From NCBI RefSeq assembly GCF_910596095.1, contig NC_056543.1, positions 26,050,542 to 26,114,541 on the forward strand: a DNA stretch of 64,000 nt, read 5' to 3'. Within the stretch, counting starts at the first letter, position 1; each line of letters opens with the position of its first letter. The position numbers and the translations under genes are program-made. Below the pieces are notes generated by a model. The model ran no database searches and was not told the DNA's origin. It worked only from the letters and a program-made list of their open reading frames with translations. Positions 1 through 64,000 of the stretch are shown piece after piece. The stretch is from Thunnus maccoyii. Lineage: Eukaryota > Chordata > Actinopteri > Scombriformes > Scombridae.

Positions 1-82
1 TGCAGTGATCTCAGCTGTGTACTGGTCTCCCTGATGGCTGGGGTGTTTGTCCGTGAGAATATGGGGGGTTGTAGAAGGAATG

Positions 83-117
<35 letters not shown>

Positions 118-3100
118 TCACACACTTTCTCTCTTTCCCTGTCTCGCTCCCAATTTTCTTTCTGTTAATAGTGCTGCATCCAAAGTGCACAATTTAGTGT
201 GTTTAAAACTTGAAATGCGTCAAATGTACTGTGTATGCGTGTGTGTGTGTGTGTGTGTGTGTGTAGCCAGGCCCCTCTGTGAACAGCCACTCTTTGTGGA
301 CACAGGAAGTATGGTGATGGTCACAGGGATTTCCAGCCAGGGTTATTAGAAAAACAGCACAAGACTCCAGCACACAAGCAACTCCTTAACTGGTGTAAAA
401 GTTAACTCACCAACACACTGCATGTAAACAGAAACAAGATCACTACAATTTTCAACTCACAAGAAAGCACTGGAGAATGTATATTTCCTTCAAGCCTGCA
501 AAGTCCTCTAAAGGTGATTGTTTAATACTCAATTCATTGTTTAAGCAATTTCTCAAGCAAAAATACAATAATTTTACTTACATGTGAAGTTTTTTTTGTT
601 CCTCTATAACACATGACAATTTAAAGACATTAACTTGGGATGGAAGGAATCTCTATCTGTCTGTCTGTCTGTCTGTCTGTCTGTATGTATGTGTGTCCTT
701 CGCATATCTCGACAACAGTTCATCCGATCAACTTCACACTCAGCACATTTATTGCTGAGAACCCAACCTCAGTGTAGTATCACTGGTGAAGTTTCTGTCT
801 GCATTAAAACCATTTAATTTATCAATTCCGTATAGTTTTTATTGATACTTTTGTCAGTTGATACATATATATGCGGTTCTCAAGAAATAACAGGCAATCG
901 GCCCATTCTGAACAGGCACATTTTGAACAGGCACTGCACTAGTTAATTATAATGACACTAATCATTAGTTGCAGCCTTAGTGATGCACAGTTTTTTGAGA
1001 ATACCTAAATCCCATCAAAAAATATCACAACTTTGTCCAAAAGCTGTAATGAATTGTGCATAATTTCAAGTGAGTCACACTCACGATTACCAAGTTATGG
1101 CCATTTTAATTTAGCACTTGGAGTTAACATAAGCATATGTCATCTAAATGTGGTTGCAATTGCACTATATGGTGGAGATTGGATTAAATATGTATATGTT
1201 GAGTGTTGACAAAACTGTCTACTACACGGCGGAAAATCTAGATGTCTTTGACAGATTTGTGTTAAACTTCAGAATTCCAGATAAAAATGTGACTTTTGTT
1301 TATATGCTCGTATGCCTCACGGTCCAGGATTATGAGAAGTTAGAAATGACAACATGGTGGCACTTATTCATGCTTTAGCCCACTGCCAAAAAGATGTCAT
1401 GCTAACTAGCAAATAGTCTCCTTGGCAGCGGAAATAATTACGATTAATCAAATAGTCAATAGACAGAAATTTATTTGAAACCTTTTTGATAATTGATTAA
1501 TTGTTCGACTCAATTATAAAGCAAAAATACCAAAAAACGTGTTTCTTTTCTCTGTTTTATGACACTAAATTAAATGTTTTGGGGTTTTGAACTGTTGAAT
1601 CAGACAAAACAAGTCATTTGAAGACGTCACTCCGGGAAACTGCAGGCATTTTTCACCATTTTCTGACATTTTGTAGACTTAACTATTGATCAAAAAGATG
1701 AATCCATAATGAAAACGATGCCAGTCTCAGTGCTGCACCTTTCGCAAAGCAGAGTAGCGATCTCACCACATCACACACCGCAGCTGGAGGAGCAGCAGTA
1801 AAAATACACATATAGTTTGTGTGTGTGTATATATAACCTTTACGTAAGAGTGTGGTGATGTGGTGTTTCCCTCAACATGCCTGGGTTGGTGGTTGTTTTT
1901 ATGGCTTACACAGCACAGACAGACCTTACATCAGCATTTGAGGCCATCAGACGAGGCTTCGGAAACACAGTTGGACACGAGAAATTAGCAAACTCAGACT
2001 AAGCAGCAGGGAATTTCAGTCTCCAGATGAGCGGTACAGTTAAAGTGACTCGGACATTCATATTGTAAGAGGCTTGATGTCATGGAGTCGGTGGCGACAT
2101 GTCAATTTCACACACCAATGGATTCGTAATGACCATACAATGCGTGTGGAAGTGTGTGGGTGTTTCAAATAAATAGTTCCTTAAGTGACGTTTCTCTAAA
2201 AATAGCACTTTCTCTGACGCTGTAATGACATTTTCCCAGCTGAAAGTAAAATAATTGGTACGTTCCGTCATCATCATCAGCATTCCTATCTGGCTGACCC
2301 TGTGCATTTCTGACACACACACACACACACACACACGGTGATGTTAAAGTCATTATACAGGAAGGAAAAGGAAACTTTCCCAGACTGTGTGCATGATTTT
2401 CTATCAACAAGAGCCTGTAGATTTTCATTAGGGTCCTCATTCAACTGCACTCACAGTATCTGAGATTCTTGATGCAAATTTTACAGGAATTATGACTTTT
2501 CTTGAACAAACTGCTTCATTTATAAACCCAAGTAAATATTAATTCATTCACAAATTATTATTGGAAACTCTATTCTTCATATATGTTGAATCGTACGCTT
2601 ATCTTCAGACAGATGACACGTTAAAATGATTATTTGATTAAAAGTAAATAAATGGAAGAAGTAAGCACTGCCTCTGTTTTCATGTAATTAATATGTCTAT
2701 AACAACAACTGCACTCATCAGATGATGGCAGTGTGGTTTGTTCCAACCTTAAAGTCCCCTTCCACTCAAAAATATGTTTCTCTTCTTGTTCCTTCAGTTG
2801 GATGTTGGAGTTTCACTGTGCAGAATGATGTATGTGCAGTTTGACACTAGAAGGCTGTTCTCACATTCATCTGCTGAAACTGCTCACTAAAATGGAAAAT
2901 TTTGGACTTTTTTGTGGAAAAACCATACCAGACACAAATTATTATTCCAAGCAGTATTTTTACACATCTAAAGAACGTGTCTGGAGGGGATCTTTTAAGA
3001 TGTAAAAGAAGATATGTAGCATTGTGGTGTGTCAGTGTGGACGGGGGGTTGCTTTTAGAAAATGATGTGAAACTTAAACATGAGGGCACGTTCAAACTCA

Positions 3101-3203
3101 TCCACATTGGGAAAGGGGGTGCACATGGGCTAAAACACATGTGGCTTTAACGTTTACAACAACTGCTAGATGACACTTCATTCACTATCATCCCTCCATG
3201 CAG
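1..3203. other. rftn2 intron sequence (5' part of the gene lies outside the window)
   Basis: No coding exon is visible here. The first rftn2 exon, expected to start MGCGL, was not found, so this stretch is taken as intron. It holds microsatellites: CT/CA at about 83-125, TG at 236-264, CTGT at 655-685 and CA at about 2313-2336. It also has a probable dispersed repeat (about 690-930) and a copy of the GATTAATC-type palindromic repeat (about 1430-1710). Confidence 0.6.
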
Positions 3204-6200
3204 GTAGCCGTCCCACAGTGCAGTATGTGGCTTCACTGTCCGAGCTGCCCCAAGCCCTGCAGCCCTACTACACACAAGGCTACGTCCTGGCAGCCCTGCA
3301 TCCCATCATCCTCTCTGTGGGACGAACCCGCTCACTGCCCTTCAGCCTGCTCTACCGCGCCATCCTGGCCCGTCCCAGACCCAGGTAAATGAATCCTAAT
3401 CCTCTTTTAAAATGATGTGTATTATGTATATACAAGCTGTCTGGGGCTTCCCTGTCTCTGCCACACATGCATTCCCACTGCGACCACACGTTCACCATCA
3501 TACTGTCTAGTAAATAGATGAATGATGGATGAAGTCAGCTGCATATTTAATGCAAAGCTCTGGTAGTGAGGTCAGACTGGCGTGCCTGTAGGAGGAGGAG
3601 GAGGAGTAGGAGGAGGAGGGGGCGGCTGACTCTTGTAGACTGTGTTTTGGTTTCATTCGGTCCTTGTGTCTAAGGGTAATACCAGGATTTCTATTGGCTA
3701 GAAATCCACCCGACAACAGGGGTCCTCCAGCAGCCAATGGAGATGAAGTATCTCTCATCTCTAAGGTTTAATAAGGTGGGATACAATAACTATGATAGTA
3801 TTTTTTTTAATTTATAAGATAAATGTAGCAGCAGTAGAGGTGATTTAGTAACGTTAATGATTTTATTTACACATTCCTGATGGCGCTCTTTTGAAAAAAC
3901 TCTTCATACTTTCATATTGAAAAGGCTGGCAGCATGATGATGTGATCTGTCTTCATTTAAACTGCCTAAATTGCTGTTTACCCTTTTTTTAATTGCTTCG
4001 ACAGTTGCTGGTAGCCATCTCCTGCTGAGCCTATGAATGATTTATGTGTTTGTGTCTGCAGCTCTGTGACAATTAATAGTGAACTATGAACCCTGCAGCT
4101 GGACAAGGTCAATAGGTTTGGTGCCACTCACCCAAAAACTCCCCACCGATCTGAACAGAGGAGCCTAAAAAAAAAAAAAAACACTGTTACTGTTAAACAG
4201 ATCTTGCTGGTCTTCACGTTTAATAGATGTTTTTGTGTGTGTGTGTGTGTGTTTTCAGTAAGCAGACGGCGTCCATGTGTCACAGTGTGCCGATGTTGAG
4301 GGTGGAGGAGTGGCCGTTACCTGGAGAGTCACTGACTGGTGACACTGTCAGAGCGCTCATCGACAGGGTCAGTCACACACACACACACACATTTACTGCA
4401 ACCTACAGAAGCAGCCCAACAAATACATGAATGAATGAATCCTAAAATGTTTCTCTAGTTCAAAGTGTTAGTGACAAAATGCTATCAGATGTTTACAGCC
4501 TATTAAAACTGAACAGAAACTTCTAAACTGCTTCCAAGAGTATTACTGTAAGTCTGACAGTAGTTTGGTAAAGGGATGACATTTACAGCCATAAAATGAA
4601 AGTTTGGTAATACTTTATTTTACAGGTCCAGTAGTTTTTTCATAATTTCCAAGAAAGGAAATGATACAACTGTTAATTATTGAGCAATTTATTGTATTGG
4701 AACATAATAACATTCAGCAACTTAATACAAAAACTGAAAACAGATAGAGATGGGGAGTGACATGCAGCTAAGGTCCTCAGCAGTATTCAGACTGGGGACA
4801 TTGTGGTTCATGGTTGGCGACCACCAGGGCACTCCAAACATGGTGACTTTATGTATTACATAGTTTTAAAGCTGATATCTGTGATGTTTTTTAGTTAATT
4901 AATCTTATATAAATCCCACCTGTGTGGTGGAATATTGTTAAACACATAAACCAGCATATTCACTGCAGCTGGAGATGATCTTTGTTCTCTGAGAAATGGA
5001 GAAGTGTGTCTCTTTGACTGAAACTTTGACTGGAAACACAGAATTTCACACTTTTTCTACTTTCATCAAAGTGTTTCTTGTGCATAACAAACACAAACGT
5101 AGTGGAAGTTAAAAAGTACTAACGTCTTGAGCATGTTTGTTTTGTGATGCTGAGCTACAGTAGACGGTCACAGTGTGGCTGACTGTGGGTTTTGTGTGTC
5201 TGGCAGGTGAACAGCAGCGCCCGTGGGGGCGTTCGATTCGTTGGCTCGGTCCTCCAGCAGGTGAGTGGGATCACCAATGGCAGGGTGCACAGTCCGAAGA
5301 GGGGCTGTCGCTCCCCTCCACAAACCCCTCCCCGCACCCCACCTGGAGACAGAGAGCTGGAGGAGAACACCTACAGCCCCGGTGAGAAAAACTCTCTGCC
5401 TTTCTCATCACACCCTTTTAATTTGAACTCTCCAGTGACTTCTAGCATATTTCAGTTCTATTTTGTGTTGTGTAATGACAGAGGGAGGGGCACAGCAGGA
5501 AAACATTCCACTGTCAATGTCTTGATAAAGTGATATCTCACAAATGAAACCTGGGTTGAGTTTGACATCATCTTGTTTATTTTCTGACATCCGGATTCTG
5601 AGCAAACCAGAAGATGTCAAACTTTCTATAAAAAAAAACAACTCTTTGGTTTGTTAGTGCATGACACACTACTTTTAACCAGCAGTGAGTCATTGCCATT
5701 TTGATCATGAGATGTTAGTGTAATTACAGTAAACAAACATTTGCCATAAAGGTTAGCAACCACTGCGTTTTACATCATGTGCCACACAGTTAAATGTTGT
5801 GGGAAAATCTGAGAAGAAGCATTTTTTCCTTCTCATTTGCTTCTATGCTGTATCAAGTCCATGTTCTGTGGTAGTCAAGTCAATTTTATTCATCTGTATA
5901 TCACTTAAAGCACTTTACAATCTGTAATACATACAACACCATCTATCTTTTGACCTTTGGTTCTGATGAGGAGAAACTTCATGCTGAATTTTGTGTTAAT
6001 ACCTCAGATTTTAGGCTGCAGTCAGCCTGCTGTCACTTAACCTGCTCACAAAGGATTAATTTTTTATCAAAAATATTCCATTTTCTACCCTGAGATTAAA
6101 AGCCTTCTCTGACAGGCAATTTGGTGCAAACTAAGTTGAATTCATGCCCTTGCACTTTACCACTTCATAATGTAATGTAGACCCTGTCTGTCAAACCTCT

Positions 6201-8446
6201 CTCTCCCTCCATGCAGACCTGAGGTTGCTGGTCTTCTTCCACTCCTGGGCTCCGGGCTGCGCTCCTCTGGACTCGTTGGCCTGTCAGTACCATCAGGGGG
6301 CGCTCTCCATGCGTGTCTCCAGGAAGGGTCAGGTGGTCAGTGCCCTGGAGGCCGACTGGCTGGAGCTGACTGCCGCCTACTACCGCAAAGGCTGGTCGCT
6401 GGTGGACTCCTTTGTGTACTGGGACACTCCTAGAGGTTGGTTTGTTATAGGACTGAGTGTCTGACAGCAGTTATCAGTGTGGATGTAAGAAGCGTATAAC
6501 TCAGACTACTGAACAATTTTAAAATCTAATTTCATCGAGAACACACTCTCAAACGTCAAGATTAGATTATAGCAGTACATTACAGACTACAGGATTATTA
6601 CAATTCACCTGTCTCTCACTCTTTCTCTCATTCACATACATACTCTCTCTCTCATTGGCCACCAGTCTTTCCCTTTCAGCTCTCCTTCAAACCCACAGGC
6701 TACACTAAACTTGCAGTTCTAACATCTTGTTCCTTTGATTTGTTATGAATTATTTCTTATCTGGGAATCCGCTCTGCTCAGCTCGTACGGTTGCGATGTT
6801 CAACGCAGATTCTCACAAAATATCCAGCAGCTTTGAAATTATCAAAGTGGCTCCGATCCTGTCTGGAGGATCTTGCACATCAGAGGTCAATTATCTAGAA
6901 TATCTTGTAATCTGAGCCCGGCTTCAGAGAGTGTTTGTAAGAAATCTGAGTTTTAAGGGCAACTGATGTTATTCATCATCCTTCCTCTTTTACTCTTTGC
7001 ATTATTTTTATCTTTTATCATAAAACAGTGATTCACACATAAAAAAAAATCAGTTGCTTCCTGTTTTGGCTGCGGCCCCTCCCTCCTCTCTTCCACTGTG
7101 TCTATATTTGGAACTGTCTTCCTGACCTTGGCGACCTCACTTCCTGTTCCTCTGCTAGATCATCTGTAGACCTCTGAGGCCTGGAAATAAAATGAACACA
7201 CACACACACACACATGCAGAGCCTAACCTATTTCTAATAACTAGGCCATTAGCTCATTCACATGCCCCTTATAAAGATTCCTCAGTTACTACCTCAGTGT
7301 GAGTAATTATTCTCTATTCCTTTCTGTGAACTATATAATGATGAAAATATGATTTCACACATGCTACAGTGACTTTGTCTTTGTGTGTTTCAGGCGAGCC
7401 GGTGCCCAGGTCGCTGGAGGGATTGTTTGTGTATGAAGAGAGAAGCACCTCTCCTCCTGCCAACGACACCATCGTGGTAGAGCAGTGGACCGTCATCGAG
7501 GTCAGTCGGAGATTCTCCCTCACAGCGGTCGCGCATGACCTCATTCTTACCAAAATAAAAGTGCCTAATTGAGCAGGCAGGATGATTTGCGCAGGGATGT
7601 CTTGTTGTACAGTAAAGGGCTAGTTCAGTCAAATTACCAAAAGAATAATGTGTGTTTTCACTTATCCATAGGTGCAGATATTTTGGTTTGATGCTCTGAC
7701 ATCTCAAGGGATAAGTGAGAGTGTGTTTTTGTCATTTGGAGATGACTTTTTTTCTTTACAAAGGGAAAGTAGAAATGGAGACATATGTTTTTCCATAGCT
7801 GGAGGACTTGACAGCTCCAGTTTTCTGGAAATGATAAATCCTTTCTTTACTTAAAGGGTCAGATCACCCAAACATAGAAACATCTTTATTACCCTTAATA
7901 GTGTATATAGCCACGCAGTCGTGCAAGTACCGTAGTTTAAGTTTTATGTGAAGACATTTCAAGACCCATGCTGCACCAATATCAACTTTCACTGCAGACA
8001 GAAGTCTTCTCTGTGAAAATCTAAAAACCTCCAACTGCTTGACTTGATACCTGCAGAGGTAACTGAGGGAAACAGTTTTGGTGCTTGTTTTGGGAGAACT
8101 AACCCCTAAAATACAGGCCAGACACCAAAACTTTTATATAAAAAAAATCTAGGCAGGATAGTTCAAAAAACTGCAATTGATTTACTTCATCTAGATTTAT
8201 AACTAGTCATGTTTTTTGTGACTCTTATGTATGTCTTTGCATATAATGTGTGTATATCCAGGGCTCCAATGTAAAAACAGACTACGGGCCCCTCCTTCAC
8301 ACTCTGGCTGAGTTTGGATGGCTGCTCACGTGTGTGCTGCCCACGCCCATCATCCGACACGACAGGTGGGCACCACACACTCCGTATACATGATGCAAAC
8401 ATTTATGTGGCTGGTTTTTATGTACAATCTATGACCTAACCAACCT

Positions 8447-8488
<42 letters not shown>

Positions 8489-9084
8489 TGTGTGAGTAGT
8501 GATGGTAACCTGGCCACCAAGCAGGTTGTGTTTCTCCAGAGGCCTGTCAGAGGTCAGGCAGCGGCTCAACCGAGGAACCAGGTGAGATGAGATGAGATGT
8601 GGGTAACAGACTGATGTTTTATACAGGAGAGCAGTTATACCTCAGATTTAGTCAGGGAAAAGCTGTTTACAGTATTTGATGTGTCTATGCTGCACCCTGG
8701 TGTACAAAGTTGAAACTGCACTTCACTCTCAATGTAAACGCAAAAAAGAAAACATAAAAAAACATCACTGGAACCATGGAAACCTATTTCAAGGTCTGAT
8801 CCTGTTTGGGATAAATAAAAGCCTTTACTGCAGTCGTGATGTGATTTGGATCTCACTCCTGTATCCCTCCTCGTCTCTAGGCTCTGTCTGTGCACAGTGA
8901 CGTATCCAGTCGCTCTGTAAGTCGTGCGGTCAGCAGCCCCGTCCCTCCAGAGGAGCTCTCTCCCGCTGCCGGAGGCATCGGAGGCTTCCCAGTGTTCGGA
9001 GGGGGGTACCCCAGCGCCCTGTCCCACCTGGAAGAAGGTGGCTTCGAGCAGGAAGAGGGGAAGGCTGAGGTCACCTGTATGTAA
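3204..9084 (+). CDS. rftn2: Raftlin-2 (3' part, eight coding exons, first exon outside window)
   Basis: Raftlin family protein, expected to bind the inner face of the plasma membrane in lipid rafts through an acylated N-terminus and to affect receptor signalling and uptake. Exons: 3204-3384, 4259-4367, 5207-5381, 6217-6435, 7394-7500, 8262-8365, 8500-8581, 8881-9084. All have GT-AG borders and matching phases, giving about 392 residues; human RFTN2 has 501. Family landmarks seen are YTQGYVLAALHPI, GVRFVGSVLQQ, ALEADWLELTAAYYRKG, DTIVVEQWTVIEG, TDYGPLLHTLAEFGWLLT, ATKQVVFLQRPV and the RFTN2-type C-terminus EQEEGKAEVTCM. The last motif and the neighbouring mob4 favour RFTN2 over RFTN1. The acylated N-terminal exon must lie upstream of base 1. 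Two exons sit next to long GT microsatellites (see findings). Confidence 0.95.
4740..4850 (-). repeat. Degenerate tRNA-derived SINE, reverse orientation
   Basis: On the minus strand this reads as a decayed relative of the SINE at 32849-33040, including a CTGGTGGTCGCC-like head and a GCTGCATGTCACTCCCC segment. It lies in an rftn2 intron. Confidence 0.5.
7600..8130. repeat. Probable dispersed repeat in rftn2 intron
   Basis: AT-rich non-coding stretch between exons, bounded by roughly inverted GGGCTAGTTCAGTC and GAGAACTAACCCC segments. This suggests a short non-autonomous transposon. The borders are uncertain. Confidence 0.3.
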
Positions 9085-10540
9085 GCAGGAATACGGACGG
9101 ATGCAGCTTTCTCTCAGGACTGAAGTTCAGGATGTAAACATTGTTAGAATACTGGGGAGAGTATCGCTGCCCCGTGTGTCACTCGTCTCAGCGGGACCGC
9201 AGACTTTATCATTCGCCATCATGTTCACGACCTCTTTCTTTTTTTTTAACAGAGACTTTAATGTAGAAGAACTCAGCACTTTTTCATGTTTTTAATGAAG
9301 CCATAACGAGAATGAGGTATTATTTACAAGCAGATATGTGTTCAAACTTTTATATAGATGTGTTGGGGAGAGAAACAAGTCCACGGCGGACACTTTACAC
9401 ATATTTAAATCCATTTTTAGGTGATTGCCAACTTTTCATCAGTACAGGTGCTAATGGGAAATTGTTACAGCAATATAAAGCACAAGCACACATTTCTGCA
9501 CATTATGGGAACAACACTGGTGATATAATTATATTTGAATCACCCATGCTAAAATTTAGATTTACTCACAGCTTTACACATTTCTTTTTTTTGTCATAAG
9601 AAAAGTTACCCTCATATCTCAAGCCTTTTCTTTGACCCTCAAAGATGTTCCTACACATTTTTGATCACCTTCAGTCGGTGCTTTGTCCTCGCAGATCTTC
9701 CTCTCGTCTGTAGACCGAGGTAGGACGTGAATATTTATCAGGGAGACTGTCACCGTTATCCTGTGTACATTGGTACTGACAATACGCAGGTTGACATCTG
9801 ATACAGTGTGTTAACCCCGCTGGCCTGAGTGAAGGTGCTGGCTGCCCTGAAGAGTACATTTGTACAGATACGTTAATCCTCTGTGTGGAGGATGTTTTAG
9901 AGTTCTCTGGAATCGCAGCACGGTGCTGTAAACTGAAGATGTGTCATTTTCATTTATCGTTTTAAAACATATTAATGCAACTGAGTTCAAGCCTCCTAAT
10001 ATTTAGTCTGATTGGCGCCATATGGTGATCATTCTGGAAATGATTATGGCTTATCATGCACATGTTTGACAGTATTTAATATTTGATCAGTCATTGTATG
10101 AGTGTACATGTCAAAACTGCAAAATTGCTGCTCAGTGTTTCATTGCTTATATGGTACTGGCAACCCGCCTGTGATGGATACATTGTTTTATTGAAAAGAT
10201 GACGACAGTATTTTATAATGCAAAGAAAGGGAAACAGTGCTGTTTGTTTTTAGATGGTAGTATTTGGAATTGTAAAGCTGGGTTTCAACTATTTGTTATG
10301 CATGTAAACATTCTGCTTTTGGGGGAAAATCGAATGTACCGCAAATATAATTTAGGTATTCCAGTGTTTCTGAGTCCTACATGTTTTAAATGTATGTATT
10401 TAGCTCCACAGACGCCCCCATCAGGGTTTACTAAATGTCAGTATTAATATTCCAATCTTTCCTTTTTGGAGAGTTGTACAATTGGATTCCTTTCTCATTG
10501 GTGTTTTTTATCGTATTAAACACTTATTTCCCATCGGTTT
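9085..10540 (+). other. Probable rftn2 3' UTR
   Basis: No coding sequence follows the TAA at 9082-9084. An ATTAAA hexamer at 10515-10520 on the plus strand is a plausible polyadenylation signal, giving a 3' UTR of about 1.4 kb. This is inferred only. Confidence 0.4.
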
Positions 10541-10660
10541 CTGAGTCATTAACAGTGTCTTCTACAGAGTTCGTTACCGGTATGACTCATTGCAAGTGTT
10601 TGTGTGAAATGCTGCCACATCACTAATATGAACACACGAGCACCTGAATAATAGGTCTTT

Positions 10661-10666
10661 TTTATT
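10661..10666 (-). terminator. Candidate mob4 polyadenylation signal
   Basis: AATAAA on the minus strand (TTTATT on plus), downstream of the mob4 stop. If used, the mob4 3' UTR is about 1.15 kb and ends about 100 bases from the putative rftn2 end on the opposite strand. Confidence 0.4.
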
Positions 10667-11299
10667 AACAGACATCATGAAAATGTCAACAGTAACAAAA
10701 TTTTTTAGTCCATTTAAAAAAAAAAAAAGTGGGTTGGATTGACAAGACTCCTCCCACATAATAACTTAATGAGGGAGAGGGTAAAAGGAGGGAGGTTGTG
10801 CTCCGATAAGTAAATGTAACCAATATTCCATCTTTCTGTGCCTAATTTACTCACCGAATGATTAAAGCAGTAAAATCTGGCTTTCAGCAACGCAGTTTCT
10901 GCCCATTAAATCATGCTTTTTAGTTACTATAATGTCAAGGAAGTGGAATATCGGACACATTTTACACAGTATTAAAATGGGGGCATGTCACAAAGCAGGA
11001 TCAGAGTTAGCCAACAAGCCTTCCTAAATACTCTGAGACATCATTTCAGAGGCCGAAGAGAAAGAATATCTGACTGCGAGTACACTAAAGCTAGAGATTA
11101 AGTTTTTCTTTGTTCACTACCACACAAGCCACACCTACATTGTGTTTTAATAGCATTATTAAGTCAGCAGGCTAATTTAGTGATCCATATCATGGGACAC
11201 CCCCCAAAAAACAGACTGGTAGGCAACACAAGCAAATAGAGAACAGAAGCAGACACAAAAAAAGTGAAGCACCATCAGAGAACATGATAGTGAATTAAA

Positions 11300-11360
11300 A
11301 GAGAGATAGAGAGAGGGGGGGGTGGGGAGTGGGGGTTATTTACAGAGGGGGGGGGGGGTG
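11300..11360 (+). repeat. G-rich tract in mob4 3' region
   Basis: Several runs of 4 to 12 G on the plus strand. On the mob4 transcript strand these are C-runs. The plus-strand DNA could form a G-quadruplex. Confidence 0.6.
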
Positions 11361-11820
11361 GCTGTCAGTGTGTGCCTTTGTCAACAATACAGGTCACCAT
11401 GAGTACATAGGGGTTTTTGCAAATCCAGCTGCTCCAAAGATAAAAGAAAAAAGGTTCCCTAAAGGAGTAGTGTGAGAGCACGGCTGTGTCCAGAAACACA
11501 CTTCTGAGGCTGTGTGAATCTGAACGGACAGAGAGGATGTAAATAGGATAGAAAATGTCATCTTTGTCCTGCAGGCATGGCTGAACTCTGCTCTCAGTAA
11601 TCTTTACCCTTACTTCCTTTCAGATAGACACAGGTGACAAGGGAGGAGGGACATGGACAGTGTTACTAGACAGGAGCCTTAATACACTGTACAGTAGTGT
11701 GTGTGTGTGTGTGCGTGTGTATGTTTGAATGTCTTGTATGTGCAGGTGTGTGAATGCGTCTCCTCTGTAATGTGTAAATTGTGTGTTCACGCGTGTCTCC
11801 CTTATGGCAGCAGCTGCATC

Positions 11821-14800
11821 TTAGGCCTCGCTCTCTCCGGCTGATGAGGTGTTCTGCACTTCCTCCTCCAGAATGGGCACGATCAGGTTGTCCTTGGACA
11901 TCAGGTTGTACTTCATTACGAAGCGTGTGAATCGGTGACACAGGAACGTTTCATTCTGTACATACACACACGACATGACCAAAACAATGAAAATCTGCAT
12001 CCTGTTTCTTCACCATTCTGCAGTCCTGTCATTACTTTTTTAACAGCACTCAGTGTGTCAAACTTTGCCGTTATTTCATTGTCACTGAGGTGAAAAACTC
12101 ACAAGAAAATGTAACTCACAAGTCATTACTAACACTGGCTGTAGAAGTTATGTGGGACTATTGTTCATAAGCATATATATTATAGTTGGTAAAGTAATAA
12201 ACTTGATAAGTTTTGTATTTGGAGGTGAAATTGTAGGATTTTAGGTCTCTATTCTGCGTTTTTCCACAGACACCCACCTCATACTTATCAAATATCTGGC
12301 GGTGATGGAAGTAGGCATGAGAGAATATCCTATAGATGCGACGACAGACAGAACCCAGTTTGGCCACTGATGACTCCTTGATGCTCACCCTGGAAACAGA
12401 AATCAGACACCGTTAGATCCTGCTGCTAGACCATTCCTATTCAATGTAAAGCCAAAGTTGTTTAAATGCCCAGTGGCTGATGACTGACCTGCTGGGGAAG
12501 TATTTGTTGCTATTGAGAAGACAGGCAGCTCCGTCCAGCGTGTGCCTGGTATAATCAATGGCAGGGCACTACAGATGAAGCAGCAACAAAAGATAAACAA
12601 AGAAGACACATAGATTAGAATTATGTTTTGCCTCGCATGAAGCTCAGGGATTCATATATATGAAAGTTGTCCATACAGGTAATAATCAATACTGTGAAAA
12701 CCAGTCTTGACTCACCTCTTTGGGTGTCTTGTGGGCAGCACATAAAAAGATCCACTGCTCTGTGGCTGTCATCTGGGTGCAAGTGTCTGGATGGCACTCA
12801 CTCTGGGGGAAGAAAGACCAGCATCAGTATTGCTGATACAAAGTAAACATTCCTAACAAGGACAGATCCATCTGTACATCTGTCTCTTCAAACAGTATCC
12901 GTTAGTGGTGACGTTCTGACAAGATCTACGTCTGCTGTCTGTGCTACTAAAGGAGCCTGTTTGCTATAAACAGCTGGAGGAAACATCAGGATCTAGGACA
13001 ACTTTTGATGTGTGGCTACATAAGATCCAGATGAAAATCCATTTACAGAATGAGACAACAGAACAACTATTATCATTTTGAAGCTGCAGCAATAATAGCT
13101 GGCTCATCTGGTTTTGAAATAAAGATCTGACGACTATATCTTGAATAGGAAATTTAATTCTGTCATTGAACTAACATTAGACTCTAACATTAGATATATT
13201 AGAAACTGCCCATCCCAGATCTTTGCATTTGGTACAGACACGAGATTGAGACTGTGTCCTTGTATCAAAGCAACATCAAATCCAAAGTTTTAAAACATTT
13301 TTGATCTGTATGTCTGTGAGCAGAGCACACTTACCTGCAGTTTGACTGCTAGTCCATTGAGCTCCAGGCAGAATTGCCTACAAATAAGACAGAACAGGAG
13401 CACAGTCAGAATTAAAAAAAAAGACATGAGCATGAGTGAGTAATCTTGGCAGATTCAACCATGATTTGTACTTGAGCAACCAGATGATCAAACATTTATT
13501 TTTTTTAACACATACCTGAGGTGCTCATACTTCCACACCCCCTCATCCTGACCCTCTGGAGGTTCCAGGATTTTGTCGATGTTGGAGCAATCTGACCGAA
13601 TGTTCTGCTGTATGTACTGTAACAGAGCATCACACATGCACTTTTAGTAGGCGCTCACACAGCCACAGCAACACCATCTCCATTACCTTAATGTGGCCAT
13701 GATTAACTGTAACTGATTCTAGTTTACAGTTTCTACTGTGTGTGGGACATTAAAATAAGGATACCAGCAAAGATCAAGTTTCAAAACACCATTGCATGTG
13801 GGCCACACTACCAGCACGAGTTGTTTTTATGATCTGTGTTATGACACTATGTCTGAGATTTTGAATGTGAAACTGTAATACTGCGGCATAGTCTGAATGT
13901 AACTCCATCATATCACCCACAACCACTCTGTTAGATTAAGGGACGGGTTCACAGTTTTTCAAGTGTGTCTTAAAACAACAGTCAGGTGCCCATATGAACA
14001 GTGAAAGAGGTTTCCCTCGCTGTAATCATTCCTCCTGTTCATACTGGCTATTAAAAGATCCCCTTCAAATGACTTTCAATGTAAGTGATGGGGGCCAAAA
14101 TCCACAGTGTGTCCACACAGTCATGTAGTGCAAAAATGTATGACAGAGCTATTTTCTCTCTATTTTTTAATTATTATTTGTCAGACGTGACGCTGACTGA
14201 CAACCCTCTTCATTTAGTGTCAAACCCGCTACAACACACACACAGTCATGTCGGTAAGGCCGTCTGATACGGCTAAGTCATCCAAAAAACTGAGGAAATC
14301 GACGCTAACAGCTAAATTAAAGCAGAGCAATACCAAACTATAAGCCTCATTTTACCAATGTTGTTTTGTGATTATTATTTTTTATGGCTCAGTGCAATCA
14401 CTCAATGTGAAAGATTATTTAAGGCCATTCACTTCTTCATGCTGATGTCTGAGTGTAATGTGTATTGAAGCACTTTCTTTGATTAAAAATAGCACAATGT
14501 GTTGCAAATTCATTGATATATATTCATTTCATTCAATGTATGATTAAATTTTGAACACTTCCTTATTGAATTGTTGAAATTTTATTAATCTACCACATGA
14601 TTAGGACACTCTTACTAGTGACAAAATGTAGGCTACTTAAATTGTATAATACAATTCAGGAAAATTAAAACAGAAAACACAGAATTTGGAAAAAATAAAA
14701 CAGAATCTGGAAAAAATTACAAAAGATTTCGTAAGACCATAGTTTAAAACCTATTTCAATGTTCATTCATTTGTTCATTCAATGTCATTTCATCCATGTT

Positions 14801-15718
14801 GCCCAACTCTAACTCCCCGCAGAGATGCATGCAGTTAGTAGTAACCCGGTTCAGTTTCCACCACCATGCCACTTCTGACCAGCTGAAAGGGGTGGGGAAC
14901 ACTGACTGACTGACATACACACACACACACAGACCATGACAACACACCTGTTGGACAGCCAGGGTGCTGTCCATCTCCTCAAACGATTCATCCGGCCAGT
15001 TGTAGAAATCCTACACATGGAGGAAGGACACATTTAGTCCACAAAGCTGCCACAGTAACATAACTTGACAAATGTTGCATAGCTGTCATCTGACGTCAAC
15101 TAACACGAATCAATCAAGCCATGATACGACTCATGACTAACTTGAATGGAGGAACATTATATAACTGTTAAATGTTTGCTAACTGAAGTTTGGTTTGATA
15201 TTTGGTGCCTCCGACTCTTTATCTGTCTAACGTTACATTAACTTATTCAATCCTCGAAGCTAAACTCGCTAGTTAGATAACGTCAGACGGGATGCGACTG
15301 CTTCCTGCAACACATTCAACGGTTGTTTGTTTGAGAATCGTATGCAAACTCCATTCACCAGATAGTCTATATAAGATTACTTGGGGAGTAATTATTGTCA
15401 CACGAAGTTCCGAGACGTGAAGCAACACCCCTTGGGGGTCGTTTAAGTTAACGCTACTCCAGGAACTAGACGGGGCGGCAGCTAACGTTTAGCTAGCTGG
15501 CTATTTCCAGGTCAGGCCCTTCCTATATGTTGTCTGCGGCCAAGTTAATCATCAAAAGACGTGCAGTAAAACGACATGGGTCAAATGAAACAGCGTCGCG
15601 AAGTCGTGGGTGTTCATTTCCAATAACATTGTTCTACTCCCGCCGGGTGGAAACCCACCTTTGCCTTGGTTCCAGGCCGATTCCTCCTGAGAACTGCAGT
15701 ACCCTCCGCCATGACCAT
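11821..15718 (-). CDS. mob4: MOB-like protein phocein (MOB4), complete, eight coding exons
   Basis: Non-catalytic subunit of the STRIPAK phosphatase-kinase complex, acting in the cytoplasm and at membranes. Exons on the minus strand: 15659-15718, 14948-15010, 13516-13616, 13335-13377, 12716-12802, 12489-12568, 12278-12389, 11821-11955. Phases match throughout and the product is 226 residues (human 225). It starts [17 protein letters not shown]. The Mob1/phocein domain has the expected zinc ligands, C92 and C97 in SECHPDTC and H169 and H174 in SHAYFHH. The end reads [19 protein letters not shown], one residue longer than human in this tail. The gene lies about 2 kb downstream of hspe1 on the same strand. 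A TGACGT (CRE-like) site lies at about 15752-15757, just upstream of the start. Confidence 0.97.
13930..14170 (+). repeat. Half copy of a long-palindrome repeat
   Basis: This mob4 intron segment aligns in the same orientation with the left half of the element at 16605-17165. Shared blocks include GACGGGTTCACA, AAAACAACAGTCAGGTGCCC and AATGTAAGTGATGGGGG. The right half is missing. Confidence 0.75.
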
Positions 15719-15789
15719 CGCGACAGAATGCCCGGATGTTCGTCAGCAGCTGTGACGTAGCAGCGGACTCGGATATGATCCGTAGGCGC

Positions 15790-16600
15790 TGCCTATTCAA
15801 ATCACGTACTTGAGTAAAAGTATACCACAATGTAAAACTACTGCATTCAAAGTCTCACTTAAGTTGAATGAGGACGATCGAAATAAAGCCATAAACTCAA
15901 TTACCTCTGTTTTTATCCGTAACGTCAAACAAAGTTTAACCTTTACATACTGTTCATACGACCCTCCGCAGTATGACCGGGCTCAATATCCCTTTGTAGT
16001 TAGTCCCTTTACCAAATTTTGAACCACAAATGTATTTTGCATCCACATATATCTCATCAGTCATTAATAAATGGGTGATTGTATATGTAATGTTCCAGAC
16101 AGCAGAGTGCTTTCTAATGATGTCACATATATAATATAATATCGGTCACAGTGATCAAACCACTACTTTTACTTTAATATTTTACGTACATTTTGCTGCT
16201 AATACTTATGTACTTTTACTTGAGTAGAATTTTTCATGCAAGACTTTTACTTGTAATGGAGTATTTTTACATTGCTGAACTGGTACTTTTACTTAAGTAA
16301 AGGGACTTGAATACTTCTTCCACCACTGCCTAAATATATCATATAAAAATATTGTATGCAAAATATTAATCTGTCAGATGTGGAGTAAAAAGTACGATAT
16401 TTGCCCTTGAAATGCACTGCAGTAGAATAAAGTAGCAGAAAATGTAAATATTCATGTAAAAAATTACAAGTACCTCCAAATTGTACTTAAACACAGTATC
16501 TGATTGTTGTTCCATTAGTTACATACAGGTAACTAAGTACATTCACTCAAGTACTGTATTTAAACATTTTGAGTTACTTGTACTTTACTTTGGTATTTAC
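15790..16600. repeat. ACTTTTACTTAAGTA-type dispersed repeats (several fragments)
   Basis: Repeated ACTTTTACTTGAGTA / TACTTAAGTAAAGG motifs, with the typical end ACTTCTTCCACCACTG at about 16313-16328. This repeat is very common in percomorph fish genomes. Related fragments lie at about 36420-36560, 38930-39050 and 56530-56650. Confidence 0.7.
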
Positions 16601-16604
16601 ATTG

Positions 16605-17165
16605 GAGGACGGGTTCACAATTTTTCAAAATTCAAGTCTGTCTCAAAACAACAGTCAGGTGCCCGAATGAACACTGAAACAGTTTTTCTCACTGTAATCA
16701 TTCTTCCCGTTCGTACTGGCTAATAAAAGATCCCCATCAAATGTGTTTTCAATGTAAGTGATGGGGGACAAAATCCACAATGTGTCCACATAGTAGCAAA
16801 AATGCATTTTAAAGTTGTAAAGCTTATATGAGGCTTCAGCAGTCTGAGTTAGTCATATCAAGTGGATATCTGCCACATTTACAGTCTTTTTAGCATCACA
16901 TTCCCTCTTTGTGTTGCCAAAAGAGGGACTTTGGCATTAAAAAGACTAACTTTGAAAGATATTGACTTAAATTAACTATTTTGGATGGCTGAAGCTTCAT
17001 ATTAACATAAAATAAACTTGAATAAATTTTTGCACATTTTGAGGGCTTTGGATTTTGTCCTCCATCACTTTATAAGCATATTTAAGGAACTGTTACAATG
17101 TTCACCTGTTTGGGCAACTGAATATTGTTTTAAGACATACTTGAAAAATTATGAACCTATCCTTT
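16605..17165. repeat. Long imperfect palindrome (MITE-like element)
   Basis: The two halves are diverged inverted copies with the centre near 16918 (CCCTCTTT...AAAGAGGG). Matching arm blocks are TTTTTCAA-AGT-TGTCT-AAAACAA near both ends, GATGG-GGACAAAATCC further in, then AGGCTTCAGC / GAAGCTTCAGCC and AGTCTTTTTA. It lies between mob4 and hspe1 and encodes nothing. Confidence 0.75.
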
Positions 17166-17619
17166 AAAGCTACTATACACATAAGTAATTGTGTTATTTA
17201 TTGATGTAATTATAGTTTTTCAACTCATCTGACTTAATTGATTTTGGTCAGTACAGAGAAATATTTGTACTTTTTACTCCACAACATACTGTATAATTAT
17301 AGTTACTGGTCAAATGGCAGATAAAAGCTTTATGAACAAAACATAATTCATAAAATTATAAAACATGATAAGGTATTTTATATTAAACTACTACTAATAG
17401 CCAAGGCTGGATTAACAATGGGGCAAAGCAGGCCACTGTCCAGAACTCAAGACACCAAGAAACCGAAATGTCCAACTCCCCTGCTTAGCAACCTAAGATA
17501 AGGACGAAAGCTCTGGAAAAATCTGGTAAGTGAACCTTGATTTTAGTGTACTTTAACAGAAAAAAAGTTAACTGCTTTCAAGGACAGTATTTCATGAGAC
17601 ATAAAGTCAACAGCTCGCC

Positions 17620-17625
17620 TTTATT
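17620..17625 (-). terminator. Candidate hspe1 polyadenylation signal
   Basis: AATAAA on the minus strand about 140 bases past the hspe1 stop codon. This is a good position for a short 3' UTR. Confidence 0.6.
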
Positions 17626-17764
17626 ATTATAACAAAATGTGATTAGAATTATTTACAATTGCAACAACATAGAAAAAAGAAAAACAGACATGAATGACGC
17701 AACTTAATTTCTTCTCTCTGGGTATGACAAGGACTTCAGTTTTATAACAACAAAGAAAGACGGC

Positions 17765-20402
17765 TCATTCGACGTATTTTCCAAGGATATCTCCGTCACG
17801 GAACAGGAAATAGTCCTGGAGGACAGAATAAGAAAACATGAAATTGACCCAGTATGACAGGAAACATCCTTGAAAGATCCCTTTAAAAATTACACTGTAC
17901 CGCACCTTATCGTCCAGAATGACTTTAGTTCCACCGTACTCTGGTAAGAGGACCTTCTCTCCAACCTTCACACTGAGTGGCTGTACATTTCCTTTCTGGG
18001 AAAAAAAAAAAAACGTCAGGCAAAGAGTTACTCAACCACCCTGAGAGCCAAATTGCAACTATAAAAACACCACATTCCTTGTGGTATCTCCGCCCTCACA
18101 GTTGGGTAATTACCTGATTGACAGAGCCAGGTCCTACTGCCACTACTGTGGCCTGCAGCACCTTGCCTTGAGACTTCTCTGGCAGCATGATGCCACCTTT
18201 CGTTACCGTCTCTGCTGTAAGGCGCTCCACCAGCACCCGGTCAAACAGTGGCAGGAATTTTCTGAAGGCCTGTGAGTGACCACAAAGAGAGAAAATGAGC
18301 CCATAACATCACTATCAAATAACATTTGACTTGTGAAACACAACTGAATAAAGCCTTGATATTTGCTATAACAGCCCCCTTCATGGCCACTAGGGGGCTG
18401 TCTCAAGTCATAGATAGAGCATGTGTTACACAAAAAGTAAAGACCCCAACCCCCACTGACTTTATTGTAGGTTTTGCAACATCTGCAATCACACACTGAT
18501 ACCAAATAATCTCTATATAACTTGGTGCAGCACGATATCACCAAGTAAACTCTTATCTTGTTCAACTACAGTTAAAAATGCATGAGCTCAGGGTTTAGTT
18601 AAAATGTCATTAAATTTAAAAATCTTCTGGTTAAAATACAGGAATGATTAATTGACACTTGTGCTGCTCTGCAGGGAGAGGAGGAGGAGAGCACACAGGA
18701 ATAGGAGGGAGGCAAGGCTACATTTGGCTTAAGTAGAGACAGCGTCCAAAGAATAAATGAGCAGCTCCTTCACAGAGACGGCCTTTGTGAAGTCAATTAT
18801 TGCTCTGCTGAGTGTAATGAAAGTCAACTTTTCTTAATTATGTCCAAAATTTCAGGAAATGTCTTAAGTTACAAACTGCACATGAATGAAGTAGCTTTGT
18901 AAGATTTCAAACACCAGCTGCTGACAGTCTGATAACGGCAGATGATTCAAGTGACCTTGAGTGAAGGTTGTCTGGGAAAGAGGTGGTGGAAGTGGAAGGA
19001 GGGCGGGGAGAAGGATAGATCCCAGTTTGTTAACTGGCCAGAGGAGGTGGGGTTACTGCACTTTTTCATTGTGACTGTTTACCTTGAGGCTGGGAAGGAC
19101 ACCTCACTGATAAAATACATTGATGATAACATAAAGGCATCTTGGAATTTGAGGGAATTTCAGTCAGAGTTGCAAAATCTGATCACAAACAAACACTATG
19201 CTGTGATAACAGCTTTGACTGGCGATGAAACGTTACAAGATAACATTCCAGCCAGTTTGTCCAGTGTTCCAGAGGGGTCTCTGACTGGTTACTACTTTAT
19301 GAGGTGGTAGGAGAAGCTGCATAAGATGGTTATGATTAACCTCACCTTTAATGACTGTTCAGACCATGTAACAATGTCATATGAATGAACTGTTAACGTT
19401 ATACTGCAGTGTTTCTAATATTTTGTCCACCCCATTCAGATCAATGAAGGTTAACACCTCTCAGTATGATGCAATACAGCTCAACAGCCTCCAGAATGAC
19501 CATAAAGTTAAATCAGTTTCAACAAAAACTGAACATGTGCGGTAGTTTTACTAAGTGTAACCTAATAAATTGGCCACTCTGGGGTGTAATTAATACTCTC
19601 TGTATTCTAGTAGTACTTCTAGTAGTATCACTGTGAATGAATGAATGAATGAATGAATGAATGAATGAACGAACATAGAGTCATAGTATAGATAACTGGC
19701 ACAAAAGACTGCACTTCTGCTGCTATGTAAAATGAGTTTTGCTCTGACCTGACATGCTGGGCATGGATAGCATGGATAGGTCATAAGGTCAGAGTCTACG
19801 TTACGGAAGCCGCAAATGACTAAAACGAACAAGTAATTCATCTTTTTCCATTGACCAAGGGCGTGACTAGTGCAATATAGCAGATGAATCTGACCAACAG
19901 GTAACATTTAAAACTGTAACACGGGATCACGAGTCTGCCTATGAGATGCCTGACTTCAGTCATGCACACGCTGCAGCTGCAGTGATGAATGTCAGGATCG
20001 GTTAGCTGATTCTCAGTTGATCTGACGGATCTCTGATGTCCGTTTCAGAATAGAAAAAAACAATTTATACTCATTCATTAGTAGAAGCCAGACATACATC
20101 TGTGAGCTGACAGTGGGTTCGTAACTGCACCTGCAGGGTTAACGTTAATGCTGCTAAAGCTCATTAATCACTACACTCATCATTCATTTGTCTAGATAAA
20201 TATGCCTAAATGTTTCCTTCTCACCTGGCCTCTAAACTGTGTGACCTTGTGAATGTAAAGGCAGCTAACATTACATTAGCTGCTACCGATAACTTAGCCA
20301 GGTCAGATGCTAACCAGCCATATGTAGCTTGATAAATCATTCGGAAGATCCTCCATCATTTTCTCTACAAATGCCTTTTTTTGGGACAAAGTCTCTTACC
20401 AT
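17765..20402 (-). CDS. hspe1: Mitochondrial 10 kDa heat shock protein (Hsp10/chaperonin 10), complete
   Basis: Co-chaperonin that caps the Hsp60 ring in the mitochondrial matrix. Exons on the minus strand: 20400-20402 (start codon only), 18114-18269, 17906-17995, 17765-17815. These give 99 residues (human 102). The protein begins M-AFRKFLPLFDRVLVERL. The mobile loop that contacts Hsp60 is TVTKGGIMLPEKSQGK, containing the conserved IML. The end is DYFLFRDGDILGKYVE. The ATG is the last codon of exon 1 and is directly followed by the donor GTAAGA. It is divergent from hspd1 across a shared promoter with heat-shock elements, so it should be co-induced by HSF1. Intron 1 (18270-20399) holds a TGAA microsatellite and a dispersed repeat. 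Confidence 0.97.
18387..18398 (+). promoter_or_regulatory. CTCF-core-like motif in hspe1 intron 1
   Basis: CCACTAGGGGGC fits the core CTCF consensus (CCASYAGRKGGC) and lies inside a short inverted repeat (AGCCCCCT...AGGGGGCT). It is a motif match only. Confidence 0.3.
19380..19575. repeat. TTTATTAGGAACACCT-type dispersed repeat
   Basis: Contains CAACAAAAACTGAA-ATGTG and CACCCCATT blocks shared with the copy at about 37690-37930. It lies in hspe1 intron 1. Confidence 0.5.
19634..19673 (+). repeat. TGAA microsatellite
   Basis: About nine tandem TGAA units, lying in hspe1 intron 1. Confidence 0.9.
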
Positions 20403-20531
20403 TTCGTAATGTGTGAGGAGGTCTGAGAGACGGCTTGGAGCTGCACCCCGGTTTCTTCGTGAGCGTGGATGTGACACACTTGAAGGGGAATCTCTCCACG
20501 TGAGGAAATATCCAGAACCCTCTTGCGCAAG

Positions 20532-20543
20532 TGCGCATGCGCA
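20532..20543. promoter_or_regulatory. NRF1-type site
   Basis: TGCGCATGCGCA matches the NRF1 consensus YGCGCAYGCGCR exactly, about 130 bases upstream of the hspe1 start codon. NRF1 controls many nuclear genes for mitochondrial proteins. Confidence 0.7.
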
Positions 20544-20584
20544 TTACATGTCCCAAAACTTGCTGGGCGATTCTTTTAACTAAT

Positions 20585-20599
20585 AGAACGTTCTAGAAC
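20585..20599. promoter_or_regulatory. Heat-shock element 1 (perfect three-unit)
   Basis: AGAACGTTCTAGAAC is three perfect alternating nGAAn/nTTCn units, the binding site for an HSF1 trimer. Confidence 0.9.
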
Positions 20600-20750
20600 G
20601 CCCGACGCGAAGAGCAAAAACACTACTTTGTGTTTTTTCAGAATTCTAATTTTAATTTAGTGGTTTGTCTCATTTTAGAAACATTTCCACATAGAGCAAT
20701 ATTGCACAACGTCAACTTTGACCTTTATTTTTTTCCTCCAATGGCACAGG

Positions 20751-20765
20751 CGAAAATTCTGGAAT
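20751..20765. promoter_or_regulatory. Heat-shock element 2 (three-unit)
   Basis: GAAAATTCTGGAA (20752-20764) has GAA, TTC and GAA cores with exact two-base spacing. It lies between HSE1 and the likely hspd1 start. Confidence 0.85.
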
Positions 20766-21844
20766 CGTCAGCCCGGGAACGAGCGTCGACTCATTTTATG
20801 AATAAATGTCTCAAACACGATGACTTGTACACTCACTGTACCACTCTGTTATATTAATAATTATAATTCTGAGTAACACATGAGTTGTTTTCATTAAAAA
20901 TATGAATATAAAACCCATTATCTACACTAGTTTTAACGTTATTCATAGTCCGGGGCGTGCCGGTAAATTACCCGGATGTGATTGGCCATGTGCAGTCCCC
21001 TCTCTTCTGCTCAATTGCACCATACTGCTGTCCTCTCCTCCAGTCGTTATATCATTCCGTCTCGCAGACGTGCACCTTGTAGAAACTACAAGCCCTCTTA
21101 CCTCACAAGTAAGTGCTGACAATTTCTAATGTGTTTAAAGCTACGTAGCAAATATTACAGGCTGTATACTTTTGACCAACGCTGGCCTTTTTACGTGTAA
21201 CGGTGTGTTAGCCAAGAGGTGACATTTTTCAGGGAACGCTAGCTTCAAAGTGCTTCTAGCGTGATTGTACTTCTCAACTGCAAGGGCATGCATGCTGAAA
21301 TGTTACAACGGACTTTAATTAGCTGGCCAACTATCTTTGCAGCGGCCTAAATGTTCTTAATTTAGACGGACACTGAATTTTATTCATTCAGGGGTGTCGT
21401 GTCTCGGGTCTGACTGGTGAAATCTTAAATTTCTATATTGAAGTCCTGTTCTACTGGAGTGCTGCGAACAACTTAAATGATGATTCAGGAAGAGTCTTTA
21501 TTAATCACGGTGCGCCTTAAATTACACTAGTGTCGAGCAGTTCTTGGTCAGAGGGTGGCTCACAGTGTGATGGGGAGGCAGTTCCTGCACATGCTTTTCA
21601 CAATTTGACCTTGTGACGCACGACCTGAAGAGGACACGTGGGTTTAACAGGAACAGCTTTTGAGATATATTTTATAACCCAGTCACGATCAATTTTAATG
21701 TAAATATGAATCTGGTTCTTCATTATGAATTCAATGAATAGAACAGTGGGCGGGTAGCTAGACGCAGTGGTCGTTTTTCTTCAGGGGGTTAATTGGGACA
21801 TGGACACAGGCATTCAAACGTTTAATATCAATATGTGGAAGTAA

Positions 21845-22130
21845 TTGCTGGAGCGATTACTCAAACAATTTCTATGATCAATTAAACATTTTAAGACATT
21901 TATTAAGCAAAAATGCCAACAAAAACATTTACTAGTTGCAGCCTCTCAAATGCAAGAATCTGCTGATTTTCTCTGTTTTTACATCATTGTCTTTGTGTTT
22001 GAACTGTCGAATGGACAAAACAAGCAGTTTGAAGATGTCTCCTTCGGTTCTAATAAATTATGATGGGCATTTTCTGACAATTTATTGATCAGAATTAATC
22101 CTATGATTGAAAAGATGATGGACAAATACA
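21845..22130. repeat. GCTGCAACTAACGATT-type palindromic repeat, diverged
   Basis: Shares GTTTGAACTGTCGAATGGAC, AAACAAGCAGTTTGAAGA and TTTTCTGACA-TTTATTGATC blocks with the copy at about 1430-1710. It lies in hspd1 intron 1. Other copies are near 26140-26390, 34900-35150, 55060-55285 and 59060-59360. Confidence 0.65.
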
Positions 22131-22676
22131 TAAAGAAGGTAGTTGCTGGCCCAATGGGATTGAATATACTTGGATAGTTGTGGTCAACCAAATTAGAAAG
22201 TAGCATTCAAAACCAAAGTTAAGTTATATATTAATATTAATCTATTATGGTGGTTTGGAAGCATATCTATCCCTTGAATCAGATGCAAATTGAAGGTCTG
22301 CTGTGACATGTTTTCCCGGTTTAAGAGCACTTTTTTTATGTTGGTGTATGTCAGTCAGATAATCCTGAGAATGTTTTACTAGCTGATAAGTAGTTCATTC
22401 ATTGACTGGTGGTGCTGCATACCACCAGTGACCACTAGGGGCAGAGTTAACCTTTGTAACACATCATCTGTCCTCCTGGGGTGGTGTGGGGTGATGAATG
22501 GACATGGAGAATAATTATTCAGGTGTACTTTGGTTGCATTCATCGCATGTCAAACACATCTATTTTCAGTGCACATAAATATCATGTGACATGAACTTCC
22601 AGCCCTTTCAAAGAGCTCCGGTACATCTCAGTGATCATTAATAGGGTGGGATGTGGTCTCAGATATGTTGCCTTAA

Positions 22677-26808
<4,132 letters not shown>

Positions 26809-29800
26809 GCCAAGCTTCCTGACTTGCTGTACAGACTAATCAGCAGAGTGGTGCTGGGGGTGGCTGTGGAACAAAAGAACCCTCCAAGAACCTGCACCCA
26901 CTTCCACCAAAAATCTGCCCACACTGACTGACTGACCATGAGTATGTTGGAGCCCCACTACTTCACATGATTCTGCCTCCTGCTTCATTGTCCCGGAGGA
27001 GCCAGCATCACCTGACTCTGTGCTTCTGTCCCATTCATCCAGTCTGCCCAGAAACTGGGGATGTGAGCCCAAACAAGCCCAGTTACTACATGAGAACCCT
27101 CTACACAGCTCTATTTTACTCCCATGACTCTGTTCAATGAAACATTGACATGCGCACAAAGCTCATAGTTCATAATGTAAAAAGTGCTCAACAGAAAGAA
27201 AAGTGCTTATACAGGTGATGCCATTTTGATCTCTGTAAGAGGTAGTTAAGTGATTAAAAATGGTCAATGAAGAAACTTCACAGAAACTAACATAGTAGAC
27301 ATGATTATAATCTATATTACTGCAAAGAGAGCAGACCTTGAACGAGAGAAGATGCCTAGGCAGGAATGTGTCACTGTCCTTTATTTTTGTTGTAGTATTT
27401 TGTTAATTCATGTTTTGGTTTTTTATATATCTGTCTTGGTTTTGCCCAGCTAATATAGTGGGTTAAAGCCTGTCATTTGATTTAATTAAAACAATTTTCT
27501 TACAGAACTTGAGCATTTTCTGTGACTTTGTCTCTGAAGTGACGTTTGATTATATTTACCTGGTGATGGGTGAAAAAAAGATCCCTTTGAGTTCCCTGTT
27601 ACTTCTCCTACCTTGTACCTGACCATGATTGGATGAAGAGTGCCTAAAGTGTCACCAGGGGCCTGGTGAAAACAATGTGAAATTTTTAAATAATGTTTAC
27701 TGATGTCTGCTGCTCTGGTACTGGGAGACTATAATGTATGCAGCATTTTGAGTTTTTCATCTGATTGACTGTCATCCTTCACAGTAATGATGGTCATAGG
27801 ATCAGCTGAACACTGATTTCACAGTATAGTGTGAGAGGGGGGGGCAGTCTGACAGGGGAGCAAGATGGGACTCAAGTTACAGAGCAGTTACGAAGTCTAA
27901 ATATGACAACATGGTGCCCTTGTGCAGTTAAACATTGACCTTGTGTGACGCAGCTTACACGTCTCCATACGCTCTGCTTTAAGTAAGCAAGTACAAAAAA
28001 AACTACATACATAAAACGCAGGTGGTGTTTTGTTTTCAATATATTATTCCTTTGCAAAATAACATAGCAGTGATCATTCGACTTCTGTTTTGTACAATGT
28101 AGACATTGATTAATTGTGATTTCTTTTATTTAATAAACAAATTGTTCTGTGTTGGTTACTCGAGTTCTTTGTAAACAACTTTTTTCCACTGTGTTGCTCA
28201 GTGAGTATTAGTATGTGATCATCAGTCTGTCACATAACCATTGAAATAGTACAGGAGTGGATGTTTTTTTCCAAACATTTTTCATTAGCTGAGGTTCAAA
28301 GTTCATTAAGGCCGTTTACTAGCTGCTCTGGGGCTTTCATATCACATGATCTTCACATGAGCTGTCAGGGGAATTGCAGATGTTCAAATTTCCACTTTTC
28401 CATTTTCCATGTTGGCATAAAAGCTTCAGGTTCAAAGTTCATTCTTGAACTTGGAAACTGGTTGAAAAAAAAATCTCACTGGAGCTTTTAATCACATCAC
28501 ATAATCCTCATGAGCAAGTGAAAAATGTACACTCCAACTGCTGATGAAGATTATGTCAGCTCCTGAAAAACTACTAAATGGACCTTGTGGTGTGATTGGT
28601 TGCTCAACTATTCAATAGGTGTAATGAAGGCCAAGAGCTTGTGCTGTATGTTCAGCTGACTGACAGTTACACCTGTCCTGCTTCATTCATGGTTTCTGTA
28701 CATCTTCTGGACATGTCGTCTTTCACAACATCTGGAAATCTATTAAAGATGGCTCTTATGTGTTTGCATGACAGGTCAAATATGATTTAACACAAAATTT
28801 ACTATTAATACCATGTTATTTTAGAAATGCCCCAGTGACCCATTTCTCTGTGGACATCCCCCAAACTATTATTATATTTGACTTTTCTTCAACAAGAAAA
28901 ACCTTAAGAGTTCAAATTAAACTTTGCCCTTTGCCACCAGTAACATTTCTAGACCTCATGACTGCCTGTTCAAATGCAGCCATGCTTCATACCAGCAGAT
29001 CTATTCTTACCGCTCACATGATGACCATATTTCTGTCCAGCCAAGGGGCCATGAACCAGCGTTAATGAATAAAACAAAAAAGGCTTTTTTTTATTTTTTT
29101 GAAAAAATAGTTTATAAATCATGCAGTCAGTACATCTTTTCTGAAATTATTCAACACAAACATTTACACAAAAAAACAAACAAACTTTCCCCCATCCCAT
29201 CAAACATACAAACACATTTTCATTTCTTTAAAAGCGACGTATATAGATAGGTCTTTCTTGTGTGATATTTACACTTGTTCTTAAACTAAGTAATAAATAT
29301 GATAAAATGAGTATAATGCTTAAAAATAATGATAAATATGTAGCCAGTTGGCAGAGAGGCACTGTGTGAGTGTTGTGGCTTTGACAGTTGGAATTGTGAT
29401 GGTTTCAGGGTGGCAGATACCTCGCTGAAACAGCATCCTGACTGACAGGACAGGGTCAAGGTGTGTGACCTGTCCTCTGCCGAGCCAGCTGGGCCCTTAT
29501 ATTGATGGTGGGTATAGTTACTTGCTTAGCTGCATTTAAAAATAACACTTATACTGCTGATATTGCACACTTAAGAAAACTCCGCTGTATAATTTAGCTA
29601 CTCTTTTGTCCAGCATCGCTCCCATAATAATGACGGGAGCATAGTGTATGTAACATTCAGAAGAAATAAAAACAGACAACATCCCTTATAGAGAAATAGA
29701 GAAAAATAAAAGCTCAGCACCTTTTGAACGGTGCGTGTATTCCTGATAATATACAGTACGTTTAGTACATCTGTCTGCAGTCATTTTTCACATTCTCTTA

Positions 29801-31115
29801 CACATCCTCTTTATACAAAACATGTGACTGAAACTTAAAAACATGATTCCAGTGACAGTGTCTAACCTGCGCCTGCCATTTATTCTTACAAAATACAGTA
29901 TGTGGTGCTGTTGTATTAGCCAAATTTCCTTTTAGAGTTTAGGTATTAATCTCTGCTTTGTGCCCTTTTTACTGAAGTGATCACATCTATTTGGACCCTG
30001 GTCTTAGTTGGTAGTGCAGGTCGGGTTATCATCACATACTCTGTACCCAACGAAAGCATTGTTACCCTCTCTCTAACCTCTGCCCTACTGTGGGACCAGC
30101 ACTAGCTGTAACACTATCCATAAGCAACTGTGAAGTATAACCACATCATTCCTTCATCAGGAACCTTTAAGAAATTGTTTCAGTTTTGAAATTACTTCTT
30201 GTTTTCATTTCTATTCTACTTAAATCACACATTTTAGGAAATGTGTCATAACAAACAAGCTTTGCTCATTAGTATGCTGCACTGCTATAACCACTGCTTA
30301 GTATTCAAGGTTAAAAAGATGGCCGTGGTCTCTCTAATGACACCACGGTGGATGAGCGGTTAACTGTCACACAGACAGCTCTGTGTCATCCTCACTGACT
30401 ACATTATAGGATTTCAGTCTTAATCAACACGCTGCAACATCCTGTAGCCTCACCTGAACTCCTGCACATGTCTGCTAAAAACGGAAAATAAAACGCTCAC
30501 TTCTCACCTAAAACTTGTTTGTATCCCAACACTGGTATTTCGGGAAAATAATCTACTTATACATCATGATATCTGTGTCACTGAAGAGGAAAATAGAGTA
30601 TATCAAACCTCTACTGTGTTCAATGTATGTCATGTACTGTGCAGTGTCTTCCTACAGCCGCTTTGCAAGTGTAAAGTTGTTGCAGTGCTGCCAGCAGTAG
30701 TAGTAAAATGGTGGTTACAGCAGTGTAGTTAACTATTGAGTATGGCTAATGTTTACAGATGTGATGACATACTTGCTTGACCAGTCATGGTCAACATCAC
30801 TGCTGGGTTTGTCCGAAGGTTCATTTAGTTTCGCCTCCATGGAAACACGTTCATTACCTGTGAACTCAGTTTCACAACCCTGCAAGTCAGTCTGTGTTTA
30901 ACACCAAGGTCACAATTAGCTGGTGGACCATCATCAATGATAAAAAAAAATATAGGATATAGGAAGTTGCTGGGAATAAACTTGGTCGTTGCTGTAAGAA
31001 AGGCACTGCAGTTTTCAGTTAGAACACAGGTAGTCTCTTTGTTCTCTCTACTCCCTCATTTCTCTCTCTGGTATTGTGTACGTGCGTGTCTGTGTTTTTT
31101 GCGGCAGGAGTGACG
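26809..31115. other. Tail-to-tail hspd1/coq10b intergenic region and 3' UTRs
   Basis: No exon was recognised. Candidate plus-strand hspd1 signals are ATTAAA at 27485-27490 and AATAAA at 28132-28137. A candidate minus-strand coq10b signal is AATAAA at 29090-29095, which would imply a 3' UTR of about 2 kb. A palindromic element lies at 28307-28588. Confidence 0.6.
28307..28588. repeat. Palindromic MITE-like element, family P2
   Basis: Ends are inverted: AAGGCCGTTTACTAGCTG at the left pairs with CTACTAAATGGACCTT at the right. It is related to the element at 60812-61037. Confidence 0.7.
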
Positions 31116-34100
31116 CTACGTGTGGTGCACCTCATGGAACATGAGCTCACGAGGAATGGCCGTCTCAGCACCGTGTATCTTGGAGGCACGGCGCTCAAAC
31201 GCCGAGACCATCTGCTTAACCACCTCGTCGAAGAACACGTGAGCTAGCTGGGAGTGGAGGAGAGAACGGAACTCAAAGGAGATCTGAGGAGGAGAGGGAG
31301 AGAGGAAGCAGAGGGGATACATTTTGAGACTGAATTTCATACTGTACATATACGTCACAGGTCTATGTGTGTGTGTGTGTGTGTGTGTGTCTTTAGAGTT
31401 TGAAACTGATCCAATGAGAAATACAACACTTGCAACTGCAGACATATCGAACTCCAGACATTTGATCACAGAGGACACACACCAAGCAAAGGTTAACACA
31501 GGGAACGCTTTCCCTCTCTTTCTTTCACGTGCATCTTTTTCCCGTGTTTGACTGCTTCGGTTAGCAAACTGCTACTACTTACAGCAAAATCCACGGTGCA
31601 GGTACGAGGGTAGCCTGGGAGGCCAGGGCTGAAACGCCAAACCGTCTCCAAGTGGTTGAACAGTTTACCATCTGAACAGGATGCCTGACAAGCAACACAC
31701 ACACATTCATTGCAATTAGTTTGCTTAAAAGAAAAAGAAGAGACTTTGTGAGACTAAGTAGCCTCACAAATTTCTAATCTAATAGTTGCTTTGCTTGTTA
31801 TGTGATTGCCATGACTTTATTGCTAAGTGTATTCAAGTCATGGCAATCACTTGCACACAATTACATAGTGAATCTACTGATAATATTTGAACAAATACCA
31901 TGATTCCTGTCTGTATTGTGTTGTGAATTAACAGACAGGAAATAACAGATGTAAACCTAAAGGCTGCTTCTTTCTGTCTCTCTGTATCCTATAATATAAA
32001 CTAGTCATAGACTGATGAGGTTTCTAAACATTGGCATGCTGTTGAGGTTTTTTTCATACAATGCATATTTTAGGAAGCTGGTAAAGTAACATGTCAAAAT
32101 AACATTGATTTCTTAGCAATGTGCTCTGTGTAAATGTTGTTAAGTTCTATTAAACTACAATGACCACAATTCACTACAGCTCAGATTATGTGTGCTCCCT
32201 TGAGTCTTACAATATCATGAGCTCTATTTCAATTAAGAGCTGAAAATATCCTACATAGAGTAGTGAATTCCTTAATAATATTTACAAAAGTGACGATAAC
32301 TGTACTTTGAAAGTAGTGCAATTAACGATGACCCCTCCGAGGTGGGCGGGGGGGGAGTAACATACCTTGACCATGTGGGGGCGCACTGTGGTGACGAGAG
32401 AGGTGTAGTTCTCCACCACAGGTGGAAAGCCCACAGTTAGTTTGGCCTTGCAGAATCCGGATCGTTTAAACACCACATCAGACTTCTTACACCAGGGGAC
32501 AAAGTGGCGGTAGTTTTCCACACCGGCCACCACCTCATAGATCTCCTGCATGGAAAACCTGAAGTCAAGCATGGAGAGGAATGAGACATGAGCTCCCTGT
32601 GTGCAAATAGGTCTGTGCAGAGCTGCACGTCAGGAAATAGATGAAGGTCGTCAATTATGACATAACACTAAACACTAAACAAGGCTGGCACAGTACATCA
32701 AACATGACCCAGTAATGTCTGAAAGTAGGTCAAGAGAGAGAGAGGGATAGAGGAAAGCAGTGGCTTAAAGAGGTCAATGCAACAGAAGAGAGAGAGAGAG
32801 AGCAATAAAATAAAACAAACAAAATAAAAAAGTTCAAAGCTAGTGAATGACGGGCACCCTGGTGACCTGATGGTTAAGGCACATATCACATAACCGTAAC
32901 GTTCGTGGTTTGACTCCCGGCCGGGTGACCTGTATTGCATGTCATATCCCTCTCTCTCTCTCTCTCTCTCTCCCCAGCTTCCTGTATCTATTCTGTCTGT
33001 CTAATGAAGGCAAAAAGCCTGAAAAAAATCATCTTAAAAAAGAAGCCAATGAATGAGAGTGAGATGGAGAGAGTCTCCCACACTAGTTATATAACTGCAT
33101 CACTCCAGCTGAGGGAAAATAGCTGCTGCTACTTGATCTATTTATACAACCAGATTTAGTGATTATGACTTCGCTATGGAACACAGGAGGACATTTAGTG
33201 CGTCATACAGGAACGCAGGAGTAGAGCCTCTGATAGGCCTCCAAGATCTGAACTTATTATTGAATTTATAATTTGTAAAGGCTGTGACTGGGGACACAAT
33301 ATTTCCTAATTAAAAAAAATATTTTATGGTATTACATTTGGACACAGCGTATGTTGCTTTCTGTTGGTTAAAAAGAACATTTTCAGCTCGAAATGCCATG
33401 GGAGGAAAAAAAAAGGTAGATTTGATTTAACAAATAAAGTGCTATAAGTGGAACCAGACTAGAGGTACCCACCCAATGATGCGTCTCTCCGAGTATTCTT
33501 TCCTCCTGGAGAAGGAATCAGCGATGTTGAAGAAGCTGCGGGCAGGCAACACGATGCCACGCCCGGTCATTGCAGCACTCAGCAGGGGAGGCACGCGTGT
33601 CATCAGGATCCCACATGATGAAAGATATCTGATCACAAAACAAACCACAATGACACCAAAATGGTTAGAAAACCAAGGTGAGGATTTGAATCAATACAGT
33701 AAGCTCTCATAATGTTTTCTTCAATTTGGCTCAATTCCAGCTCTACAGAAATCCTAAACCTTTTTCATAACAAGCCCAAGCAGGGCAGGAATGAGAGAAA
33801 ATATTCTTTAGAATCTCTAATAGTAGTGACTGGTCTTGTTTTGGATAAACTCTCTATAGGAACACTGATTTGATTTCTCACAATCTACATCTACACAAAG
33901 CCTTGTGCTAATCAGCCTGTAATACCTGTAACAAGCTGCAGCATAAGCCTTTATTCCTGTGGAACAGGACGCTTTACATGGAAGCCTTCCAGCAACACCT
34001 GCCAAACATTTGTCATTCAAATAAAACACGTCACAGACGTACAGATGCCAGTAAATCAGAAGAAGACAAGGTCAAGGGCACCAACTTTACTGTGAGCTTT

Positions 34101-36924
34101 GAAGACCTGAAACACTGCTCAACCCTGCTGTATGTCTAACTTCTGACATTTCTGTACAGGTATTGTCTGTTTGGCCCGAGGGGGGATCGTAGCAGAATTA
34201 GGTCAATGATTATGTTTTGACTGTATCGCAAGCAGGAAATACAGGATGAATTCCATGAGTAAGTTGGAAAAGTAAGTTCCAACAACAGAGCTTTTCTCAA
34301 AGACTCTTTCTACATGATGCCTCACGGCAAACATCACCTCTTTTTCTAAATCACTGAAATAATGAGGTCAGTACTGAAGTCCTGGCAAGAAAATGCCTGA
34401 GCCAACAATAATTGTTGGGCCGAAATTTCAATGTGAGTCATTTCAAGGACTGTTTTTAGTTTAGAGAATACAGTGTGTGATTCTCTGTGCTACAAGTCAT
34501 TGTATTTAGTAGTGAGCTGGGCTGATGAGATGTGTTGTGAATTTAATGCGATACATGTTCAAGTGAAAGGATTTATTGGCGCTACAAAAATTAAATGGAA
34601 TGGTAAAAGGACTACATTTACATAACTATTTTATCCAAAGCACAATTTGCCTCCCAGTCTCACACCAATGGCAGTGAGCTCAACTGTTCTAGTACAGACT
34701 CAAGCTGAAGCTGAAGTTGACTCAAAATTGAAGTCCAGAGTCTCATTTTGAAATATTTTTTAACTTTTATCCGATGCTGCAAGATACAATAATGCACTAA
34801 AGCCATCACACAGGCAACTATCTGTTAAAATTGTTTCATATTGTCTTGCTTACAAGATCAAATCTTCACCAAAAGCTTCATCACCTGGGTTATAACTCTA
34901 CAGTGTGTTGATGTTTGATCAATTAGTCGTTTGGTCAATTGACAGAAAATTAATCTCCATCGTTTATCATGCAAAAAGGAAAACATCCAGCTTCTAAAAT
35001 GTGAAGATTTGATGAGTCCCCCTGGTTTATATAATTGTGCATTTAGACTGTTGATTTGACTAAACAAGGAATTTGAATATGTTGGGCTCTGAGAGCTTGT
35101 GGTGAGCTTTTTATCAACTAAACAATCATTTCAAAAGTTATGGATAGATAGATCATGAAAATCAGCAAAGTTACAGCTGAGTGAGATCCTCTCCGTCACC
35201 ATGAATGAGAGAAACTCTGTTTATCTTGGATGAGTAAAAACTGACTAGTCATCTAGTTGCTTGTAAACTTCACAGATGCTATGAGCGTACATCACAACTG
35301 AGGTCGTGCTACTGTTGCCAGAGGACGCCTGCAGGGTCACTTTGACAAACCACTGTTCCGAGATCTGTCAGACGGTTTGATTTGTCCACTGTGCCTGGAT
35401 GTAACCTGTGGCAGCCTGCTGCACAATGTCCCTGGCACTGGATGGTTTGGAAGCACAACACGGCTCTCGAGGGATATGTTTAGATTTAAATAGCCATTAT
35501 GACACCACTTAATGTGATGTGACAATATCAATGTCATCAACAGCTCAAAACCAGAAAACCTTTTCTGTGCTGCTCATGATGTGCTGCTTCGAATTCCTGT
35601 TCCATTACTAGCATACCAGTCACTTCACAGGGAGCCAATTCACTACTGCAAGAAACGTGATACAGTTGACACATGGCACTGACCTCAAACTGCCAAGTCA
35701 ATGTAAATGTATGGGTGCAGATATAGAGAGCAATGGTTGAGAAATACGACCTAAGAGCAAAGAGAGAGGGCAGTGGGCTGTGCACATCCAGATGGGTAAA
35801 GGCTGTGCACCTTTACCCACAGATGGGTAAAGGTGCACACTGAATATTGCAAGTTCTCAAGTTTAATGAGGCAACATTTCAATCATTAAGGTGAAGGAAT
35901 TGTAGGTGAAAACACTGCTGAATTAAAGTCTTGGGAGCTTTCAAGATCTAGTGTGAGGACTACCTCTCTTTTTCCTGAGAAACACATCCAAAACTATTTG
36001 CCACCTTCCAAAACAATGTGTCAGAGGTTAACTTGGACTTCAGTTGTGACCCCCGTTGAGAGAATAATGGCATTAGTCTTATCTTACCTAACACCTGTCA
36101 GCTAACATACAACAAGGCTGCACTAAAGGATTTTAAACTTCAGATAAAATTGGATGTACAGAGATATTGCAAAACACCATGAAGTTGCAGCAGGTGATAA
36201 TATATTGAAAAAACTCCTGACATATAGCTAAATTCATACCTTCTCACTCCTGAAAGAATTAAGAGGATTAGGCTGCAGAAGTGAATTGCAGCTGTATTTA
36301 CACAGGTACATTACTTGTGTACATTTCTGAGACAGATGCATGTTTTGTAGATAAACTACCCAACCATATATAAAAGTAGTTAAGTTTGGCTCAATCTTGC
36401 TCAACTAATGCTACTTCACAACAGTAAAATGTGAAGGTTAAGTACATTTTGCTGCTGATGATACTTCTATATTTTTGCTTAAGTACATTTTTAATGCAGG
36501 ACTTTTTTGCTTGTATTGGAATATATTCATAGTGTGGAAATACCACTGCGTTGTTTTTACTTTCAAAGTGTTACCAGCTCCAAATACGCAGGTTAACTGG
36601 CTAGTTAGCATTTAGCTTATTAGGGTATGTCTTAAAGACATAACAAACAAATTAATAGTTTTCGTCAAGTTCGTAAATGTTACCCGCTTAACATATGTTT
36701 ACCACTCAGCAAAACAATGTCTAACTGAACATCTTTGGTACTTTGGTAGCTGTTTGTTATTACCGTGCGTATGTCTTCACCGACACTTTTCAGGTTAAAT
36801 CGAGATTCCAAGATCAAATACTTTACCTTACGTTGTTCCTCGTCTGTATTTCCCGTTTGGCTGTGGAAGGTAACTGTTTCATGCACTCAGCAACTTTCCG
36901 CAGACTCCGACAACCTCTCGCCAT
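31116..36924 (-). CDS. coq10b: Coenzyme Q-binding protein COQ10 homolog B, complete
   Basis: Small START-fold lipid-binding protein of the mitochondrial inner membrane, needed for ubiquinone to work in respiration. Exons on the minus strand: 36827-36924, 33473-33628, 32366-32558, 31583-31684, 31116-31283. They give 238 residues, the same length as human COQ10B. The N-terminus ([18 protein letters not shown]) is basic and fits a mitochondrial targeting peptide. Family landmarks are [54 protein letters not shown] and the C-terminal [12 protein letters not shown]. Exon 1 uses the donor after AACGTAAG; the earlier GTAAGG three codons upstream would break the frame. It is head to head with sf3b1 about 3.5 kb away. 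Assignment to B rather than A rests on synteny and similarity. Confidence 0.96.
31368..31392 (+). repeat. GT microsatellite
   Basis: About 12 GT units in the last coq10b intron. Confidence 0.9.
31802..31850. repeat. Perfect 16-bp intronic hairpin
   Basis: Arms 31802-31817 (GTGATTGCCATGACTT) and 31835-31850 are exact reverse complements around a 17-base spacer, in coq10b intron 3. See findings. Confidence 0.8.
32849..33040 (+). mobile_element. tRNA-derived SINE
   Basis: The head resembles a tRNA gene, with an A-box-like TGATGGTTAAGGC and a B-box-like GTGGTTTGACTCC. It is followed by a GTATTGCATGTCATATCC body, a CT microsatellite and an A-rich tail with AATGAAGGCAAAAAGCC. It sits in coq10b intron 2, opposite to the gene's strand. 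Fish SINEs of this kind move using LINE machinery. Confidence 0.85.
34890..35150. repeat. GCTGCAACTAACGATT-type repeat, diverged
   Basis: Contains GATCAATTAGTCGTTTGGTC, GACAGAAAATTAATC, TTGGGCTCTGAGAGCTTGTG and TATCAACTAAACAATC. It lies in coq10b intron 1. Confidence 0.55.
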
Positions 36925-37689
36925 CTTCCCTTCTTCTTTGACAGACTGCTTCACTAAGTGCGAGGCTGACAGGCAACAAATGCCCAGAGGTTTGTCCCGC
37001 CCCCCAATGTGACGCAGCCACTGAATACCGGTCTAATATTGGATGAGCCGTGCACATCGACAGTTTTCATTGGCCAGTGCTGTTGCTCGTCAACTGAAAT
37101 TACTGACGTCTCCTGAATCGCACCTCACTCACGCAGGAATGTCACGAGATGTTGGCTCAGATTCGCTTAATCGCCCTGAGCAGCATAAGTTCACGGTTCT
37201 TTAAGGTTAAATACACACACTGTCCTGCAAACACGGCCCACCATCTCTCCAGCCCATGGTTTGGCTGAAGTGATCACACTACCACTAAAACCTCCAGTTG
37301 CATTTATTTTGATTGTGTATTTTGTGTTTTGGAGTGAATGTCTTCAAGACAGTGACTGTTTTCTATGACTTTGACTATTCTGATCCATTTAGGTCGGCCT
37401 ATATGAGGCTATAGCTGAATTCAGAAATATTTTTATTGCTATTGGTTTATTTTGTGATTTATTTCTTCTTTTTTGTGATTTTCTACTGCTTTTTTGACTT
37501 TGTTTTTTTCAATTTTTGTTTACTTTTGTCATTAAATTATAGCAGGATTGTGATGTCAGGGGTGTGCCACGTCGTGCTAAATTAATTTGAATGATGTGTT
37601 TTCATACTAGATCATCTTACACACATTATGCACATGTTCATAATATTTTTCCACTGTCATATGTAAGTCTAAGCAGAGTGTATACACAC

Positions 37690-37930
37690 ACCAAGCACTT
37701 TATTAGGAACACCTGTGCAATCCAGTACAACAGCTCAGAACATGACGTTAAAAAGTGTTCCTTATATTTTGCCCCCTTCATGTATGTTAATGGGGTGGAA
37801 AAAAGTATTAGGAACACTTCTCAATATAATGCACTCAAGTACACTACCACCACCCACTACCACCTCAATAATAAACATAAAATAGAAAATTATCACCTCT
37901 CCGACAATGTCAACAAAAACTGAAAATGTG
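37690..37930. repeat. TTTATTAGGAACACCT-type dispersed repeat
   Basis: Begins with the recognisable CTTTATTAGGAACACCTGTG and ends AACAAAAACTGAAAATGTG. It is related to about 19380-19575. Confidence 0.65.
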
Positions 37931-38681
37931 TAAGCTTCATGAAAGTAGAATTTATGGCAGAGCTGTTGTATTGGATTGCATTAGATTGCACAGATGGTAC
38001 TGTATAAGCCACTTCTGCATATTAAAAAACCTATTATTCAGACAATATTTATTCCAGCATTTTTGCACTGCCATGAGTTCTTGTGCTACCTGCTGTAACA
38101 CAAGCCTGCATGTACAGTAACAAAGTGATCTGCATATAGATAATCTGTTGTTGTGTAGATAAGAGATATATGTTTAACTTTGCTTTGTATTTGTTTAGAT
38201 TGCTATCTATGTTAACCTGTACGTCTGTATTGATATCTGCACTCTAAGTATATTGAGGGCTACTAAAATGTGAAGTCAAATTTCTTGTATAAAAATAAAT
38301 GATTTAAAAATATTTAAACTGGAGTGTTCTGAAACATAATATTGTTCTAAATGTAATTTTTGTTTCCTAAATTTGAAATTTAAGCATCCCTTTGGTTGGA
38401 TTACAATGACCCATCACTCATCATCAAGTCTCTCTTTCTGTAGCACTTAGCAACTGTAGCTCTTTAATCATAATAATGACAATGATGATTATAATGTTAG
38501 TAGTACTTGTAGTAGTAGTGGTGGTTATTACTGTATTATTCAGTGTATATATGCATGACAGTCAGAGAATTCGGGTATAGCCTCTCATTTTATTCTTTTG
38601 CATCATGTTTGCCACATCAAAACTTACAAACAAATTTAAGTTAAGTTTTTAAGTTAAAACTAGCACATTAATGAAGTGCTT

Positions 38682-38898
38682 TAATAGACCTTTGTCACAG
38701 CAGACATTTTGATTTGTCAAAGGAGGAAAAGCACAGGTGGAATAAATAACATTAATGATGGCTGCACTCCAATTAGGTTAACCAGTTCCAGGGATTGGTA
38801 TTGTGCGTGCTCACTCACTGGAGCCATTGTTAATGTTATTTACAGCTGTGCTTTTGCTTTGACAAGTCAAAATGTCTGCTATGAAAAGGGTCTATTAT
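38682..38898. repeat. Palindromic MITE-like element, family P3
   Basis: Outer arms TAATAGACCTTTGTCACAGC and its diverged inverse. Inner arms include CAGCAGACATTTTGA / TCAAAATGTCTGCT and AATAACATTAATGATGGCT / AGCCATTGTTAATGTTATT. It is 217 bases long and non-coding. Confidence 0.85.
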
Positions 38899-40229
38899 AA
38901 GCACAGTACATGAGTTTCTGATAAATATAATTTTGAGGTACTTGTACTTTACTTGAATGTTTCCATTTAATGCAACTTTCTCTTCTATATTTCAGAGGGA
39001 AATGTTTTATTTTTTTTTACTCCACTACATCTGAAAGTTATGTTAATAGGTTGCTTTTCAGATTAAGATTGACATTTAAGATTTTTCTGCACTGTGTAGA
39101 TGTGTATAAGATTTGATTTTTTAATTGTTGATTGTACATATATATCCTGTTAATACACACACATAGTTTATTTACACTTAAATTTATATTTATATCTGCA
39201 TTGGTATTCATGCTTCTGTTTATATTCTGCTTTTTTGCACACACATAGTTTTTATCATGTCAATATGCATGTGCACAGTCCACCCCGCTACACAGAATCT
39301 CTGTAAATTACTGTCTCTCTCTTTCTTACACTGTTTAATAATCATGTTTCTTGCTTTTTCTGTTGACATCTGGACCATACTTCCTTGTTATTGCTACTTG
39401 GTGAATGATTGTGAAGATTTCACACAAAAAACATATAATGTTCTTATAAAATATGATGCATGGTTATAGAATAAACTACACAATGGTATAGATAAATTTG
39501 CTCCAGCTTGACCAGCAACAACATTAAGTGAAAATGCTGCTTACATGTTAATTCATGAATTATGATAATCCAATCATTTAAATACGTAATTATATACTGT
39601 GAAGAGGCATAATGCATAATAAGTACTTACTCTAGCTGATTATACTGCTTGAGTGCAGGACTGCTGTTCACTTATTTTGGTACTGCCCTTTTGTGTGACT
39701 TTTTTAACGTGTATCTTTATCAACAGCCATATTGATGAAAATGTTATATTATTTTGGAAACATGTACTGTTTGAAATACTAGAAAATAACTCCAAAATTG
39801 AATTACCAGCTATATATTACAAATCATTTGTTTTATTGGCTAGATTTCGTTTCATAAAAGTAAATTTATAGGTAAAATGACGAACCTCTTGGTTTTTACA
39901 GAGGAGGTCAAACAGTACATTGATTCAAGTCGATTTTCCTCAAATCCAAAGACTGTAAAAACTATGAATGCCTGTTTTTTGTTTAAAATTTTCATGTGAA
40001 CTGTAACTCCCCCTTGCTCAGAGTGTTTATTGTTTTGTTTTTTTAACTTATCTTCTACAAACCGTAAGATGAATATTTTAATATTCTGTATATGATCATT
40101 TTGTGGAAGAGGAAATTATAATTGTTTTTGTTGCTGTTGTTGTTTTTTACACTCTTCCGCCACTTCATTTGCCTACTTTTTACTTTCGCATTTTTACAAA
40201 GCAGCAAAACTGATCTGAGAGCGCGTTAT

Positions 40230-40407
40230 TTTTCCCCCCACCCCCCGCATTCAGCGAAGACCCGCCCCTACTCTGCCTCTGATTGGCTCTGATCCTGATA
40301 TCTTTACCTAACCCTAACCATCTAACCAATCTAACCCTCGGAGACAACGAGTACTACCCAATCAGAGGCAGAATAGGGCGGGTCTTCGCAAAATGCGGGT
40401 GGGAAAA
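40230..40407. repeat. Palindromic MITE-like element in the sf3b1 promoter
   Basis: Terminal inverted repeats of about 55 bases face each other. Left: CGCATTCAGCGAAGACCCGC then CTCTGCCTCTGATTGG. Right: CCAATCAGAGGCAGAATAGG then GCGGGTCTTCGC. The centre has TAACCCTAACC. The right end lies only 67 bases from the sf3b1 start codon. Confidence 0.85.
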
Positions 40408-40474
40408 GACGGCTCCCAGAACAGCTAGAAAGAACCGGAAGTTCCGGTTTCAGACACGAACAACCACCACCAAA
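40408..40474 (+). promoter_or_regulatory. sf3b1 core promoter / 5' UTR with paired ETS sites
   Basis: ACCGGAAGTTCCGGTT (40434-40449) is a head-to-head pair of CCGGAA ETS/GABP-type sites, 25 bases before the ATG. There is no TATA box. Such sites often sit at start sites of housekeeping genes. Confidence 0.65.
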
Positions 40475-43400
40475 ATGGCGAAGATCGCCAAAACGCACGA
40501 AGGTAAAATATTTGATATAAACATGTAATTAGCCTCCGTTTTTGATTATTTTTTAGCATAACCATGTGTCACAAATTGTAGCCATAATAATGCATTGTTT
40601 GTAACACATAAGGACGTATGAATTGGCTTTTAAAACGTGATAACCGGCAGGCCAGGATACGACGCAACGCGGACGATTAGATAATGGCGCTGGTTGCTAC
40701 CTCCTTAGCATAGTTAGCTACCGTCAGCGTGCAATACGCTTGCTTTTAAAGCGTTTTGTGGTTAATATATGCAACTTCGCCCCGATACTCATTGATATGG
40801 TTAAATTAATCACGCTTTAAGCAAATGCTGTGTCGTTTAACTATCTCCAGTTAAACGCTTTTCATTGTTATTTACGTTACATGCTAACGTGAATCTGATA
40901 TGGCTAACCCAGTAGCATTAACGTTAATTAATATTTCATTTAACACCACTCCCATGGCATGGTGGGTTTAATTAGCTAAAAATAATGTTTTACATTATTA
41001 ATTATAGCTGATTAAACCCACCATGCACCCTGTGAAGCGTCATGGCATCTGTATATTGTAGGTAGTAAGATTCGAAGCACAGATAATTAGTTATTTTTGC
41101 GCCACGAAGTTGGGTGTTTCAGTTATTGTGTAGTTTTTTTTTTTTGTAGCATGCAGAAAAGAGCCAACAACAACAAACGAGCACAGTACATCTCTGAAAA
41201 TAACAATAACCGCAGTCATAAATTAAATACAAATCAGTTTTTCTTTAACCTCTTCAACTCCCCAATCCCAACCATGGGGGGGGGGGGGGGGGGGGTAGGT
41301 CAACGGTGTATGCCACATGGAAGTATACAACATCTGAAAGCGAGGAACCTGAGTAATTTGATATGCAGCTCAGCATTTTGTGTCTAGTTTTTCCAGTCGT
41401 AAATCTGTAATAAACATTGTGTTTTGGTTAGGCATCTATTCAAATTTTGAAAGCTCAGAGTGTGTTAGGGTTTAGACCCTTAGGGTGGAAGCAGTCCTGT
41501 AGTGGATGGAAGTGGTGGTCCCTTATGAAGGACCACTCGAGTATTGACAAAAAAATGGCCCAAAATCCCTCTAAAACTCCACATTAGGACACCAAGACAT
41601 TGAGGCACTACATCGAAAAATTCATGCTGTGATTTGGTATCAAAAACTTTTGACATTTGGAATTTTCTGTAAGAACTGCATTTTTTGGCATTTGGATGGC
41701 GAGCACCTCTGTTCTTGAAATTGCTCAGAAAGCCCTTATTGACAATATACCTAAGAAAGCCATACATCCTCTGAGTGGCCTGGTCTCTAGATTTGGTTTC
41801 ATGAAACTGTGATTATCCTAGAGGTCACAATAGGTCATTTTGTACAGTGAGATAAAGTTTCAAAAGTTTCATTACAATGAAATTGCTACTATGGGGACTA
41901 ACACGCAGAAATATTCAAATAGACCATTTTTAGAATGGGGGAAAAACGCATTTATACTGCATGCAAACAACTGCATGGTTTTTGTCCAAAACTGCATGGG
42001 ATTAGCATAAAGTGGGTATTTCTGTGAAGGGGAGGGTTGTGGGTACCCATAGAACCCCATTTTTTTCATTCAGATACGAGATGAGAGGTCAAGAGACCCC
42101 TTTGAACTTTGGAGCGTCATTTAGTCCCTATCCCGACAAGCTAACGTGACATGGTTGGTACCAGTGGATGCCTTAGCTCATTTAGTTTCATATGAAACCA
42201 GTATCTTTTTTACTGTGCGTGTGTGTGTGTATATATATATTCAGATGTCAATACACACAGCAAGGTGCTTTACTTTGGACACAACACATTAGTCCTTACC
42301 CTGAAAAAATCTCAGTACAGGGTCCCAAATCACACACCTCTATTTTCATTATAAAATCTCAGTTTCTCCATGTGTAATGTGTTTGCCGTTTTGCTCAACC
42401 ACAAATAACATGTGAGTCCATTTTCCACACCACAAGATTAACTTTTTTGCAATTACCATTTCAAACAAAACATCAATTTTTTCATACTTATTGGCCAAAG
42501 ATATGGAGCTTGTTGCTCCTAGGATGTCTATGAGAGGATCAGGTTCCCAATGATTCCCAAAAGTCACAGAGAAACAATGACAAATGCTTTTCCAATATGT
42601 GTAAAGTTTACTGCATGACTAGAAAGAATGTGTTAAATTACTGATCTTACATCGATAACAAAGGGGTGAAACATCAGGGGGAAAACTTTGTAACTTTTCC
42701 TTGGAATAATAGAGTTTGTGTAGTGTTTGTTATTGTGTAATTTATCACCCTCTCTTGTTTTAATTTCCTTGTAGATATCGAGGCCCAGATCCTGGAGATC
42801 CAGGGGATGAAGGCTACCCTGCTGGAGGAGGGAGATCAGGGAGTGGGCCTCGACTCAACTGGTTTTTATGACCAGGAAATCTATGGAGGCAGCGACAGTC
42901 GCTTTGCTGGATACGTTACTTCCATCGCTGCCAATGAACAGGAGGAGGTAGTACATCAATACGTTTTTCATGTTTATTCTTCTCTCCCAGGTGGATGCAG
43001 AGTGCTGTTTTGCAAGCTACTGATCCTCCTTAATAAGCATCATGATACTTTCAATGTCAACTTTTATTCTTTCACAATTAGACATTTTTTTGGAGCTTGA
43101 CTGCTCCCCTTTGCTTGTTGCATATGAGCTAGGAGAGTCTTGCCATTTTGGCGAGATTTGACTAGACTCTTGTTTCTCGTTCTTTTCTCAGGATGATGAA
43201 GAAGATTCAGCAACAAGTTTGTTGGGACAGAAGAAGCCAGGGTACCATGCACCAGTGGCAATACTTAATGCCATTCCTCAGTCAGACGAGCAAGTATGTG
43301 CTACTTTATTGTGTAATGTTCATGATTATGTGTGCTGTTGTTTTTGATGGCAACAATACAGTGAGGGAATTTGCCCCCAGTGTATTGTTGCCATCAAAAA

Positions 43401-46400
43401 CAACCAATTTGAGAATACTTTTTTGCTTTTTATTTAAAATCTATCGAAATAAACTTAAACGATCTTCCCCATCTGCCTCTTGCAGTACGATCCATTTGCA
43501 GAGCATCGTCCACAGAAGATCGCAGAGCGGGAAGATGAATACAAAGCCCGGCGCATGCAGATGATCATCTCACCTGAGCGTCTCGACCCCTTTGCAGATG
43601 GTAAATTTTGCTATTTTTTTGCCTTTATTACATCCTCCCCATTATCTCCCCCTTTTCATGGTTCACTTTTTTTTGTGACCCCCCCTCCCCCAAACTACCA
43701 ATGGTTTCACATCCATAGTTTTGCTGTTCAACCCTTCGATCACAATGCAATAGCTTGCTTCCCAGACTTGATGCCTTCCCTGTGGTCAATCCTCTGTGGT
43801 CCAAGAACATTTTGTGTCACTGTACGTTTTCTTCCTGATACATTTTTAATGAATCAACTTTGCTACAAATGTCCGTGTGGACACATAGTTTATCTTCAGT
43901 ATTTTGGTTTGGGAAAATGTTATTGTCATGAGCTGAATGTGAAATGGGAATTTGTGTCCTGGTTTGTGCAATAAAATGAAATCCATTGTAGGGTTGCCAT
44001 GCTTTTTAGTGGGAGAGGTGGTTAGGTGTTCAATGCTCAAAGGGGGTAATTCACCTAACAAACATGGGTCGCAGATGGGTTGTATGTGAGTCGAAGGGTT
44101 AACAATCCCATGTGACCGTCAGCCTTAATTATGATGGGAAAGTGCAGTATACTCTTAGCATATGAGGATGAGAAGTGAAAGTTTGAGGCTTAGCTATAGT
44201 GTAATTCACCTGCCAGTGCACTGTGCCATGCCATGCTTAGCACAGTAGCTGATACCAAATAGTGACCTGATCGCAAATAGACACAGAGCTTTAGATCCTT
44301 AGGCTGGCAGAGGAAAGAAACATGTTGGCTCGCATCAGCTTAGTCAACCCAGAGTCATTGGGGTTATATAACAAAATAAAGAAAGAACTCAATTAGTCAA
44401 TCAGGTCTCATTTGTCTCCCCAATGTCTTAATCTGGGCTGTAGTTTAAGCTTCTTGTGGTAACTTGCCACCTCTGTTCGCTTGTCAGACTTGATAGATCT
44501 GCAAGGTCCTTGGGCCTCATCATATGACACTGCATGACAAGATATTTAAAACTTAGTGTGGCCAACTTTTCCTAATGATTTGATGATTGTAATTTATAGG
44601 CTTGTTGAGTTAGTGTAGCTTATCACAAATAAACATTTTAGTTTTTTTAAGACCTTAAAACTGTGGAAATAGCATAATAAGTAGCAACAAGTATTGAGTA
44701 TTTGGGTAAAAGCACAAATGATATTTGAGCCAGCTAGTTTAACTTTCTTTCCATCTTCACTTCCCCTGACAATATGAGCTAAGAATGACCTGAATGTTTC
44801 AGGTTTGGTTTAGTTAGGGCCTATCTAAAGCCTGCATGTAGAGAGAGCTCTTTGTACAACGTTGTTTTGTAAATATATTTTTATTTTACAACTCTCTCTG
44901 TAAAATAGAAATATGTTATCAAGAAAATTGTGTACCACAATACCACAGGCCCATACTAACTGTCCTTAATTTCTCTCCTACAGCAGTACTGCTTTGCCAG
45001 TCCTGTACTGCACTCTGTTAAGGGTGCAGCAACTCATCCTGTGTAGGTTATGGGGAACACAGAGAACTGTGCACTTGTCAGTTTGGTCAGGGCCCACTTG
45101 CTGCTAATTTGACCCGGGGCCTGTGAGGGGAATCAGATGCAGCCCAGCCACAACAAAGTTTTTTTTTTAATTTGGCCTATCAAGTCCCAACAAAGTTGGA
45201 TAAAATTTTCCTTACATTCATGATGGAGAATTACTTCCCAAATATTTGATTGAATATCTTTGCCATCTTTTATCAGACACCTTTGTCCTGAAAACGAAGT
45301 CAAGTCAAATTTATAATAATTAAATAATAATCAGTGCTATTATGAGTCAGATTTTAGAGTGTGGCTCTAGCATGTCATATCATATTTCTGAACAAAAGTT
45401 GTGTAATGATGGTTGGGCTAAATTTTTTTTTTAACCTTATTTTATATTTGAATGCAAAGGTAGATACTTTTTATATTTTTGATTGTGCTGTGGTAATGTC
45501 ATTCCTAGATGAAAATCAAAATCTTGACTTCATTATAAATTATTAGGAATCTGGACCACAGGGTCTCTTATACATTTTTTTTCTAGTTTTGTGGTTATTC
45601 CCCAAGAAGATACTTTGTTTTTTTGAGTGCCGTATATCAATGCAACACAGGTGGTATACTGTTGTGTGTGACTTCAAACCCTTTTCCAAAGTGTTACTAA
45701 TGGTAAAGAGAAATTTTCTAGGCTTCTTTTCTGCCGGTTGAAGTCTGACTGCAGAGGGACCCTTGGCACTGAAAGTGTACGTATTCTGAAGAGCACAGCC
45801 CAGGACCCCTGCATCAGTGATGGCTATAACTTCTTTATCCACTTAAAGAAAACACCACAACCTCAGCTCTTCTCTTTATGTATCTGCTTGTTTTTCCTTA
45901 TGATGCTATGTCTGTATGTAAGAAAGAAAAATGTATATTTCTATGTAATTCAGTAGGACTTTGTTTTGTGATTAAGCTGTATAAAAACAGGAACATAAGT
46001 TAATCTGTTGGTATAGAGAGTCAGGGTTAGCTGGCTGTGTTTGTGCTTGCTGTGCTTACATGGGTCACTAGAGTGTATACTGATGAGTGTCCTATGTTCT
46101 TGTTCGTGCTCTTTCGCGCAGGGGGCAAAACGCCGGACCCCAAGCTGCAGGTCAGATCGTATGTGGACGTCATGTTGGAGCAGAATCTGTCCAAAGAGGA
46201 GGTAAGGTGTACCCACTGTATCTTTGACAGTAGACTGCGAGCTAGTTACAGATAGAAGTTTCAGATGTTTCTCCTTTATAGAGTCCTGTGCTTTGTTGTG
46301 CAGTAGTATTGTTTTTCCTGACATTTATATCTGTCTGCATGTAGAGGGAGATTCGTCAGCAACTGGCAGAGAAGGCCAAATCGGGGGACCTGAAAGCTGT

Positions 46401-49400
46401 CAACGGGTCTGCTGCCGCTCAAGCTGCCACAAAACGTAAGCGTCGATGGGACCAAACAGCTGACCAAACCCCCTCCAATGCTACGCCCAAAAAGATGTCC
46501 AGCTGGGACCAGGCTGATGCCAACGCTGAGGTCAGTCATTCAAGTTTCGGCCTCATACAGTTTCAAGTAAAAAGAAAAACTTGAATAAATAAATTCCTTG
46601 TAAATTCTTATAATCTGACTTTGTAACTTGAGGGAATGCAGTAATATGTGACATCAGCTTTGCAGTTGTGGATTGTCTCACTCATGTTTTTTTTTATAAT
46701 ATTTTCTTCTTTTGTAGACTCCAGGACACACTCCTGCACACACACCCTCAAACAGCCGATGGGATGAAACCCCTGGCCGCCCTAAAGGCAGTGAGACCCC
46801 AGGGGCCACTCCCAGTACCCGTATGTGGGACCCTACTCCCAGCCACACACCTGCTGGTGCTGCCACCCCTGGCAGGGACACACCTGGACACGCCACACCT
46901 GGCCATGGTGGAGCGACAGGAAGTGTTCGCAAGAACCGTTGGGACGAAACCCCAAAGACAGAAAGAGAGACCCCTGGACACGGGAGTGGCTGGGCTGAAA
47001 CGCCACGCACAGACAGAGGAGATGAGTCAGTGGGTGAGACTCCAACCCCAGGGGCCAGTAAGAGGAAGTCTCGTTGGGATGAAACCCCTGCCAGTCAGAT
47101 GGGATCCTCAACACCATTACTTACCCCAGGAAAGACTCCCATAGGAACCCCCGCCATGCACATGGCTACCCCGACACCAGGTAAACAAACATCACATTTT
47201 TGTTGCATTGTTGATGTCCATCTTCCCTTTTGTTCTCTATTCTTTGTGTCCATTCAGGGACTTGAGGAAAGAAGAAACCAATTTTGCAGAAGCTAATGAT
47301 AATCCAAACTTTCATATATCAGCCACATGACTCCTCAGGCCCCGTGATGGTTTTAGAGTGTTTCAGATCAGTTTCCTCTGTTCTCTCCAGGTCATCTGAT
47401 GAGCATGACTCCAGAGCAGCTGCAGGCGTGGAGGTGGGAGAGAGAAATTGATGAGAGGAACAGACCTCTCACAGACGACGAGCTTGATGCCATGTTCCCA
47501 GAGGGATACAAGGTCCGTGCCCACCCCACCCCTGCATTGAAGTCTATGTTGGAAAAAAGCAAAGAGTAAATACAACTTAAAATTAATCACAATACTAACA
47601 GTTTATTTTCCCTCTCTTTAGGTCTTGCCTCCACCAGCAGGCTACGTACCAATCCGTACTCCAGCCCGTAAGCTGTCAGCCACACCCACCCCAATTGGAG
47701 GCATGACGGGCTTCCACATGCAGGCAGAGGACCGCACCACAAAACAGATGAACGACCAGCCCTCAGGAAACCTTCCCTTCCTCAAACCCGACGACATCCA
47801 GTATTTTGACAAACTCCTGGTGAGTATCAAACTTCCAGAACAGTGTGTGTGCAAAACACGTGTAAAAAATTGTAAAATCAACAGCTGCATGTTTCTCCTG
47901 TCTGAAGTAAAATATGTCTGACTGACTCTGTGTGTTTGTGTTAGGTTGAAGTTGATGAGTCCACGCTGAGCCCTGAAGAACAGAAGGAAAGGAAGATCAT
48001 GAAGCTGCTGCTGAAGATTAAAAACGGAACACCGCCCATGAGGAAGGTTGGTTGCTGGTGTTGCCTCTTTAATTTCATATTTGTATTTATTGATTGGGAC
48101 AGTGTACAGTTTTTAACATAAAAGATGCACTGGACTGGAGTTATATCAAAGCTAATTTACATCCGCAGTCCCCCACAATCAAAACATACAGCAGCACAGA
48201 GCAAAAAACACACAGAACACATTATACAAAATACAAAGCTACACACAACAGCACATCACATACACCCACAATGTCAATTAGAAATTAATAATGTAAACTT
48301 GTTAAATTAAAAGCAAGACTACCTGCGCTAATGAGAAAACTATAGATGGAGGTTAGACTCAGTGGTCAGTGAACCATAATACCATATGGGCCCAAATTTA
48401 AGACTCCCTCCCCCTTCTACAGCATACAAGATACACCGACTTTGACACTTGTCCTCTTGGGAAAGTTTACCTGACCATCTTATTAATCCAAGGAGAAGAG
48501 AGTCCTCATCCTTGAAGCCTTTTCTCTCATAAAAGTGAAATAGTTTGTAAATCCCACATTTCTTTAACTTTCAGTCACACACTCTCACTTTGTCGTGTCA
48601 GACTTTTGGAAGCAGTAAATTTTATTTTCGTCTGGCGGCAGGCTTTTTTTTTTTTTCCTTCTTCAGACTGTCTTTTTGAGCTCCAGCAAAATATAGCAGT
48701 AATTTTACGCTGCTTGACAGATTATTCAGTTCTTGATCCATTTCTGCAGTAAAGATGTTGGAAGACTCTTTCCAATTTGTTTTCACCTCTCAATAATTTA
48801 TTTTCCTCCACAGCAGAAAAACACATTACACAAGCCTTCAGAAACTCCTGCAGGTTAAACTGAGCTGTTGAAACACTCTGTAGGACGCAGTGTTAGACTG
48901 GTACACTCCATTTAAAAAGAATTTGATCTTGTGAACATGTAATTGTCTAGTCCTCAAATATAAGATGACCCCCGTTTTCTCAAATGTAATTTGAAATAAA
49001 ATGGTGTCTCATATTCGGGCCAATACAGTATGATTTCCATTATCTTTTTAAAACATCCCCTCCTAATATGAGTCCCCAAATGTCCTTTACTCATTTGTGT
49101 CCTTATTTCCCCTTGATCATATTTCTGCCAAGAAGGCTTATAATAGCATAAAGCACATAAACAATACTCAATGCAAGATCAACACCCAGCACTAAGCCTG
49201 TGCGTGGCTACAGTGTGAATATTTGCTTGCTAAAGAATCTCCTCTGTGAGGAACTGCTGCTTTCAGTAGAGGTCAGAGTGTTGACCATCATACTCTGCTG
49301 GAAGCAGCAGACATAAATCATCAGCTCTGCCTGATGGTGCTCATTCATAAGAGCGCAACCACTCTCTGATCCTCTCTCCCTCTTGTCCTAGGCGGCTCTG

Positions 49401-52400
49401 CGTCAGATCACAGATAAAGCTCGTGAGTTTGGAGCAGGCCCCTTGTTCAACCAGATCCTGCCACTGCTCATGTCGCCCACCCTGGAGGACCAAGAGCGCC
49501 ACCTGTTGGTTAAAGTCATTGACCGCATTCTCTACAAACTGGATGACCTGGTTCGACCATACGTACACAAGGTAAGCTCAGTGTGGAAGATGTGCACTTA
49601 TTTTAGTGGATTGTGCCGGAGAAACTGACTGACTGTCTTTTTTGTATGCAGATCCTGGTGGTGATTGAGCCCCTGCTGATTGATGAGGACTACTATGCCA
49701 GAGTAGAAGGCAGAGAAATTATTTCCAACTTGGCAAAGGTAATGTGGAGCAATTTTTTACATTAAGGGTTCCTGCGAACTATTCTCGCCTGTTCAACCAG
49801 TCCATGGTCAGATCAGGGCTAGTCGTTCGCTAGATTGACACCAACATGAGAGCTAGCAGACTGGACATTCATGTCTGGTCTGTTCTCACCCTGCACCCGT
49901 TGGTTACAAGAAGATCTTCCATTACCTACATTTTTCCATGTAATGAGTGTTCAGGCTTTCATAGACATATATAATTTTTTTTTTTTTTTTTTTTAAATTT
50001 TGACAGATCAAAATTTTTATATCGATTTACGTAGATATGTAGACAAAACTAACCTGTTGATCCATAGCATTCATATACCAGTGTACTAGCCCAATCAGGC
50101 TCAGCAGACTGAGTATGCTCAAAATAAAAAACAAGTCCTAACTGCTAAAAGAAACATGTACACATGCTACTTTAGTTGTTATCAGAGGTTGATGTCTGGT
50201 TTTGTAATGGCTGCACTTTGACATTTAAGTTCAATGATGAGACATTAATTTTTTAAATTTTAATTGCCATTTTACCATAGCGAAATAAATAAATTGGAAT
50301 TAAATGTATTGCAATACCATCATGTCCTCAAAAGTAAAAATGAGCAAATAAACTGCTACTGCATCACATATTTGACATTTCCGTCTTCCTCCTCTTCGTG
50401 CCAGGCTGCTGGTTTGGCTACAATGATCTCCACAATGCGACCTGATATCGACAACATGGATGAGTACGTCAGAAACACCACAGCCAGAGCCTTTGCTGTA
50501 GTGGCCTCTGCCCTTGGTATTCCCTCTCTGTTGCCCTTCCTCAAAGCCGTGTGTAAAAGCAAGAAGTCCTGGCAGGCCCGACACACAGGCATCAAGATCG
50601 TCCAGCAAATTGCCATCCTTATGGGCTGTGCCATTCTGCCCCACCTCCGCAGCTTGGTGGAGATTATCGAACACGGTCAGTCATGGTCAAATGTTAATCT
50701 GTCTGCAGGTCCTTGTAGACTTAAAATGTTTGTCATTGTCAAACCACCACATTTTAATTTAACAAATGTAGAGATGCACAGCCTTTCAGCTTATATTTAC
50801 ACATATGGAAACATGTTTCAGGAGTTTTCTATTTTTTCAGTCCCTATTTGAGTTTGGGTACTTTCCTTATTGCCAGCTACATTTTTACATATGTTTATAT
50901 TGTATATATTTCTTCTGCCACTTTAAATCCATTACACTGGAACCAGCAGCTACAGTTCATAACCATCCACACTGAAAACATATGTAAGCTCAAACTATTT
51001 GTTCTGACTGTGCTGCCACAGGTCTGGTGGATGAGCAGCAGAAGGTGAGAACCATCAGTGCTCTGGCCATAGCTGCTCTCGCTGAAGCTGCTACACCCTA
51101 TGGTATCGAATCCTTTGACTCAGTCCTCAAGCCCCTGTGGAAGGGTATCAGACAGCACAGAGGAAAGGTAAGAAGACCCTTTTGATCAAAGGTAGAAGGT
51201 TGCTTTGTCAGATTTTTAATGTAAAGAACAAACCAGTGCAAGATCAACACCCAGCACTAAGCCTGCATGTGGCTACAGTGTGAATTTTTGCTTGCTACAA
51301 TGTCTCCTTTGAGGGGCTGCTGCTGTCAGTAGAGGTCTGATGGAAGACCACTAAAACTCTACTGGGAGCATCAGACAAGACACACCTGACTAAGGTGAAC
51401 ACACAAAAAAAGATGAGCTAAGTTTTAATTTTGTTGTTTATCTCTACCCCTTGTCACCAGGGTCTGGCTGCCTTCCTCAAAGCTATTGGCTACCTGATCC
51501 CTCTGATGGACGCTGAGTATGCTAACTACTACACCAGAGAGGTGATGCTGATCCTCATCAGAGAGTTCCAGTCCCCCGATGAGGAGATGAAAAAGATTGT
51601 CCTAAAGGTAAGAGGGGTGGAAAATGATGGTAAATGTGAAGGAAGTGAAGTCATGCTATTATAAACCTTACATAACTTAGTGCGAATAATTCTCGCCTGG
51701 TCAACCACTACATGGTTGAATCAGGGCTAGTAGTTCGCTAGATGAACTCCAACATGAGATTTAGCAGAGCTGACATTTGTGTCCTCTCTCCTCTCATCCT
51801 GCACCCGTTGGATACATTTACAAACTCTGGACTCTGCTCTGTCTCTGAACTTGGATGCAAGAGGCCCACAGACTTAACTTGGATCCTGGAACCTAGTTGT
51901 TGCTGTTGGTCATTTGTCATGAGTTTTTATCTCTGTCTTGTATTGTCTCATAGGTGGTGAAGCAGTGTTGTGGCACTGATGGTGTGGAAGCCAACTATAT
52001 TAAGACTGAGATCCTGCCCCCCTTCTTCAAGCACTTCTGGCAGCACAGAATGGCTCTGGACAGACGCAACTACAGACAGGTTAGCATACAGACAGACTTG
52101 GGACTCATTTTTTCCATCTAATGAATCAAAAATGCTCCAAAATATCTGAAACACACATTCATGTTGCTGAAATTGGATTAATGTAATTATGTGTTCAATT
52201 GAATGATTGTGGTCTCTGATTTGTGCAGTAGGAGACAGACTGTTAAACGTACTGCACAGTAAACATTATCGTCCTTTGTTTTGGTCTCATCTGAATCTGA
52301 ATCACCATTAATACAAAACAACAGAAAACTGCACAAATCAAATAAGACATTTAACTCCTGTATTACACATTCACAGTTGTCAAAGACAATATGTCTCACA

Positions 52401-55400
52401 ACACCTCAATAAAACTTAAACTCTGTGTTAAACATTTCAGCTGCAAAATGTGACCTATTACAATACACAACCTCAGCAAAATAAGCAAATAAGATGTCAA
52501 GGCTGCTGAAGCTTAAACACACATCCCCTGAGTTTTTGAACCATCTTTCTCCTCATACAGTTGGTGGACACCACAGTGGAGTTGGCCAACAAGGTGGGAG
52601 CTGCAGAGATCATTTCTCGCATCGTGGATGACCTGAAAGACGAGGCCGAGCAGTACAGAAAGATGGTGATGGAGACCATTGAAAAAATTATGGGCAACTT
52701 GGGAGCAGCTGACATCGACCACAAGCTGGAGGAGCAGTTGATCGACGGTATCCTGTATGCCTTCCAGGAACAGACGACAGAGGTGAGAGGAACGACACCA
52801 ACAAATCTTAACGAGAACTATTGACAGATATATAACCCGAACAGCGTTTTTAATTAATTTCATTCCCTCTGCAGGACTCTGTGATGCTCAATGGTTTCGG
52901 CACAGTGGTAAATGCTCTCGGGAAGCGTGTGAAACCCTACCTGCCTCAGATCTGTGGTACTGTGCTGTGGCGTCTGAACAACAAGTCAGCCAAAGTCCGT
53001 CAGCAGGCTGCAGATCTGATCTCTCGCACTGCCGTCGTCATGAAGACCTGCCAGGAGGTACACTATAAAGACACACACTCGCACAGATTTAAATATGTAA
53101 TGCTGTAAGGAAGCTAATGACATGTTCTCGTTGTCTGTCACTGCAGGAGAAGCTGATGGGTCACTTGGGTGTGGTGCTGTATGAGTACCTGGGAGAAGAG
53201 TACCCTGAGGTGCTGGGTAGCATCCTGGGAGCACTGAAGGCCATTGTTAATGTTATTGGTATGTCGCCTCACTACATCACCTTCATCAACAGTCATTCCA
53301 TACTTTTCCTGAATAATTTTGTGAGCCTGGCATTGAGTTGCAATCAGTCTTTTTTTCCTAGCAGCCTATTTAGGTTTCAAGATGTAATTCATTTCCATTC
53401 TTTCTGCAGGTATGCACAAAATGACTCCACCAATCAAAGACCTGCTTCCTCGTTTGACTCCCATCCTGAAGAACAGACATGAGAAGGTGCAGGAGAACTG
53501 TATCGACCTGGTGGGCAGGATCGCTGACAGGTCAGTAGAATAAACCTCAGACTGAAGTGATATGAATCTTCTAGCTGTGTCTTTTTGGTTTGCACAGTGA
53601 GCACCAGAGAGCCTTATTCTAACCTCTTGTGTATATTTTAGGGGTGCTGAGTACGTGTCAGCCAGGGAGTGGATGAGGATTTGTTTTGAGCTGCTGGAGT
53701 TGCTCAAGGCTCACAAGAAGGCCATCCGCAGAGCCACTGTCAACACGTTTGGTTACATCGCCAAGGCCATTGGGTGAGTTCCTAGTATCAAATCATTGTA
53801 GAGATCTTCAGTCCCCGACTACATCATTTTGTATTTCTGTGTATTTCTCCTTTTTAATATGATTTGAAATGTTTAATCACACTGAACACATTCAGACATT
53901 CCTTGTTTCACTATAAGTGTGATCTAAACCTATACATCGCCCTCCTCTCTCCTCGCAGTCCCCATGATGTCTTGGCCACTCTGCTCAATAACCTGAAGGT
54001 CCAGGAGCGTCAGAACCGTGTCTGTACAACTGTGGCCATCGCCATCGTCGCTGAGACCTGTTCACCGTTCACAGTCCTGCCCGCGCTCATGAATGAATAC
54101 CGCGTGCCTGAGCTCAACGTGCAGAACGGTGTGCTCAAGTCCTTGTCCTTCCTGTTTGAGTACATCGGAGAGATGGGCAAAGACTACATCTACGCTGTCA
54201 CACCTCTGCTGGAGGACGCGCTCATGGACAGGTGAGTTCATCCACCTCAACCTTTGTAATCACATTCCCTGAGTAAGTTTGGTTTGCTTTATAGTTTCAG
54301 TATAATCATGTCAGTATCTGTTTAACCATGTGACCCCTGTACTTCTGTTGTCCTGCAGAGACCTGGTCCACAGACAGACAGCTAGTGCGGTGGTCCAGCA
54401 CATGTCTCTGGGTGTCTACGGTTTTGGCTGTGAAGACTCCCTCAACCACTTGCTCAATTACGTCTGGCCCAACGTATTTGAGACGTCGCCTCATGTAATC
54501 CAGGCCGTCATGGGCGCCCTGGAGGGACTAAGGGTCGCCATCGGGCCCTGCCGCATGCTTCAGTACTGCTTACAGGTAAGGCCAACCAGGACATACCTCA
54601 TGACTTCAAAACTGCTAAATAAGCCATTCAGAGACGAACAGTTTTACATTTTTTAATTGTGTACGAGGGCTGCTAATAATCTACACTTTAAGTAGCAACA
54701 AAGCAAAGTTAAAAAAAAAAAATCAGATTGTGAGATCAATGCTGAATATTTAAGGCTGATACTGATACTAAAAATTTTCATAATGATATATCAGACGGTA
54801 TATGTTCGGACATGGACAAATAATCTTGATACGGATCCCTTAGATTTGTTTTTAAAGAAGTGTGACCAAGAAACTGTAACATAGACGCTGTTTCTAAAAA
54901 CTTCAACCCAGTTTGGTATTTCTGTACTGCAATATCTTATCAGCTGGCAAATTTATTGATACTGATATGTCTACAACAAGCTGATAATGGCTGATATGTT
55001 GGCCGGGACCATTTATTGGTCTTGTATCAGATAGTGCTTTAAGAATATTACACTTTCTAGTTACAGCTTCAGAAATATCAGAACTCTCTTGCTTTTCTCC
55101 GTTTCATATCAAAAATAAGATTTTGTTCTTATTGGTTGGACAAAATATTACATTTGAAGACACAGGTTACTTGAGGAGGACATTTTTCATTGTTTTAGGC
55201 ATTTAATTGACTAAATAATTAATAGATTCATTAAAAATAATCAAGGTGAATGGTAATGAGACTATTATAGTTGCAGCCCTACAACTGACTGACATAAATA
55301 CAGATGTTGTCATCTGGTAGCACTCCTCTCTTAAAGGAGTTATTTCTTTTATTATTTTATAATATAAGATAAGACTGATTCAAGGAAATGCTGCTCTGAA

Positions 55401-55669
55401 TAAGGAAATATATTTCAAAAGTGAACCCTTTTTTTTAGTTAGTGAAAGATAATTAGATGTTGATCTGTGAGTGACTATTCTAAGCTTTATTGTGTTGCCT
55501 TCATCTCCAGGGTCTGTTCCATCCAGCCAGGAAGGTGAGAGACGTCTACTGGAAGATTTATAACTCCATCTACATCGGCTCACAAGATGCCCTCATCGCC
55601 CACTACCCACAGGTCTACAACGACGAGAAAAACATTTACGTCCGCTATGAGCTGGAGTATGTCTTGTAA
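40475..55669 (+). CDS. sf3b1: Splicing factor 3B subunit 1 (SF3b155), complete, 24 coding exons
   Basis: HEAT-repeat core of SF3b in the U2 snRNP, which clamps the branch-point helix in the nucleus. Exons: 40475-40502, 42775-42947, 43192-43293, 43486-43600, 46122-46201, 46345-46530, 46718-47180, 47391-47512, 47622-47819, 47945-48046, 49392-49571, 49652-49738, 50405-50675, 51022-51167, 51461-51607, 51954-52079, 52561-52782, 52875-53057, 53147-53258, 53410-53530, 53642-53773, 53959-54231, 54359-54575, 55511-55669. The product is 1314 residues (human 1304). The N-terminal third has KRKRRWDQT and repeated RWDETP motifs, the family's U2AF-binding ULMs, within TP-rich sequence. From about 480 on it is near-identical to human HEAT repeats. 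The human cancer hotspot residues E622, R625, H662, K666 and K700 are conserved as E632, R635, H672, K676 and K710. Introns 10, 12, 14 and 15 carry snoRNA-like elements. Confidence 0.98.
40957..41026. repeat. Near-perfect 70-base hairpin in sf3b1 intron 1
   Basis: Arms 40957-40972 and 41011-41026 (GCATGGTGGGTTTAAT and its exact inverse) continue into TAGCTA/TAGCTG. An apical AATAATGT/ACATTATT stem (40981-40988 / 40992-40999) closes it. Confidence 0.8.
41275..41297 (+). repeat. Poly-G run of about 20 bases
   Basis: Uninterrupted G tract after ACCAT in sf3b1 intron 1, on the transcribed-RNA sense strand. Confidence 0.9.
41460..42215. repeat. Large dispersed repeat fragment in sf3b1 intron 1
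   Basis: About 750 bases without coding potential, with segments I recognise as recurring in fish genomes: GGATGGCGAGCACC, GGGACTAACACGCAGAAATA, GTGGGTACCCATAGAACCCC, AACTTTGGAGCGTCATTTAG and TAGTTTCATATGAAACCAGT. The class is not known to me. Confidence 0.55.
43337..43404. repeat. Perfect 24-bp hairpin in sf3b1 intron 3
   Basis: Arms 43337-43360 and 43381-43404 are exact reverse complements around a 20-base loop, and GGG/CCC in the loop can extend the pairing. It fills about a third of the 192-base intron. Confidence 0.9.
49169..49316 (+). ncRNA. Intronic H/ACA snoRNA-like RNA, family A copy 1
   Basis: Lies in sf3b1 intron 10. Hairpin 1 has lower stem GCAAG/CTTGC (49173-49177 / 49226-49230), an internal loop and upper stems CACT/AGTG and AGCC/GGCT. 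An H-box AAAGAA (ANANNA) follows directly at 49232-49237. Hairpin 2 pairs CTGCTGCTTTCAGTAGAG with CTCTGCTGGAAGCAGCAG around a GGTCA/TGACC tip. An ACA box at 49311-49313 follows the stem, three bases from the proposed end. The second copy is at 51236-51380. Hairpin 2 lacks an obvious guide pocket, so only hairpin 1 would guide. The snoRNA identity is not recognised. Confidence 0.65.
49773..49911 (+). ncRNA. Intronic H/ACA snoRNA-like RNA, family B copy 1
   Basis: Lies in sf3b1 intron 12. Hairpin 1 is closed by GCGAAC/GTTCGC (49774-49779 / 49825-49830), with an inner GCCTG/CAGGGC stem and unpaired pocket strands between. The hinge starts AGATTGACA. Hairpin 2 has lower stem CCAAC/GTTGG (49841-49845 / 49899-49903), then TGAGA/TCTCA and a 12-bp helix CAGACTGGACAT/ATGTCTGGTCTG. 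TT and an ACA box (49906-49908) follow, three bases from the end. This is textbook H/ACA layout at 139 nt. Confidence 0.75.
51236..51380 (+). ncRNA. Intronic H/ACA snoRNA-like RNA, family A copy 2
   Basis: Lies in sf3b1 intron 14. It is a diverged copy of 49169-49316 with the same GCAAG/CTTGC, CACT/AGTG and AGCC/GGCT stems in hairpin 1. Hairpin 2 keeps CAGTAGAG/CTCTACTG, and its tip is GGTCT/AGACC where copy 1 has GGTCA/TGACC, a compensatory change. The H-box position reads ACAATG, off consensus at its last base. The ACA box is at 51375-51377. Confidence 0.6.
51681..51819 (+). ncRNA. Intronic H/ACA snoRNA-like RNA, family B copy 2
   Basis: Lies in sf3b1 intron 15, the same length (139 nt) as copy 1. 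Hairpin 1 is closed by GCGAAT/GTTCGC (a G-U pair replaces C-G) and has an inner TCAACCA/TGGTTGA helix. The H-box is a perfect AGATGA at 51740-51745. Hairpin 2 has CCAAC/GTTGG (51749-51753 / 51807-51811), TGAGA/TCTCA and an AGAG-GAC/GTC-CTCT upper stem. The ACA box is at 51814-51816. Confidence 0.75.
54720..55290. repeat. Dispersed repeats in the last sf3b1 intron
   Basis: About 54760-55030 carries GATACTGATA / CAAGCTGATAATGGCTGATA blocks typical of a fish short repeat. About 55060-55285 is a GCTGCAACTAACGATT-type copy ending in TAGTTGCAGCCCTA. Confidence 0.5.
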
Positions 55670-56140
55670 ATACAAATTTATGTGCTCTCAGTTTTTCTCC
55701 TCCCTCAATCATCACTCTCTACTGTCTTATCTATCTTGGTCTAGGACTGAGTCGGTCTTTATTTAGCAACTGTATGTTGGTCTTTCCCCAGACCAGACAG
55801 AACAATCCAATAGAGACACACATTCAGCTTCTGCTGGATGCCACTTATTGACCCTCAATTAAAAATGAGTGAAAGTAGGTGAAATAAAACAAGGGACACT
55901 GTTGAGTCTGTATGTAATTTTTTTTTTTTTCCTCTTATTTTTTTGGAATGTTTTCTATAAAGAATGGTTGACATCAGTCAAACCTTGATTGAGGAATGCA
56001 GGGCAGTTGTCAAAATGTTTTAAATATTTGGATATTTTTGTGTGTGTATTGATAGGCCTCTGCACTGGCTGCTCCATTTACACACCCTCTCCTCATTTCA
56101 CACTTCCTCTGTTCTTATTAGATTGTTGTTTTATTTAACC

Positions 56141-56146
56141 AATAAA
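56141..56146 (+). terminator. Candidate sf3b1 polyadenylation signal
   Basis: AATAAA about 470 bases after the sf3b1 stop codon, followed by a GT-rich stretch (TTTGTGTGTTTTG), as expected for a cleavage site. Confidence 0.65.
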
Positions 56147-57623
56147 ATGTTTGTGTATAAAATTCAAATTTGTGTGTTTTGTTTTTTCTTTTTACACTTA
56201 TAAAGATGGATGTACTAGTGGTGAGTTTTCATACAAAAAGAATGGAAATGTAGGATGCAAAAAAGAAAAAAGGCATCAACCAATGTCACCATCAGAGCTG
56301 TGATGATTAGTCCACCAACAGAAAGTCAATCTGCAGCTAGTTTGATAATCATTGTATTGTTTTTTCTTCCTCTGTGAATTTCCAAATTAATAATAGATAA
56401 CAAGAAGCAGGTCAAGCTATAATTCATACTGTATAGAAACGGTTGGAAACTCCCTGGAAGGTAAAAATGCATTTGAAGAAGTGAAACAGCAGCATGCTTT
56501 CAAAAACATTGAAAGCATGCTGCAGTGTTGTAAACAGTGGCACCAAAAGTATTTAGATCCTTTACTTAAGTACAAATAGCAATACCACAATATAAAAATC
56601 CTCTATTACAAGTACAAGTTCTCATTATGAGGTTATGACACTAAACATAAAAAAGATGCATAAAATGTCCTGGTTTCCAGCTTGTAAAATGTGAATATTT
56701 TCTGGTTTAAACTTCATTCTTACATCATCATCAATAAAACCAGCAGATTTAATGGATACAGAAAATAATGATTAGTTGCAGCAACAAAACTGACGATGGT
56801 TTCCTGACCAGCATTCAGACTTCCTTTGTGGTGTTCAAGTTCCTCTGTACGTTCCTGTTCTACATGCAATGTTTTTGACATAAGAAAAGGACTCAGCTTC
56901 AAGATTACAGGTAAACCGTCGGGGTCAGTTGTTTTTGTTAATGCTCTGGTATAACAACAATCCTACTTTACCCTTTCATCGTCCTGCTGAGACACAACAA
57001 CCAGATAGAGCGGGAGGAGCATGGGGGTTGGCTGCATGCATGGCTGTCTTGGGTGGCCTTGTTTAGGAATCCCTCACATCATATGGGTGAGCTGAGGTTG
57101 CTGTGCTGCAGTCAGTGCAAACTACAACTGCTGATGCAATCTGCTTTTCAAATTCATGGCTGTCAGCCAATTAAAAACTCCTTGTTGTTGCTCATAAAAC
57201 TTTGAAATGAACAATAATCACATGAGTGTAGTGATGAGCTGAGAAGTGCTACAACCCCCTCTGACTCCCATCTGACTCCATCTTTATGTCATATGGTGTC
57301 AACCCTCCATCACCCTTCTGTCTCTCTGTTCTTTGCTGTCGGGGGTTATCGGGTCATATAGCTGATGAATGAACTGGGAACTCACGTGCACTAAAAAAAA
57401 AGCATAAAGATGAGAACTCCCGTACACATGCATGAACGCTCGTACCCACACAATGGAGAAAAAAAAAAAAAAAAAAAAAAAACCTCCCCCACTCTTCCCT
57501 TCTATTCACTGCAGCTCACCACTGCTGCACAGCCACACTCATGCGCTTTGACCCAGATTCCCCCAGCAGACGGCATCAGACTCTGGCTCTGCTAATCTGA
57601 AGAGGAAGGCAATAAGTCTGTCT

Positions 57624-57662
<39 letters not shown>

Positions 57663-59870
57663 GAGGCCTTCTGCAAGAGGGATAACCTTTGAAATCCATA
57701 AAGGTCTCCTACTAGAGGAATGTATTGAGACTTAAGAGGAGAATTTTATGGCTGGCTTGTACTCACATTTGGTTGAGCAATAAAAACTGATCTGACCCGG
57801 GTCACATGTTCCCGCAGGGCTGCTGCGTGATTTGCTTTGAGGCTAATTTGTTGAATATGTGTATTTATCATGTAATCCGCAGAATAAAAAGCATGCTGAA
57901 CTGGAAAGTTTTGATGTTGTTATCTTCCAGATGCAACCTTCAGTTTCCTTCCTTTATAACCTCTGGAATGCATCTTCATGAAAACAGTGAAAAAATACAT
58001 GGTGGCGTCCCTGCTGCTGCTGCTGCTACTGTGTGTGTGTATGTGTGTGTGTGAGCTTGTTGAGCCAACACCTCTCTTGTTTATGACCAGCCCCGGAGAG
58101 ATGACTGTGATTAGAAATGTTTCCACAGTGGACGGCGTACATGAAGTGACATGATGTAGTAAGATAGATAGTAGAGGGTGGTAAACTGTCATTTCCAATG
58201 GATGATCATAAGACAGAAAAGAACAGACCTTAAAAAGCTCTAAGTGATTTTTCATGTTTTATATTTTATAATGGATCCCTCCTACTTTCCCAGCAGCCAT
58301 TGGCTTCCATCACTTTCTGCTTTAAATCATTGGGTAGGTGGAAAGGATCCCAGAGATTTACTTCAATATGTTTTTATCATGTAGATTTATTTATTCAGGA
58401 AAGAAACAATACTTTATCAAACTGTTAGTGGATGTAAATGTGTACATATAAATGTATGTTTATGCCAACACTTATATGCATACAGTACATAGTATGTTTG
58501 TATCCTTTTTTTTGTTTCTTTTTTGCTGTCTAGTGCACATTGTGGCACATGAAATGGTTCCAAATCCCCCCCCAAACAGAAATAATGTCATAAAAACTTG
58601 GTCATAAAAAAACAAGAAGACCATTTGTTGCTTGAGATGTGTAATCCATCATAGTGAGTTCACTTCAAATCAGTCTGCAACTTTAACAACAATTACAATT
58701 GAGTGTGATGCATAACACAACTCAAGGAAGTTTCTTCTTCAAAGGTTTTCTCTTTCATTTTCATATTGTACGGACACAAATAAAAACTCACTTGGAAAAT
58801 GTGTTTAAAACTGGTCAGCAGCAGTACTGTGAAATATGTGATTTACCATTAAAGGCACAGTCCGTGTTCTAAATGTGAACAAAGGGGTAGGTCCGCTACG
58901 GATCCGAACATATGACTGGAAGCAGCTATCACACTCAAGGGCTTTTAATATACATGATACAAAGTGACAAAGTAAATCTATCTATGTCTTCTGATGAACT
59001 GTACTCTTAAGCCTTCATGGATGTTCGGAATAATGGAAAGTTTGAACGTCTTCAGTTTGGGCTGCAACTAACGATGATCTTCATTTGATAAATCTGCCAG
59101 CTATTTTCTCGATTAATCGTTTTGTCTGTAAAATGTCAGAAAATAGTGAAATTCCCCAAAGTCAAAGATGTCTTTAAATGTCTTATTTCGTCTGAGCGAC
59201 AGTCCAAACTCCAAAGATATCCAGTTTACTATCATGTATGACAAAGAAAAGCATGAACTCACCACATTTGAGAAGCTAAAATTTGATATGTATTTGATTA
59301 ACAAAGTAATTGCCAATTAATCCTCTGTCTTATCAACTAATCGAATAATCGTTGCAGCTCAACAACTGAGCAAACTCCATCTGCTGGTGAAGACCGTGTG
59401 ATGTTGTCAAAAAGCCTAGTGTGGCCATTGATTTGAAAATGAACGTCTAAACATAACGGATTCGGAGTCTTTGAGGAAGTGAAACTTGTAAAAACAGTGA
59501 TATGAGCCTTTAAAACAGATCTCATCCTTATATAAGCCACAACAGCAGAGGATCAGTGTTGTTGAGCTTGATGTGCGTTTAAACTCCACTACATCTGTGT
59601 GCCTCTTCATTTTTTCATGCACTATGTTTTATTACTTTTGGATGATGCAGTTTGAAATGTTTCAGTCCCTCTGTATCCAGTGGATGGCAGCAGCGAGAGG
59701 GGGGGCTGGTTGTTGTTGATGCTGAGGAAGCTTTCTCTTCCACTTCTGCATCTGAGAGGAGGAGAGACAGGCACCAACTTCCTGTGCGATCTGTGTTCAG
59801 CTGAGTTCAGACTGACTGCCTCTCCGGGAGGCTTGTGGCTCTGCAGACCGGAGAGGAGGGAGGCTCTGTA
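56147..59870. other. sf3b1-ankrd44 intergenic region
   Basis: No exon was recognised. It contains an ACTTTTACTTAAGTA-type repeat fragment (about 56530-56650), a poly-A run (about 57462-57482), a GT microsatellite (about 57622-57662) and a GCTGCAACTAACGATT-type element (59060-59360). Confidence 0.6.
59060..59360. repeat. GCTGCAACTAACGATT-type palindromic repeat, best-preserved copy
   Basis: Begins GGGCTGCAACTAACGAT and ends AATCGTTGCAGCTC, its inverse. Inner arms include CGATTAATCG and CTAATCGAATAATCG. It is non-autonomous and about 300 bases long, and the other copies in this window are more decayed. Confidence 0.8.
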
Positions 59871-59878
59871 GGTGGTGT

Positions 59879-60271
59879 ATGGCTCGGAGAGACGCCTGCG
59901 ATCTCCGTGCAAGCAGCAGCAGTAGCAGTAGCAGCAGCAGAAGCAGCAGCCGTAAATGTGGATTGTTTACACCGGTGGGCTCCAGCCGTTCCTGCTTCCC
60001 CGCCTCCCTTCGTACCCGAGCGGCCGCCTCGGCTCAGCAGCGTCGCCGCAGATAGCGTCAGTGGAGCGGGGCTGATGGCCCTGGTGCTCGCCCCGGCCTT
60101 CATCATCAGCAGCATCCGCCTGTGCGTCTGCTAGAAAGCTGCGAGAAGCCGCGCCGCTTCACCCGGCCGCCTGAAGTCCCGCGGGGAGCCCGGAGAGCGG
60201 AGAGGGGGAGCGGGGTTTGGTCGCAGCATCGCCCCGGTGGGAGTGGATGAGCAGCCGGAGCCGACCCAGAG
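59879..60271 (+). promoter_or_regulatory. ankrd44 CpG-rich promoter / 5' UTR with AGC repeat and upstream ORFs
   Basis: GC- and CpG-rich stretch just before the ankrd44 start, including GCGGCCGCC and an AGC-rich microsatellite at about 59906-59950. It holds upstream ATGs at 59879 (58-codon ORF, serine-rich), 60075 (19 codons) and 60247 (out of frame, overlapping the main start). No transcription start can be seen. Confidence 0.6.
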
Positions 60272-60298
60272 ATGGCTGTTCTCAAACTGGCCGACCAG
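60272..60298 (+). CDS. ankrd44: Ankyrin repeat domain 44 (PP6-ARS-B), first coding exon only
   Basis: Encodes MAVLKLADQ followed by a GT donor at 60299. The human ANKRD44 protein begins MAVLKLTDQ with one difference, and the related ANKRD28 begins MAFLKLRDQ, so the sequence and the position after sf3b1 both favour ANKRD44. The protein is a long stack of ankyrin repeats and a regulatory subunit of protein phosphatase 6. All ankyrin repeats lie in exons beyond the window. Nine codons alone would be weak evidence; synteny makes it convincing. Confidence 0.85.
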
Positions 60299-60811
60299 GT
60301 AGACTTGCTAGCTGCTGCTAGCCTAGCCTGGACTCTAAACAGGCTGCACGGCACTTCACCCCATTTATCGGCTGTTTGGTTGAAATGTATTTTTTTAATA
60401 TTGCGACGTGTCTTTGTGTTGGACAAACACCATAACCCTGCAGGCTGAGGACAGAGCACATAAAGCTGCACGAAGCTGGACACATACATGTCCTGATTTT
60501 AGCTTTCGTCATTAATGAGTAAAATTTTCGGTGTTCCGTTAAAATGAGGACAGCCCACTTAGTAGATACTTCCTCCTCTGTTTCCTTCCGCAAGCATCGC
60601 CAGGCCCCAGAACACAAATGTCCTCAATCATGAAAATGTATCAGTGTTTTCCTCTCACACACACAGACACTTGCAGACTGTGCCCATACTGCTGCAGCCT
60701 GATACTGTTTCATGTGAAAAACCTTCAACCGCAAACCAAAAAATCCATTTCTGATAAGATTTGATTCCAAGGAGACCTACAGTATGTGAGAGGTTTTCTA
60801 AACAGTCTCCT

Positions 60812-61037
60812 CACAAGGTCTATTTAGTAGCTGTTCTGGAGCTTTTGGTTGTATTCGCATGATCCTCTTTAGCAGAGCTTTTCCGCTCTCACTCTTAACT
60901 TTTAAGCCAATGTGAACAAAAAGTCCTTAAAGTGCTGTGAAAAATGGAAATTTGACCTTCTACAATTCCATGGGCAACTCCATCTGCTGGGGAAGATAGT
61001 GTGTGAAAGCTCCAGAACAGCTACTAAATGGATCTGG
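60812..61037. repeat. Palindromic MITE-like element, family P2
   Basis: Arms AAGGTCTATTTAGTAGCTG then TTCTGGAGCTTT at the left, matched by AAAGCTCCAGAACAGCTACT then AAATGGATCT at the right. It is the same family as 28307-28588. Confidence 0.8.
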
Positions 61038-62477
61038 TTTTATCAAGGTCAAGAATGAACTTTCAAGCCCAAATATTTGAGAGGTTTCTGTTCTGGTGTA
61101 TAATGCCATTATTTGTAGGTGGGATGATGATTAACCTTTAATAGTCTGATCAGTGATTTACAGTGAAATGATCAAGGGGAAATTCACTCTACATGTCCCT
61201 GAACCTCCGTTTAGGAACCACTATTCTCTCTAGTCTCACTTCTGTAAACTCACAGATTCATGCTTAAGTTTCCACCTGTTGCACAATTATCCTGGTGACA
61301 CAAGTGTCACCAGAAGGACAGTATGTTGCCATCTGCAGAGACTATACTGTAGATGGTGCTCCACTCCGTACCCTGAACGGTCCTTTGTCGCGTTAGAAAT
61401 CCCTGATCTGATGCAGCTTCTTCAGTCCGCTCATATCAGATGTATCGTTACTTCAAGGAAGGGAAGAACTTTTTATGTAACCCGGTACTGCGGGACTTCC
61501 TGTTATTTTCAAACATACTGATGATGCCTGATAACTGGATGCCTCAGCTCAGCAGACAGCTCAGTGGCTTATACATAGATTTTCTCTTGTTTTGCTGCCT
61601 TAATCATGTGCTGATCAAGAGTGGGTCACATGAAAATCAAGTAGAGATCTTTCTCAACCTATAATAGTAAATGACGCCCAGTTTGTTTGTCCGTTACAAG
61701 TGATATGAGGAAGCTTTTGCAGGTACTAATGCGGTTTAGCGGTCAAGGTCACCCTGGTGAAAAGACAGAAGAGTCAAAATGGTTTTCAATCAATCACCGT
61801 CAAACCTCACAGCTAAGCATGAAGGAAATAGGTGTGTTGAAGGAGCAAATGAAACTCTCATGTCTTAAGTTTCCCCAGATCTCATTGTAAATAAGCCCAA
61901 ACTGGCATTTTCATGTCAATCTGTATGGTAATAATATGTACATGCATGCCCTTAAGGGACTTTTTTTGTACAGAAAAATGTCCTTCCACCGCACAGAACA
62001 TAAAGGAAGCACAGGAAGTTGTTGACATTTGACTTTCCGCCACTGCAGTGCTGTGTGTACGCACCTGAGTGTGCTTCTCTAGTGGATGTGCGCATGCACG
62101 CTTATCAGTTTTCCTGTGTTTCATTCCGTTTATCCTTGTTTTTAATATAGATTTCCTCTATTGCTTCCCGTGTCTGTTTTAGACTGGTGAAACACTCTGA
62201 CGCACGGCTGACATACGCTCCTCTTGTAGCTTTTAAGGCACTTTGAGAGGGAATGACATGCAGAATGGTGGGTTTCGCTTTCAGCGGAACGAGGACTTCA
62301 GAAGCGTCTCGTTGACCCCGAGGAGAAGGAGATGAGCCAGTTAGGCCTGTCACCTCAGGCATCAGAGGAAATGAAGACATGGCTTTCTTTTATGGAGGGA
62401 GACACCAAACAGGATGTACTGTATGTGTGTGTGCGGCGTACTCAGGACATGGTATTTATGTATTGCAGGTTAGCTCT

Positions 62478-62514
<37 letters not shown>

Positions 62515-63578
62515 ACAGCCTGTCTATGGAATGAAAACAGAGTTAATCTGATGGAGGAAGTTTGTGTAGGATAAGAATGAGAGGCAGGAAGATAGAAGAG
62601 GAAACTGTATGTTCTGCCAGATCAACGTGGTCCTCAATAAGTTCCTCAGAGACCAGTGGTGACTGGATGGGATTGTTTACACTAGGCTGACCCTGCATGT
62701 CGACAGCAGTCATTTTTTACTATTATTGGCTACTAATGGGGCCTGCATCGTTGAGATCGGTAGGACGATAAGGTGAAGGTCAGGTTTATTAGTGTTACTG
62801 TATGGAAATATGTTTGTGTGAGATACTGTTACATAGCCTGCAGGAGTGCTGGCAAAGCCTGAATAACATATCAGCAAGATCAATATTATTGGTTGATAAT
62901 TACCCTTTCAAAAAGTGGCTGATGGTATAGCACTCTTGTTCAAGTGGCATTCTGTGGATTTGTGGTATGCTGCTGCCATTCTACTGGCTTTTGGCACTTA
63001 CAAACTGTATGTTACTCATCTTCCACTGGATATGCTGATGCTGCGTGTGGCTTATAAATGTATCATCACCCCCATTTCACTGGCAGATGCCACTTTTCAC
63101 CGGCATACTGGTGGTGTGCCGCTCTTTAGTGTCATATGCTGAATCTTAGTGGTAAGCCACTTTGACTGGTGCTAAAGGCTAATGCTAACAGGTCCAAGCT
63201 GAACCTTTAGCATCCTCATCAGCCTATGATCAATGCAGCATTGTTCTTGTATTGCTGGATAGTTAGTTATAGGTAGTATTATAATACAATATTATGAGTA
63301 ATCATGTAATACCAGACCAGGATATCACTGATAATTAAGTTTATTGTTAGACTTTGAAATGTCCTGCTCCAGGCATATTTTTTATTATGTCTTTCAAAAA
63401 TGAAATCTGAGGGATCATCGCCAGGAGTTAACACCATAACAAATGTTTGCAGACACAGTGTTATCAGATTTTTATTGCTCTCAAATAACAATATCCGCCT
63501 CAGACATCCAGCATTGCTCAGTCTGTAGGTGCTGGTATGAGTTTGAGGGAATCTTCCCATTCATGCCTCCTAAGAGCA

Positions 63579-63579
<1 letters not shown>

Positions 63580-63631
<52 letters not shown>
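63580..63631 (+). repeat. CA microsatellite, about 26 units
   Basis: Pure (AC)n tract, the longest dinucleotide repeat in the window. Confidence 0.95.
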
Positions 63632-63635
<4 letters not shown>

Positions 63636-64000
63636 CCTCACTCATTCCCTAAATCTCCTTGCCTCTCTTGTGCCAGCACCAGGCTCCCTTAGTCCCTGTG
63701 GTGATCACAGACACAGTGTTGTGACAATGGACTGATGCCAGCTGGGAGTGTGTGTTTGAACGTGACGGCTTGCAAGAATGTGTGTGTGTGTGAGTGTATG
63801 AGGAGCACTTACAAAGAAAGGCATAGCTAAAGAGCCCATATGCTGCCAAGTGGTGGCTGCTTGTTTAAAGGCACAGCCCCCCCCCCACACACCCCCCTTC
63901 CCTTTCTCCAGCTGGCATCTCGTTCAGTACTCTATACCCTGTGTCCTTCCTCCTTCCTTCTTATCACTCTGCTCAAGTAAACACTGATTAAACCTGAATC

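Follow-up and report, generated by a model that had tools for sequence, protein, structure and literature searches.

Two copies of a probable SNORA72-homologous H/ACA snoRNA in introns of sf3b1 of Thunnus maccoyii

What are the two look-alike segments found in introns of sf3b1 in Thunnus maccoyii, and what is their history? The window analyzed here, i.e. the whole stretch of 64,000 nt from which they come (GCF_910596095.1, NC_056543.1, positions 26,050,542-26,114,541 of the forward strand), had been described in an earlier note as carrying two similar intronic segments of 139 nt, proposed to be a duplicated H/ACA snoRNA in introns 12 and 15 of sf3b1. We found both segments as described, and they can be aligned without gaps, with 110 identical positions out of 139 (79%) and 29 substitutions. 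The blastn match between them covers 49773-49908 and 51681-51816 and leaves the flanks outside, hence the detectable similarity ends at the snoRNA edges. The segments (termed here copy 1 and copy 2) are both on the sense strand of sf3b1, and their position with respect to the neighboring exons is as follows:

49773..49911, plus strand: copy 1, SNORA72-like H/ACA snoRNA of 139 nt, in the intron 49739-50404, with the donor 34 nt upstream
50405..50674, plus strand: sf3b1 exon after copy 1, matching positions 603-692 of the SF3B1 chain 5ife_C (E 2e-56)
51461..51607, plus strand: sf3b1 exon before copy 2, matching positions 742-790 of the SF3B1 chain 5ife_C (E 6.4e-26)
51681..51819, plus strand: copy 2, SNORA72-like H/ACA snoRNA of 139 nt, in the intron 51608-51953, with the donor 73 nt upstream

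The intron with copy 1 directly precedes the exon that starts at position 603 of the SF3B1 chain, and the intron with copy 2 directly follows position 790. The exon matches establish that the hosts are introns of sf3b1, as proposed; the numbers 12 and 15 are unconfirmed, and according to the human SF3B1 exon numbering, these would presumably be introns 13 and 16.

Other introns of sf3b1 contain a second duplicated pair of H/ACA-like segments (approximately 49171-49316 and 51236-51380, 82% identity according to blastn), which is found at two places genome-wide and exhibits a hairpin GCAAG/CUUGC and a CAGACA end. Rfam offers no family for this pair, the best snoRNA being SNORA35 with 18.3 bits versus the cut-off of 39, and the stretches, cut at the 3' end, do not fold beyond chance (z -0.85 and -0.79). 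It is possibly a snoRNA absent from Rfam.

Analysis of copies 1 and 2 reveals the layout of H/ACA snoRNAs, with two hairpins, a hinge and an ACA box in both of them and a complete H box in copy 2 only. The lower stem is GCGAA/UUCGC in hairpin 1 and CCAAC/GUUGG in hairpin 2 of each copy. The elements from the hinge to the 3' end are:

49832..49837, plus strand: H-box position of copy 1, AGAUUG, with the last base off ANANNA; the right guide strand begins 14 nt upstream
49840..49904, plus strand: hairpin 2 of copy 1, lower stem CCAAC/GUUGG, free fold without a clear two-sided pocket
49906..49908, plus strand: ACA box of copy 1, three bases from the 3' end, read from the sequence
51740..51745, plus strand: H box of copy 2, AGAUGA, a complete ANANNA, read from the sequence
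51748..51812, plus strand: hairpin 2 of copy 2, lower stem CCAAC/GUUGG, without a SNORA72 match when taken alone
51814..51816, plus strand: ACA box of copy 2, three bases from the 3' end, read from the sequence

The ACA three bases from the end, which the earlier note had pointed out, is present in both copies, while its hinge at the H-box position holds as a full ANANNA for copy 2 (AGAUGA) and not for copy 1 (AGAUUG).

Both copies fold better than their dinucleotide-shuffled versions, with z-scores of -2.85 for copy 1 and -3.45 for copy 2 and none of the 200 shuffles being as good in either case. The structure common to both, calculated with RNAalifold, comprises 38 pairs, among them 34 unchanged and none broken; with two sequences, the covariation statistics are weak. 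Two pairs show one-sided changes, including C-G to U-G at columns 7/53, the same change that had been noticed earlier in the closing pair of hairpin 1, and two pairs (columns 68/132 and 89/106) show two-sided, compensating changes. When the 29 substitutions were distributed over copy 1 at random 500 times, the energy of the common structure averaged -18.3 and never attained the observed -33.1; judged by the energy of the single sequence, 3 of the 500 mutants did as well as copy 2.

In order to assign the copies to a family, we resorted to Rfam. At the gathering cut-offs, no matches were found in the window. In a scan of 46000-56000 with a permissive threshold, SNORA72 (RF00139) is the top family for both copies, matched over the full length (model positions 1-132 of 132) and on the same strand, with 34.1 bits for copy 1 (E 0.024 over 4,227 families) and 31.9 bits for copy 2 (E 0.074 over 4,227 families). 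Both scores fall short of the RF00139 gathering cut-off of 43 bits, hence we call the copies homologs of SNORA72 and not Rfam-qualified members. The Infernal/Rfam check proposed in the earlier note therefore returned one and the same best family for both copies, below its cut-off. Apart from these, a single Rfam match to E 5 was obtained in 46000-56000, with a lncRNA model and at a different segment. Most of the score comes from hairpin 1, which in copy 2 obtains 24.5 bits with RF00139 when scanned alone, while a separate scan of hairpin 2 of copy 2 does not return SNORA72 up to E 5; thus, the family membership rests on the 5' half. Two other assignments were considered and rejected, namely SNORA3, which matches the opposite strand of hairpin 1 in copy 2 with 16.4 bits versus the cut-off of 51 and is taken as chance, and a new unnamed snoRNA family, which is disfavored by the full-length RF00139 matches.

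Pseudouridylation pockets of H/ACA snoRNAs place the target uridine some 14-16 nt ahead of the H or ACA box. In hairpin 1 the spacing fits this rule, as the right guide strand starts from column 46 and the H box from column 60, a distance of 14 nt; hairpin 2 has no clear pocket. For the pairing analysis we used a 5.8S rRNA copy found in the T. maccoyii assembly (L003, 1467-1619), which scores 133.9 bits in Rfam and has the exact conserved core. A 49-letter stretch of 5.8S rRNA has no exact match in the genome, and a shorter stretch has one. Within 1.4 kb on each side of the L003 copy there is no 18S or 28S match from Rfam, and this copy may be a dispersed one, outside the rDNA array. The best site for hairpin 1 of both snoRNA copies on this 5.8S rRNA is U54, with 6+5 Watson-Crick pairs, or 6+6 when one G-U is included. 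The strands involved are:

49782..49787, plus strand: left guide strand of hairpin 1 in copy 1, UUCUCG, 6 Watson-Crick pairs with 5.8S rRNA downstream of U54
49818..49822, plus strand: right guide strand of hairpin 1 in copy 1, GCUAG, 5 Watson-Crick pairs with 5.8S rRNA upstream of U54
51690..51695, plus strand: left guide strand of hairpin 1 in copy 2, UUCUCG, pairing with 5.8S rRNA as in copy 1
51726..51730, plus strand: right guide strand of hairpin 1 in copy 2, GCUAG, pairing with 5.8S rRNA as in copy 1

We take U54 of the genomic 5.8S rRNA to be U55 of the human one, as the fish copy begins a single base further in than human 5.8S rRNA does. The left pairing comprises 6 pairs, not 7, because the fish copy has C at a site where the human sequence presumably has U. 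Columns 10-15 and 46-50, which hold the 11 guide positions, are identical in the two copies. With the geometry fixed at 6+5 Watson-Crick pairs, the only ones to qualify among 63,940 placements per strand of the window are copies 1 and 2 on the plus strand, both at U54, with none on the minus strand; this geometry was taken from the free-geometry result, i.e. after the match had been seen. With the geometry left free, equally good pairing is obtained with 60 of 3,000 shuffles of the 5.8S sequence and with 51 of 5,000 stretches drawn at random from the window, so that the complementarity is at the 1-2% chance level and the free test is weak. On the same 5.8S rRNA, the Rfam SNORA72 consensus pairs slightly better at U145 (5+7, with 2 G-U) than at U54 (6+4). 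In the free fold of both copies the pocket letters of hairpin 1 pair with each other and the pocket is partly closed; when it is forced open, the energy changes from -46.8 to -42.5 kcal/mol in copy 1 (a difference of about 4.3) and from -42.6 to -39.8 kcal/mol in copy 2 (about 2.8). The proposal to look for pocket complements in rRNA and snRNA was followed on the single 5.8S copy, where it was successful for hairpin 1 (6+5 at U54), with hairpin 2 reaching at best 3+5 pairs.

Scores under the gathering cut-off, and a hairpin 2 that in copy 2 has no SNORA72 match of its own, would also be compatible with a new H/ACA snoRNA, unrelated to SNORA72, that arrived at the same 5.8S pocket by convergence. 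We regard such convergence as quite improbable, since the agreement with the RF00139 model is not confined to the guide letters and includes the lower stem (GCGAA/UUCGC) as well as the first part of the hinge, and since an intron of the known host gene, rpl30, contains a degraded relative of the copies (see below), although this relative does not itself resemble the Rfam consensus significantly (28 of 283 controls score as high).

The 782-Mb genome was searched in several ways. Copy 1 used as a DNA query finds two places, copies 1 and 2, which is a lower bound. The pattern ATTCTCGCN{18,36}GGCTANNNNTTCGC, which consists of the letters common to the Rfam consensus and both copies and which is escaped by any sequence with a single letter changed, has 2 forward and 0 reverse matches in the genome, again copies 1 and 2, and the control with the reversed pattern has 0 forward and 0 reverse matches. 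A genome-wide scan with RF00139, lossy in that 47 of 119,985 candidates were scored, lists copy 1 as its only match (E 0.454) and misses copy 2, with none above the cut-off among the matches listed; of 14 prokaryotic genomes used as controls, 2 show below-cut-off matches with RF00139 at an equally loose threshold. A covariance model built from both copies (R1) recovers the two of them, and apart from these it matches the window only on the minus strand, in four echoes located at the two copies themselves, of which the best has 18.4 bits. Two similar copies within one gene might also be members of a dispersed SINE or another repeat, an outcome that the earlier note had itself envisaged, but the counts of two genome places by the DNA search (at least) and two by the pocket pattern leave this reading with practically no probability.

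A different possibility is that the segments are snoRNA-derived pseudogenes residing in sf3b1 without any product. The H box of copy 1 is imperfect, which would agree with this proposal; on the other hand, 29 substitutions have left no broken pairs and include two compensations, the 11 guide positions have stayed unchanged between the copies, and the pattern search found no other intact pocket in the genome. We therefore consider the pseudogene explanation very improbable.

We infer with a probability of about 85% that copies 1 and 2 are intron-encoded H/ACA snoRNAs, homologs of SNORA72 acting on U55 of 5.8S rRNA, whose gene would have moved from rpl30 to sf3b1 and then duplicated there, with the rpl30 copy decaying. 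The assignment to SNORA72 draws on the sequence, the conserved structure, the family match below the cut-off, the complementarity to 5.8S rRNA and the uniqueness of the pattern in the assembly. In general, H/ACA snoRNAs encoded in introns are excised through splicing followed by trimming, and they serve as guides for dyskerin. The two RNAs would be freed from the spliced introns of sf3b1 and would then assemble with the H/ACA proteins dyskerin, NHP2, NOP10 and GAR1. The pocket of hairpin 1 would pair with the stretches of 5.8S rRNA that flank the counterpart of human U55, and dyskerin would convert this uridine to pseudouridine. The original suggestion of a duplicated intronic H/ACA snoRNA in sf3b1 is supported by the sequence evidence, which also supports an identity that the suggestion had missed, that of a SNORA72/U72 homolog with a predicted pocket for 5.8S U55, hidden by the Rfam gathering cut-off.

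The proposed history can be confronted with the rpl30 locus (L007, C15:13767500-13772000), in which two rpl30 exons were found at C15:13768880-13769981 on the minus strand. The locus has no Rfam match with SNORA72 to E 5. Alignment with the sf3b1 copies reveals a candidate stretch in an rpl30 intron (approximately 686-806 of L007, minus strand), collinear with both copies along the snoRNA. Downstream, tblastn finds the end of the rpl30 protein as nine identical residues (E 0.020), hence the intron with the candidate is the last coding intron. The local scores of this intron are 213 with copy 1 and 199 with copy 2, compared with 169/155 and 140/152 (copy 1/copy 2) for the two other rpl30 introns. 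As controls we used half-overlapping chunks of the same length, taken from the window without 48,500-52,500 and from twenty other stretches of the genome, and for each copy none of the 283 chunks of the former or the 920 of the latter scores as high. Used as a DNA query, the stretch finds one place in the genome. Its fold is not beyond chance (z +0.20), and in the alignment, read by eye, neither lower stem is intact and the right-hand guide strand differs at its first base. The model R1 gives 4.2 bits to a stretch that includes the candidate, the third of ten noise-level matches. The rpl30 stretch is apparently a decayed relative of the sf3b1 copies and would most simply be the old SNORA72 gene.

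On balance, we lean towards a history in which SNORA72 left rpl30 in the fish lineage, where an unfolded remnant stays in the last intron, and is intact only as the two copies in sf3b1. Alternatively, and with consequences for the history only and none for the function, the relative in rpl30 may be a later, dead paste from sf3b1 and not an ancestral remnant. Its lack of significant similarity to the Rfam consensus (28/283), which ties it to the sf3b1 copies only, would agree with a paste, as would the view that human H/ACA copies are mostly retrotransposed (PMC8178906); yet snoRNA retrotransposition is believed to be a mammalian process (PMC8178906), and the relative has the same orientation as rpl30, the gene in which SNORA72 resides in human (PMC7072173) and chicken (PMC2653536), and we find a secondary paste unlikely.

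The same locus contains, at 4202-4328 of L007, a long inverted repeat with below-cut-off likeness to several microRNA models on both strands, which is more likely a small inverted-repeat transposon.

As homologs of SNORA72, the copies described here are ordinary in kind and less so in place, given the host sf3b1, the presence of two copies and the apparent remnant in rpl30. If true, the change of host would make the pseudouridylation of 5.8S rRNA depend on how a core splicing factor, and not a ribosomal protein, is expressed and spliced. With the strict cut-off of the covariance model, a guide that is likely conserved goes unseen in fish, and it has been argued earlier that snoRNAs of non-mammalian species escape automatic annotation (PMC3349704). 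A possible change of host in which the old site is still legible also bears on the proposed drift of intronic snoRNAs among broadly expressed genes (PMC3511168). The belief, voiced in the earlier note, that SF3B1 hosts no snoRNA would meet a counter-example, subject to expression data. Literature searches for snoRNA with sf3b1 and for SNORA72 with fish or zebrafish returned, among the matches listed, no title that we recognized as reporting copies in sf3b1.

Copies in separate introns of one gene are described as products of cis-duplication (PMC2653536; PMC8178906), while human H/ACA copies are found more often in different hosts (PMC8178906). Migration of snoRNAs among broadly expressed hosts is also documented (PMC3511168), and the case of SNORA58 in primates resembles the present one in that a snoRNA is found in different hosts across lineages, with the difference that here the old host appears to retain a decayed remnant (PMC3511168). 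SNORA72/U72 (RF00139) itself shares with the sf3b1 copies the lower stem of the 5' hairpin, the pocket letters and the start of the hinge, as well as the 5.8S U55 target (predicted here), the H/ACA layout and the intronic location on the sense strand of the host. It differs in the host, which is RPL30 in human and chicken as opposed to sf3b1 with two copies in separate introns, and in hairpin 2, which has diverged in the sf3b1 copies, and these end with ACA where the Rfam consensus has AUA. The host of human SNORA72 is given as RPL30 in PMC7072173; a table in the same paper lists 5.8S U55 under SNORD72 with the host RPL37, an entry that we take for a slip. The chicken homolog of U72, GGgACA1, is reported to have 5.8S-55 as its predicted target, with 7+5 nt in its 5' hairpin, and to reside in intron 3 of RPL30 (PMC2653536). 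It agrees with the sf3b1 copies in this target and in the use of the 5' hairpin pocket, with 7+5 versus 6+5 pairs, and differs from them in where it resides, the intron of an EST in addition to the RPL30 intron, and in a second listed target, 28S-3342 (PMC2653536).
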